From a virus, in IMG/VR virus record IMGVR_UViG_3300010392_001099, positions 1 through 42,387 of that record: a DNA stretch of 42,387 nt; one strand, 5' to 3'. The position numbers were made by a program, and so were the translations under genes. The notes beneath the pieces were generated by a model. It was not told where the DNA came from. It worked only from the letters and a program-made list of their open reading frames with translations, and made no database searches. Positions 1 to 42,387 of this stretch are shown in pieces. Each line of letters starts with the position of its first letter. Position 1 is the stretch's first letter.

Positions 1-203
1 CTGTAGAGGTTGGCCCTGTTGAGGCTGGCCCCGTCGAGGTTGGCCCCGTCGAGGTTGGCCCTGTTGAGGCTGGCCCCCGTCTTCACGGCCCACCTGACTG
101 CAAGCCCGAGCTTTACGGAACGCGGCGTGCTTTCGGCGCAGTCGATTTCGGCGGTGAACTGGACTTCGCCGGAAAATCTATTGAGAACATCGAACTTTAT
201 CAC
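1..203 (-). CDS. Pentapeptide-repeat phage protein, truncated by the window edge
   Basis: Reading leftward from a GTG at 203, the protein opens IKFDVLNRFSGEVQFTAEID, continues with KLGLAVRWAVKTG, and then enters tandem A(N/S)LxG/R pentapeptides (ANLDG, ANLDG, ASLNR, ANLYR) that run off the window. The non-repeat head of about 45 residues followed by pentapeptides is a layout I recall from phage accessory proteins. Its biochemical role is unknown, but pentapeptide repeats fold as a right-handed beta-helix. GAGAAGGAGG at 211-220 (reverse strand) lies 7 nt upstream and fixes the start. The GTG overlaps the stop of the upstream 65-residue gene, so the two are translationally coupled. The C-terminus is missing. 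Confidence 0.8.
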   Translation of the reverse strand, partial: MIKFDVLNRFSGEVQFTAEIDCAESTPRSVKLGLAVRWAVKTGASLNRANLDGANLDGASLNRANLY

Positions 204-397
204 AGCGCGCCCTCCTTCTCGGTCAGCAGCCCCGCCAGAGGCGATCCGAACTCGGTCACAGACGAGTGCTGCCATGCTCCGATAGGCGCGGTGATTTCCT
301 CGTCGGGCAGCCCGCTGTTCAGGCTGTGCTGCAGGCGCTCCCCGGCGGTCATGTGCGCCGTGGTGCCGCGTTCTGGGTGGTGCTTGAAACAAGGCAT
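200..397 (-). CDS. Small hypothetical phage protein (65 aa)
   Basis: The protein runs MPCFKHHPER to GLLTEKEGAL and I do not recognise it. The ATG at 397 is preferred to a further upstream Met because it has GGGAGA 6 nt before it. The 17-nt start block is identical to that of the 130-residue gene upstream. It lies between that gene and the pentapeptide gene in one leftward operon and overlaps the latter by 4 nt. The sequence is soluble-looking, with no membrane segment. Confidence 0.6.
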   Translation of the reverse strand: MPCFKHHPERGTTAHMTAGERLQHSLNSGLPDEEITAPIGAWQHSSVTEFGSPLAGLLTEKEGAL

Positions 398-459
398 GTC
401 GTGTCTCCCTTCGTTGATCCGTCCAATGGGATGCCGCCCCACGCGAGGGCGGTCACCGA

Positions 460-852
460 TTAGGTGGCGAGAGCTTTCTCTTGGTTTCTCCGGTAGGCTT
501 CTTCGAGTCCGGGGTGCGTTTTCACATCACGGGCTGGCACAAAGTCCATGCGATACCCATCCGGGTAGTGCTGACGAAATGCCTCGTGGCGGTCTGGCCT
601 CGACCCATCGATGACGCCGAGATCATGCGGCATGTAGCCTTCTGCACTGCACCCGTGCCCGCCAAGACAGGTGCCATCTTCGGCGAGCAGCACAGCCCTA
701 AGGATGTAAGGGCCGCCGCCATTGTTGAAGCCGTAGATCACGGGCAGCGCGTCGAGCGGCTTGTTGTGCGGGTTGTAGACTGCATAGCCCTTGTCAGCCC
801 ATTTGTTCATGTGCTGCGCTAGGTATAAGTTTGCTGCTGCTGCGGTGGTCAT
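460..852 (-). CDS. Hypothetical phage protein (130 aa), first gene of the leftward operon
   Basis: The protein starts MTTAAAANLYLAQHMNKWAD and is rich in Gly, Tyr and His (segment YGFNNGGGPYILRAV). It is soluble-looking and I recognise no domain. A longer open frame extends upstream to 993, but that stretch carries the promoter and operator. The ATG at 852 has the same GGGAGACACGAC leader as the next gene, so it is the likely start. It is the first gene after the repressor-controlled leftward promoter at 943-971, so it would be shut off in the lysogen if the repressor binds there. Confidence 0.6.
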   Translation of the reverse strand: MTTAAAANLYLAQHMNKWADKGYAVYNPHNKPLDALPVIYGFNNGGGPYILRAVLLAEDGTCLGGHGCSAEGYMPHDLGVIDGSRPDRHEAFRQHYPDGYRMDFVPARDVKTHPGLEEAYRRNQEKALAT

Positions 853-866
853 GTCGTGTCTCCCTT
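850..866 (-). repeat. Duplicated translation-initiation block (copy 1; copy 2 at 395-411)
   Basis: AAGGGAGACACGACATG is identical over 17 nt at 850-866 and 395-411 (reverse strand). It spans the Shine-Dalgarno and start codon of two consecutive genes whose proteins are unrelated. This suggests the initiation region was duplicated, or is conserved so that the two genes are translated at matched rates. Confidence 0.6.
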
Positions 867-942
867 GCTGGTTGGCTATATCCCGCGATCTGCGCCCCGT
901 TGGCGGTCTGCCGGTTGGGCGGGTCTTCGGCGGTATGGGGAG

Positions 943-971
943 AATGTAAATGTGAAAGATCACACCGTCAA
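943..971 (-). promoter_or_regulatory. Leftward early promoter with an operator in its spacer
   Basis: On the reverse strand, -35 TTGACG (966-971) and -10 TACATT (943-948) are separated by exactly 17 nt. The inverted repeat TGTGA-TCTT-TCACA (951-964) fills the spacer. The same repeat sits in the same place in the rightward promoter at 1462-1490. The arrangement implies that the phage repressor (1081-1410) or the Cro-like protein blocks RNA polymerase at the leftward operon. Confidence 0.7.
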
Positions 972-1080
972 GGCAAAACGTGAGAAAAAACACATTTGCA
1001 CGGCATTAACCATCGCCATACGCTTTCCCGTGGAAGGCGAGGTAACATGGATTTATCACATTTTCAGGAGGTAGCGGCGC

Positions 1081-1410
1081 TTATCGCCCTGCGGTTGGCC
1101 GAACGGGAAAGGCCTGAATTGCGGCTTCAAGCTGCTCTTGCCCATCTTCGTCGTATTGCGAAAGAAGATCAGCAAGCCCCGCCCTGATCTTCGGGCGCTT
1201 GCCGAGGCCCATCATTTCACCAGGGTCTCGGCCAAGCGCCCTTGCCAGTGCAAACACTGTAGATAGTTTAGGGCTGCGGACACGGCCCTCACGGATATCG
1301 GTAACGGCGCGCCTATTCAGGCCCGCCTTCACCGAAAGCTCGGCCTCTTTCATGCCGGTTTCCGCCAGTGCAGCGAACAAGTTTTCTCGGAATGCCGTGT
1401 TCTCATCCAT
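1081..1410 (-). CDS. XRE-family phage repressor (CI-like, short)
   Basis: A DNA-binding helix-turn-helix covers roughly residues 8-62: FRENLFAALAETGMKEAELS, then an AGLNRRAVTDIREGR recognition helix, then SPKLSTVFALARAL. This is typical of XRE/Cro/C1 repressors. The 109-residue length is short; the roughly 40 residues after the domain lack a LexA/CI S24 peptidase, so RecA-stimulated self-cleavage is unlikely. The ATG at 1410 is chosen because the HTH starts soon after it; upstream in-frame Mets run into the operator. It is divergent from the Cro-like gene. There is no clear Shine-Dalgarno, and a TAAAGT -10 lies 7 nt upstream, so the mRNA may be leaderless. Confidence 0.85.
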   Translation of the reverse strand: MDENTAFRENLFAALAETGMKEAELSVKAGLNRRAVTDIREGRVRSPKLSTVFALARALGRDPGEMMGLGKRPKIRAGLADLLSQYDEDGQEQLEAAIQAFPVRPTAGR

Positions 1411-1417
1411 GTTGAGA

Positions 1418-1447
1418 ACTTTACCGCACCTAATTTTTGGGAGCGAA
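1418..1447 (-). promoter_or_regulatory. Possible repressor maintenance promoter
   Basis: On the reverse strand TTCGCT (1442-1447), 18 nt, then TAAAGT (1418-1423) ends 7 nt before the repressor ATG, placing +1 at about the start codon. The boxes are weak matches, so this could depend on activation by a repressor bound at 1470-1483, 22 nt further upstream. It resembles the lambda pRM layout, but that is inference. Confidence 0.3.
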
Positions 1448-1461
1448 TGGTATGTTTCTGC

Positions 1462-1490
1462 TTGCGACGTGTGATTTATCACACTAATAT
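1462..1490 (+). promoter_or_regulatory. Rightward early promoter with an operator in its spacer
   Basis: TTGCGA (1462-1467), a 17-nt spacer, and TAATAT (1485-1490) form a good sigma70-type promoter. The spacer holds the inverted repeat GTGTGAT-TT-ATCACAC (1469-1484), whose core is TGTGA-N4-TCACA. Predicted +1 is about 1497, at the Cro-like ATG (1499). This promoter probably feeds the whole early operon to the right. Confidence 0.75.
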
Positions 1491-1498
1491 CAGAACCC

Positions 1499-1747
1499 AT
1501 GAGCATCACCGATCAGTTGAAATCCGACATTGAGGCGGTCGCGGAAAAGCTTGGTATCGCGCCAAGCACCGTGGGGGAACGAGCCGGGCAAGGCGGACGG
1601 TTTTACGCGCGCCTCTGCGAGGGGCGCAGGGTTTGGCCTGAGACTGCTGAAACTGTCCGGTCTCGGCTGGATCAAATGGTCATTTCGCATTGTGAGAAAT
1701 CACATGGTGTCAATGCGGCAAATCATCAAGGGGGAGACGCAGCATGA
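1499..1747 (+). CDS. Cro-like transcriptional regulator
   Basis: An 82-residue protein with helical segments LKSDIEAVAEKLGIAPSTVG and RAGQGGRFYARLCEGRRVWP. It resembles the small HTH regulators that face the repressor in many alphaproteobacterial phages. It is divergent from the XRE repressor and first in the rightward operon. No Shine-Dalgarno is visible and the predicted transcription start is within about 2 nt of the ATG, so translation is probably leaderless. A third operator copy lies within its 3' end (1691-1704). It overlaps the next gene by ATGA. DNA binding is inferred from position and the GIAPSTVGERAG helix-turn-helix-like segment. Confidence 0.7.
   Translation: MSITDQLKSDIEAVAEKLGIAPSTVGERAGQGGRFYARLCEGRRVWPETAETVRSRLDQMVISHCEKSHGVNAANHQGGDAA
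1691..1704. promoter_or_regulatory. Third operator copy, inside the Cro-like gene
   Basis: TGTGA-GAAA-TCACA matches the operators at 951-964 and 1470-1483 with identical 5-bp arms and an AT-rich 4-bp centre. On the reverse strand a perfect TTGACA (1708-1713) lies 3 nt beside it, but no good -10 follows. It could be a roadblock or looping site, or part of an activator-dependent antisense promoter. Confidence 0.6.
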
Positions 1748-1938
1748 GCATCCGCACAAAGTACCGCCGCTGCAAAGTGTGCCGCGAACTCGTCACCGAT
1801 CCAGACAACTGCGCGAACTGCGCCAACCGTGACCCGCTGGCATGGACGCCAAGGCATCACGTGGAAGGAAAGCGCGGGTCGAACACCCTCGATATGCAAG
1901 AGGGCAACTGGGAAGAATGGCACGGGGGTGACCAATGA
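1744..1938 (+). CDS. Small Cys-rich protein, putative zinc-binding (64 aa)
   Basis: The sequence RRCKVCRELVTDPDNCANCA gives a CxxC-x(9)-CxxC arrangement, as in a zinc ribbon, followed by a hydrophilic tail. The ATG overlaps the stop of the Cro-like gene and the 3' end overlaps the next gene, so it is translationally coupled within the early operon. The family is not recognised. A role in nucleic-acid or protein binding is only suggested by the Cys pairs. Confidence 0.65.
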   Translation: MSIRTKYRRCKVCRELVTDPDNCANCANRDPLAWTPRHHVEGKRGSNTLDMQEGNWEEWHGGDQ

Positions 1939-2144
1939 CACGACGCATGACCCCCAACAGCCGCGCGAGTGACGAGCGCATTCTCGACTGGCTGGCGCTG
2001 AAACCGAAGGGCTACGAGTGGCAGCAGATAGGCAAGATGTTCGGCGTTGCCGGATCGTCGGTCAACCGCACCTGCAACCGCGTCAAGCGCGAAGACATGG
2101 TGTCCGGCGACAACCCGGCTGAAATCGAAATGGGGTACTGGTGA
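1935..2144 (+). CDS. Small HTH-like protein (69 aa)
   Basis: The segment DERILDWLALKPKGYEWQQI followed by GKMFGVAGSSVNRTCNRVKR reads like a winged or simple helix-turn-helix, with a recognition helix near residues 40-53. It may be a phage regulator acting on early genes. It overlaps both neighbours by a few nucleotides. The function is inferred only from the predicted helices. Confidence 0.6.
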   Translation: MTRRMTPNSRASDERILDWLALKPKGYEWQQIGKMFGVAGSSVNRTCNRVKREDMVSGDNPAEIEMGYW

Positions 2145-2509
2145 TGACCGCCATCTCCATCACCATGCCGTGGCCGCCTGTCGAGCTGTCGCCCAACTTC
2201 CGGACGCGCTCCACCCGCTGGATTGCGCGCAAGAAGAAAGAATACCGGCAGGCTTGCGCACAGGTCGCATGGGATCGCGGCGTGCAGCCTGGGCGTGAAT
2301 TGCGGCTCGACCGGATCACCTTCCACCCGCCCACGGCGAACCTGCCCGATTTGGACAACGCCATTGCACGCTTCAAGGCGGGGCAGGACGGGCTGGCGGA
2401 CGCCATGGGGGCAGACGACCGGACGTTCAACGATGCCATGCGCGCCATGGGCGCTGTGGTCAAGGGCGGCGCTGTCGTGGCGCTGCTGAGTGAAATTCCG
2501 CCCGACTGA
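2144..2509 (+). CDS. rusA: RusA-family Holliday junction resolvase
   Basis: RusA enzymes cut Holliday junctions and branched phage DNA before packaging. This 121-residue protein has the N-terminal PWPPVELSPN strand and the acidic motif PDLDNAIARFKAGQDGL (Asp69, Asp71), then GADD (Asp91-Asp92), which supply metal ligands in RusA. Its length is normal for the family. The ATG at 2144 overlaps the upstream TGA; a GTG at 2141 is an alternative. It precedes the Sak4/DUF669 recombination pair, which fits a shared role in recombination-dependent replication. Confidence 0.85.
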   Translation: MTAISITMPWPPVELSPNFRTRSTRWIARKKKEYRQACAQVAWDRGVQPGRELRLDRITFHPPTANLPDLDNAIARFKAGQDGLADAMGADDRTFNDAMRAMGAVVKGGAVVALLSEIPPD

Positions 2510-2516
2510 GGCGGGC

Positions 2517-2569
2517 GAGGGGAGGCCATACGGACGCCGCGCGCAGCCAATCTTGCCGCGCCTCCCCTC
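2517..2569 (+). other. Long-range GC-rich stem-loop between rusA and the recombinase
   Basis: GAGGGGAGGC (2517-2526) pairs perfectly with GCCTCCCCTC (2560-2569) around a 33-nt loop that is itself GC-rich. No T-tract follows, so it is not a standard terminator. It may be an mRNA processing or attenuation element. A comparable stem follows the DUF669 gene at 3955-3994. Confidence 0.5.
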
Positions 2570-2651
2570 AAATACCACGGCCCCGGTGAACAGGGGCAGA
2601 CCGCGCAAGGGGTTTGGCGATCACTTGCGATAACACGGAAGGAAATGAGCT

Positions 2652-3437
2652 ATGGCCATTTCTCTCAACAACCTGGTCCGAAAGCGGGCCGACAAGCCTC
2701 CCATGATCGCGATCTATGGCAGGGGCAAAATGGGCAAGACGACGCTGGCGAGCGAATTCCCCGATCCGATCTTCCTGCAAACCGAAGACGGCTCCGGCGC
2801 GCTGGAAATCGTCAGCTTCTCCGAGGGGCCGATCACGCAATGGTCGGACGTGGATGCGGCGTTGCAGGAGCTTGCGACCGAGGATCACGAATTCCGCACG
2901 CTGGTGGTCGATAGCGTCACGCAGTTGGAGCCGCTGATCTGGGCTGAGGCGTGCAAGCGCAACAACTGGGACAGCATCGAAGCTCCGGGCTACGGCAAGG
3001 GGTATCTGGCGGCCGACGAAATCTGGCGCGAGTTCCTGAACGCCTGCACGTGGCTGCGCGATCACAAGCGCATGTGCATCGTGCTCATCGGTCATGAGGT
3101 GGTCGAGACGTTCAGCGATCCGGAGCGAGAGGACTACAACAGGTACAAGATGCGGCTGCACAAGCGGGCCGAGGCGCTGTTGCGCGAGCGGGTCGATATC
3201 GTCGGATTCCTCAACATGTCCGTCAGCCTGAACAAGGGCAAGAAAGGAGAAGATCGCGCCGTTGCGACCGGCTCCGGTCAGCGGCAGATCAACCTCGCAC
3301 CGCGCCCGACATTCGAGGCCGGGAACCGCTACGGGATGCCAGACAAGATCCTCATCAATCCGGGGCAGGGGTTTGCCGCCCTCGCCCCACACATGCCGGG
3401 CTTTTCCGGTGAACCCAAAGCCGCTGTGGCGGCCTGA
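2652..3437 (+). CDS. Sak4-like RecA-fold recombinase / AAA ATPase
   Basis: This 261-residue ATPase has a Walker A GRGKMGKTT (residues 23-31) and a Walker B TLVVDS (83-88), as in the AAA_24/Sak4 group of RecA-related single-strand annealing proteins. The downstream 162-nt-range partner, a DUF669 SSB-like protein, is the usual companion of Sak4. It should promote strand annealing during phage replication and recombination. GGAAGGAA upstream supports the ATG at 2652; a nearer ATG at 2645 is out of frame. The C-terminal 60 residues (GSGQRQINLAPRPTFEAGNR) match the usual tail of the family. Confidence 0.85.
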   Translation: MAISLNNLVRKRADKPPMIAIYGRGKMGKTTLASEFPDPIFLQTEDGSGALEIVSFSEGPITQWSDVDAALQELATEDHEFRTLVVDSVTQLEPLIWAEACKRNNWDSIEAPGYGKGYLAADEIWREFLNACTWLRDHKRMCIVLIGHEVVETFSDPEREDYNRYKMRLHKRAEALLRERVDIVGFLNMSVSLNKGKKGEDRAVATGSGQRQINLAPRPTFEAGNRYGMPDKILINPGQGFAALAPHMPGFSGEPKAAVAA

Positions 3438-3461
3438 TCGAAAGACAGAAAGGAAACGACA

Positions 3462-3947
3462 ATGGCAAATCTCGGTGGAGCCTACGAGGCTGGCGACGAA
3501 ACGATGGGCGAGCGCGACGCGCTTCCCGCTGGCGAATACGTCGCCGCACTCGTGAAGAGCGATCGCGTCGAGGCGAAGTCCGGTAACGGCAACGCCTACA
3601 TCAACTGCGAATTCGAGGTGCAGGACGGCGAAAAGCAGGGCCGTCGGTTCTGGACGCTGCTGAACCTCTGGAACAACAACTCTACCGCCGTCGATATCGC
3701 ACAGCGCGAGTTGAACAGCATGATGCACGCCTGCGGCAAGCTCCGCGTCGAGGATACCGAGGAACTGCACGGCATCCCGATGCTGGTCAAGCTCAAGGTC
3801 AAGACGGATGCACAGTACGGCGACAAGAACGAAGTTGCTTCCTACAAGCCCATGAACGCTGGCTCGGGCGGCAACTTCGGCGGGCAGCAGTCCCAAGCAT
3901 CCGGTGGCGCTGACAACTCGTCGGCACCGTGGAAGCGCAGCGCATGA
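3462..3947 (+). CDS. DUF669-type ssDNA-binding-like protein
   Basis: The order of segments LPAGEYVAAL, NCEFEVQDGEKQGRRFW, NSMMHACGKL and HGIPMLVKLKVK is that of DUF669 phage proteins, which are thought to act as OB-fold single-strand binding proteins. The tail is Gly/Ser/Gln-rich (GSGGNFGGQQSQASGG) and ends near APWKRSA, like the flexible C-terminus of SSB proteins but without the acidic tip. It sits 24 nt after the Sak4-like gene, so the two probably act as a recombinase and its ssDNA partner. Confidence 0.85.
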   Translation: MANLGGAYEAGDETMGERDALPAGEYVAALVKSDRVEAKSGNGNAYINCEFEVQDGEKQGRRFWTLLNLWNNNSTAVDIAQRELNSMMHACGKLRVEDTEELHGIPMLVKLKVKTDAQYGDKNEVASYKPMNAGSGGNFGGQQSQASGGADNSSAPWKRSA

Positions 3948-3954
3948 CGTAGCC

Positions 3955-3994
3955 GGGCGCGCGGGCTTAGTCGCCAAACCTACCCCGCGCGCCC
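3955..3994 (+). other. Perfect 11-bp GC stem-loop after the DUF669 gene
   Basis: GGGCGCGCGGG (3955-3965) pairs perfectly with CCCGCGCGCCC (3984-3994) around an 18-nt loop, starting 7 nt after the DUF669 stop. It lacks a T-tract. It could stabilise the upstream mRNA or separate expression of the recombination pair from the genes below. Confidence 0.55.
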
Positions 3995-4037
3995 ACTCAC
4001 AAGCTGAAATTCAATCCAGCCATGAGGAGGTTATTCC

Positions 4038-4268
4038 ATGGCACAGAAACACTATGCCTCGCTAGAAGGCACGAAGGTTTCGATCACCCACCTGACCGGC
4101 CCGTTTCGGCGCTGCGGATCGTGTGGCGGTATCGAGGCCACGCTGACACTCTCAGCACCCGGCACCCATGCAGCGCGGCTCGAATGCACCTTCTGCGGGG
4201 CGCACACAGCCTACCTGTCCCGCGATCACCTGGCCGCCATGAATGCGCAGAAGAAGGGGGCCGCGTGA
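4038..4268 (+). CDS. Zinc-ribbon-like small protein (76 aa)
   Basis: Two Cys pairs, CGSCGG and CTFCGA, about 30 residues apart frame a short beta-rich segment, which is a classic zinc-ribbon spacing. A strong Shine-Dalgarno, GAGGAGG, lies 8 nt upstream. The ATGA overlap with the next gene shows coupling. Such proteins are frequent in phage early operons, but the target is unknown. Confidence 0.65.
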   Translation: MAQKHYASLEGTKVSITHLTGPFRRCGSCGGIEATLTLSAPGTHAARLECTFCGAHTAYLSRDHLAAMNAQKKGAA

Positions 4269-4531
4269 TGTTGCAACCCAGAACCGAAGCCCTCGCATAC
4301 CGCATCTGGTGGCACGCTCAGGCCGCCGGATGGGATCTGACCCTGTACGATCTGGCAGAACTGACCGGCGAGAGCTGGCACCGCGTCCGGGCCGTCTGCC
4401 AGCGCAAGAACTGGCTGAGCAGGCTGCGGGTACAGACGCCACAGAGTGACCCACGCCACACGTTTTTCAGTGGCGAAGCCGTCCGCGACGAGCAATCGGC
4501 ACTCCGGCAGATCGGGGGTGCGGCATGGTAG
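4268..4531 (+). CDS. Putative HTH DNA-binding protein (87 aa)
   Basis: The stretch YDLAELTGESWHRVRAVCQR looks like a helix-turn-helix (roughly residues 29-48), preceded by RIWWHAQAAGWDLT. The ATG overlaps the upstream TGA; a longer open frame upstream is ignored because it crosses the zinc-ribbon gene in another phase. It overlaps the exonuclease start by 7 nt. Regulation or replication-initiation roles are both possible; none can be assigned. Confidence 0.6.
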   Translation: MLQPRTEALAYRIWWHAQAAGWDLTLYDLAELTGESWHRVRAVCQRKNWLSRLRVQTPQSDPRHTFFSGEAVRDEQSALRQIGGAAW

Positions 4532-5271
4532 CACTCCCTGCACAGGCAGAGGCCGAATTCGTCGCGGCACCGCTGCACCCGCGCGTGATCGAGGAGTACG
4601 AGGCATCCGATTACCTCTACTTCGACATTGAGACGATCCCAGATCAGCGCCCCGGCACGCTCGACAAGCTGCGCGAGGAAGTGACCGCGCCGGCGCGCTA
4701 CAGCAAGCCCGACAGTATTGATCTCTGGTTGGCCGAGAACCGCGAAAAGGCGGCGCTGGAGGCCCTGTCCAAGACGAGCTTCGATCCGGCTTACGGGCAT
4801 GTCTGTACCATCGGATGGGCCACGAACGACGGCGATGTGCGCGTCGAACATGCGGAAACCGTGGGCGAAGAGGCCGAAATCCTGTCCGCCTTCTTCAGGG
4901 CTGTGCCGCGCCGTGACGTGACGCTGGTCGGGCACAATATCGTCGGGTTCGATCTGCGGTTCCTGTCGCGCCGGGCACTCCTGCTGGGCGTCGAACTGCC
5001 GTCCGATCGGACGTGGCCGCGCGACCCTAAGCCGTGGGGCGCGGGCATCTTCGACACCATGCACGGTTGGGCCGGGACCGGGCGCGGCGACATGATCAGC
5101 ATGAACAAGCTCTGCGGCATTCTCGGCATCGTCGGCAAGGAGGACTTCGACGGTTCGATGGTCGCGGATGCATGGGCGGAGGGCCGGCACATGACCATCG
5201 CCCAGTATTGCGACGACGACGTGCGGCGGACGCGCGCCATTCATCAAAAATTCCTGACTGTGGGGTACTGA
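4525..5271 (+). CDS. 3'-5' exonuclease (DnaQ / PolB proofreading fold)
   Basis: The three exonuclease motifs are in order: ExoI YFDIET (Asp34, Glu36), ExoII GHNIVGFDLRF (Asp143) and ExoIII YCDDDV (Asp230-232). It is a stand-alone 248-residue RNase H-fold exonuclease like the proofreading domain of family B polymerases, without a polymerase domain. Here it lies near a Sak4 recombinase, a beta clamp and a PrimPol. It could trim 3' ends in recombination or proofread for another polymerase. Confidence 0.85.
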   Translation: MVALPAQAEAEFVAAPLHPRVIEEYEASDYLYFDIETIPDQRPGTLDKLREEVTAPARYSKPDSIDLWLAENREKAALEALSKTSFDPAYGHVCTIGWATNDGDVRVEHAETVGEEAEILSAFFRAVPRRDVTLVGHNIVGFDLRFLSRRALLLGVELPSDRTWPRDPKPWGAGIFDTMHGWAGTGRGDMISMNKLCGILGIVGKEDFDGSMVADAWAEGRHMTIAQYCDDDVRRTRAIHQKFLTVGY

Positions 5272-5274
5272 AGC

Positions 5275-5655
5275 ATGCGAGAAACCGCAAAATCAATCAT
5301 GTTGAAATGGGCCGTGGCGTTCGCTTTTACCGGTAGCCGTTACATCTGCAATCCGGCTCCAGTTGACAGTGACGAGGATTACGTCTGCCTTGCGACAGAC
5401 GGACTTCGTAAGGCGCTGGAATTGGCCGGAGCCACCGTGGACGGCGATCCCGAAAAATACGAGGGAATGAGTTCCTTTGTCTCTATGCGCCTCGGGTCAG
5501 TGAACATGATCCTGACGGATGAGCCTGATTTTTATCGCCGCTTTGTCGATGCGACGGAAGAGGCCAAACGCCTGAACCTTCTGCACAAACCTGACCGGAT
5601 CGCCCTGTTTCAACGCCACCTTTACGGCGTCGAAGCAGAAGAAATTCCGCTCTGA
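5275..5655 (+). CDS. Nucleotidyltransferase-like phage protein
   Basis: The N-terminal part has FTGSRYICN, then PVDSDEDYVC. This GS...(D)SDxDxxV pattern is the nucleotidyltransferase signature, with Asp residues that would bind metal. The C-terminal half, NMILTDEPDFYRRFVDATE and RLNLLHKPDRIALFQRHLYG, is a block I recall from phage proteins annotated as putative nucleotidyltransferases. It has 126 residues. The substrate is unknown. It starts 4 nt after the exonuclease stop, in the same operon. Confidence 0.55.
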   Translation: MRETAKSIMLKWAVAFAFTGSRYICNPAPVDSDEDYVCLATDGLRKALELAGATVDGDPEKYEGMSSFVSMRLGSVNMILTDEPDFYRRFVDATEEAKRLNLLHKPDRIALFQRHLYGVEAEEIPL

Positions 5656-5668
5656 GGAGATATTGACC

Positions 5669-5935
5669 ATGGACTATTTCACGCAAATACCAGGCGCTAC
5701 TGCGCTGGTTCACTCCGGCGGCGTCTACCGCCAAACCGATCTCTACGCGCGCAAGGATGCGATCTACGCCAAGCATGGCGCGGGCTACATCCGGCTTGGC
5801 ATCGGCGGGGCCACGAGTGCGCCGAAAATCCGCTGGGCCGAATTCGACCAGGGCGAAATGGCAAAGATCAGCGAACGCGACGGCTGCCAGCCGAAGCTGG
5901 AAAGCATGGGCGATGTGCGGGAGGCGGCGGAATGA
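5669..5935 (+). CDS. Hypothetical early phage protein (88 aa)
   Basis: The protein runs MDYFTQIPGATALVHSGGVY to DVREAAE. It looks like a small beta-rich fold (VHSGGVYRQTDLYARKDAIY, GAGYIRLGIGG). GAGGAGA lies 8 nt before the ATG at 5669, which is why the upstream TTG at 5663 is not used. It overlaps the next gene by 4 nt. The family is not recognised. Confidence 0.65.
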   Translation: MDYFTQIPGATALVHSGGVYRQTDLYARKDAIYAKHGAGYIRLGIGGATSAPKIRWAEFDQGEMAKISERDGCQPKLESMGDVREAAE

Positions 5936-6210
5936 CTGACATCACAACTCGCAGCGCCCTTGAGGTGGTTCTGTCTCGGGTTACAATGGACGGCCATGCT
6001 GCTTCATCCTTGCGTTGCGCCCTTGCCAACGAGATCCGCAAGGGCGGGAATGAAGCGTACACGGTCAATGTGGATAGCGTTCGCGCATCCTTCCATATGG
6101 TTCTTGATGCGCTGGACGGTGCTGATGAGAGCTTCAGCAAGCGCGCTTTAGTCGGCCGGATTCGTGACGCGCAGAAGATCGCGCAGAGCTTTTTGGGGGA
6201 CTGCGCATGA
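5932..6210 (+). CDS. Hypothetical early phage protein (92 aa)
   Basis: A mostly helical protein: RSALEVVLSRVTMDGHAASS at the start and SKRALVGRIRDAQKIAQSFL at the end. No catalytic motif is visible. It is coupled by 4-nt overlaps to both the upstream 88-residue gene and the clamp gene, so it may be made in similar amounts to the clamp. The function is unknown. Confidence 0.65.
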   Translation: MTDITTRSALEVVLSRVTMDGHAASSLRCALANEIRKGGNEAYTVNVDSVRASFHMVLDALDGADESFSKRALVGRIRDAQKIAQSFLGDCA

Positions 6211-7364
6211 TCCTCACCGCAGAAACCAAGCCATTTCGCGCCGCCATGCAGACCGTTGGCCGCGTGGTTCCCGCAAAGTCGCCATGGCCGATCCTGACCA
6301 ATCTCAAGCTGGTCACGAATGACGACCGCGTGACACTGATCGGCTCCGATGGTGACATGACCGTCGAGGCCGATGTGCCTGCCAATGTCGAGACCGAGGG
6401 CGTTGCCTGCATCCCTTTCGCACCGCTCGCCAAGTTCATCGGTGCGGCCAAGGCCGATCTGGTCAAGATCAGCATGGACGGCAACGCGGCCAAGGTATCC
6501 GCCAGCCGGTCCCGCATCGCGCTCAGCGCGTGGCCGGTGGACGATTACCCAAACTATCGGCCGCCGGAGGGCGAGCCGGTCACGCTCGACCGTGACAGCT
6601 TCGTTGCCGCCCTGCGCTTTGCCGTCGCCGCTGCCGAGGATGACGAAGTGCGATACCACATCGCCGGGCCGAACATCTCGGAGAAGCCGGGGCAGGTGGA
6701 TTTCTGGGGCACGGACGGCAAGTCGGCGCACCATGCCACGCTGCACGGCATCGATGCTATCGGCGGGGGCGGCACGCTGCCCATGTCGGCGGCGATGGTC
6801 ATCCTTGCGGCGGCCGAGAAGGCCGAAAGCGTGGCCTTCATGATCTGCGCGCGCGGCTGGCACCTCGCAACTCCCGGACTGCGCCTCTGGGGCAAGGTCA
6901 TCGACGGGCAGTATCCCGACATGGAGCGTGTCATTTCGCAATTCGAGGACTGGTCGGAAATCACCATCGCCGCGAATGACGATCTGTCGGCGGCGCTCAG
7001 CGTGGCGTCCTGCGGGGCGGAACAGGACAGCGGAAAGAGCCGCAACCTGATCCTGCGGGCACGGGAAGGCGAGCCCATCGTTCTGCGCGGTCAGAAGGCC
7101 ATGGGCGGCGTGCTGGCGGCTGGCCGGGCCGAGATGGAGGCGGAAGGCCAGATGGAGTTCGCCGGGGCTATTTCGGCGAAATACCTGTCCGCAGCCGTGG
7201 CCGGTATCCCGGAAAAGGATCTGGCTATCGAGGGCTGCGTGCAGGAGGGCAGCGCGATCGGCAAGGCGATCCGCGTCAAGCCCGCGCAGTCGTCCAACAC
7301 ACTCGACATGTCGGCGCTCATCATGGCCCTGCGTGTCTCGGAAGCGGAGATGGCAGATGTTTGA
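6207..7364 (+). CDS. dnaN: Phage-encoded DNA polymerase sliding clamp (beta subunit homologue)
   Basis: The 385 residues cover the three-domain beta-clamp layout. Domain 1 carries PILTNLKLVTNDDRVTLIGS, DGDMTVEADV and VACIPFAPLAKFI. Domain 2 carries YPNYRPPEG, and domain 3 carries ISAKYLSAAV and the end SALIMALRV. Bacterial clamps are about 366-375 residues, so this is full-length. The end aligns with the usual VMPMRL terminus but is extended by about 8 residues (SEAEMADV), which would change the peptide-binding pocket. It should encircle DNA and tether a polymerase. No phage DNA polymerase other than PrimPol is seen here, so the host replisome is the likely partner. Confidence 0.9.
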   Translation: MILTAETKPFRAAMQTVGRVVPAKSPWPILTNLKLVTNDDRVTLIGSDGDMTVEADVPANVETEGVACIPFAPLAKFIGAAKADLVKISMDGNAAKVSASRSRIALSAWPVDDYPNYRPPEGEPVTLDRDSFVAALRFAVAAAEDDEVRYHIAGPNISEKPGQVDFWGTDGKSAHHATLHGIDAIGGGGTLPMSAAMVILAAAEKAESVAFMICARGWHLATPGLRLWGKVIDGQYPDMERVISQFEDWSEITIAANDDLSAALSVASCGAEQDSGKSRNLILRAREGEPIVLRGQKAMGGVLAAGRAEMEAEGQMEFAGAISAKYLSAAVAGIPEKDLAIEGCVQEGSAIGKAIRVKPAQSSNTLDMSALIMALRVSEAEMADV

Positions 7365-8742
7365 CCGCAAGGCATATCTCGACTTCATCGCAAGTAAGGG
7401 GGCGGCGGCGCAAACCGCCGGCTTCACCCCGAAGAACCTGCCGGATCGGCTGTTCACGCACCAGGAGCGCGCCACGCGGTTCGCGCTCGAGAAAGGCCGG
7501 GCGGCGCTGTTCCTCGATACCGGGCTGGGCAAGAGCGGCTGCGAGGCCGTCTTTGCCGATGAATGCGCGCGGGAGACCGGCAAGCCGTCGCTGATCCTGA
7601 CACCGCTTGCTGTGGCCCGGCAGATGCAGCGTGAGTGCGAGGCGTTCGGCGTGGACGCGGCCGTGATCCGCGAGGACGGCGACAGCGACTGTTACGTGCA
7701 GATCGCCAACTACGAGCGCCTGCAAAAGCTTGACCCATCGCGCTATGGGGCGGTGGTTCTGGATGAATCGAGCATTCTGAAATCGTTTCAGGGCAGCACC
7801 AAGCGCAAGCTGGTCGAGGCGTTCCGCGACACGCCATACCGCCTAGCCGCGACTGCGACCCCGGCGCCCAACGATCACATGGAGCTAGGCACGCACGCCG
7901 AATTTCTCGGGATCATGGGCAGCATGGAAATGCTCTGCCGCTGGTTCATCAACGACACCACCACCGCCTCGCAGGACTGGCGGCTGAAAGGCCATGCCAA
8001 GGATGATTTCTGGGCGTGGGTCGCGTCGTGGGGCCGGGCTGCATCCCTGCCGTCCGATCTGGGCGGCGAGGATGATGGTTTCGTCCTGCCGGCGCTGCAC
8101 CACCAGACGCATATCGTGGGCGTCGATCTGACGGACGGTGCCGAAGATGCCTTGTTCCGCATCCCGTCCATGGCCGCGACGGATATCCACCGGGAAAAGC
8201 AACGCACCATGCTTGAACGCGTCGTTCGCGCCGCTGATATCGCCAATGGGCACAATGGCTATGTCATCGTCTGGTGCGAACGTGACGATGAGAGTGCGGC
8301 GCTCACCGATGCCATTCCCGGCGCGGTGGAGGTCAAGGGCAGTATGCCACTCGAAGCCAAGGAGGCGGCGCTTGAAAGCTTCGCGCTCGGCAACGCTCCG
8401 GTGATGGTGACCAAGCCCAGGCTGGCTGGGTTCGGGCTGAACTTGCAGCATTGCCATTGCCAGGTATTCGCCAGCATCTCGCACAGCTACGAGCAGTACT
8501 ATCAGGCCATTCGGCGCAGTTGGCGGTTCGGGCAAAAGCACGAGGTCACCGCGCATATCGTCATGGCCGAAACCGAACTGCCGATCTGGCGGAACGTGCA
8601 GCGCAAGGCCGCCGATCACGATGCCATGAAGGCCGCCATGACGAAGGCGATGCGAGGCGCGCAGCGCGAGAGCAAGCGCCGGGCCTATACCCGCGCGCCT
8701 GCCGTCGATCTTCCTGACTTTCTGAAAGGCTCAGCAGCATGA
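7357..8742 (+). CDS. SNF2-family DNA helicase/translocase
   Basis: Motif I LDTGLGKS (residues 53-60), motif II DESS (136-139), motif III TATP (166-169) and a C-terminal helicase domain ending QAIRRSWRFGQ (motif VI) define a phage SNF2-like ATPase of 461 residues. The ATG at 7357 overlaps the clamp stop by 8 nt; an upstream ATG at 7333 has poorer context. It is followed with 4-nt overlap by a DNA methyltransferase. This helicase-methyltransferase order recurs in phages and suggests the two act on the same DNA, for instance to prepare it for replication or modification. Confidence 0.85.
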   Translation: MFDRKAYLDFIASKGAAAQTAGFTPKNLPDRLFTHQERATRFALEKGRAALFLDTGLGKSGCEAVFADECARETGKPSLILTPLAVARQMQRECEAFGVDAAVIREDGDSDCYVQIANYERLQKLDPSRYGAVVLDESSILKSFQGSTKRKLVEAFRDTPYRLAATATPAPNDHMELGTHAEFLGIMGSMEMLCRWFINDTTTASQDWRLKGHAKDDFWAWVASWGRAASLPSDLGGEDDGFVLPALHHQTHIVGVDLTDGAEDALFRIPSMAATDIHREKQRTMLERVVRAADIANGHNGYVIVWCERDDESAALTDAIPGAVEVKGSMPLEAKEAALESFALGNAPVMVTKPRLAGFGLNLQHCHCQVFASISHSYEQYYQAIRRSWRFGQKHEVTAHIVMAETELPIWRNVQRKAADHDAMKAAMTKAMRGAQRESKRRAYTRAPAVDLPDFLKGSAA

Positions 8743-9701
8743 AACCTGAATTCCAAGGCCGAGATTGGGGCCTCTACAACGCCGACTGCATCGAGGTCAT
8801 AAACGGGATGCCGGAAGGCATGATCGACCTTTCGATCTTCTCGCCACCGTTCGCAGATCTGTTCGTCTATTCCGACAGCGAGCGGGACATGGGCAACTGC
8901 GGCGGATACGACGAGTTTTTCGACCATTACCGCTATTTTGCAGATGGGCTGTTCCGCGTCATGAAACCTGGGCGGATCACCTGCGTGCACTGCACCGATC
9001 TTCCGGCGCGCAAAGGCAAGGACGGGTTCATCGGCCTGCATGACTTCTCGGGCGATCTGATCAAGGCGCACCGCGAAGCCGGGTTCGTCTACCACGCCCG
9101 CGCGACGATCTGGAAAGACCCCGTAGTCGAGATGCAGCGGACCAAGGCGCTTGGGCTGCTCTACAAGCAGCTCCGCAAGGACAGCAGCATGTCCCGCGTC
9201 GGGATGCCCGACTACATGCTGTTTTTCCGCAAGGACGAACCGAACCCGGACCCGGTGCGGCACTTCTCAGAGGGCGAACGTCAGGACGCAATCGAGTGGG
9301 CGATGGGATACCATAAAATGTCCCGCGAGGAAGCGGAGGCGGTCGCAGAAAGCATGACGATCCCCGTCACCCAGTGGCAGGAACTGGCATCGCCCGTCTG
9401 GATGACGGTGCAGCAGGGCAATGTGCTCAACGGGCGCATGGCGAAAGGTAGCGAGGATGAGCGCCACATTTGCCCGCTTCAACTTGACGTGATCGAGCGG
9501 TGCCTGCGCCTCTACTCCAACCCCGGCGATCTGGTGCTCGACCCGTTCAACGGCATCGGCAGCACCGGATTCCAGTCGCTCAAGATGCACCGCAAGTATC
9601 TCGGGATCGAGTTGAAGCCGGAATACGCAGCGCAGGCCGCGAGGTTCCTGTCTGAGGCCGAAGAGGGCGCGGTGTCCATGATTTCGGAGGGCGCGGCATG
9701 A
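8739..9701 (+). CDS. Site-specific DNA amino-methyltransferase (beta-class; N4-C or N6-A)
   Basis: The catalytic motif SPPF (residues 35-38) comes before the SAM-binding motif DPFNGIGSTG (268-277), the beta-class order. Ser at the first position of the tetrapeptide is commoner in N4-cytosine enzymes, but N6-adenine cannot be excluded. It has 320 residues and is complete. No restriction endonuclease is adjacent, so this is an orphan methyltransferase. It probably protects phage DNA from host restriction. It overlaps the SNF2 helicase by 4 nt and the next short gene by 4 nt. Confidence 0.85.
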   Translation: MKPEFQGRDWGLYNADCIEVINGMPEGMIDLSIFSPPFADLFVYSDSERDMGNCGGYDEFFDHYRYFADGLFRVMKPGRITCVHCTDLPARKGKDGFIGLHDFSGDLIKAHREAGFVYHARATIWKDPVVEMQRTKALGLLYKQLRKDSSMSRVGMPDYMLFFRKDEPNPDPVRHFSEGERQDAIEWAMGYHKMSREEAEAVAESMTIPVTQWQELASPVWMTVQQGNVLNGRMAKGSEDERHICPLQLDVIERCLRLYSNPGDLVLDPFNGIGSTGFQSLKMHRKYLGIELKPEYAAQAARFLSEAEEGAVSMISEGAA

Positions 9702-9859
9702 CTGGGCGCGAAGCATACGAGGAAGATGTCCGGCGCCGACCGCTTTACGAAAACGGAGCACCGAGACCCGATTGGGATGATCTGGACGAGCACGCGCAAT
9801 GGAGCTGGAACAAGAGCCCAACGCCACGGGAATGGGCAAAGAAAGGGCGCGCGGCATGA
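9698..9859 (+). CDS. Short acidic/Trp-rich protein (53 aa)
   Basis: An open frame of 53 codons runs MTGREAYEEDVRRRPLYENG to AKKGRAA. It has the composition DWDDLDEHAQWSWNKS in the middle, with three Trp residues. It overlaps the methyltransferase stop and the HD-protein start by 4 nt each, exactly like its neighbours, which supports translation. The sequence is reminiscent of small phage proteins of the form RPxYxxGxPRPxWxxL. The function is unknown. Confidence 0.65.
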   Translation: MTGREAYEEDVRRRPLYENGAPRPDWDDLDEHAQWSWNKSPTPREWAKKGRAA

Positions 9860-10386
9860 TCGACCTTCTCGCAATCTTCCGCGCCGGTGCGGTCAGACGC
9901 TGGCACACAAATCCGGACCTCGCCCACACCTGCGACCGGATCGACGGGCACTCTGCGCGCGTGGCGCGGATCATCCTCGCACTGCACCCTGAGCCGTCCA
10001 CAGATCTCCTGCGCGCCGCCCTGATCCATGATGATGGGGAGAGCGTGGTGGGGGATATTCCGGCGCCCGCCAAAATGGCGATGGATACCCGCTACGGGCA
10101 GCTTGGTGAACATCTGCGCGATGTTGAGGACGAGGCAATTGAGGCTCTTTGGGGTAGGTCATGGTTCACTGCTGAATTCGTCATTCGCGGCATGAATGAA
10201 GTCGCATGGCTCAAGTTCGCTGATCGTCTCGACGCCTTCATGTGGGCCGCGCACCACGCGCCGCATGTGATGGACGGCGATGGATGGCCGGAGGCGCGGC
10301 AATGGCTGATCAGCCAATCCCATGCGCTCGGCTGCGCGGCACAGGTGGAAAGGATCATGACGGGAGGAATGCGCCATGCAGCTTAG
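9856..10386 (+). CDS. HD-domain phosphohydrolase (YfbR-like 5'-nucleotidase)
   Basis: His32 (GHSARVARI), the His58-Asp59 pair (ALIHDDGES) followed by VGDIPAP, and a later Asp in KFADRLDAF give the H...HD...D metal-binding set of HD hydrolases. The VGDIPAP tract resembles the GDLPTP segment of YfbR deoxyribonucleoside 5'-monophosphatases. At 176 residues it fits that family. It would adjust nucleotide pools. The ATG at 9856 overlaps the previous stop; longer frames start inside the 53-residue gene. Confidence 0.75.
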   Translation: MIDLLAIFRAGAVRRWHTNPDLAHTCDRIDGHSARVARIILALHPEPSTDLLRAALIHDDGESVVGDIPAPAKMAMDTRYGQLGEHLRDVEDEAIEALWGRSWFTAEFVIRGMNEVAWLKFADRLDAFMWAAHHAPHVMDGDGWPEARQWLISQSHALGCAAQVERIMTGGMRHAA

Positions 10387-11986
10387 GGATTATCAGGCTC
10401 AGGCAATCGAGGCCACGTTCGACTGGTTTGAGAGCGGGCGAAAAAACCCGCTCATCGTGGCCCCGACCGGAGCGGGCAAGAGCGTCATTCTGTCCGAACT
10501 GATCCGCCGGGCTTGCGAGGACTGGCCCGGAACCCGGGTCATCTGTGCAACCCATGTCAAGGAACTGATCGCCCAGAATTTCCAGGCGCTCACTCGCCTC
10601 TGGCCGAATGCCCCTGCTGGCATTTATTCGGCTGGCCTCGCCCGGCGGCAGACCGGGCGGGCCGTGACTTTCGTTGGTATCCAGTCAGTCGCGAAACGGG
10701 CGGCCGAATTCGGATACATCGACCTGCTGATCGTTGATGAGGCCCATTTGATACCCCGCAAGGGCACCACGCAATATCAGCGCTTCATTGCCGGGCTTCA
10801 AGAGGTCAACCCGAATTTGCAGGTCATCGGACTGACCGCGACACCGTTCCGGCTCGACAGCGGACGGCTCGACGCGGGCGATGGCGCGATCTTCGATGGC
10901 ATCGCCTATGACATCCCGATCCCCATGCTAGTGGAGCGCGGCTACCTCGCGCCTCTGGTCAGCAAATCGCCTTCGTTCGTGTTCGACACCAAGGGCCTGC
11001 ACACGCGCAACGGCGACTGGATCGAAGGCGAGATGGATGCGCGGTTCAATACCGAGGCCGTGACCCGCCATGCCGTGAGTGAGATCATGGTGTTGGGCCG
11101 CGACAGGCGGTCATGGCTGCTGTTCTGCATCTCCGTCGATCACGCAATCAACGTGCGCGACGAGTTGCGGTCGCACGGCATCACCGCCGAGACGGTCACC
11201 GGCAAGACGCCGCCGGGAGAGCGGGCGCGCATTCTGGCCGACTTCAAGGCCGGTAGGCTCAGGGCGATCACCAACGTCAATGTGCTCACCACGGGCTTCG
11301 ACGCGCCGATGACGGACCTGTTGGCCTTCCTGCGCCCGACGCAATCGCTGGGGCTATACATGCAGATGGCAGGGCGGGCGATGCGGACGGCTGATGGCAA
11401 GGTGAATGGCCTCGTGCTAGATTATGCTGGCGTCGTGCTACGGCATGGGCCGGTCGATGCGGTCAACGTGCAGGACGCTCCGGGGCGGGCCAAAGACCCG
11501 GACGCAGAGAAAGGCGAGGTGCCTGCGAAGACCTGCCCCGAGTGCCAGTCGATCCTGTTCATCGCGACCATGCAGTGCCCGGATTGCGGCTACGAATTCC
11601 CCGAGCCGGAGCCGAAGATCGACAGCAAGGCCAGCACGGCGGCGATCATGAACATGACAGCCGAGGACGATTGGCGCGAGGTTATGGATTTCGCGCTGTT
11701 CCGGCACAGCCCGCGCGACGGGCGGCCGGTCTCCATGCGGGCCGAATACCTCATCGACGGGAAGGCCGTGCGCGAATGGGTCTGCTTCGAGCATAGCGGC
11801 TTCCCGCGCCAGAAGGCGGTCGCGTGGTGGCACACGATGGCCGGGACCACGCCGCCGGAGACCGTGGCAGAGGCGCTGGCCCGGCAGGATGAAATCCGAG
11901 TGCCAGCCGAGGCCGTGGTGCGACGGGAAGGCAAGTACGATGTGATCGCCCGCGTGAGAGGCATGGGCAGGAGGGATGCGGCATGA
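10376..11986 (+). CDS. DEAD/DEAH-box superfamily 2 helicase with zinc ribbon
   Basis: Walker A APTGAGKS (residues 29-36), DEAH (121-124), TATPFR and a C-terminal helicase domain with QMAGRAMR (motif VI) define an SF2 helicase of 536 residues. A CPEC...CPDCGYEF zinc ribbon follows at about 386-405, then a roughly 130-residue extension that ends in a basic segment. I recall the same layout in other phage helicases of replication modules. It overlaps the HD gene by 11 nt. It probably unwinds DNA for replication or recombination. Confidence 0.85.
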   Translation: MQLRDYQAQAIEATFDWFESGRKNPLIVAPTGAGKSVILSELIRRACEDWPGTRVICATHVKELIAQNFQALTRLWPNAPAGIYSAGLARRQTGRAVTFVGIQSVAKRAAEFGYIDLLIVDEAHLIPRKGTTQYQRFIAGLQEVNPNLQVIGLTATPFRLDSGRLDAGDGAIFDGIAYDIPIPMLVERGYLAPLVSKSPSFVFDTKGLHTRNGDWIEGEMDARFNTEAVTRHAVSEIMVLGRDRRSWLLFCISVDHAINVRDELRSHGITAETVTGKTPPGERARILADFKAGRLRAITNVNVLTTGFDAPMTDLLAFLRPTQSLGLYMQMAGRAMRTADGKVNGLVLDYAGVVLRHGPVDAVNVQDAPGRAKDPDAEKGEVPAKTCPECQSILFIATMQCPDCGYEFPEPEPKIDSKASTAAIMNMTAEDDWREVMDFALFRHSPRDGRPVSMRAEYLIDGKAVREWVCFEHSGFPRQKAVAWWHTMAGTTPPETVAEALARQDEIRVPAEAVVRREGKYDVIARVRGMGRRDAA

Positions 11987-12312
11987 CCTACCTCCCCGGA
12001 TACCCGTGCCCCGTCTGCCGGAGAGCAGGCGGCAAGATCACGATCTCGATGGGCGGCGAACGCATGGAAAGCCCGTGCAGCATCGAATGCGCCGCCCTCT
12101 ACATCAAAGCCAAGGGACAGCCGAAAATGGAGCAATTCGAGCGCGAGGCCGCTGCGGAAGGTGGTAATGCGGGCGGTCAGTATCTCGACCGGATCGGCAA
12201 GACGGACCTCGCCAGCCTCACCCGCGAGGAATGGGAAGAGTTCTGTGCGCTGATCTTCATCGGTGCCTGCGACGCACTGCGCAAGCGGGCTGACGACGAT
12301 ATTCCATTTTAG
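11983..12312 (+). CDS. Zinc-finger-like phage protein (109 aa)
   Basis: PCPVCRRAGGKI and PCSIECAALY give a CxxC-x(n)-CxxxC arrangement at the N-terminus, like DUF6511-type phage proteins, though that identification is from memory. The C-terminal half is helical and acidic (LTREEWEEFCALIFIGACDAL). It is coupled by 4 nt to the helicase stop and lies 9 nt before the cytosine methyltransferase. Confidence 0.6.
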   Translation: MTYLPGYPCPVCRRAGGKITISMGGERMESPCSIECAALYIKAKGQPKMEQFEREAAAEGGNAGGQYLDRIGKTDLASLTREEWEEFCALIFIGACDALRKRADDDIPF

Positions 12313-12321
12313 GAGGTGAAG

Positions 12322-13740
12322 GTGAATGACATGGTGCTACCTCCCCGACACGGCCTCTCCCTCTGCGCAGGCGGCGGCGGACTTGACATGGGTCTTGGAC
12401 TTGCCGAGCCGGGCTTTGCCACCTCCTGCTACGTCGAGATCGAGGAATACCCCCGCAGCACCCTCATCGCAGGGCAGCGCGCCGGATACCTCCATACCGC
12501 GCCAATCTGGGACGACCTCAAGCGGTTCAACGCCGTGCCATGGCGCGGACAGATCGACACCTTGCTCGCAGGATACCCATGCCAGCCGTTTTCCCAAGCG
12601 GGACAGCGAAAGGGCGAGAATGACCCGCGCCACCTATGGCCCGACATCGAACGGATCATCGGAGAGCTTGGCCCCGGCCTGCGCTGGTGCCTATTCGAGA
12701 ATGTTGCGGGGCACCTCACCCTTGGCCTTGAAACCGTGGTGCGCGCCCTACAAGGAATGGGTTTCACGCCTGCGGTTGGCGTATTCTCAGCGGAAGAAGT
12801 TGGCGCGCCGCATGAAAGACAACGGGTCTTCATTGTGGCCCACCGCGCAATCGAGGGATGTGCGCAGCGGCGACATTCCGGGAGGGAAGAGGCAGCAACG
12901 GAAGGCGGCTCAGGGCTGGTCGCAAAATCTGAACGATGTGGCGGAGGCCAAGAACTGGCCCACACCGATGGCCGGAACCCCGGCGCAGAACGGCAACAAC
13001 GCGGCGGGCAACAACGACTTCACCCGGAAGGCGGAGGAACTGGCTTCTGCGATGTGGATGACGCCAGTGGCGAACGACGACAACAAGTCGCCAGAGGCTC
13101 ACATGGCGATGAAGGCCAGAATGAAGGGCGGTCCGAGAAAGACCGTAACCAGCCTGCAAGTGCAAGCCAAGATGTGGACCACCCCACAAGCGCACGATGT
13201 GACGGCGCGGGGCAGCGGTCAGAAGCCGACATCGAAGGCCGGGAACGCCTGCCTGGCGAGGGATGCGATGAATTGGCCGACACCGGCGAGCCGGGACCAC
13301 AAGGGCGAGAACGGCGCGGCGCACCTGACCAACGGGACCGGCCGGCTGCATCTGGATCAGCCTCCGAATTTCGTCGCCCATTGCTTCACCCCCCCGGCCC
13401 AGCGGATATGGACCACTGGCGTGCCGCCCTCGATCTGGCGCCCGATCTCGCGCCGGCTGTTGCGCTCGGCGACATCGCAAGTGTCGCAGGTGTCGCTGCG
13501 CAGATGGTTGCGGCAGGGCACATGGCGGAAGCGGAGGCTGAATCCATTGTTCGTGGAATGGCTGATGGGATGGCCGCCAGGACACGCGCTCTGCGCCTGC
13601 TCGGCAACGGGGTTCATCCATTGGCAGCAGCATATGCGTGGCGCTCTCTCAGCTATGCCCACGGCCTCGGGCGCGTGGATCTGGGAGCCACAGAAGGACG
13701 GGCCGAAGCTGGAAACATATGCGGATGTGAGCCTTTTTGA
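12322..13740 (+). CDS. DNA (cytosine-5) methyltransferase, frame A
   Basis: It transfers a methyl group to C5 of cytosine. Motif I SLCAGGGGLDMGLGL lies at about residues 12-26, motif IV GYPCQPFSQAG has catalytic Cys87, motif VI is FENV (Glu126), motif VIII is QRVFIVA (167-173) and motif X is LLGNGVHPLAAAYAW (GNGV 428-431). The middle (about 175-380) is low-complexity, with LAHTDGRN, VDDASGER and LADTGEPG repeats in place of an ordinary target-recognition domain. AGGAGG at 12311-12316 fits GTG 12322; ATG 12331 is the alternative. From about 12830 the +1 frame is open over the same DNA and has stronger codon bias (see 12812-13747). No partner nuclease is present. Confidence 0.85.
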   Translation: MNDMVLPPRHGLSLCAGGGGLDMGLGLAEPGFATSCYVEIEEYPRSTLIAGQRAGYLHTAPIWDDLKRFNAVPWRGQIDTLLAGYPCQPFSQAGQRKGENDPRHLWPDIERIIGELGPGLRWCLFENVAGHLTLGLETVVRALQGMGFTPAVGVFSAEEVGAPHERQRVFIVAHRAIEGCAQRRHSGREEAATEGGSGLVAKSERCGGGQELAHTDGRNPGAERQQRGGQQRLHPEGGGTGFCDVDDASGERRQQVARGSHGDEGQNEGRSEKDRNQPASASQDVDHPTSARCDGAGQRSEADIEGRERLPGEGCDELADTGEPGPQGRERRGAPDQRDRPAASGSASEFRRPLLHPPGPADMDHWRAALDLAPDLAPAVALGDIASVAGVAAQMVAAGHMAEAEAESIVRGMADGMAARTRALRLLGNGVHPLAAAYAWRSLSYAHGLGRVDLGATEGRAEAGNICGCEPF

Positions 13741-13747
13741 ATGCTGA
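12812..13747 (+). CDS. Overlapping +1-frame WPTP-repeat protein (frame B)
   Basis: The +1 frame is open from 12326 to 13747; the protein-like part starts near ATG 12812. It holds five W-[PMT]-T-[PA] repeats (Trp9, 49, 82, 122, 155: LWPTAQSRD, NWPTPMAG, MWMTPVAND, MWTTPQAHD, NWPTPASRD) and then LNPLFVEWLMGWPPG (Phe247 onward). I recall the last block from phage methyltransferase-associated proteins. By hand count over about 12955-13090, third codon positions are G or C in 39 of 45 codons here, against 24 of 45 in frame A. It may be expressed from its own start, or fused to the catalytic half by a +1 frameshift near 12830. It ends 7 nt inside the primase gene. Confidence 0.6.
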   Translation: MKDNGSSLWPTAQSRDVRSGDIPGGKRQQRKAAQGWSQNLNDVAEAKNWPTPMAGTPAQNGNNAAGNNDFTRKAEELASAMWMTPVANDDNKSPEAHMAMKARMKGGPRKTVTSLQVQAKMWTTPQAHDVTARGSGQKPTSKAGNACLARDAMNWPTPASRDHKGENGAAHLTNGTGRLHLDQPPNFVAHCFTPPAQRIWTTGVPPSIWRPISRRLLRSATSQVSQVSLRRWLRQGTWRKRRLNPLFVEWLMGWPPGHALCACSATGFIHWQQHMRGALSAMPTASGAWIWEPQKDGPKLETYADVSLFEC

Positions 13748-16188
13748 CCACATCCCCCTACCACCACACAGCCGCGAACATGCGCGAGAACGGGTATCAC
13801 GTCCTGCCCGTCATGCCGGGGGCCAAGGTGCCCGGCAAATACCAGAATGGCGAATGGCGGCCGATGCCGGGTTGGGCGAAATTCTGCGATGCCATGCCGG
13901 CAGAGTTCATCCACGACCAATGGGAGACATGGCCCGAGGCGGGCATATGCGTGGCCCATGGCAACGTGATCGGTCTCGATCTCGATACCGACCGCAAGGA
14001 CGTGGCCGAGGCGCTGCACAAGGCCGTGGAGCCGCCCAGCGTGCGCAGGAGGGGCGCGAAGGGCTGGATGGGCTACTATCGCCCCGGCGACGGGCTGGAC
14101 GGGCTCACCGCGCGCGTGAGGTGGTACGAGAAGGGCAGCGACAGCAAGTCGCCGCTGGTGGAGCTTCTTTTGCACGGCACGCAGTCGGTATTGCCGCCGA
14201 CGATCCATCCTGACACCGGCCTGCCATACACATGGCTGACCGACGAGGGGCTGGCCGATGTGTCGCTTGAAGAGCTGGCCGAGTTCACCGGATCTGACCT
14301 TGAGGCGCTGGATCGGGAGTTCGGCAAGATCGGGCTGACGCGGGAAGCGCCACGCCGCGTCTCATGCCAGGATTACGACAGGCCGGCGGCTACGGATCAC
14401 GATCTTGAAAAACCATTCGGTCGCAGCCTCAATGATAGGTCGCTGGAAAGCCTCGATGCGTGGTGGCCGGCGCTCGATCTGCCAAAGTCCAGACAGCGTG
14501 GATATGGCGCATGGGAGGCGGTCCCGTTCTGGCGCGTGTCAAATTCCGGGCGGTCGCTATCGGAGCGCAACCCGAACCTCAAGGCATCGCCACGCGGGAT
14601 CGTGGATTTCGGCGCAGACAGATCCTACACGCCGGTTGATGTCGTCATGGCCGCGCGCGACTGTTCTTTCGGTGCGGCCGCCGAATGGCTCAAGGGCTTC
14701 GTGCGGGAAGAGGCCGGCGCATTTGTGGCTGACATGATGGAAGGAAATCACCCGGAAAGCCATGAAGGCAAGGGCGATACCGGCGTTAGCGATCGGGATG
14801 GAAATCAGCCCGATCCGCCGACATTCGATCCTTCACGGTGGGCCGCCACCCCGGTATTCGCCGGCAAGCGGCGGTTCAGCGCGATCAAGCCCATAGCGGA
14901 ACCCTCACCGGCGGAGTGGGAAGCGATCATGCCGAAGGAGGCGCCGCCGTTCCCGGTGCAGGATTTCAGCGTCTGCGAGGGGCTGTTGGGGGACGTTGCA
15001 AGCCATATCGACGCGGCAAGCGCCACGGCGACGGAGGCGGGCGCTCTGGCGGTGGCGATACCGCTGCTTGGAGCCGTGTTCGGGCAGGCTTATGCCACCC
15101 CGTCCAACCTGCGCAGCAACGTCTACACGGTGGCCCTCGGCGGCTCAGGGACCGGCAAGACGAGCCTCGTGAACCCGGCGAAAGAGATGATGGTCACGGC
15201 GGGGCATGGCGATCTGATCGGCGCTGACAGGTTCATGTCAGGGTCCGGCGTGCTCCAGATGCTGAGGCAGGGCGCGCGTCGGATATGCTTTCTGGACGAG
15301 TTCGGCCACATGCTGCAACAGATCGGCGCGGCGGGGTCAGGTATCCATGCCAAGCAGATCCTGACCGAACTCACGGCGCTCTATTCGGCGGCCAATACGA
15401 TCTTCTCCGGAAGCGCCTATGCCGATGGCAGATCGAGCGAGATTCACTATCCGAACCTATGCCTGTTCGGCATGGCGACACCGGAACAATTCTGGCGGGC
15501 GTTCGGATCGTCGAGCCTTGAGGACGGGTCCATCGCGCGATACCTCGTGTTTCCGCTTGGAGAGACCGCCCCGAAAGAGATGGACACCAGCGCGGGGGAT
15601 CGTGTCGCAATGGCGCTCAGGGAGGCTCAGGCGGCCATTTCAGCGCGCGTGACGGGCAACCTTGGTAATATCCGCCCCAAGACAGTCCCGCTCGATGACG
15701 CGGGGGAAAAGGCGCGGCTTGACCTCAAGGACAAGGAGGCATCGTTCGCGCTGTATGCCGAGAAGAATGGCATCAGGGGTGGCCCGGCGATCCTGCGGCG
15801 TGTCACGGAAAACGCGCTCAAGATCGCCCTGATATCAGCCGTTGGCCGCAATCTTGACAACCCGGAGATTGACGGCCGCGACATGGAGATCGGCCACGCT
15901 CTGGCGTGGTGGAGCGCCAACGTGATGATCAGCAACATCGCCAGCCATATCGCAGACAACCAGCTTGAGCGCGACGTGAATGAAGTCGAACGCAAGATCA
16001 GGGATGCAGGGCCAAACGGCATCATGCGCGGGAAGCTGAAAGACAGGTGCCGGGGGATCGGAAAGCGGGCGTTCGAGGAAATTCTTGAGGGCTTGAGCGA
16101 CGCCGGCCTTATCGACAAGGTGAAGGTAGAGACCAGGACGCGCGTTGCGTGGAAGATCGTTTACAAAGGAGACACCGAAGATGAATGA
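13741..16188 (+). CDS. Bifunctional PrimPol primase-polymerase / DUF3987 helicase-like protein
   Basis: The N-terminal third is a prim-pol domain: GYHVLPVMPGAKVP, then GLDLDTD (catalytic Asp80 and Asp82), RRRGAKGWMGYYR and VLPPTIHPDTGLPY. The C-terminal half is an ATPase with Walker A GGSGTGKTS (about 467-475) and Walker B ICFLDEFG (about 515-522), of the DUF3987 type found in phage primase-helicases. The end is a winged-helix-like segment. At 815 residues it is a full-length fusion. It would prime and unwind phage DNA, possibly with polymerase activity, alongside the phage clamp. It begins right after frame A of the methyltransferase locus (13740) and overlaps frame B. Confidence 0.9.
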   Translation: MLTTSPYHHTAANMRENGYHVLPVMPGAKVPGKYQNGEWRPMPGWAKFCDAMPAEFIHDQWETWPEAGICVAHGNVIGLDLDTDRKDVAEALHKAVEPPSVRRRGAKGWMGYYRPGDGLDGLTARVRWYEKGSDSKSPLVELLLHGTQSVLPPTIHPDTGLPYTWLTDEGLADVSLEELAEFTGSDLEALDREFGKIGLTREAPRRVSCQDYDRPAATDHDLEKPFGRSLNDRSLESLDAWWPALDLPKSRQRGYGAWEAVPFWRVSNSGRSLSERNPNLKASPRGIVDFGADRSYTPVDVVMAARDCSFGAAAEWLKGFVREEAGAFVADMMEGNHPESHEGKGDTGVSDRDGNQPDPPTFDPSRWAATPVFAGKRRFSAIKPIAEPSPAEWEAIMPKEAPPFPVQDFSVCEGLLGDVASHIDAASATATEAGALAVAIPLLGAVFGQAYATPSNLRSNVYTVALGGSGTGKTSLVNPAKEMMVTAGHGDLIGADRFMSGSGVLQMLRQGARRICFLDEFGHMLQQIGAAGSGIHAKQILTELTALYSAANTIFSGSAYADGRSSEIHYPNLCLFGMATPEQFWRAFGSSSLEDGSIARYLVFPLGETAPKEMDTSAGDRVAMALREAQAAISARVTGNLGNIRPKTVPLDDAGEKARLDLKDKEASFALYAEKNGIRGGPAILRRVTENALKIALISAVGRNLDNPEIDGRDMEIGHALAWWSANVMISNIASHIADNQLERDVNEVERKIRDAGPNGIMRGKLKDRCRGIGKRAFEEILEGLSDAGLIDKVKVETRTRVAWKIVYKGDTEDE

Positions 16189-16360
16189 GACATGCGAAGG
16201 GTGCCGGTTCTGGCGAGCGCACGAGGTGCCGGAAACGAATAGGGGGTACTGCCACAGGCACGCTCCGAGGTGGGGGCAGGGCGGGATGCGAGCGCAAGAC
16301 GATTGGTTCCCGGAGGTGCCGAAGTTCGCTTGGTGCGGCGATTTTGAGGCCAGCAAATAA
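16181..16360 (+). CDS. Small Cys/His zinc-binding protein (59 aa)
   Basis: MNETCEGCRFWRAHEVPE, then YCHRHAPRW and FAWCGDF, give a CxxC-x(n)-CxxH-C metal site of the kind seen in short phage proteins. AAAGGAG lies 10 nt upstream and the ATG overlaps the primase stop, so the start is clear. Trp and Pro are frequent. It is the last gene coupled to the replication operon. Confidence 0.65.
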   Translation: MNETCEGCRFWRAHEVPETNRGYCHRHAPRWGQGGMRAQDDWFPEVPKFAWCGDFEASK

Positions 16361-16372
16361 TCGGAATAAATG

Positions 16373-16411
16373 TTGCGCTTTTCGTAATTTGTGAGATAAT
16401 CTTAATTATCT
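16373..16411 (+). promoter_or_regulatory. Promoter with palindrome upstream of the 80-aa gene
   Basis: TTGCGC (16373-16378), 18 nt, TAATCT (16397-16402) forms a plausible promoter in an AT-rich gap. The -10 lies inside the palindrome AGATAAT-CTTA-ATTATCT (16394-16411), which contains the (A/C)GATTAT word on the reverse strand. The word recurs nine more times downstream. The gene may therefore be controlled by the factor that binds that cluster. Confidence 0.4.
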
Positions 16412-16430
16412 TATTGATCGAGGTGCAGTT

Positions 16431-16673
16431 ATGATATCGAAAGACTTCCCAATCCCCGAAACATTCCGCAGGGCCGGAGGCGGAAACAAGGGTCGCAGGC
16501 CAAAATATCCGTTTGCTAGCATGGAGATTGGCGACAGCTTCCTTGCTGAGGGTGACACGCGTGACACAAAATGGCGCGCTGCGGATGCTGCGTACAAAAT
16601 AGGTCGGAAGTTAGGTTGGCAATTCACGGCCCGAAAAGAGGGTTATGACGTCAGAATTTGGCGCGTTGAATAA
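16431..16673 (+). CDS. Conserved small phage protein, DUF7303-like (80 aa)
   Basis: The blocks YPFASMEIGDSFLAEGD, ADAAYKIGRKLGWQFTARKE and VRIWRVE match a small phage protein family I recall as DUF7303. It is possibly a DNA-binding or structural beta/alpha fold, and its role is not established. GAGG lies about 8 nt before the ATG. It has its own candidate promoter and stands apart from the replication operon, with a lower GC content than its neighbours. Confidence 0.7.
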   Translation: MISKDFPIPETFRRAGGGNKGRRPKYPFASMEIGDSFLAEGDTRDTKWRAADAAYKIGRKLGWQFTARKEGYDVRIWRVE

Positions 16674-16722
16674 TCGGAGGTCGGTTTCCGATTATTAGAC
16701 GATTATTCCAGGATCGACACGG

Positions 16723-16747
16723 AAACCCGCGCTCAGGCGCGGGTTTT
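16723..16747 (+). terminator. Rho-independent terminator of the early operon
   Basis: AAACCCGCGC-TCAG-GCGCGGGTTTT gives a 10-bp stem with a 4-nt loop and a short T-run. It follows the 80-residue gene and sits within the GATTAT repeat cluster. It would end early transcription before the late genes and could be the target of the downstream NusG-like antiterminator. Confidence 0.8.
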
Positions 16748-17011
16748 GCCGTTTATGGCTCCGATTATCAGATTATTTTCCGATTATTATGTTACTGAAA
16801 AATAACAGAAAAAGTGCACTGTATGTAATAATCTGACAATCGTACCAAGCATCAAAAGTACATAGATCATGGGTATATGGTAGGTTGCTCAGATTATCAG
16901 ATTATTTCGGCAAGGAGTGTCAGGGGGCATCTTCCCACTTGCGCTACCGCCACCGGGTTCGGTAGTCTGTGGGTGCCAAACCCCGAGCGCGGTTCCACGA
17001 GGGACCGAGGC

Positions 17012-17608
17012 TTGACTTACCAGATCGGACAGTTCGTCCATTCAGAGCGGCGAGAGCCGCGCGTAACGGCCCTGACAGGCGAGCGCCTGTTCGAGCCGCT
17101 TTGGCACATTCTTCGAGTTGCATCAGGCCAGGAGGCTGCGAAGCGGGACCGGCTCAACCTTGCCGGCGTCCATGTCTGCTATCCGACGAGGGACGTATCT
17201 TGGCGGGATGCACAGGGCAGGACGCAGAGCCGTTCGGTTGCCGATGTGCCTGGATGGATCTTTGCCAAGTTCAGTCATGCGCCTCGGTGGCACGAGATGC
17301 GGGCGCGACGGATCATCCTCGGCGTCGTATGTCGTGATACGGACTTCGGGCCGGTGCCGTACCGGGCAACGGAAAACGATGTTCGCCGCTGGGTGGGTAT
17401 TCCGACAGTCGAGGAAGAACTCGAAGCAGAGCGGCTAGAGGCTTTGCGGGTCAGGCCGGGTGACGATGCCCGCGTGCTGATCGGCGGAAATCTTGATCTG
17501 GCGGTCAAGGTGACCGATGTCCGGGCCGGGCGGGTGTTCTGGGAGATCGGAGCCCTCAAGGGCGAGGCGTCCGAGGATCGTTGTCAGCGTATCGATGTTG
17601 GAACCTAG
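17012..17608 (+). CDS. NusG/RfaH-like transcription regulator (putative late antiterminator)
   Basis: PLWHILRVASGQEAAKRDRL opens a NusG N-terminal domain, with VHVCYPTRDV and DVPGWIFAKF as later strands. After a helix (VEEELEAERLEALRV) comes a KOW-type tail PGDDARVLIGGNLDL and VTDVRAGRVFWEI. Such phage NusG-like proteins modify RNA polymerase to read through terminators. TTG 17012 is chosen because GAGGGA lies 7 nt upstream; GTG 16973 and ATG 16877 are in frame but lack a Shine-Dalgarno, and the latter starts inside the repeat region. The gene precedes the terminase, the position of late regulators such as lambda Q. Confidence 0.75.
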   Translation: MTYQIGQFVHSERREPRVTALTGERLFEPLWHILRVASGQEAAKRDRLNLAGVHVCYPTRDVSWRDAQGRTQSRSVADVPGWIFAKFSHAPRWHEMRARRIILGVVCRDTDFGPVPYRATENDVRRWVGIPTVEEELEAERLEALRVRPGDDARVLIGGNLDLAVKVTDVRAGRVFWEIGALKGEASEDRCQRIDVGT

Positions 17609-17690
17609 ATGTTGACGAAAACGCTACATCATGTCATTTTGCGCAAAGGACCGGCCAGCCCGAACCGAGTTGAAGGCACGCCGCGAGAGT

Positions 17691-17722
17691 ACCGACCCCA
17701 CGAAAGTGCAGGCAGGGTCGGT
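17691..17722. other. Inverted repeat upstream of the small terminase (17609-17757 gap)
   Basis: ACCGACCC (17691-17698) pairs with GGGTCGGT (17715-17722) around a 16-nt loop in the 149-bp gap before the small terminase gene. Packaging sites (cos or pac) often lie here in phages, so it is a candidate recognition site. The identification rests on position only. The gap also holds a weak TTGACG box at about 17612. Confidence 0.35.
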
Positions 17723-17757
17723 GCTGCTGCAATTCAAGAACACCACAGGATATCACC

Positions 17758-18303
17758 ATGAGCGACCGCGACGAGGCGGGGCGCTTCGCACCGGGCAACC
17801 GCTTTTGGGAGGCCCGCAGCAGTGCGGGGCCGAAGCCCAAATTCAGCAATCCCGACGATCTGTGGAATTCCTGCGTCGAGTATTTCGAGTGGACGGCAGA
17901 CAACCCGCTGCACGAGGCCAAGGCGTTCTCCTACGAGGGCGTCGTGACCATGGCGGAATTGCCAAAGATGCGCGCCATGACCATCGGCGGGCTGTGCATT
18001 TTCCTCGATATCGACCGCACAACGTGGAACGAATGGCGGACTTCGCGTCCCGATTTGTCCCACGTCATCACGCGAGCCGAGGCAATTATCTATCAGCAGA
18101 AGTTCACAGGGGCGGCGGCCGACCTGCTGAATTCGAACATCATCGCGCGCGACCTGGGGCTTGCGGATAAGCGCGAACACTCCGGTCCAGATGGCGGGCC
18201 GATCAAGACGCAGGAGGTGCCAGCGCGTGACCGCATCGCAAGCAAGCTTGCTCGCCTCTCAACCTCCGGAGATACGCCAGGAGATACTGGCGAGCCTGAG
18301 TGA
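17758..18303 (+). CDS. terS: Terminase small subunit (DNA-packaging protein)
   Basis: The segments FSNPDDLWNSCVEYFEW, KMRAMTIGGLCIFLDIDRTT and FTGAAADLLNSNIIARDLGL are the conserved blocks of a phage DNA-packaging protein that recognises viral DNA. The helix-turn-helix lies near MTIGGLCIFLDIDRTTWNEW. It has 181 residues. The C-terminal 25 residues overlap the large subunit start, which is common and couples the two. The Shine-Dalgarno is weak, so translation may be modest, fitting a small amount of packaging enzyme. Confidence 0.9.
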   Translation: MSDRDEAGRFAPGNRFWEARSSAGPKPKFSNPDDLWNSCVEYFEWTADNPLHEAKAFSYEGVVTMAELPKMRAMTIGGLCIFLDIDRTTWNEWRTSRPDLSHVITRAEAIIYQQKFTGAAADLLNSNIIARDLGLADKREHSGPDGGPIKTQEVPARDRIASKLARLSTSGDTPGDTGEPE

Positions 18304-19549
18304 CGCCGATCTGGAGCAACTCGAATGGGACTGGCGGTTCTGGGCGCGTCCGGAACAAATCGCACCGGATGGTGACTGGCTCACATGGGTCATCAACGCA
18401 GGCCGGGGTTTCGGCAAGACGCGGGCAGGTGCTGAGTGGGTTAGGGAGCAAGTCGATGCGGGGCGGCAGAGGATTGCCCTGATCGGGGAGACCTACAAGG
18501 ATCTTGTGGAGGTCATGTGCTACGGCGACAGCGGGCTTGCATCGGTATTCCCGCCGCACCAGCGACCCAAGATCGTCGCAAATCCGAACGTTCAGATCAC
18601 GTTCCACACGGGCGCGGTTGCGCTTGGCTATAACGCGACACAGCCCGCACAGCTTCGCGGCCCGCAATTCGACGCTGCATGGTGCGACGAATTGGCGAAG
18701 TGGCGCTATGCACGCGAGACGTGGGATATGTTGCAATTCGGCCTGCGCCTTGGCGAGAGACCGCAGGCGCTTGTTACCACAACGCCGAGGCCGGTCCCGG
18801 TGCTGAAGGAAATCATGGCCGACCGGACAACCATCGTCACCAGCGGTTCGACCTTCGACAATGCCGGCAATCTCGCCGGATCGTTTCTGCAAAAGATCAA
18901 GGATCGATACGAAGGCACACGGCTGGGCCGGCAGGAACTCAACGCGGAGATGCTGGACGATCTGCCCGGCGCGCTATGGACGCGTGCCATGTTCGACGAG
19001 CACCGCATCAAGGCGGCGCCCGACATGAGGCGGATCGTGGTCGCGGTAGACCCCAGCGGGACAGGCGGCACGGATGACGACGGCGACAGCATCGGTATCG
19101 TGATCGCAGGGCAGGGCGTCGATGGGCGTGGCTACGTGCTGGGCGACTGGACATGCAAGCTTTCGCCTGATGGTTGGGGGCGGCGCGCTGTAGAGGCGTA
19201 TCACAAATTCGAGGCTGACCGGATCATCGCGGAGCGCAACTTCGGCGGGGCGATGGTCGAGCATGTCATCCGGACTGTGGACAAGAGCGTCAGCTACAAG
19301 GAAGTCGTGGCCAGCAGGGGTAAGGTTGCACGGGCCGAGCCGGTTGCGGCGCTCTATGAGCAGGGGCGAGTGAGCCATGTCGGAGCGCATCCTGAACTTG
19401 AGGATCAATGCTGCCTGATAGGCCATGATGGCTACATCGGCGAGGGATCGCCTGACCGCGCTGACGCTCTGGTGTGGGCGCTGACCGAATTGATGCTGGG
19501 CGACGAGCAAACCGTCGCCATGATGTTGACCAAGAGGCACCGCAGATGA
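18227..19549 (+). CDS. terL: Terminase large subunit (packaging ATPase/nuclease)
   Basis: Walker A GRGFGKT (residues 59-65) and a Walker B-like FDAAWCDELAKW mark the packaging ATPase. VAVDPSG and the later PDRADALVWAL supply Asp residues of the RNase H-like nuclease that cuts concatemers. The 440-residue form starts at GTG 18227, with AGGAGG 9 nt upstream. The longer frame upstream lies inside the small subunit gene and has no ribosome site. It overlaps the portal start by 4 nt. Confidence 0.95.
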   Translation: MTASQASLLASQPPEIRQEILASLSDADLEQLEWDWRFWARPEQIAPDGDWLTWVINAGRGFGKTRAGAEWVREQVDAGRQRIALIGETYKDLVEVMCYGDSGLASVFPPHQRPKIVANPNVQITFHTGAVALGYNATQPAQLRGPQFDAAWCDELAKWRYARETWDMLQFGLRLGERPQALVTTTPRPVPVLKEIMADRTTIVTSGSTFDNAGNLAGSFLQKIKDRYEGTRLGRQELNAEMLDDLPGALWTRAMFDEHRIKAAPDMRRIVVAVDPSGTGGTDDDGDSIGIVIAGQGVDGRGYVLGDWTCKLSPDGWGRRAVEAYHKFEADRIIAERNFGGAMVEHVIRTVDKSVSYKEVVASRGKVARAEPVAALYEQGRVSHVGAHPELEDQCCLIGHDGYIGEGSPDRADALVWALTELMLGDEQTVAMMLTKRHRR

Positions 19550-20844
19550 ATGTGATTTCGATGCTGGTCAACGCGGCGCGCCGGGTAGAAACGATGTTCC
19601 CCGGATACTTCGAGGCCGCCAAGCACAACCACTACAAGGACTTCTCGTGGCCGGAGAATGTCACCTTTTCGCAGTTGCACGCGATCTACCACCGCAACGG
19701 GCTGGCAAAGGCCGGGGTCGAAAAGACGATCCTCAAGACGTGGCAGGACGATCCGGAGATCTGGGAAAGCGACGAGCCGCGCGAAAGCAGCCTCGAGGCC
19801 GATATCCGCCAGCGGTTCGATGATCTGACCCTGTGGCAGGCGCTGGCCGAGGCCGACCGGCGGGCCATGGTGGGCGGCTATGCCGGGGTGATCTTTCGGT
19901 TCGCGGACAGCAAGCCATTCGATCAGCCGGTTGACCGCGTGAGCGGCGGTCTCGACGGTCTGGTCGAGGTGATCCCGGCATGGGGCGGGACTGGCGCGCA
20001 GCTTGAGATTGCCGAGTGGGAGACCAACGAGGCCAGCGAGGATTACGGCAAGCCGAAGCTGTTCAAATTCAACGAGGCGGCGGTCGGCAACAACCTCAAC
20101 CAGGTGCGGCAATTCATGGTCCATCCCGACCGGGTTCTGATCTGGTCGCGCGATGGCAGTGTGCATTGCAGGTCCGACCTTGAGGCCGGGTACAACGATT
20201 TGCTCGACGCAGAGAAGGTCAAGGGCGCTGGCGGCGAGGGCTTCTACAAGGCGGCGCGGGGCAACCCGGTACTTGAAGCCGACAAGGACCTCGACATGCG
20301 CAAGATGGCCGAGGCCATGGGCGTGCCGGTATCCGAGGTCGCGGACGCGATGAACGATCAGGTCGAGGACTTCCAGAAGGGCTTCGACCGCCTGCTGATG
20401 GTGCAGGGGATGCAGGCCAAGACGCTGCAAATCACCCTGCCGACCGGGGATACCTATTTCAACGCGGCGGTGAACAGCTTCGCCGCGTCCCTGCTGATCC
20501 CGGTCAAAATCCTGCTGGGGTCGCAGACCGGCGAGCGGGCCAGCACCGAGGACGCCAACGAGTGGTCCATGGTCAACAACGCCCGCCGGGTGAAGCTGGC
20601 CAGGCCGCGCATCCGGGCGATGCTGAACCGCTTTGAGCGCGTCGGGATCATCCCTGAGCGCGACTGGATGATCAACTGGGCCGACCTGACCGAGGCCAGC
20701 AAGGACGCCAAGATCGAGCGCGCCGCCAAGATGGCCGAGATCAACGCCAAGCAGGCTATGGAGCCGGTCTGGGAGGCTGACGAGATCCGCCTCGCCGCTG
20801 GCGACGAGGGCACGGCCCCGACCTATGAGGGAGACGACGAATGA
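19546..20844 (+). CDS. Portal protein (DUF1073 type)
   Basis: The blocks PENVTFSQLHAIYHRNGLAK, ESDEPRESSLEADI and LLGSQTGERASTEDANEWSM are those of the DUF1073 portal family, which forms the dodecameric ring for DNA entry. It has 432 residues. The ATG overlaps the terminase stop. Database labels for this family sometimes read anti-CBASS Acb1-like because of the shared DUF1073 name, but position and length here indicate a portal. It is coupled by 4 nt to the protease gene. Confidence 0.85.
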   Translation: MNVISMLVNAARRVETMFPGYFEAAKHNHYKDFSWPENVTFSQLHAIYHRNGLAKAGVEKTILKTWQDDPEIWESDEPRESSLEADIRQRFDDLTLWQALAEADRRAMVGGYAGVIFRFADSKPFDQPVDRVSGGLDGLVEVIPAWGGTGAQLEIAEWETNEASEDYGKPKLFKFNEAAVGNNLNQVRQFMVHPDRVLIWSRDGSVHCRSDLEAGYNDLLDAEKVKGAGGEGFYKAARGNPVLEADKDLDMRKMAEAMGVPVSEVADAMNDQVEDFQKGFDRLLMVQGMQAKTLQITLPTGDTYFNAAVNSFAASLLIPVKILLGSQTGERASTEDANEWSMVNNARRVKLARPRIRAMLNRFERVGIIPERDWMINWADLTEASKDAKIERAAKMAEINAKQAMEPVWEADEIRLAAGDEGTAPTYEGDDE

Positions 20845-21992
20845 AGCAGGTCCGCGTCAACGTCCGCACGGCGGTCAACGCATCGACCATCCGCCGCGAG
20901 CGCCGCGACGGGCGCGACGTGATCGTCGTCCCCAGCGCGACCCTTCCCGACGGCGTGGTGATGAATGGCATCCGCTACCCGGCCGAGGAAATCGACAAGA
21001 GCTATTCCAGCCTCGACGGCACCCCGGCGCCACTGGGGCACCCGACCATCAACGGCAGCTTCGTGAGCTCGTCCGACCCGCGCGGCATGGTGCGGGGCTT
21101 CGTCGGCGCGTGGAACGAGAACGTCCGCCGCGATGGCGGCCGCGTCCTGCTCGACAAGGTGATCGACGTGGAATTCGCAAAGCAGCTTGAGGGCGGCAAG
21201 AACGTCCTGAACGCGATCGACAGGGGCGAGCCGATCCACACGTCCACCGGCCTGCTGTGCGAGCTTGAGGCCTGCAACGGCGATCAGCCGGACGGGGCAA
21301 AGCACGTCGCCCGAAACATGCTCTTCGACCACGACGCGATCCTCCTTGGCGAGGAAGGCGCGGCCACCCCCGATCAGGGCGTGGGGATGCTGGTCAACAA
21401 GGCCATTGGCAACGATGGCGAGGAAATCGAGGTCATCAACTCGGCATTTGAAGATGCCGAGCGTGAACTCGACTGGGCGGCAGATTCCGCCCTCCGAGCG
21501 GCTGAGAGGCTGGCACGAGTGCCGCTGCTCGACCGCATCAAGTCCGCGATCATGGAGGCGATTGGCTCCGAGCGGGAACCCTCTGCAAATCGAAAGGAAG
21601 CAGATATGGCTGACGACAAGCAGCTTGAAGAGCTTTCCGCGAAGGTGAACGCCCTCTCGGAAAGCGTGAACGGCATTGGCGATCTGATTGCCAATGCGGT
21701 CAAGGACGCGGTGAAGCCGCTGACCGACGCGCAGGCCGAAATGCAGGCCAACGCCAAGGCTCGGGAAGACGCCGAAAAGGCCGAACTGGTCAACAAGGTG
21801 GTCAAGGCGAACATCCTGACCGAGGACGTTGCCAAGGGCCTGACCAATGCCGCACTGAAGGCTCTGGCCGACAAGGCGGCGCCCGGCAAGGCGGCCCCGC
21901 TGAACGCTGGCGGCTTCGGCGGCGGAAATGACGACGAGTTCGCCGGCTACAGCCTGAACGCGGCGATCGACGCTGACAAGGAGGGCAAGTGA
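20841..21992 (+). CDS. DUF2213 prohead protease fused to a scaffold domain
   Basis: The N-terminal 240 residues carry RYPAEEIDKSYSSLDGTPAP, LGHPTINGSF and GEPIHTSTGL, a DUF2213 prohead protease. The C-terminal 128 residues are a charged, Ala/Lys/Glu-rich coiled coil ending in a Gly-rich stretch, which is a scaffold. It would cleave scaffold and capsid termini during head maturation. An internal start at 21606 would give the scaffold alone. Confidence 0.8.
   Translation: MKQVRVNVRTAVNASTIRRERRDGRDVIVVPSATLPDGVVMNGIRYPAEEIDKSYSSLDGTPAPLGHPTINGSFVSSSDPRGMVRGFVGAWNENVRRDGGRVLLDKVIDVEFAKQLEGGKNVLNAIDRGEPIHTSTGLLCELEACNGDQPDGAKHVARNMLFDHDAILLGEEGAATPDQGVGMLVNKAIGNDGEEIEVINSAFEDAERELDWAADSALRAAERLARVPLLDRIKSAIMEAIGSEREPSANRKEADMADDKQLEELSAKVNALSESVNGIGDLIANAVKDAVKPLTDAQAEMQANAKAREDAEKAELVNKVVKANILTEDVAKGLTNAALKALADKAAPGKAAPLNAGGFGGGNDDEFAGYSLNAAIDADKEGK
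21606..21992 (+). CDS. Nested scaffolding protein (internal start)
   Basis: AAAGGAAG lies 5 nt before an in-frame ATG at 21606, giving a 128-residue product that begins MADDKQLEELSAKVNALSES, a coiled-coil scaffold. This mirrors lambda C/Nu3, where the scaffold is made in excess from an internal start in the protease gene. The Shine-Dalgarno within coding sequence and its exact fit to the domain boundary are the evidence. Confidence 0.6.
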   Translation: MADDKQLEELSAKVNALSESVNGIGDLIANAVKDAVKPLTDAQAEMQANAKAREDAEKAELVNKVVKANILTEDVAKGLTNAALKALADKAAPGKAAPLNAGGFGGGNDDEFAGYSLNAAIDADKEGK

Positions 21993-22429
21993 TGTCCGGC
22001 AACACCATCTATCGCGGCCCGATCGACAAGCAGCCGCGCACCATCCAGAAGGAGGTCGCGGGCGCCTACGCCGTCGGCACCTTCGTGGAGGAAACCGCCA
22101 CCACTCTGGCGCAGATCACCACCGCGCTGGCAAAGCGCCCGCTGCTGCTGGGCAACGCCGACTATGCCGGGCAGACCATTGCCACGGCCTACACCTCCGG
22201 CGATACCGGCGTGGCCTATGAGATCGAGCCGGGGCAGGCCTATCAGGCCGCAATGGCCGCTGCGACCTATGCCAAGGGCGATCCGCTGACCATCGCAGCA
22301 TCGGGCCGACTTGCCGCCGCGACTGCCGCGACCGTCGTGGTTGCGTTCTTCGATGGTACTCCGGGGGCCGTCACTGCTGGCGACCTGGCGGACGTGATCA
22401 TCGCCAACTTCTACACTGTCCCGGTCTAA
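21992..22429 (+). CDS. Probable capsid decoration (cement) protein
   Basis: A 145-residue beta-rich protein (AGAYAVGTFVEETATTLAQI, TVVVAFFDGT, DVIIANFYTV) lying between the scaffold and the major capsid gene. That is where small head-decoration proteins are encoded. Strands and Gly/Ala/Thr content fit a cement protein; homology is not certain. The ATG overlaps the upstream stop. It is followed directly by AAGGAGG of the capsid gene. Confidence 0.6.
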   Translation: MSGNTIYRGPIDKQPRTIQKEVAGAYAVGTFVEETATTLAQITTALAKRPLLLGNADYAGQTIATAYTSGDTGVAYEIEPGQAYQAAMAAATYAKGDPLTIAASGRLAAATAATVVVAFFDGTPGAVTAGDLADVIIANFYTVPV

Positions 22430-22441
22430 GGAGGGCCTGAC

Positions 22442-23431
22442 ATGCTTCGATTCACTCCCGAACAGGAGCGGTTGATTGTCGCCAATCGCCGCTCCTTCAA
22501 TGAGCGCCAGACCGCTCTGAACGCCGCCATGGCCGGCAACGTCATGCTGGGCAACGCCTATGCCCTGCCCAAGGATGTCTGGGGCCAGTGGGACCGCGAA
22601 GGCGTCGAGGTCCAGCGTTCGACGCTGGGCGTCTTCAATGACCTGGCGGCCAGCGTCTCGACCCCGATGGCGATCGGCAAGCTGATCCACTACTTCCAGA
22701 CCATCAGCGACAGCGGCTCTGCCAACATCTCGCTGGATGGCCGATCGAAGGCCCGGACCGACAAGCCGACCTTCGATTACCACGGCACCCCGCTGCCGAT
22801 CATCGACAGCACGTTCAGCTTCGGCTGGCGCGAGGTCGAGGCGGCGCGGTCGGAAGGCTTCCAGCTTGACGCCTCGGCCCGCACCAATGCCATGCGCAAG
22901 GTTGCCGAGACGCTGGAAACCGGCGTGCTGGATGGTTACTCGACCATCACCGTGAATGGTCAGACCTCTTATGGCCTGCGGACGCATCCCAAGCGCAACA
23001 CCCGCTCGACCACGAACACCCTGAACGGGGCGACGGGCGCGCAATGGCTGGCGGATATCACCGCGACCCTGAAGTTGCTGCATGGCGACAACTTCAAGGT
23101 GCCGGCGACGATCTACGTCAACTGGGATGACTGGTTCTATGCAACCAGCACCGAGTACACCTCCGGCTATCCCAAGACCATCGCGCAGCGCGTGCTGGAA
23201 CTGGGCGGCGTCCGCGAGATCATCCCGGTTGACAGCCTGAGCGCCGACGAGCTTCTGGCTGTGGTCAAGGATCGCCGCGTCGTCTCGCTGCTGAACGGGA
23301 TGCCGATGCACACCCGGGCGCAGATGCGGGCGAACCCGGAGGACGACTACAACTTCGTCACCATGGCGGCCGCTGCCGTCGAGGTGAAGTTCGATGCCGA
23401 GAACAACTGCGGCATCGCTCACTCGACCTGA
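22442..23431 (+). CDS. Major capsid protein
   Basis: A 329-residue protein in the position of the major capsid subunit, directly after protease/scaffold and decoration genes. Segments such as SFGWREVEAARSEGFQLD, TYGL-like SYGLRTHPKRNT, TIYVNWDDWFYATSTEY and VPVDSL-like IPVDSLSADELLAV read like HK97-fold capsid proteins of the DUF6260/DUF2184 groups. A strong AAGGAGG lies 6 nt upstream. It is the most highly expressed late gene expected and is followed by a stable hairpin. Confidence 0.8.
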   Translation: MLRFTPEQERLIVANRRSFNERQTALNAAMAGNVMLGNAYALPKDVWGQWDREGVEVQRSTLGVFNDLAASVSTPMAIGKLIHYFQTISDSGSANISLDGRSKARTDKPTFDYHGTPLPIIDSTFSFGWREVEAARSEGFQLDASARTNAMRKVAETLETGVLDGYSTITVNGQTSYGLRTHPKRNTRSTTNTLNGATGAQWLADITATLKLLHGDNFKVPATIYVNWDDWFYATSTEYTSGYPKTIAQRVLELGGVREIIPVDSLSADELLAVVKDRRVVSLLNGMPMHTRAQMRANPEDDYNFVTMAAAAVEVKFDAENNCGIAHST

Positions 23432-23438
23432 CCAAGCT

Positions 23439-23462
23439 GAGGGGCCGGGAGACCGGCCCCTC
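23439..23462 (+). other. Stable hairpin with GAGA tetraloop after the capsid gene
   Basis: GAGGGGCCGG and CCGGCCCCTC form a perfect 10-bp stem with a GAGA (GNRA) loop, 7 nt after the capsid stop. No T-tract follows. It probably protects the capsid mRNA from 3' exonucleases or sets a partial stop that lowers downstream expression. Confidence 0.7.
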
Positions 23463-23488
23463 CGGCACACCGCACCGGGAGTAAATCC

Positions 23489-23752
23489 ATGACCCATCCA
23501 TTCGCCGCCAGTAACGCACCATACGGGCCGACCGCGCCGTCTCTGGATATGGTGCCGCTTTCGGCCCCGGCGTCCGATACTGCCCTGACCATGACCTGTC
23601 GCAGCTTCCTCGTCCTGACGGACGGCACGGTATCTGTGACCACGCAGGCGGGGGAGGACCGGACGTTCACCGCATCGGCAGGAATGATGATCACCTGCTG
23701 CATCACGCATGTGCTTGCGGCGACGACCTCTGACCTGCTGCTCTTCCAGTGA
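23489..23752 (+). CDS. Small beta-rich structural protein, spike-base-like (87 aa)
   Basis: Segments RSFLVLTDGTVSVTTQAGED and MITCCITHVLAATTSDLLLF follow the strand pattern of the RCAP_Rcc01079 spike-base family (FxVxxxGxVxV..G..xTF..xGxxIxxxxxxVxxTGTTAxxI), a group known from the Rhodobacter gene transfer agent. GGGAG lies 8 nt upstream. It may form a head spike or fibre base. The similarity is by pattern only. Confidence 0.5.
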   Translation: MTHPFAASNAPYGPTAPSLDMVPLSAPASDTALTMTCRSFLVLTDGTVSVTTQAGEDRTFTASAGMMITCCITHVLAATTSDLLLFQ

Positions 23753-23763
23753 AAGGAAATCCG

Positions 23764-23943
23764 ATGAAAGTGAAGATCACCGAGAAAGGCGTCTATGACC
23801 AGGACGGCAACCGCGTCCCTGTCGGCGCGACCGTGGACGTGAAGGGCGACACGCTGCCCGGCTATCTGGCGAACAAGGGCGCCGTGGTCGAGGGTGGCCG
23901 GAAGACCGCCGTGACCAACCCGGCGAAGACGACCGAGGCCTGA
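23764..23943 (+). CDS. Small head protein (59 aa)
   Basis: MKVKITEKGVYDQDGNRVPV, then ATVDVKGDTLPGYLANKGAV, a basic-acidic beta hairpin followed by a short tail. The family is known in phage head modules as a small protein between capsid and connector; its role is unclear. AAAGGAA lies 5 nt before the ATG at 23764. An upstream ATG at 23749 lies before this site. Confidence 0.6.
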   Translation: MKVKITEKGVYDQDGNRVPVGATVDVKGDTLPGYLANKGAVVEGGRKTAVTNPAKTTEA

Positions 23944-23947
23944 GCCC

Positions 23948-24424
23948 GTGGCGCTGACCATCGAGGACGGCACGGACGTGGACGGGGCCGACAGCTTCGC
24001 CACACTGGCCGAGTTCGCCACCATCTGCACCGACTATTTCGGCGCGGAACTGGACAAGACGAACACGATGAAAGAGGCCGGTTTGCGCCGCGCTTTCATC
24101 GCCATGTCCGGCCTCGAATGGTCCGCCGGGCTGTGGGCGACGTTCGGCGGCACGATCCCGGACGCGGTGAAGACTGCGCAGGGCGTGCTGGCGCGCGTCG
24201 AGGTGCTGAAACCACTGTCCCTGTCGCCGGATGTGACCCTAAGCGGGCGCAAGGTGCTGACCGAGGCCAAGGGCATCAAGTGGGCCGTGGTCGGGGATGC
24301 GAACACCGTCGAGGAAAGCCGCCCTGTCGTCACCATGGCGATGGACCTGCTGCGACCCTATCTGGCCTATGACCCGTCGAAAGACCGATCGGTCGGCTTC
24401 GGAATGCTGAGCGTCGGGCCGTGA
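23948..24424 (+). CDS. Head-tail connector (DnaT-like fold)
   Basis: A 158-residue protein with LTIEDGTDVDGADSFATLAE at its start and helical AFIAMSGLEWSAGLW. It matches the putative DnaT-like connector proteins that sit below the portal. GTG start 5 nt after the previous stop. The repeated short overlap with the next gene fits the assembly order portal, adaptor, stopper. Confidence 0.65.
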   Translation: MALTIEDGTDVDGADSFATLAEFATICTDYFGAELDKTNTMKEAGLRRAFIAMSGLEWSAGLWATFGGTIPDAVKTAQGVLARVEVLKPLSLSPDVTLSGRKVLTEAKGIKWAVVGDANTVEESRPVVTMAMDLLRPYLAYDPSKDRSVGFGMLSVGP

Positions 24425-24831
24425 GCGAGGGCGCTGACATCGCCGCCGAAATCCACGACGCGCTGATCGAGGCGGCGGAGGCAACCGGCGATGGCGAATA
24501 CACCGCCACGCTGACGCGGGCAGGCGAGGAAAGCGGCACCGACGACGACGCTGGCACACCGTGGGGCGATGCCGCGACCGGCACTGAGCCTGACCCCGTG
24601 CCCTACACCGTCACCGTTCTCGACGGCGGCACCACGACGCGCTACGGGCACGATGCTGCCGGGTCACTGATCCCGAGGACAGTCAGGACGCTGACCATCA
24701 GCGCGACCGGCGAGGTCCCGCAGATGGGCGACACGATCACGCTGACGGACGGGACGTATACGCTGGCGAAGGTCGAACCGTTCGCCCCCGGCGGCGAGAA
24801 CTTGCTTTTCGACGTGGAAATAGCAATCTAG
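24421..24831 (+). CDS. Head closure / stopper-like protein
   Basis: A 136-residue protein with a beta-rich end: VPYTVTVLDGGTTTR, VRTLTISATGEVPQ, DTITLTDGTYTLAKVEPFAP. This resembles head closure proteins with a beta-barrel. It starts with GTG overlapping the previous stop. Assignment is by position after the connector and by strand pattern. Confidence 0.55.
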   Translation: MSEGADIAAEIHDALIEAAEATGDGEYTATLTRAGEESGTDDDAGTPWGDAATGTEPDPVPYTVTVLDGGTTTRYGHDAAGSLIPRTVRTLTISATGEVPQMGDTITLTDGTYTLAKVEPFAPGGENLLFDVEIAI

Positions 24832-24836
24832 GCGGA

Positions 24837-24998
24837 GTGTTCCGCTCCTATCACCTCTGGCGGGTCTTCCTGCACCTCGGCCACGGCAACAGCCGCATGG
24901 CCCTAGACGCACGCGCCACGCCTGACGACGAATTCAGCTTTGCCGACGCCATGATCATGACCGCGTGGATCGATGGGGCGAAGAACGGGCGGGGATAG
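24837..24998 (+). CDS. Short head-tail region protein (53 aa)
   Basis: VFRSYHLWRVFLHLGHGNSR, then MALDARATPDDEFSFADAMI, ending AKNGRG, in an open frame of 53 codons with GTG start. It fills the gap between the stopper gene and the insertion at 25118. The Shine-Dalgarno is poor (GGCGGA abuts the GTG), so it is less certain than its neighbours. Confidence 0.45.
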   Translation: MFRSYHLWRVFLHLGHGNSRMALDARATPDDEFSFADAMIMTAWIDGAKNGRG

Positions 24999-25053
24999 CC
25001 CGGCGACGGGCAAAGCTATGTTGCTTGACCACGTTATAGGTGGTAAGAAAATC

Positions 25054-25087
25054 GGGCCGAGCGGTGCGTCAACACCTGCATCGGCCC
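25054..25087 (+). other. Stem-loop upstream of the Cys-knuckle gene
   Basis: GGGCCGA pairs with TCGGCCC, and inside it GGTG-CGTCAA-CACC forms a second small stem. It follows a TTGACC box (25025-25030). It may be a leader structure or a terminator remnant for the inserted genes 25118-26196. Confidence 0.4.
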
Positions 25088-25117
25088 TAACCAAGACCGA
25101 ACGCAGGAGGTTCGATG

Positions 25118-25579
25118 ATGGCTGACACAGCCCTAAGTGATCAGGTGGATTCTGGCAAGGCGGAACGTGTTTGCGCGTGGTGCGGGGCGGATATTTCGCA
25201 GCGGCACGCTAGGACTAAGTTTTGTGGCGTTAACTGCAAGCAAAGCTCATACCGAAGAAAGATGGGCAAAGAAGGCAGGCTTAAGAATCAAGCCTATAAT
25301 AAGCGGTATTACGCTGAGAATGCAAACCGGCTGAAAGCTCAGCAACGAGAGTGGAACGACAAGAACAGAGAGCACCGTAAGATTAGGGACAAGGCTTATT
25401 ACGAAGCTAACGCTGATCATCGCAGGAAAAAACAGCGGGAGTGGTTGCAGAGATTGAAGCGAGAGCGACCAGACGAATATCGGGAACACCTTCTCGGTCA
25501 ACGCGAACGGCAACGCCGCCGCGATGCACAAGCCGCCCTTTCCATGCTGATCCTGCCGATTGAGGAACCCAGCCAATGA
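25118..25579 (+). CDS. Cys-knuckle protein with Y-N-K repeats, nuclease-like without HNH
   Basis: CAWCGADISQRHARTKFCGV with a following NC gives a CxxC-x(n)-CxxxC metal site. Then come repeated YN..YYAENANRLKAQQREW and YYEANADHRRKKQREW units, a charged repeat type seen ahead of HNH or GIY-YIG homing nucleases. No HNH or GIY-YIG core remains in the 153 residues, so it is probably a DNA-binding relative or remnant. AGGAGG lies 7 nt before ATG 25118. It is AT-richer than its neighbours and interrupts the head-tail gene order, so it is likely an insert. Confidence 0.6.
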   Translation: MADTALSDQVDSGKAERVCAWCGADISQRHARTKFCGVNCKQSSYRRKMGKEGRLKNQAYNKRYYAENANRLKAQQREWNDKNREHRKIRDKAYYEANADHRRKKQREWLQRLKRERPDEYREHLLGQRERQRRRDAQAALSMLILPIEEPSQ

Positions 25580-26196
25580 CCAACCACATTTCGCAAACCG
25601 ACCCGCGCACCCTTTCCACCGAGGAAATCTTTGCCGAGATCGACGGGTTCAAAAGCCTCGCCGTCAACGTTCTGAAACGCTGGTCGGCGCTGCTGGCTGA
25701 GTTGAAGCGCCGCCGGGTGCCGAACATCATGTTCAACCATCCGGTTCTGAAATTCTGGGAAAGCATCAACGATCAATCTCTCGACGCCGAGGCCGCTGTG
25801 TTGCTGGCAGACAAGCGCGATGGGAGGATGATCAAGTCGGTCCTGCCGTTGCCGCCGAAAAAGCAGGTTGCCATTGCGCGCGGGGAGCCGGTACCGGTTG
25901 CGACCGTGGCCGATACTGGTGAGATCAAAAGCGATGACGTGCCGATTTTCCGCATGGACGCGCCGACGCTCAAGCGCGCGTTCGGGCCGGAAGGCATTCG
26001 CCCTGTGCATGTGCAGGCAGATATGATCCGAGCCGAAGGCAAGATAGAGCGCATGGGCGCAATCACCGTTTTGCGCGATGAGCAGGCCCTAAAGATTGGC
26101 AACCAGAAAATCAGGCCGGAAGACCTCAAGGGGCCGCTTGCGGCACTTGGTTACACGCTGGACTTGTCGCGTAACGCGACCTCGAAAGCCGGTTAA
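25576..26196 (+). CDS. Hypothetical phage protein (206 aa)
   Basis: N-terminal helices (VNVLKRWSALLAELKRRR), a middle VLPLPPKKQVAIARGEPVPV and a later APTLKRAFGPEGIRPVH. These are blocks I have seen in phage proteins without an assigned role. It overlaps the upstream inserted gene by 4 nt and the MuF-like gene by 1 nt, so it travels with the insert or bridges it. No catalytic motif is apparent. Confidence 0.6.
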   Translation: MTNHISQTDPRTLSTEEIFAEIDGFKSLAVNVLKRWSALLAELKRRRVPNIMFNHPVLKFWESINDQSLDAEAAVLLADKRDGRMIKSVLPLPPKKQVAIARGEPVPVATVADTGEIKSDDVPIFRMDAPTLKRAFGPEGIRPVHVQADMIRAEGKIERMGAITVLRDEQALKIGNQKIRPEDLKGPLAALGYTLDLSRNATSKAG

Positions 26197-27218
26197 TGGC
26201 CCGCAACCCCACAGCAGCCCAGAAGGCCGCACTCGACGCGCTACTCAAGAAGTTCGGGCCGCAGATCGAGAAGGCGTTCGCAGATGCGATCTACCGGGCG
26301 CGTGGCCGCGTCAACGTAGGGGCGCTGATCGAGGCCATGGAGCGCGGCGACCTATACGGCGCGGCGGACATGCTGCGGATGGAGGCCGGCGACTTCTCGG
26401 CACTCAGGGAGGCTGTGCGGCAGACCTATTTCGCGGCGGGCGAAGACGTGCAGGGAATGCTGCCGGGACAGATCGCGGCGGCGTGGGGCTTCGACGGCTA
26501 CAACCAGCGGGCCACGGCCTATATCGACCAACACGGCGCGGCACTGGTGCAGGGCATCATTGACGACACGCAGGCGGCGACGCAGCGGGCGCTACTGGAC
26601 GTGCTGGAAAACCCGCAGGAGCGCAGCTTGCGGTCGGCGGCGCTGGATATCACCGGGCGGATGGCGAAGACCGGGACACTCAAGGGGCAGCGGGTGGGCG
26701 GCACCCTCGGGCTGACCAGCGAGCAGACGGGATATGTGATCAACGCCCGCCGGGATCTGGTGACCCTCGACAGCCGGTATTTCACCCGGAAGCTGCGCGA
26801 CAAGCGGTTTGATCGGACGGTTGCCAAGGCAATCCGCGAGGGTACGCCGCTGACCCAAACGCAGATCGACAAGATCACCGGGCGGTACAAAGACAAGCTG
26901 CTGGCCTACCGAGGCAAGCTGATCAGCGAGAACGAGGCATTCACCGCACAGGCCGCCAGCCGGGAAGAGGCGATGCAGCAAGTGCTCGACCGACCCGACG
27001 TTGAGGACGTGACCCGCAAGTGGCAACTCGGCTTCCCGCGCGAACACCGCGAGAACCATGCCGCGCTGGCCGGCAAGCGGATCAGCTTTTCGGAGCGGTT
27101 CGACCTTGGCGGTGGCGTGGTGGCGCGCTGTCCGCATGACCCGGACTTGCCGATCGGGGAAACGGCATTTTGTCGCTGCTCGTGCGTGTACCGGGTGAAA
27201 CTGCGGAGGGGCATCTAA
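26196..27218 (+). CDS. MuF / SPP1 gp7-like head morphogenesis protein
   Basis: The C-terminal block RKWQLGFPREHRENHAALAG, then RCPHDPDLPIGETAFCRCSC, is typical of the phage minor-head (MuF) family. The N-terminal half is helical. MuF proteins are packaged with DNA in small numbers. The gene usually follows the portal; here it is displaced downstream of connectors. It has 340 residues. Its ATG overlaps the previous TAA by 1 nt. Confidence 0.7.
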   Translation: MARNPTAAQKAALDALLKKFGPQIEKAFADAIYRARGRVNVGALIEAMERGDLYGAADMLRMEAGDFSALREAVRQTYFAAGEDVQGMLPGQIAAAWGFDGYNQRATAYIDQHGAALVQGIIDDTQAATQRALLDVLENPQERSLRSAALDITGRMAKTGTLKGQRVGGTLGLTSEQTGYVINARRDLVTLDSRYFTRKLRDKRFDRTVAKAIREGTPLTQTQIDKITGRYKDKLLAYRGKLISENEAFTAQAASREEAMQQVLDRPDVEDVTRKWQLGFPREHRENHAALAGKRISFSERFDLGGGVVARCPHDPDLPIGETAFCRCSCVYRVKLRRGI

Positions 27219-27655
27219 TGGCAAAGACCGGCTGGGCTGGCTACCTCACTGCCGAGGTGGCCGAGATCAAGAGCGACGTGCGGTACATCCTCAACGAATC
27301 CGTGCAGGACGTGATCGAGGACGCACAGACGCCGCAGCCCCCGGCAAGTCAGACCGGCGGCAGCTTCGAGACCGGCAAGATCCCGGTGGATACCAAGGCG
27401 CTGATCCAGAGCCTGCATCTGGGCGAGGCGAAGATCGGCGAGGACGCGGGCGCGGTCATCGGCCTGATAGAGCCGGGCACGATCCAGACATTCGCGTGGC
27501 AGGTGCCTTACGCCGCCCGCATCGAATTCGGGTTCGTCGGCGAGGATGAGTTGGGCCGCAAGTACGAGCAGGCCGGGCGGTTCTTCGTCACCGAGAACGC
27601 CGCAAAGTTCGGCGAGCACGTCGAGCGCCACGCGAAAGAGGTAAACGGCAAATGA
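27218..27655 (+). CDS. HK97 gp10-like tail completion protein
   Basis: A 145-residue protein with VPYAARIEFGFVGEDELGRK and FFVTENAAKFGEHVERHAKE. This corresponds to the YAxxxExG...FR...F pattern of gp10-like neck/tail-completion proteins. It is followed with 4-nt overlap by the tail terminator candidate. It would act at the head-tail joint. Confidence 0.65.
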   Translation: MAKTGWAGYLTAEVAEIKSDVRYILNESVQDVIEDAQTPQPPASQTGGSFETGKIPVDTKALIQSLHLGEAKIGEDAGAVIGLIEPGTIQTFAWQVPYAARIEFGFVGEDELGRKYEQAGRFFVTENAAKFGEHVERHAKEVNGK

Positions 27656-28032
27656 CCCCATCGCAGGTTCTCAACGCCCTCGGCCAGCACCTCATGACGC
27701 TGACCAACTGCCCGCCCGTGGTGTGGCCGAACAAGCAACCGGCAACGCTGCCCGCGAGGCCCTATCTGGTGGTGCAGCGGGCCGCGCGGCGCACCTTCGA
27801 CCCGACGATAGACGGCAGCTCGGAGACCAGCACCGGGCGCGCTGTGATCGTCGTGGTGCATGACCTCAACGCCTACTCGACGCAGGCCGATGATCTGGCG
27901 GCACTGGTCAAGGGGCATTTCCCCAAGGGCGCGCTGACGAGCGACCTGACTATCAGCCTGTCGCATGTTCTCGACGGCTACCCGACTGACACGGATTGGC
28001 GCGTTCCCGTCGCTATCGACTGGATCGCATAA
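27652..28032 (+). CDS. Tail terminator / tail completion protein
   Basis: A 126-residue protein: NQ-like LGQHLMTLTNCPPVVWPNKQ, RPYLVVQRAARRTFD, GRAVIVVVHDLNAYSTQADD, then a C-terminal VPVAIDWIA. It is of the usual size and fold pattern of tail-terminator proteins (DUF4128-like) and lies between gp10-like and tail tube genes. Tail terminators cap the tail tube and fix length. Confidence 0.65.
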   Translation: MTPSQVLNALGQHLMTLTNCPPVVWPNKQPATLPARPYLVVQRAARRTFDPTIDGSSETSTGRAVIVVVHDLNAYSTQADDLAALVKGHFPKGALTSDLTISLSHVLDGYPTDTDWRVPVAIDWIA

Positions 28033-28112
28033 CGGATTGCCCCGCCTCGGGCTGCGGTAACGCGAACAGGGGCAATCAACTTCAACTCAGGGACACAACC
28101 ACCCCGCTACAG

Positions 28113-28135
28113 GCGGGCCGTCCCGCTTTGCTTTT
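28113..28135 (+). terminator. Weak terminator-like hairpin before the tail tube gene
   Basis: GCGGG-CCGT-CCCGC followed by TTTGCTTTT. A longer imperfect pair (ATTGCCCC with GGGGCAAT, 28034-28076) lies just upstream. It could be a partial stop separating low-level connector from high-level tail tube expression. Confidence 0.4.
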
Positions 28136-28149
28136 GAAAGGGCAAAATC

Positions 28150-28635
28150 ATGGCCACCAAGACAAACATCGGGAAGAGCGTCTATTACTCTCCCGCGCTT
28201 CCCGCCACCAACGACGCCGCCGGCTTCGAGGCGCTGACCTGGACCGAGGTCGAGCACCCGATTCAGGCACCGCAGTTCGGTATCTCCCACGCGAACACAG
28301 ATGTTCCCGATTTGAAGAGCGGCTTCACCACTGGCGTGAAGGGAGCGGCATCAGGCACCGACAGCCAGTCCACCTACCGGATTGACGGCGGCGCGTTGGC
28401 GACCGGCCAGACGGCGCTGAAAACCGCAGCCGAGACGCTGGGCACCACCGGCTCGTTCAAGATCGGCCGCGGCTCCGGCACCGCTGGCGCGCTGCAAACC
28501 GGCGATCCGGTCGAGTACGCGCAGGGCTACGTGCACAGCTATACCCCGAACCAGGCGACGACCGACAGCTACGAGGGTTTCAGCGTGAACTTCAAGCAGA
28601 ACGCCGTTTCCATCATCGCCACCGAGCCCGCCTAA
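28150..28635 (+). CDS. Major tail tube protein
   Basis: A 161-residue beta-rich protein: ALTWTEVEHPIQAP, PQFGISHANTDVPDLKSGF, TYRIDGGALATGQTAL, EGFSVNFKQNAVSIIATEPA. This is the profile of siphovirus major tail proteins, which stack into hexameric rings. GAAAGGGC lies near the ATG. It is followed by two strong hairpins and then by the tail assembly chaperone genes, the standard order. Confidence 0.8.
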   Translation: MATKTNIGKSVYYSPALPATNDAAGFEALTWTEVEHPIQAPQFGISHANTDVPDLKSGFTTGVKGAASGTDSQSTYRIDGGALATGQTALKTAAETLGTTGSFKIGRGSGTAGALQTGDPVEYAQGYVHSYTPNQATTDSYEGFSVNFKQNAVSIIATEPA

Positions 28636-28641
28636 GCGAAC

Positions 28642-28709
28642 ACCAGCCGCTACCTCCTCGGGTGGCTGGTTAATGCCGGGCGGGAGTTTTTGGGCTTCGC
28701 CCGCCCGGC
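28642..28709 (+). other. Two hairpins after the tail tube gene
   Basis: ACCAGCC/GGCTGGT (28642-28670) and GCCGGGCGGG/CCCGCCCGGC (28675-28709, a perfect 10-bp stem with a 15-nt loop). They probably stabilise the tail tube mRNA or reduce read-through into the chaperone genes, which are needed in small amounts. No T-tract follows. Confidence 0.6.
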
Positions 28710-28734
28710 TGCAATCGAAACCCACCTAACATGA

Positions 28735-29325
28735 ATGGATACCCAAATGGACTTTCTGAAAGCCTACGACGCCCGCGCGGCCGCCGAAGACCTGATCGAG
28801 CACGAGTTGCGCGACCAGGCTACCGGCGAAGTGATCCGCAGCGGCAAGAAACCCTGCATCGTGCTCGTGCGCAGCACCATGTCGGCGGATATTCTGGCCG
28901 AGGATCGGGCCGCGAAGAACGCCGCCATGAAGGAGATGTTCCGTCGCGCCCGCGCCAAGAAGGCCGAGACCGAGGCCGCCGATGAAGAGATCGAATTCGA
29001 CTGGAACGAGATCGAGGCGAAGATCAACGAGCGCGCCGTCAAGCTGATCGCCGGGTTCCGCAACATGCAGACCGAGGGTCCGGACGGCCCGCGCGATCTG
29101 ACCGCCGATGATGCGCCGGCCTTCGTGGCGCTGAACCACATCAGCGAGGAACACCACTGGCGCAACGTCATCCCGCTGTCGAAGAACGACGACGAGAGCG
29201 ACGAGGATTTCGAGGCCCGTAAGGCCAAGGTCGAAGCCGAATGGCTGGGCGCATCCTTCGCGCAGCAGATCGTTGACGCCGCACGGGAGCACGCGGATTT
29301 TTTGGGCAAGCGCGCGAGGCGCTGA
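28735..29325 (+). CDS. Tail assembly chaperone (gpG-like)
   Basis: A 196-residue acidic/charged helical protein in the place of lambda gpG, between tail tube and tape measure. Segments ARAAAEDLIEHELRDQATGE and FDWNEIEAKINERAVKLIAG fit a chaperone that binds the tape measure. Start choice is uncertain: ATG 28735 lacks a Shine-Dalgarno, and ATG 28747 is an alternative. A T6G slippery heptamer at 29298-29304 lies 19 nt before the stop. Confidence 0.7.
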   Translation: MDTQMDFLKAYDARAAAEDLIEHELRDQATGEVIRSGKKPCIVLVRSTMSADILAEDRAAKNAAMKEMFRRARAKKAETEAADEEIEFDWNEIEAKINERAVKLIAGFRNMQTEGPDGPRDLTADDAPAFVALNHISEEHHWRNVIPLSKNDDESDEDFEARKAKVEAEWLGASFAQQIVDAAREHADFLGKRARR

Positions 29326-29666
29326 CGCTCTGGGCTGCGCAGCTCGGGTTCTTGCACTCCACCATCAAGGGCGAGAAGAAGAGCCGCTTGGAGATGGCGC
29401 AGGAAGACGGCCAGCCGGTCGAACTCCCTGACGTTGTGGCCTTCGACCACCTTCCCGAGGCTATGATGCGCCTCGGGCCGGTGAAATCGACCGGCATGGG
29501 TGAGCGCCCGGCGGACTGGCCGGAAATCGACGCCTTCGCGCGGGCGACGGGCCGGATTGGCAGCGCATGGGAGGCGGAGACGCTGTTCGACATGTGCCGC
29601 GTTTACATGTCCGAGCGGCAGGACGGCGGCGACCCGTTCCGGGTGGCCCCGGTGGCGAGGGGTTAG
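28735..29666 (+). CDS. Frameshift fusion, tail assembly chaperone (gpGT-like)
   Basis: A -1 shift at T TTT TTG (29298-29304) makes ribosomes read on from 29304 in the other frame: GQAREALTLWAAQLGFLHST, GEKKSRLEMAQEDG and onward to 29666. The -1 frame reads sensibly from the shift site, whereas no independent start is visible before 29352. Most long-tailed phages express a G-T pair in this way. Domain T would contact the tape measure or tail tube. Confidence 0.8.
29298..29304 (+). other. Programmed -1 frameshift site TTTTTTG
   Basis: The phase T-TTT-TTG within codons GAT-TTT-TTG permits both tRNAs to re-pair after a one-base slip. It lies in the overlap between the chaperone G stop (29325) and the T frame, where lambda-like phages have their G/GT slip site. 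No clear stimulatory pseudoknot was worked out by hand. Confidence 0.8.
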
Positions 29667-29678
29667 GTCCTCATAGGG

Positions 29679-29960
29679 TCAATCGTAAGAGTTGCAGAGC
29701 GCCAATAGTTCGTTGGATACGATGCGATACTGTTCGCGGATTTCATCATATGCGCCTGCAATTTTTTCCGCTCTGTTTTTCGCGCTATCTGGGGATTTCG
29801 ATAGTTCCTTTCTCCTGTAATCTGGGATTCTCTCCCAAGCATCTGCGATTACAGCCTCTGTAGAAAGAGTCCTTAGGCATCCGCCTTTTGTGGATAGATC
29901 AAATTCCGCTGCGCAAACTGGCGTAGCGAAAGCAAGAACAACAAGAAATCCAAACTTCAT
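29679..29960 (-). CDS. Leftward moron: secreted or periplasmic small protein (93 aa)
   Basis: A signal peptide MKFGFLVVLAFATPVCAA is followed by a mature chain with DLSTKGGCLRTL and a long helix ERIPDYRRKELSKSPDS, ending LLALCNSYD. Two Cys in the mature part could form a disulphide. It has its own Shine-Dalgarno, GGAGG, 5 nt before the ATG. It is on the opposite strand and AT-richer than the tail genes around it, hallmarks of a moron expressed in the lysogen. Roles such as superinfection exclusion or host fitness are possible; nothing specific is shown. Confidence 0.75.
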   Translation of the reverse strand: MKFGFLVVLAFATPVCAAEFDLSTKGGCLRTLSTEAVIADAWERIPDYRRKELSKSPDSAKNRAEKIAGAYDEIREQYRIVSNELLALCNSYD

Positions 29961-29970
29961 AATTACCTCC

Positions 29971-30003
29971 AAAGCCTCGTATCGCAGCAAGCTACGAGGC
30001 TTT
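29971..30003. other. Perfect 11-bp stem-loop abutting the moron ribosome site
   Basis: AAAGCCTCGTA (29971-29981) pairs perfectly with TACGAGGCTTT (29993-30003), loop 11 nt. On the reverse strand it ends exactly where GGAGG of the moron begins; on the forward strand it ends TTTCCC just before the tape-measure gene. It may be a two-way terminator that insulates the moron from tail transcription. Confidence 0.65.
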
Positions 30004-30028
30004 CCCATGTTCGACAAGGAGCATCTAC

Positions 30029-33000
30029 ATGTCAGCAACCGCAGGCACTTTGACTCTTGTCGTAGACAGTACGTCCGTCTCTAAAGGTGAGCGTGCCCTC
30101 GACAACTTCGCTCGTACCGGCGCGCGGACCGAGAAAAGCGTCAAGGGCGACATGGGGCAGATCGAACGGGCAATGGCGCGTCTGGGCCAGAAATCCGCTA
30201 CCATCGACAAGACGCTAAACGCCAGCCTCGGGCGCACCGCTGCGATCTCCAAGACCGTGGCGCGCGGGCTGGTGTCTCTGGCGGCAGGCCTCACCAGCAT
30301 TGCGGCCGTCAAGCACGCGGTGACAGAGGCGCGGAACTTCAATGCCGCACTGTCTGAAACATCTACTCTGCTGGAAGGAACGCCAGCCCAGATGGAGGCG
30401 CTGCGGACGAGCGCAATGGACCTGTCGCGGGCCTATGGTGGGTCGGCAACGGCTCAGGTCGAGGCGTTCTATCAGGCGATCAGCGCGGGCGCGGGAAATG
30501 TTTCGCAGGCCGCGCGACTGCTCGACCAGGCGAACAAGCTGGCAATCGGTGGCGTGACCAGCGTGACAACAGGCGTGGACGCACTGACCACCGCCATGAA
30601 TGCCTATGCCGCCCAAGGGATGACCGCCGCGCAGGCGTCGGATGCGCTGTTCGTCGGCATGAAGGCGGGCAAAACGACAGTTGGCGAGTTGGGCGCATCA
30701 CTCGGGCAGGTTGTGCCCATTGCTGCTGCGGCAGGGGTGAGCTTTGATGAAACCGTCGCCGCTGTTGCCGCGCTGACGACCCAAGGCCAAACTACCGCGA
30801 TGGCGACGACCGGTCTGCGGCAGGTGATCGCCAGCGTGATCGCGCCGACCAAGCAGGCAAGCGACATGGCCGCGCAGCTTGGCATCGCGTTCAACGCGCA
30901 ATCTCTCGAAGCGCAGGGGCTCGCCGCGTTCCTTGATCAAATTGTGGAAAAGACCGGCGGCAATACCGAGGCGATGGCGCAACTGTTCGGATCGGTTGAG
31001 GCGCTGAACGCCGCCCTGGCATTCGCTGGCGGCGCTGGCGGGACGTTCTCCGAGATCATGGCGGACATGGCCGAAAAGGCCGGGGCCACTGACGAGGCAT
31101 TCATAAAGGTCGCGGACTCGCTCGACAAGCGCATGTCGTTCGCCTTCGGGAAGATCGGAACGCTGGTCACGCAATTCGGCACAGCGATCCTTACCGTCAC
31201 GGTTCCGGCACTTGAGGCAATCGCGGCAGGAGCCGAATTTCTGTCCCAGAACTTCGACAGCGTGACGGGTATCGTCATTTCTTCTGCGGCCGCGCTGACC
31301 GCCTATTACCTACCGGCAGTGTACGGGGCTGTCACCGCAACCGGCGCATGGATTGCGTCCCTGATAACACTCAAGGGCGCGCTCTTGGCAACCGGGATCG
31401 GCGCGCTTGTCGTTGGCGCTGGACTATTGGTCGGGGAGTTCCTGAAACTGGTTCGGGCAACGGGCGGGTGGGGCAATGCACTCACCCTGCTAGGTCAGGT
31501 GGCGTCTGGCGTGTGGGAGGGGATCAAAGGCAGCGCGCTGTCCATCGTCCCCGCGCTCGGGGCTGTCTGGGCCGACATGCAGGCCGGTTTTGTTCGCGTC
31601 CTTGAGGCCATGTCGCTGCAATGGGGCAATTTCCTCTGGGGCCTTGGCGCAAAGCTGGACGGCATCCCGCTGTTTGGTTCGATGGCGCAAAGCCTGAAAG
31701 ACGCCTCCGACCGCGCGATTGACGGGATGATCGGACTGAATGCCGAGGCGTCCGCCCTTGAGGGTAAGGCGATCAGGCTTCGGGACGAGGCTGCAAGCAT
31801 GGCAACCGGAGGGTTCGACAAAGCGCGCGAGGCCGCTCAAAAGCTGGCCGCCGCGCTGTCCGCGACAGAAGGTGAGTCCGACGACACGAGCGATCAGGCA
31901 GCAAAGCTGAAGAAGATCCTCGACTCCCTGAGCACCAGCACCGGGAAAGCCGGGAAGGCCGCGAAGGATGCGGCTGAGCAGATCAAGGGCTTCAACGAAA
32001 CCTTGAAAGACGCGGCATATACCGCCGCCGAGTTCGGGGCCGAAAAGGCCAACATCATGATCGGCGGCATTGACAGCCTTGCCGATGCATGGGGCGATTT
32101 CGTTGTTTCCGGGTTCTCACGCTTTGAGGACTTCACCGACGCAATCGTAGGCTCTTTCAAGAGCATGTTGGCACAGATGATCGCGCTTGCAGCGAAAAAC
32201 CAGATCATGATCGGGCTTGGCCTTGGTGGGGTCGGCGGTTCTGCTGTCGCTGGCGCAGTAGGTGGCGGCGCGGGCGGTATCGGGAACCTGCTTGGCCTCG
32301 GGAACCTGTTCGGCGGGGGTCTGCTTGGCGGCGTCGGTAGCGGCTTGCAGGCGGCGCTCGGCATGGGCAGCTATGCCAGCGCGGGGATATTCAATATCGC
32401 GCAAAACGCGGCGACTGCCGTTGCCACCGGGGCGAATGCATTCACCGCCAGTATTGGCGCGGCACTCCCCGCAATCGGTATCGCGGTGGCCGGTATCGGC
32501 CTGCTCATGAAGGGCTTGAGCCAAAAATACGCGGGCACGGCACTGCGCGGCAGCATCGACGGCGAGGGCTTCGACGGCACATCCTTTGACTGGTATCGCG
32601 GTGGGTTTCTGCGCGGCGACAAGGCGACCTACAAGGACGTGCCGGAAGAACTGGCGCTGTATCTCGACCAAGCCATGACCGGCGTTGTCGGCAGCATCGA
32701 GACCTATGCGGACGCTCTGGCGCTCAGCACCAAGAAGGCGTTCAAGGTCGCGGGCGACGAATTCACGATCTGGCTGAACGACCTGAGTGACGAAGAAATT
32801 ATCCAAGCCCTGAACTCCGAGGTTGAGGCGGTCGCGGACGAGATGGCGGCGCTTGTGCTGGGCACGGACAAATTCACCCGCGCTGGCGAAAGCGCGATGG
32901 ACACGCTTACCCGGCTCGGCTCCGGTCTGATGGCGGTCAACGACGCAGCCGATTTGCTGAACCACCGGGTCTGGGATATCTCACTTGCCAGCGCAGACGC

Positions 33001-35617
33001 GGCGTCCGAGCTTGTCGAACTGTTCGGCGGGCTGGAAGCGATGACGGCTGCCGTCAACACCTACTTCACGACCGTCTACAGCGAGGAAGAACAGCTTGCG
33101 ATCAACACCCGCCGCCTGACCGATGTATTCGGCGATCTTGGCCTTGCGATGCCGAAGAGCCGGGACCAGTACCGGGCGCTTGTCGAGAGCATCGACACCA
33201 CCACCGACGCTGGCGCGGAACTCTATGCCACGCTGATCAGCATGGCCGGGGCGCTGGATGCGGTGCTGCCGTCGGTCTCGTCGCTGACGCAGGCGATCAT
33301 GGAATTGCAGGGCACCGCGCAAAGCGGGCTGGATCTGGCAATCTCGACGGCAGAGGCGGCGGCACGGGCCAACTCCAAGGCTGCTGGCGACTGGTACAAG
33401 GCATCGGACAGCATCCGCGCCTATATCGACAAGCTGCGCGGCTCCGACACGGCGCTGACCAACCCGACGCAGGCGCGCGCGTTCAACGAGATGCAGTTCC
33501 AGACCAACCTTGCCGCAGCTCTGGCGGGGGATCTGAACGCGGCCGGCAACCTGACCGGCAACGCCGAAAGCCTGCGGTCGAGTGTCAACGCCACGGCTAC
33601 CACCCGGCTTGAGGCGGCATTGGCCGAGGCGCGCATCCTGTCCGATCTGAGCCTTGCCGCCGGGGTGGGCGACATCGAGGGCGCGCGTCACGATGTGATT
33701 GCCGGGCTGCTGACAGATCAAGCCGACCTGATGCAGGAGGTCTCCGACTATCTGGCGGCTGGCAATGCGCTGACAGATGACATGATCACCACGCTGGAAA
33801 CGCAGCTTGGCGCGCTGGACGACGCAATCGCGGCGGCGGAACTGATCAACTACGCCTACCTCAAAGAGCGGCTGGCGGTGACGGTGGACGTGCTGGCCGA
33901 TGCCGATGTGCCGGCCTACCTGCGCAACCTGCTGACCAACGCAGCAGAGGGCGTGACCGGCTACATCGACTTCATCGCCCGTTCCGATCTTGATCCGGAT
34001 CTGAAATGGCTGGCGCTTGTCGGTGCGAGCGAGCACGTCAAGACGGTCGAGTACCTGGCTAAAAACGACCTCGGGAAAAAGCTGACCAAGCTTGCCGTAG
34101 GGACCGTTTCGACGCTGGAAAAGACGGTGCACCTGCTGGCCGGGGCCGGGCTGGACCGCGACACGATGCGGATTGCGCTGGCCGGGAACAGCGAGCTTTC
34201 CCGCGTGGTCAACGTCACCCTCGCCGCCGATGCGGACAAGCGGGCGAAGAAACTGGCGCTGGGGAATATCGGTGAATACTCGGTTGCCGTCATGGCGACC
34301 CTTGATCCGAAGATCAGCGATCGGGTGCGCCGGATCGTGTTCAAGGAGCAGGGCACCTATGCCGCCGTGATCGAGGCGGCAATCTCCGGCGACATGAGCG
34401 ACCGTGGCCGCCGCATCCTGCTCAAGCAGCAGGGCGACTATATCGCCAACATCACAGGCGTTCTGGGCTCTGACGTCAAGGACAACATCAAGCGACTCCT
34501 GCTCAGGGCGAACACCTCCGGCGTGCGGTCCCTGACGATACGTAAGGTCTGGGGTGAGCATATCACCAAAGCCGACAGGGCGCTGCTGCGGGAGGCTGAA
34601 ACAACCGCGCTGCGCACCATCACTGGTGCTGTCGACATGGGCGGCGTCAGCGCGGACGGCATGAAGCTGCTGAGGGCCTCCAAGAAGACCATCGACAAGA
34701 CGCTCAGGGGCACCGTGGACCTGTCCGGCCTCAATGACAGGCAGAAATCGCTACTGGATGCCGTCAAGGGGTCGGTTGACGGCAAGCTGACCCTCGGTGG
34801 CAGCTTCATCTTCGACCCATCCACCAGCTTCGAGACCCTGCTTTCCGACAGCGTTGAGGTTCCGATGAACGCCGCGAAAACGGCGATGGGCAACCTGCGC
34901 GGCTCCCTAAACGACCTGCGGGCGGCGGTCACGGCTGACACCACGTCGCGCGAGGTGGCAATGATCGAGGCACAGGGCGCAGCGGCAGCGATGACGCTGG
35001 CCGATAGCAGGTCTGAGCGCCGGGCCACGGCGGACGAACTGAGGGCTATCTTCTCGGCGGCTGGCGTCACATCGACCGGGCGCGGTATCAGCTTCAGCAA
35101 CGGCAAGCTTACCGCCGATGGGTATTGGTCGGGCACGAGCGCCGGGTTTGATCAGGTGATGGACGCGCTGCGCAGCACCTACGGCGTGAGCGGCGACACC
35201 ATCGCGCAGCTTACGTCCAAGGTCTTCGCCAGCGTGAATGACCCGGTTGCCAGCGGCAAAGCGGACCTGTCGAGCCTGCGGAAAGCATACCGCGACCTGA
35301 CCGGGGAAGTCGCCAGCTTCGACGGCGGCGGTCAGCTTGCGAACTGGGGCCGCTCCGGCGGGCTGGACGGCAAAGGCGGCAAGATGGCCGTTGTCCACCC
35401 GAACGAGAAGATCACCACCGGGGCGCAGAACAACGATCTGCTGGCAAGGCTGGACGAGCTTGTCGCCAGCAACGCTGCACTCAAGGCCGAGCTTCGCGCG
35501 TTCAAGGAGCAATCCCGCATGTACGACCGCGAGCAGACCAAGGCCGTGAAGGAGACCGCCAGCCTCGCCCGCAAGGCGGACGTGAGGGGCGTGACGATTG
35601 CCGTGGAGACCGTGTAA
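30029..35617 (+). CDS. Tail tape measure protein
   Basis: At 1862 residues it is by far the largest gene. The N-terminal part is helical, followed by a TP901-type tape-measure domain (RNFNAALSETSTLLEGTPAQ, FYQAISAGAG, LTTQGQTTAMATTGLRQV). Hydrophobic transmembrane-like stretches lie at about residues 410-470 and 725-830. From 33890 to 34554 (about residues 1288-1509) there are eight tandem repeats of about 27 residues. The rule of about 1.5 angstrom per residue predicts a tail of roughly 280 nm. AAGGAG lies 7 nt upstream. Confidence 0.9.
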   Translation: MSATAGTLTLVVDSTSVSKGERALDNFARTGARTEKSVKGDMGQIERAMARLGQKSATIDKTLNASLGRTAAISKTVARGLVSLAAGLTSIAAVKHAVTEARNFNAALSETSTLLEGTPAQMEALRTSAMDLSRAYGGSATAQVEAFYQAISAGAGNVSQAARLLDQANKLAIGGVTSVTTGVDALTTAMNAYAAQGMTAAQASDALFVGMKAGKTTVGELGASLGQVVPIAAAAGVSFDETVAAVAALTTQGQTTAMATTGLRQVIASVIAPTKQASDMAAQLGIAFNAQSLEAQGLAAFLDQIVEKTGGNTEAMAQLFGSVEALNAALAFAGGAGGTFSEIMADMAEKAGATDEAFIKVADSLDKRMSFAFGKIGTLVTQFGTAILTVTVPALEAIAAGAEFLSQNFDSVTGIVISSAAALTAYYLPAVYGAVTATGAWIASLITLKGALLATGIGALVVGAGLLVGEFLKLVRATGGWGNALTLLGQVASGVWEGIKGSALSIVPALGAVWADMQAGFVRVLEAMSLQWGNFLWGLGAKLDGIPLFGSMAQSLKDASDRAIDGMIGLNAEASALEGKAIRLRDEAASMATGGFDKAREAAQKLAAALSATEGESDDTSDQAAKLKKILDSLSTSTGKAGKAAKDAAEQIKGFNETLKDAAYTAAEFGAEKANIMIGGIDSLADAWGDFVVSGFSRFEDFTDAIVGSFKSMLAQMIALAAKNQIMIGLGLGGVGGSAVAGAVGGGAGGIGNLLGLGNLFGGGLLGGVGSGLQAALGMGSYASAGIFNIAQNAATAVATGANAFTASIGAALPAIGIAVAGIGLLMKGLSQKYAGTALRGSIDGEGFDGTSFDWYRGGFLRGDKATYKDVPEELALYLDQAMTGVVGSIETYADALALSTKKAFKVAGDEFTIWLNDLSDEEIIQALNSEVEAVADEMAALVLGTDKFTRAGESAMDTLTRLGSGLMAVNDAADLLNHRVWDISLASADAASELVELFGGLEAMTAAVNTYFTTVYSEEEQLAINTRRLTDVFGDLGLAMPKSRDQYRALVESIDTTTDAGAELYATLISMAGALDAVLPSVSSLTQAIMELQGTAQSGLDLAISTAEAAARANSKAAGDWYKASDSIRAYIDKLRGSDTALTNPTQARAFNEMQFQTNLAAALAGDLNAAGNLTGNAESLRSSVNATATTRLEAALAEARILSDLSLAAGVGDIEGARHDVIAGLLTDQADLMQEVSDYLAAGNALTDDMITTLETQLGALDDAIAAAELINYAYLKERLAVTVDVLADADVPAYLRNLLTNAAEGVTGYIDFIARSDLDPDLKWLALVGASEHVKTVEYLAKNDLGKKLTKLAVGTVSTLEKTVHLLAGAGLDRDTMRIALAGNSELSRVVNVTLAADADKRAKKLALGNIGEYSVAVMATLDPKISDRVRRIVFKEQGTYAAVIEAAISGDMSDRGRRILLKQQGDYIANITGVLGSDVKDNIKRLLLRANTSGVRSLTIRKVWGEHITKADRALLREAETTALRTITGAVDMGGVSADGMKLLRASKKTIDKTLRGTVDLSGLNDRQKSLLDAVKGSVDGKLTLGGSFIFDPSTSFETLLSDSVEVPMNAAKTAMGNLRGSLNDLRAAVTADTTSREVAMIEAQGAAAAMTLADSRSERRATADELRAIFSAAGVTSTGRGISFSNGKLTADGYWSGTSAGFDQVMDALRSTYGVSGDTIAQLTSKVFASVNDPVASGKADLSSLRKAYRDLTGEVASFDGGGQLANWGRSGGLDGKGGKMAVVHPNEKITTGAQNNDLLARLDELVASNAALKAELRAFKEQSRMYDREQTKAVKETASLARKADVRGVTIAVETV
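33890..34554 (+). repeat. Eight ~27-residue repeats in the tape measure protein
   Basis: Successive units read like D(x)DxxxRxLxLxxxxEYxxxVxxxLxx, for example DMSDRGRRILLKQQGDYIAN, KISDRVRRIVFKEQGTYAAV and SDLDPDLKWLALVGASEHVK. They diverge in sequence but keep period and hydrophobic positions. Unit number would alter protein length and thus tail length. Confidence 0.6.
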
Positions 35618-36544
35618 ATGGCTGACGAAATGCTGCGCGTGATCGCGCCTATCACCGTGACTGACGCGATGATGATCAGCACCAATGTGGCAGAGGATGA
35701 CGAGGACGAGTGGGACGTTTCGACCACCTATGCGGAGGGCGACCGGGTTATTCTCGCCGCGCAGAACACCGTCTACCAGAGCGTGATCGGCAGCAACGTT
35801 GGCAACTCCCCGGCAGCTACCGGCTCAACATCGTGGGTTGAGGTGATGAAGACGCGGACATGGCGACCGTTCGATCAATCCCTGTCCGATCCTGTCACGA
35901 ACTCAGGCACGATCCAGTACCTGATAGAGCCCGACACGCTGGTGCGCGCGGTCGGGCTGGTGGGGGCTGATGCGCTCTATGCGACGGCAAAGATCAAGAC
36001 CTCTGGCGGCTCCACACTGGCCGAACAGACCATCTATCTCGCTGACTATTCGGAGATGGTGGACGCCCTTTCGATGGTCACCATCGAGCCGGGCTATCGA
36101 GAAAAGGTCATTTTCGACGAGGTGATCTGCACCTCCGGCAACCGGGTCGAAATCACCATCGGGGACGGCAGCGGCAACCCCGTCGTCAGCGAAATCACCA
36201 TGGGTGACGTGGTGACCGTCGCGCAGCCATTGAGCGGCGCGGAGATTGGGATCGACGATTATTCCGACTTCACTGAGGACGCCTGGGGCGGGGTGACGAT
36301 AACCGAGAAAGGTTATCGAGACTTCACCGATCTGCCGCTCTACGTGCAGTCCGGCGACGTTGCCCGCATTCGTCGCAAGCTGGCAGGGCTGCGGGCGAAA
36401 TTCGCCCTCTACTACATCACCACCGGGACCGAGGATTTCGGGACCACGGTCTATGGCCGGTACGACAAGCTATCGACCATCGTCAACGGCCCGCAGCATT
36501 CGGAAATGTCTCTCAGAATTCTAGGAGTTACCTATGGCGCTTAG
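35618..36544 (+). CDS. Tail-tip protein with carbohydrate-binding segment
   Basis: A 308-residue protein directly after the tape measure. Residues about 37-75 (YAEGDRVILAAQNTVYQSVI, NSPAATGSTSWVEV) match a type 5/12 carbohydrate-binding module pattern (YxxGdxVxxxgxxYxa...GxxP...W). The rest is beta-rich. It may be a distal tail or fibre-anchoring protein that contacts the cell surface. The start directly follows the tape-measure stop. Confidence 0.6.
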   Translation: MADEMLRVIAPITVTDAMMISTNVAEDDEDEWDVSTTYAEGDRVILAAQNTVYQSVIGSNVGNSPAATGSTSWVEVMKTRTWRPFDQSLSDPVTNSGTIQYLIEPDTLVRAVGLVGADALYATAKIKTSGGSTLAEQTIYLADYSEMVDALSMVTIEPGYREKVIFDEVICTSGNRVEITIGDGSGNPVVSEITMGDVVTVAQPLSGAEIGIDDYSDFTEDAWGGVTITEKGYRDFTDLPLYVQSGDVARIRRKLAGLRAKFALYYITTGTEDFGTTVYGRYDKLSTIVNGPQHSEMSLRILGVTYGA

Positions 36545-37994
36545 TCCCCCGACCGCCCCGACCGCACCTGACCTCAACAGCCCCAGCACCTATAACGCGC
36601 GGGTGCTGGCCGGGTTCACCTACTGCTTCACGACCCTGCCTGATTGGATCGCGGGGCTGGATGCGTCCGATTGGTTTTCCGTCCAGTCCAGCGCCACCGA
36701 CACCACCGCCGGGACCATCGCGCTGCAAGGCAACGACGCGGATTTCGCGGATATGACGGCGGAGACCATTGGCCTTACGAACGTAGACGGCACGACAAAT
36801 TTCCTGACCCTAACAGGGGCTCGCAATGTCGGAGACAGCGAAATCGGCATCCTCTTCAAGGACAGGGACGCCGGGGCGGGGGCAAGCAATGCCGGGCGCA
36901 TCAATACCGAACGGCAGAGCACGGCCAACAGTTTCGACATGGTTTTTTCGACCACGCTTGGCGGCACCATGTCGGAGGCTATGCGTATCGACGGCAGCGC
37001 CAATGTCAGTATCGGCGGTGTTACCCCGGCTGCCAAGCTACATGTCGAGCAATCCGACACCGGGACAATCGGCTACTTCAACGGGGCCAATGCGTCGTTC
37101 TCTGGCAATCAACTCACGCTGGATATGGACCGCACCGCAAACGCTATCAGCAAGTTCATCGCCTGCTATTCCGGCGGTACGGCTGACTTGGAGTTCAAGG
37201 TTGCTGGCGACGGTAATGTCACGGCTGACGGTACGGTCGCAGGCGGTGGCGCTGACCGGGCTGAGTGCATTGAGCGGCACCCGGATTGGTTCGCAGAGGT
37301 CGGTGGGCAGGACATGCGCGGCGTCACGGTAGTTCTGGACGGCGGGTTCATTCGCCCCGCCGAACCGGGGGAGGAACCTGTGGGCGTCATCTCTGACACC
37401 TACGACAGCCTTGGCAATGCCGCCCCCCTGAAATGGGCCGACAAGTACCTGAAAGACAATCTGGGGTCTTACCTTTGGGAAGATTACGAGGTGGTTGAAT
37501 GGGTAGAGACCGTCACCGAGACCACGACCGAAACCGAACAAGCGACCGAGGAAATCACCCGCGCGCGCGACGTGATCGAGGTCGAGAACGGCACCGCGAT
37601 CAAGCGCACGATCACTGAGACGGTGCAGGTTCCGGTGTTCGATGAATTCCCGATGCAGGATGAGGCCGGAAACGATCTGGGGACGCACCGCGCGCCGCGT
37701 ATGATCGAGGTCGAGCGGGTGACCGAGAAAGAGGTTGCGCATTCCTATGCGGCTGATGCGGTGCCCGAGGGCGTGACCGTGCCCGAGGATGCCACGCGGA
37801 CCACCCAACGCCGCAAGGTGCTCAACCCGGACTTTGACCCTGCTGCGGAGTACACGCCGCGTCTTGACCGCCCGGAATGGGATGCCGTGGGCGTGCTGGG
37901 TATCTGCCGGGTTCTGAAAGGCCAGCCGGTCGGGTCGCGCTGGATCAAGATGCGGGATGTTTCCGGGGAGGTCGAGGAATGGCTGGTGCGGTGA
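36534..37994 (+). CDS. Tail fibre with Peptidase_G2-like autoprocessing domain
   Basis: The N-terminal part is Thr/Ser/Asp/Gly-rich beta sequence of a fibre. Residues about 235-320 (GGGADRAECIERHPDW, RGVTVVLDGGFIRPAEPGEE, VGVISDTYDSLGNAAPLKW) resemble the Peptidase_G2 intramolecular-chaperone domain, which trims itself off after helping fibre trimers fold. After that comes a charged, Thr/Glu-rich stalk and a C-terminal LGICRVLKGQPVGSRWIKM. It has 486 residues and overlaps the upstream gene by 11 nt. This is the likely host-receptor protein. Confidence 0.7.
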   Translation: MALSPPTAPTAPDLNSPSTYNARVLAGFTYCFTTLPDWIAGLDASDWFSVQSSATDTTAGTIALQGNDADFADMTAETIGLTNVDGTTNFLTLTGARNVGDSEIGILFKDRDAGAGASNAGRINTERQSTANSFDMVFSTTLGGTMSEAMRIDGSANVSIGGVTPAAKLHVEQSDTGTIGYFNGANASFSGNQLTLDMDRTANAISKFIACYSGGTADLEFKVAGDGNVTADGTVAGGGADRAECIERHPDWFAEVGGQDMRGVTVVLDGGFIRPAEPGEEPVGVISDTYDSLGNAAPLKWADKYLKDNLGSYLWEDYEVVEWVETVTETTTETEQATEEITRARDVIEVENGTAIKRTITETVQVPVFDEFPMQDEAGNDLGTHRAPRMIEVERVTEKEVAHSYAADAVPEGVTVPEDATRTTQRRKVLNPDFDPAAEYTPRLDRPEWDAVGVLGICRVLKGQPVGSRWIKMRDVSGEVEEWLVR

Positions 37995-38049
37995 ACAACC
38001 ATGCCGTCAGCCTTTCTAGGCGGCGGCACCCATTTAGCGGGAGTATTCA

Positions 38050-38409
38050 ATGAAAATCGAGAGCATCGGATCGGCCTCCGCCGGGTCCGCCGCCGTCGCC
38101 AGTACCTGGCTGATGCAGGCGGGAACAAGCTGGCCGGTGGTGATCGCCGCCGTGGTCGGCGCGCTCCTCGCGGTGCTGGAGATCGAGGATTTCCGGCTGC
38201 GCACGGCGATCGTCATCTTCGCATTCAACGGCTTCGTCGGCGCTCTGGGTGGCCCGGTGATCGTCGCGGTGATGCAGGCCCGGCTCGATTTCGCTCACCC
38301 GGCGGTCACCGCCCTGATCGCCTTCATCGCGGCCTTCGTCGCCCATGACATGCTTGGCGAGGTCAAGCGCGCGGTGATCGACCGGTTTGCCCGGCGGGGG
38401 CGCAAATGA
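38050..38409 (+). CDS. Membrane protein, holin-like (119 aa)
   Basis: Three hydrophobic segments: SWPVVIAAVVGALLAVLEI, TAIVIFAFNGFVGALGGPVI and VTALIAFIAAFVAHDM. A basic tail ends VIDRFARRGRK. The size fits a class I holin or a holin-associated membrane protein. It is first in the lysis cassette, 55 nt after the fibre gene, with GGGAG 7 nt before the ATG. Confidence 0.6.
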   Translation: MKIESIGSASAGSAAVASTWLMQAGTSWPVVIAAVVGALLAVLEIEDFRLRTAIVIFAFNGFVGALGGPVIVAVMQARLDFAHPAVTALIAFIAAFVAHDMLGEVKRAVIDRFARRGRK

Positions 38410-38519
38410 CCCGCCGGGAGCTTCGCCGCGTGACGCGCGGACCACGAGCGATGCGACTTCGGATCGCGGCCTCCGCCGTGATCTGGATGCTGCTGCTGCT
38501 GGCCGTACTGGCTGGCTGA
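38406..38519 (+). CDS. Short single-span membrane protein (37 aa)
   Basis: The sequence MTRRELRRVTRGPRAMRLRI is followed by AASAVIWMLLLLAVLAG, a basic leader and one membrane span. The ATG overlaps the holin-like stop by 4 nt. It sits between membrane protein and endolysin genes, where a small lysis protein would be expected. It has no lipobox, so it is not an o-spanin. Confidence 0.55.
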   Translation: MTRRELRRVTRGPRAMRLRIAASAVIWMLLLLAVLAG

Positions 38520-38533
38520 GAAAGGGAACCATC

Positions 38534-39280
38534 ATGAAACGAGAGACATTCTTCGCCGCCCTCCGGGCGCGCGACAGCGGCGTATTCGGTACGTCCCTGT
38601 CACAGCAACAGGTCGATGGCACAGATGCACTGCTTGACGCGCTGGACGGCTTCACGATGCCCCACGCGGCCCATGTGCTGGCCGAGGTCTATCACGAGAC
38701 CGGCGGCGGCATGTGGCCGGTCAAGGAGACCGTCTACCGCACTAGCAAGGACCGCGACCCGTCCGACGCGACGGTGATTGCGCGCCTCGATCGCGCATGG
38801 GCCAAGGGCCAGCTTCCGTGGGTGCGCGCGCCGTACTGGCGGGACGGCTGGTTCGGGCGCGGGCAGATCCAGTTGACCCACGCCGACAACTATCGCAAGG
38901 CATCTGCGCTGGTGGGTTCTGATCTGGTGGCCGATCCGAGCCGGGCGCTCGATCCCGCCATTTCTGCCAAGGTCGCCGCAGAGGGGTGCCGGGCCGGGAT
39001 GTTCACCGGCAAGCGTCTATCGGACTTCGACGGGCCGGGCAGCTACGACCATGCCGCCGCGCGCTCCATCGTCAACGGTGACGCCCGCGCCATGGGGCCG
39101 ACCATCGCCGGTTACGCCGCCGCTTTCGAGGCCGCGCTTTCCGCTGCCGGGTGGAGTGCCGCCGTTCCGCCCGCGCCGGACTACGCGCCGCCCGCCCCGG
39201 TGGCCGAGGAGATCCCCACGCAACCAACCGGCTGGGGTGCGCTGTTCGCGGCCCTCGCCCGCCTGTTCAAAGGAGCCTGA
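38534..39280 (+). CDS. Endolysin, GH19 chitinase/lysozyme-like
   Basis: The segment AHVLAEVYHETGGGMWPVKE carries the catalytic Glu of a GH19-type muramidase fold, followed by YWRDGWFGRGQIQLTHADNY and the end RSIVNGDARAMGPTIAGYAA. It cuts peptidoglycan. A proline-rich linker and a short amphipathic tail (WGALFAALARLFKGA) end the 248 residues. No signal peptide is evident, so a holin must release it. AAGGGA lies 7 nt before the ATG. Confidence 0.85.
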   Translation: MKRETFFAALRARDSGVFGTSLSQQQVDGTDALLDALDGFTMPHAAHVLAEVYHETGGGMWPVKETVYRTSKDRDPSDATVIARLDRAWAKGQLPWVRAPYWRDGWFGRGQIQLTHADNYRKASALVGSDLVADPSRALDPAISAKVAAEGCRAGMFTGKRLSDFDGPGSYDHAAARSIVNGDARAMGPTIAGYAAAFEAALSAAGWSAAVPPAPDYAPPAPVAEEIPTQPTGWGALFAALARLFKGA

Positions 39281-39284
39281 CGAA

Positions 39285-39482
39285 ATGACCCAATGGCAAC
39301 CATTCATCCGCATCATGATCCGCTACATTGTCGGTGCGCTGGTGTCCAATGGCGCAATCGGCGCTGCGACTGGGGCGATGCTGACCGAACCTGAGGTTCT
39401 GACCGCTGCGGCGGCGCTGATCGTCGGGCTGGGCACCGAGCTTTGGTATCGCGCGGCGAAGAAGGGCGGCAAGCCGACATGA
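39285..39482 (+). CDS. Pam3-gp28-family putative holin (65 aa)
   Basis: MTQWQPFIRIMIRYIVGALV, then TAAAALIVGLGTELWYRAAK, two membrane segments with a short Gly/Ala loop and a basic end. It matches the pattern of the Pam3-gp28 holins: (FxRxxxRYxxGALV...AxxxGxxxExWYxxAKrxG). It lies just after the endolysin. The holin would permeabilise the inner membrane. Confidence 0.65.
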   Translation: MTQWQPFIRIMIRYIVGALVSNGAIGAATGAMLTEPEVLTAAAALIVGLGTELWYRAAKKGGKPT

Positions 39483-39862
39483 TCGGGCTGCTGCTGAAAT
39501 GGCTGGCATCCGGCCCGCTGGATCGGGTGCTAGACACGGTAGACCGCAAGGTTTCCGCCGAGACCGACCGCGAGGCAATCAAGGGCCAGATCATCAAGCA
39601 GCACTACGCCACGCGCGGCGGCTGGATGCGCGCGGGCGGGTTCTGGCTGATGCTGGCCTTTGCGCTGCCCTTGGCATTCTGGCACGGCATGGTGATCTAT
39701 GACAGCGCCCTTGGGTGCGCCGATTGCGTCCTAGCCAATGACTGGACCGTCGCCGCCCTGCCGCCGCCTCTGGGGCCGTCTGCCGATGGCACAGAAACTG
39801 GGTGGGCTGGCCTGATGGTTATCTCCATCTTCGGCGTGATCGGCGTGACCCGGTTCAAATGA
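39479..39862 (+). CDS. Membrane protein of the lysis cassette (127 aa)
   Basis: A basic/acidic helical N-terminus (LDTVDRKVSAETDREAIKGQ), a span WLMLAFALPLAFWHGMVIY, a periplasmic loop with two Cys (GCADCV), and a second span LMVISIFGVIGVTRF. It overlaps its neighbours by 4 nt. This is a recurring protein near phage lysis genes, resembling 2-3 TM holin-like families. Confidence 0.6.
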   Translation: MIGLLLKWLASGPLDRVLDTVDRKVSAETDREAIKGQIIKQHYATRGGWMRAGGFWLMLAFALPLAFWHGMVIYDSALGCADCVLANDWTVAALPPPLGPSADGTETGWAGLMVISIFGVIGVTRFK

Positions 39863-39969
39863 AATACGACCCCCGCCGACATGACGCATGGATCGGCGCG
39901 GGGCTGTTGCTGGCGTGGCATCTCGCAGTGTTCAGCGCCGGCGCATGCCTTGGGTTTCTCTTGTCATAG
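39859..39969 (+). CDS. Short membrane protein (36 aa)
   Basis: MKYDPRRHDAWIGAGLLLAW, then HLAVFSAGACLGFLLS: a short charged head and one membrane helix. The ATG overlaps the previous stop. It is consistent with its neighbours in the lysis cassette. The single Cys lies near the end of the helix. Confidence 0.55.
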   Translation: MKYDPRRHDAWIGAGLLLAWHLAVFSAGACLGFLLS

Positions 39970-40024
39970 TCAAGACCGGGATACCGTGCCCCGGATCGCG
40001 CGCGGATCAAGAAGGAGTGAGGTC

Positions 40025-40309
40025 ATGAGGATCATGATCGCAGCACTGGCCGCGCTGGCGGCCCTCTTGGCGGTTCCCGCCGCCGCCGCGCCCAACTGTG
40101 CGAGCGCCGCCGACGTGGTGTCCATCCTGTCGCAGCGGTACGGCGAGTCCGTCGCCATGTCCGGCGCGTCGATGAGCGGCGGCCTGTTGCAGATCTGGGG
40201 CAACGACGACACCGGGTCGTGGACCGCGACGGTTTCCAACGGGGAGATCACCTGCATCGTCGCGCAGGGCGATGGTTTCACCGTCAATCCGCGCGGCGAT
40301 CCTGCCTGA
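40025..40309 (+). CDS. Secreted small protein of the lysis module (94 aa)
   Basis: A signal peptide MRIMIAALAALAALLAVPAA is followed by APNCASAADVVSILSQRYGE and GGLLQIWGNDDTGSWTATVS, with two Cys that could be disulphide-bonded. I recall the same small exported protein next to lysis genes in phages of this kind. AAGGAG lies 8 nt upstream. It could help disrupt the outer membrane or act in the periplasm; not proven. Confidence 0.7.
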   Translation: MRIMIAALAALAALLAVPAAAAPNCASAADVVSILSQRYGESVAMSGASMSGGLLQIWGNDDTGSWTATVSNGEITCIVAQGDGFTVNPRGDPA

Positions 40310-40380
40310 TCCCGGCGCCGGGGACCAGGCGCATCACCACAGCAAAGGAGCTGATCGGACTTCTTCACACGCCGTTCTTT

Positions 40381-40411
40381 GCCCCGTCGGTTGCCTCCGG
40401 CGGGGCTTTTT
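40381..40411 (+). terminator. Rho-independent terminator of the late operon
   Basis: GCCCCG and CGGGGC form a stem (loop about 14 nt, with extra G-T pairs) followed by TTTTT. It closes the long late transcript. A further palindrome, CCCGGCGCCGGG, at 40311-40322 precedes it, 2 nt after the last late gene. Confidence 0.85.
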
Positions 40412-40435
40412 GCGTTCTGGTGGCGGTTTCTGGAT

Positions 40436-40837
40436 TCAGTATTTCTTGCCGCCGGCGGCCCGGTTCTCGAGCTTGTGGTCGGCGCGCTGACGGTTGAAGC
40501 GGTTTTTCTCGATCACTGCGCCCGCCACGTCGAGCCCAAGGGCGGCGGCGGTGTCGAGAATGCGGATGATGCAGTCTGCAAACTCGACCTCGCGTCCGTC
40601 GCGATGCGGCAGCTTATCGTCCATCAGCCCTTTGCGATCGGCTTCCAGCGCCTCGGAAAGCTCGGAGTGCATGAGGGCTACCACCTCCCCAAAATTACGC
40701 TCTATGGGCTTGCCTGTTTGCGGGTCGGCATACCACCCTGCATCTGTGGCGGTCTTGTGCGCCAATGCCTGTGCAGCCGCGATGCCATGATAGGTGTTGA
40801 CCTCTTCGTCGGTCATTTCTTCCGGTGCAAGTTTCAT
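40436..40837 (-). CDS. MazG-like nucleotide pyrophosphohydrolase
   Basis: The order GEVVALMHSELSEALEADRK and then EFADCIIRILDTAAALGLDV is the MazG-like EExxE/ExxD arrangement (Glu in HSELSEALE, then Glu and Asp in EFAD). It would remove pyrophosphate from NTPs or dNTPs and could lower host ppGpp-like signalling. It is leftward, with AGGAGG 8 nt before its ATG. It is the last gene of the second leftward operon. 133 residues, complete. Confidence 0.8.
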   Translation of the reverse strand: MKLAPEEMTDEEVNTYHGIAAAQALAHKTATDAGWYADPQTGKPIERNFGEVVALMHSELSEALEADRKGLMDDKLPHRDGREVEFADCIIRILDTAAALGLDVAGAVIEKNRFNRQRADHKLENRAAGGKKY

Positions 40838-40864
40838 TGTGTGGCCCTCCTATGGCCGGCGTTT

Positions 40865-41062
40865 TTAGGACTGGTCGTTTTCGGCTTCGTATAGCGCCTG
40901 ATCTTCGGCGCTAGGATCGTGGTTTTCGCGGCGGTGCTGGCAGGCCGTGCAGTCACATTCGTCGTCTGCGCATGTGCAGCAATCATTGCAATTGCCGCAC
41001 TCGCATATCGGGCCAGCCGCCCATTCGCCGCATAGGCATTCATTGCAATACTTCTGCGTCAT
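40865..41062 (-). CDS. Cysteine-rich small protein (65 aa, 12 Cys)
   Basis: MTQKYCNECLCGEWAAGPIC, then a CxC/CxxC-rich stretch and an acidic tail (ENHDPSAEDQALYEAENDQS). Twelve Cys fall within residues 6-41, enough for two or three metal clusters. GGAGG lies 4 nt before the ATG at 41062. An overlapping frame (40834-41043) is judged a shadow. Metal binding is likely; role unknown. Confidence 0.65.
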   Translation of the reverse strand: MTQKYCNECLCGEWAAGPICECGNCNDCCTCADDECDCTACQHRRENHDPSAEDQALYEAENDQS

Positions 41063-41078
41063 GTGGCCTCCGGCGTTT

Positions 41079-41364
41079 TCAGGACTCGCGCTGTGCGGCG
41101 CGGTCGATGCGGTCGATCTCTGCGGCGATCAGGGCGCCGGCGCGAACCAAATCCTCACGGGCGCCCTTCCGGCTTCCACCATTCCTCGCACCAAGGCCAG
41201 ACGCCGGGCGGCATCGGATCAGGATCGCCACGGCGTCGCGCATAGCAGGCTGCGGCGTCAGCCATTTCGCCATTCGTGTGCTCGTCGTCGTGCTCAGGCG
41301 TCCAGCCTTCGGCTTCGATCTGCCGCTTGCGCTCTGCGGCGATAGCTTCAACTCCAGTGCTCAT
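41079..41364 (-). pseudogene. Frameshifted conserved phage protein (two frames)
   Basis: From ATG 41364 (GGAGG 5 nt upstream) the frame reads MSTGVEAIAAERKRQIEAEG and reaches WPWCEEWWKPEGRP before TGA at 41155. The conserved family I recall continues RREDLVRAGALIAAEIDRID, and exactly this (REDLVRAGALIAAEIDRIDR) is found in another frame down to 41079. Removing one G from GGG near 41163 joins them. So the gene carries a 1-nt insertion relative to its family, or uses +1 frameshifting, or holds a sequencing error. Confidence 0.7.
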
Positions 41365-41387
41365 TGGTTCCTCCGGGATTGTTTGGT

Positions 41388-41606
41388 TCAGGCGGCTTGC
41401 GGGGCAGAAAGCATCTCGTGCGCCTTGAAGGCAGATGCTTTCTCGCGCTTGGCGACCACCAGCAGCGCGGCAATTACCTGCATAGTTTCGGTGGCGCTTC
41501 CGTGGAGCGCCATCGCGTCCATCGCCTCCAGCAGCGCAGCTTCGAGATCTCCGGCGTCATTCATCGAAATGGCGTTTGCAAGTTCAAGGTCCTTCAGATC
41601 GATCAT
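41388..41606 (-). CDS. Small acidic protein (72 aa), first gene of the second leftward operon
   Basis: MIDLKDLELANAISMNDAGD, LEAALLEAMDAMALHGSATE and VIAALLVVAKREKASAF: helical with an acidic front half. GGAGAG lies 5 nt before the ATG. It is the first gene after the leftward promoter and operator pair at 41640-41682. The family is not recognised. Confidence 0.6.
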   Translation of the reverse strand: MIDLKDLELANAISMNDAGDLEAALLEAMDAMALHGSATETMQVIAALLVVAKREKASAFKAHEMLSAPQAA

Positions 41607-41639
41607 GGGTTCTCTCCGGGTTGGTTGATAAGATTTGAA

Positions 41640-41682
41640 GTATGTTATTTAATAGCATACAGTATGTCAATGATTGACATAC
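41640..41682. promoter_or_regulatory. Two tandem 21-bp inverted repeats over a leftward promoter
   Basis: Repeat 1 (41640-41660) has arms GTATGTTATT and AATAGCATAC, one mismatch, centre T. Repeat 2 (41662-41682) has arms GTATGTCAA and TTGACATAC around TGA, perfect. Centres are 22 bp apart, two helical turns. The reverse-strand promoter, -35 TTGACA (41665-41670), 17 nt, -10 TAACAT (41642-41647), lies across both. A second TTGACA (41674-41679) faces right. A dimeric repressor binding side by side is the natural reading. The sites do not match the TGTGA operators. Confidence 0.7.
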
Positions 41683-41709
41683 ATCTGCCCCCTTGCCAGT
41701 ATGCGAACC

Positions 41710-41910
41710 ATGAGCATACAACCGCGCATGGCATGGCAGGACTTCCTCACCGATGAAGAGCGGCGCGAACTTGACGCCGCGCAGGAGGCGTTCGATCGCG
41801 CGAAGCTGGCCCTTGAGCCGATCAAGGCGGAGCGTGACGCCACCCTGCGCAAGCTGAAGATCCGCTGCGATGCCAGGATGCGAAGGGCAAAGGCCGGCGA
41901 CGATGTGTAG
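41710..41910 (+). CDS. Small coiled-coil protein (66 aa)
   Basis: MSIQPRMAWQDFLTDEERRE, then a charged helix (LDAAQEAFDRAKLALEPIKA) and a basic tail. The ATG lies 28 nt right of the operator pair; a longer frame begins inside the operator at 41674 and is not preferred. It is divergent from the leftward operon. It could be the operator-binding protein, but no HTH is evident. Confidence 0.55.
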   Translation: MSIQPRMAWQDFLTDEERRELDAAQEAFDRAKLALEPIKAERDATLRKLKIRCDARMRRAKAGDDV

Positions 41911-42052
41911 GGCCTTGCCGAGTCTGGAAACCCTGTCCAGATTGGCGGTGGAGGAGACCGCTTTGGTGGGCAGAGGATCGCACCGCGAGGGATACATGAT
42001 GTGGACCCCCGACGACCGGAAAGCGACTGCCTCTGCCCCTCAAGTGGCCTGA
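41903..42052 (+). CDS. Small conserved-looking phage protein (49 aa)
   Basis: MCRALPSLETLSRLAVEETA, then LVGRGSHREGYMMWTPDDRK and ATASAPQVA. The layout of helix plus MWTPDDRKATA fits small phage proteins I recall. The ATG overlaps the previous TAG, giving translational coupling. Confidence 0.5.
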   Translation: MCRALPSLETLSRLAVEETALVGRGSHREGYMMWTPDDRKATASAPQVA

Positions 42053-42067
42053 AAGAGGAGCGCAGTG

Positions 42068-42253
42068 ATGGGTGGCGGAAACACGGTGAACCTGCCGGCC
42101 GTAGCCTCTGAGCGCGTGAGGGTGCCGGGCCTGATCGGCCTCGGGTGGCAGCCCCTCCCGCCATCCTTCTCTGCGATCGCAAATAGGATCGATTCTGGCG
42201 GTTTTTGCCACGCGTTACGCAAATTTCGCCCACGGATAGACCTAACTCGTTGA
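42068..42253 (+). CDS. Doubtful small open frame (61 aa)
   Basis: MGGGNTVNLPAVASERVRVP onward to RPRIDLTR. A GAGGAG lies 7 nt before the GTG/ATG pair, which supports translation, but the amino-acid sequence shows no family features. It may be a real third gene of the right-end operon or chance. 42254-42387 shows no gene. Confidence 0.3.
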   Translation: MGGGNTVNLPAVASERVRVPGLIGLGWQPLPPSFSAIANRIDSGGFCHALRKFRPRIDLTR

Positions 42254-42387
42254 CCCAAAACACATTTGAGAGTCTTCTCGACCGCACCATTTTTCTAACT
42301 TAACCTGTTGTTTTTGTTCTGAAACGTGTTTTCCCGTTTCGGACAGCCCGCCACTTAGCCCGCCAGTCGCGCGGGGTACACGGCCTC

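Follow-up and report, generated by a model that had tools for sequence, protein, structure and literature searches.

The window analysed here is the whole 42,387-nucleotide stretch of a viral genome record (IMG/VR IMGVR_UViG_3300010392_001099), and it contains a cytosine methyltransferase locus at which two long reading frames run together on the plus strand. A preliminary description of the sequence had reported these coextensive frames, A (12322-13740) and B in +1, together with C5-methyltransferase motifs I, IV, VI and VIII in A before about 12840, motif X in A near 13603, and five W-x-T-P repeats in B. Both frames are open as reported, the motifs lie at those places, and the repeats are found as five W-x-T-P/A units. 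The features of the locus, and one variant of it among relatives, are:

12311-12316, plus strand: AGGAGG Shine-Dalgarno stretch, read from the sequence, 5 nt before the GTG of A and 9 nt before the ATG of B
12322-13740, plus strand: frame A (alpha), C5-cytosine methyltransferase catalytic chain, GTG start at 12322 (or GTG at 12316)
12323-12325, plus strand: TGA in frame B directly 5' of the B ATG
12326-13747, plus strand: frame B (beta), +1 relative to A, ATG start at 12326, with family-wide selection to stay open
12326-12346, plus strand: N-terminus of B, MTWCYLP, fitting the conserved clade-1 start M(x)W-x-Y-x-P, with B-type substitutions at the 5' end
12361-12840, plus strand: motifs I-VIII, constrained in frame A, with stops kept out of frame B
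12361-12387, plus strand: frame A motif I
12571-12594, plus strand: frame A motif IV (PCQPFS)
12697-12711, plus strand: frame A motif VI (ENV)
12817-12840, plus strand: frame A motif VIII
12836-13477, plus strand: middle region with five W-x-T-P/A units (12836, 12956, 13055, 13175, 13274), constrained in B, a stop-free disordered linker in A
13390-13419, plus strand: frame A PPGPADMDHW, opening the conserved C-terminal segment of A in alignments; predicted confidence (pLDDT) rises again from residue 350
13538-13585, plus strand: frame B LNPLFVEWLMGWPPGH, motif-IX-like element, near-invariant in 75 relatives, its likeness to motif IX being by resemblance only
13603-13614, plus strand: frame A motif X (GNGV), +65 nt from LNP, with A-coded substitutions from +60 to +150
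Relatives L048, L050, L112, L116 and L126, gene near 3300-4800 or equivalent: apparent three-chain version

Between 9799 and 16188 of the window, the pair has an HD-type phosphohydrolase-like gene and a DNA helicase (phrog_16) on one side and a DNA primase (phrog_3022) on the other; the primase gene overlaps the end of B by its ATG, at 13741.

Frame A matches Pfam PF00145 over residues 12-176 only (E 3e-26), and its match to phrog_363 covers residues 12-446. AlphaFold (AF2), given an alignment of 69 relatives, models residues 1-185 at a pLDDT of about 95, residues 195-349 as a 155-residue disordered loop (pLDDT 31-41), and residues 350-450 mostly at pLDDT 70-95; Foldseek searches with this model return M.HhaI, M.HaeIII and DNMT2. 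A is thus a catalytic domain that has a disordered loop at the position expected for the recognition domain. A recognition domain is absent from the catalytic chain, the middle of A being disordered in AF2 and unconstrained in frame A according to substitutions. Nor did we meet several recognition domains between motifs VIII and IX in the catalytic frame; the repeated units belong to frame B, not A. The conserved C-terminal segment of A spans roughly 70-100 residues and includes motif X (GNGV...PLAAA), which is helical in the AF2 model and invariant in the alignment. A itself also contains a motif-IX-like stretch, ADGxxxR, which counts against the two-chain model proposed below.

The separate search of each frame that the preliminary description had suggested was informative in part, in that both frames match phrogs (for B, phrog_27243 at E 1e-43 and phrog_1008 at E 1e-23) and A matches Pfam, but B has no match in Pfam, among PDB sequences or by Foldseek. 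Structure prediction of B alone, also suggested there, gave a poor AF2 model (pLDDT 62, pTM 0.29), and we rejected B as a known fold. From 13538, B reads LNPLFVEWLMGW, and LNPxFVEWLMGWP is a pattern that we take to resemble motif IX (compare LHPRECARVMGYP of M.HhaI). When this LNP segment was grafted between parts of A in A-B-A chimeras, the Pfam methyltransferase match was not extended.

Openness alone is weak evidence for a gene in this window, because long antisense ORFs are common in such G+C-rich DNA; two on the minus strand, at 21947-23710 (587 codons) and 32981-34561 (526 codons), are probably products of composition. The preliminary description had counted third-position G+C by hand, and its counts prove correct to within one codon: G or C occupies 24/45 third positions of A and 40/46 of B over 12955-13090, 35/56 of A and 46/55 of B over 13410-13575, and 33/40 of A over 12400-12520. 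Its statement that the codon signal changes frame at about 12830 is correct in that the middle is B-type, and needs refinement in that B is open and conserved from 12326 already. When B was shuffled among synonymous codons, A stayed open over 12836-13744 in 0/5000 shuffles; the only real A stop in that interval is A's own. Conversely, shuffling A left no B-frame stop over 12322-12837 in 0.3% of cases, and the one real B stop there is the TGA directly before the B ATG. Shuffling A over the C-terminal part leaves B open in 12%, so that this direction is not significant at a single locus.

Relatives extend this comparison well beyond one locus. Scans with B recovered 79 viral loci and, with one genome taken per species, 78 loci in bacterial contigs, mostly from Alphaproteobacteria and also from some Myxococcus, Pseudomonas, Acidovorax relatives and others. 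Almost all of these loci keep A and B open side by side along the gene and have stops in the third frame; PCQ, ENV and GNGV lie in A and LNPxFVEWLMG in B, with GNGV most often +65 or +80 nt from LNP. A second clade (LNPxWVEWLMG) comprises at least 80 loci with the same frame relation as clade 1. A third group, with LNPAHSRWLMG, occurs in about 211 published phage records and, according to how stringent the search is, in 36 to 68 of the 5426 E. coli genomes.

Across about 190 of these loci, we shuffled synonymous codons in a reference frame and counted stops in the other two. In clade 1 as a whole, B carries 13 stops over the catalytic region against 208 expected, and A carries 41 over the repeats against 406 expected. 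The viral loci account for 9 (109.8 expected) and 26 (186.8 expected) of these, all 26 belonging to two of the split loci, L048 and L050; the bacterial loci account for 4 (98.6 expected) and 15 (218.8 expected). Over the end of the gene, A has 2 stops in the viral loci and 3 in the bacterial loci, compared with 53.7 and 73.2 expected. In the third frame, stops are not depleted over the middle and end and, over the catalytic region, lie close to expectation or moderately under it, and low-G+C members show the same stop depletion. For clade 2, A stops number 0 where 103 and 0 where 90 were expected, and depletion of B stops sets in only about 270 nt upstream of motif VIII, at the place of internal start codons.

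As a control, methyltransferases lacking LNP in the same bacterial genomes contain 70 stops against 67.9 expected, compared with 0 against 27 expected in the dual genes of those genomes; the sole open locus scored as lacking LNP (L199) is the same genome and place as a dual locus (L098) whose LNP the search pattern had missed. Furthermore, among loci picked on the C-terminus of A alone, motif X could be placed in 76, and 73 of these have LNP in B. The preliminary description had named homologues with one frame routinely broken as evidence against its proposal; in the relatives, stops instead fall far below expectation in both frames.

Substitutions between relatives, sorted by codon position, indicate which frame is constrained where, with the proviso that pairs ignore shared ancestry, so that the rates should be read as a pattern and not as a tally of independent changes. 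Over motifs I-VIII the rates at A positions 1, 2 and 3 are.12,.06 and.27, with A third positions fast; in the middle region they are.258,.058 and.040, with B third positions fast. B third positions are also fast over the first 60 nt of LNP, where the pattern in relatives is B-coded, and A third positions are fast again at motif X. Constraint along the gene therefore follows the order A (I-VIII), B (repeats), B (LNPxFVEWLMG), A (motif X). Motif X had been said to remain in A, and it does so as part of the conserved A segment with A-type substitutions. Clade 2 has the same substitution pattern, and in it both frames are constrained from about 180 nt upstream of motif VIII; a pair of E. coli alleles has too few substitutions for a frame preference. 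Two proteins whose constrained stretches interleave account for this pattern; one protein that changes frame once does not. Taken together with stop depletion, these codon-position substitutions make the suggested dual coding all but certain, with both frames kept by selection along the gene at this locus and in the family; homologues keep both open, and their constraint is interleaved.

The 5' end of the locus suggests how both frames might be initiated. B must start at or after 12326 because of the in-frame TGA at 12323-12325. With a B start 4 nt downstream of that of A, one ribosome-binding site can feed both frames, and the single AGGAGG could serve both starts. In clade 1, B is open back to the A start and begins with M(x)W-x-Y-x-P beside it. 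Conservation of this motif is not independent proof, because the search for it picks B-like residues. Not all clade-1 loci have it, and B stops occur upstream of motif VIII in a few of them; both points count against the two-chain model proposed below. An A-frame start lies within 12 nt of the B start in 64/64 loci, a figure that is in part trivial, since every ATGTGG includes a GTG. In clade 2, B starts are internal, about 200-300 nt before motif VIII, as in an E. coli example where AAAGGAG is followed by a B-frame ATG. Both frames are presumably translated at this locus.

In the five split loci, A stops exactly 24 nt after motif VIII and B is intact. Motif X then forms a separate ORF with its own conserved ATG 124-127 nt before LNP, preceded by a GAGGG- or GAAGG-like stretch resembling a ribosome-binding site. 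These loci suggest that the middle of A is dispensable and that three functional pieces are retained. Two further relatives are aberrant in other ways. In L017 (2961-4275), the motif X segment of A is fused to a long, charged, coiled-coil-like ORF without a catalytic domain, and the LNP-type end of B (LSPWFVEWLMGW) is still there, which looks like a recombination remnant. In L023 (1000-2100), the W-x-TP region alternates between two frames and LNP stands in a third relation to the N-terminus, reflecting either indels or a different arrangement.

We consider it likely that the overlapping same-strand genes encode two chains of one C5-cytosine DNA methyltransferase. According to this model, A would fold as the catalytic domain, with motifs I-VIII followed by a translated disordered linker and then the motif X helices, and B, read in +1 from a start 4 nt downstream of the A start, would bring what A is without, namely a target-recognition part made of a variable number of W-x-TP units and a motif-IX-like segment. 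The two chains would bind one another and function as a heterodimer, giving an orphan phage methyltransferase whose role would be to mark the DNA of the phage, for instance as protection from host restriction. The preliminary description had placed a target-recognition region in B, and this is the most likely function of B; the assignment, including motif IX, draws on complementarity, short resemblance and precedent, because B is matched by nothing in Pfam or the PDB, is modelled poorly by AF2 and did not extend the Pfam match in the chimeras. For the family as a whole, we lean with less assurance towards a corresponding account, in which catalytic and recognition chains of one methyltransferase are encoded in two frames with interleaved constraint, an arrangement common in phages and bacteria and mostly unrecognised, and in which one lineage with a three-chain version dropped the disordered linker.

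Alternatively, B may be a separate protein that overprints the methyltransferase gene but is no subunit of the enzyme, for example a regulator, an anti-restriction factor or a homing function. The lack of a domain match in B agrees with this idea, as does the published ShiLan element, an out-of-frame HNH endonuclease in mycobacteriophage methylases whose methylase-frame reading is thought to form a loop (PMC11855218). The likeness to our locus is that a second protein lies in another frame within a phage methylase gene; however, ShiLan is a sporadic mobile insert with an HNH domain, and no HNH or other endonuclease Pfam domain was found in 55 B proteins. The association of B with A is near-obligate rather than sporadic, and the constrained segments of B fall where A is without an ordered recognition domain. 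We regard a separate protein as unlikely.

The preliminary description had also raised a +1 shift at motif VIII, and a programmed frameshift there would yield an A-B fusion besides full A, and hence two enzymes with different recognition regions. The first W-x-TP unit does begin 4 or 10 nt past motif VIII in most loci, and the end of A 24 nt past motif VIII in the five split relatives could be read in the same way. In those relatives, however, B runs through intact past the A stop, and motif X is equipped with an ATG and a ribosome-binding-like site of its own. B is moreover open, with stops depleted, upstream of motif VIII to its own start (clade 1) or to internal start codons (clade 2), a stretch that a shift product would not read in the B frame, and has conserved N-terminal residues and a start codon. 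A single shift also fails to explain the constraint because the codon signal goes back to A after LNP. As the main route to a second product, such a shift is improbable. That A is the sole gene, with B open through G+C-rich composition as other long spurious ORFs in the window are, or that a base error near 12830, where the codon signal switches, divides one gene into two frames, are both negligible explanations, ruled out by the shuffles, the undepleted third frame, low-G+C members, matched controls and B-type substitutions in the middle in the first case, and in the second by recurrence in about 190 tested loci from many assemblies, finished phage records and E. coli chromosomes and by the return of the signal to A at motif X.

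The two-chain methyltransferase that we favour has precedents among split enzymes. Lee, Kam and Shaw reportedly found in 1995 that the small chain of M.EcoHK31I lies in an alternative frame within the gene of the large chain. M.EcoHK31I needs two polypeptides, the larger carrying motifs I-VIII and X, as A does here, and the smaller carrying motif IX; its predicted recognition domain has been assigned to the large chain (PMC3404938). Our locus likewise has two conserved coding frames, and differs by description in that B of clade 1 overlaps nearly all of A from an adjacent start, that B has up to five or more W-x-TP units, and that in A a long disordered linker replaces the recognition domain. 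M.AquI is another split C5-methyltransferase, in which the catalytic motifs are carried by one polypeptide and part of the recognition region by another, with motif X together with IX on the small subunit (PMC3404938), whereas here X remains on the catalytic chain. Because some phage records already list both frames as genes, we regard the arrangement as a variant, widespread but under-annotated, of the two-polypeptide C5-methyltransferase organisation. We found no account of the family-wide overlap in the open-access literature.

Long same-strand overlaps kept by selection in both frames are rarely documented in prokaryotes, and here several hundred loci share one of about 470 codons, in families that are usually annotated in one frame only. 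Our interpretation would explain why many phage methyltransferases seem to be without a recognition domain, would correct annotation pipelines, and would provide a clear example of overlapping genes in which functional constraint is segregated. If it is true, the frame arrangement ties the recognition chain to the catalytic chain in inheritance, expression and exchange.

Existing records give a mixed picture of this gene pair. In Escherichia phage K1ind3 (GU196281), an 'Mte8-like' ORF29 is nested in the C-specific methylase ORF30, 'Mte8' being presumably an E. coli methylase entry, and Xanthomonas phage PhiXhv-28 has paired CDS with both frames annotated. In these two records, as at our locus, the inner frame is +1, and in K1ind3 LNPAHSRWLMG lies near its end; they differ in that the inner frame is nested with an internal start instead of an adjacent one, and the records come without analysis of the overlap. 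Most of the other records examined annotate one frame, sometimes the catalytic frame and sometimes the other, both called 'DNA methyltransferase'; B alone is at times named a methyltransferase. In Acidovorax phage Alfacinha1 (L096, 1434-2567) and Synechococcus phage Ssp-JY39 (L094, 1895-3010), only B is annotated and the catalytic A is left unannotated, B being deposited in one of them as 'cytosine-specific methyltransferase'.
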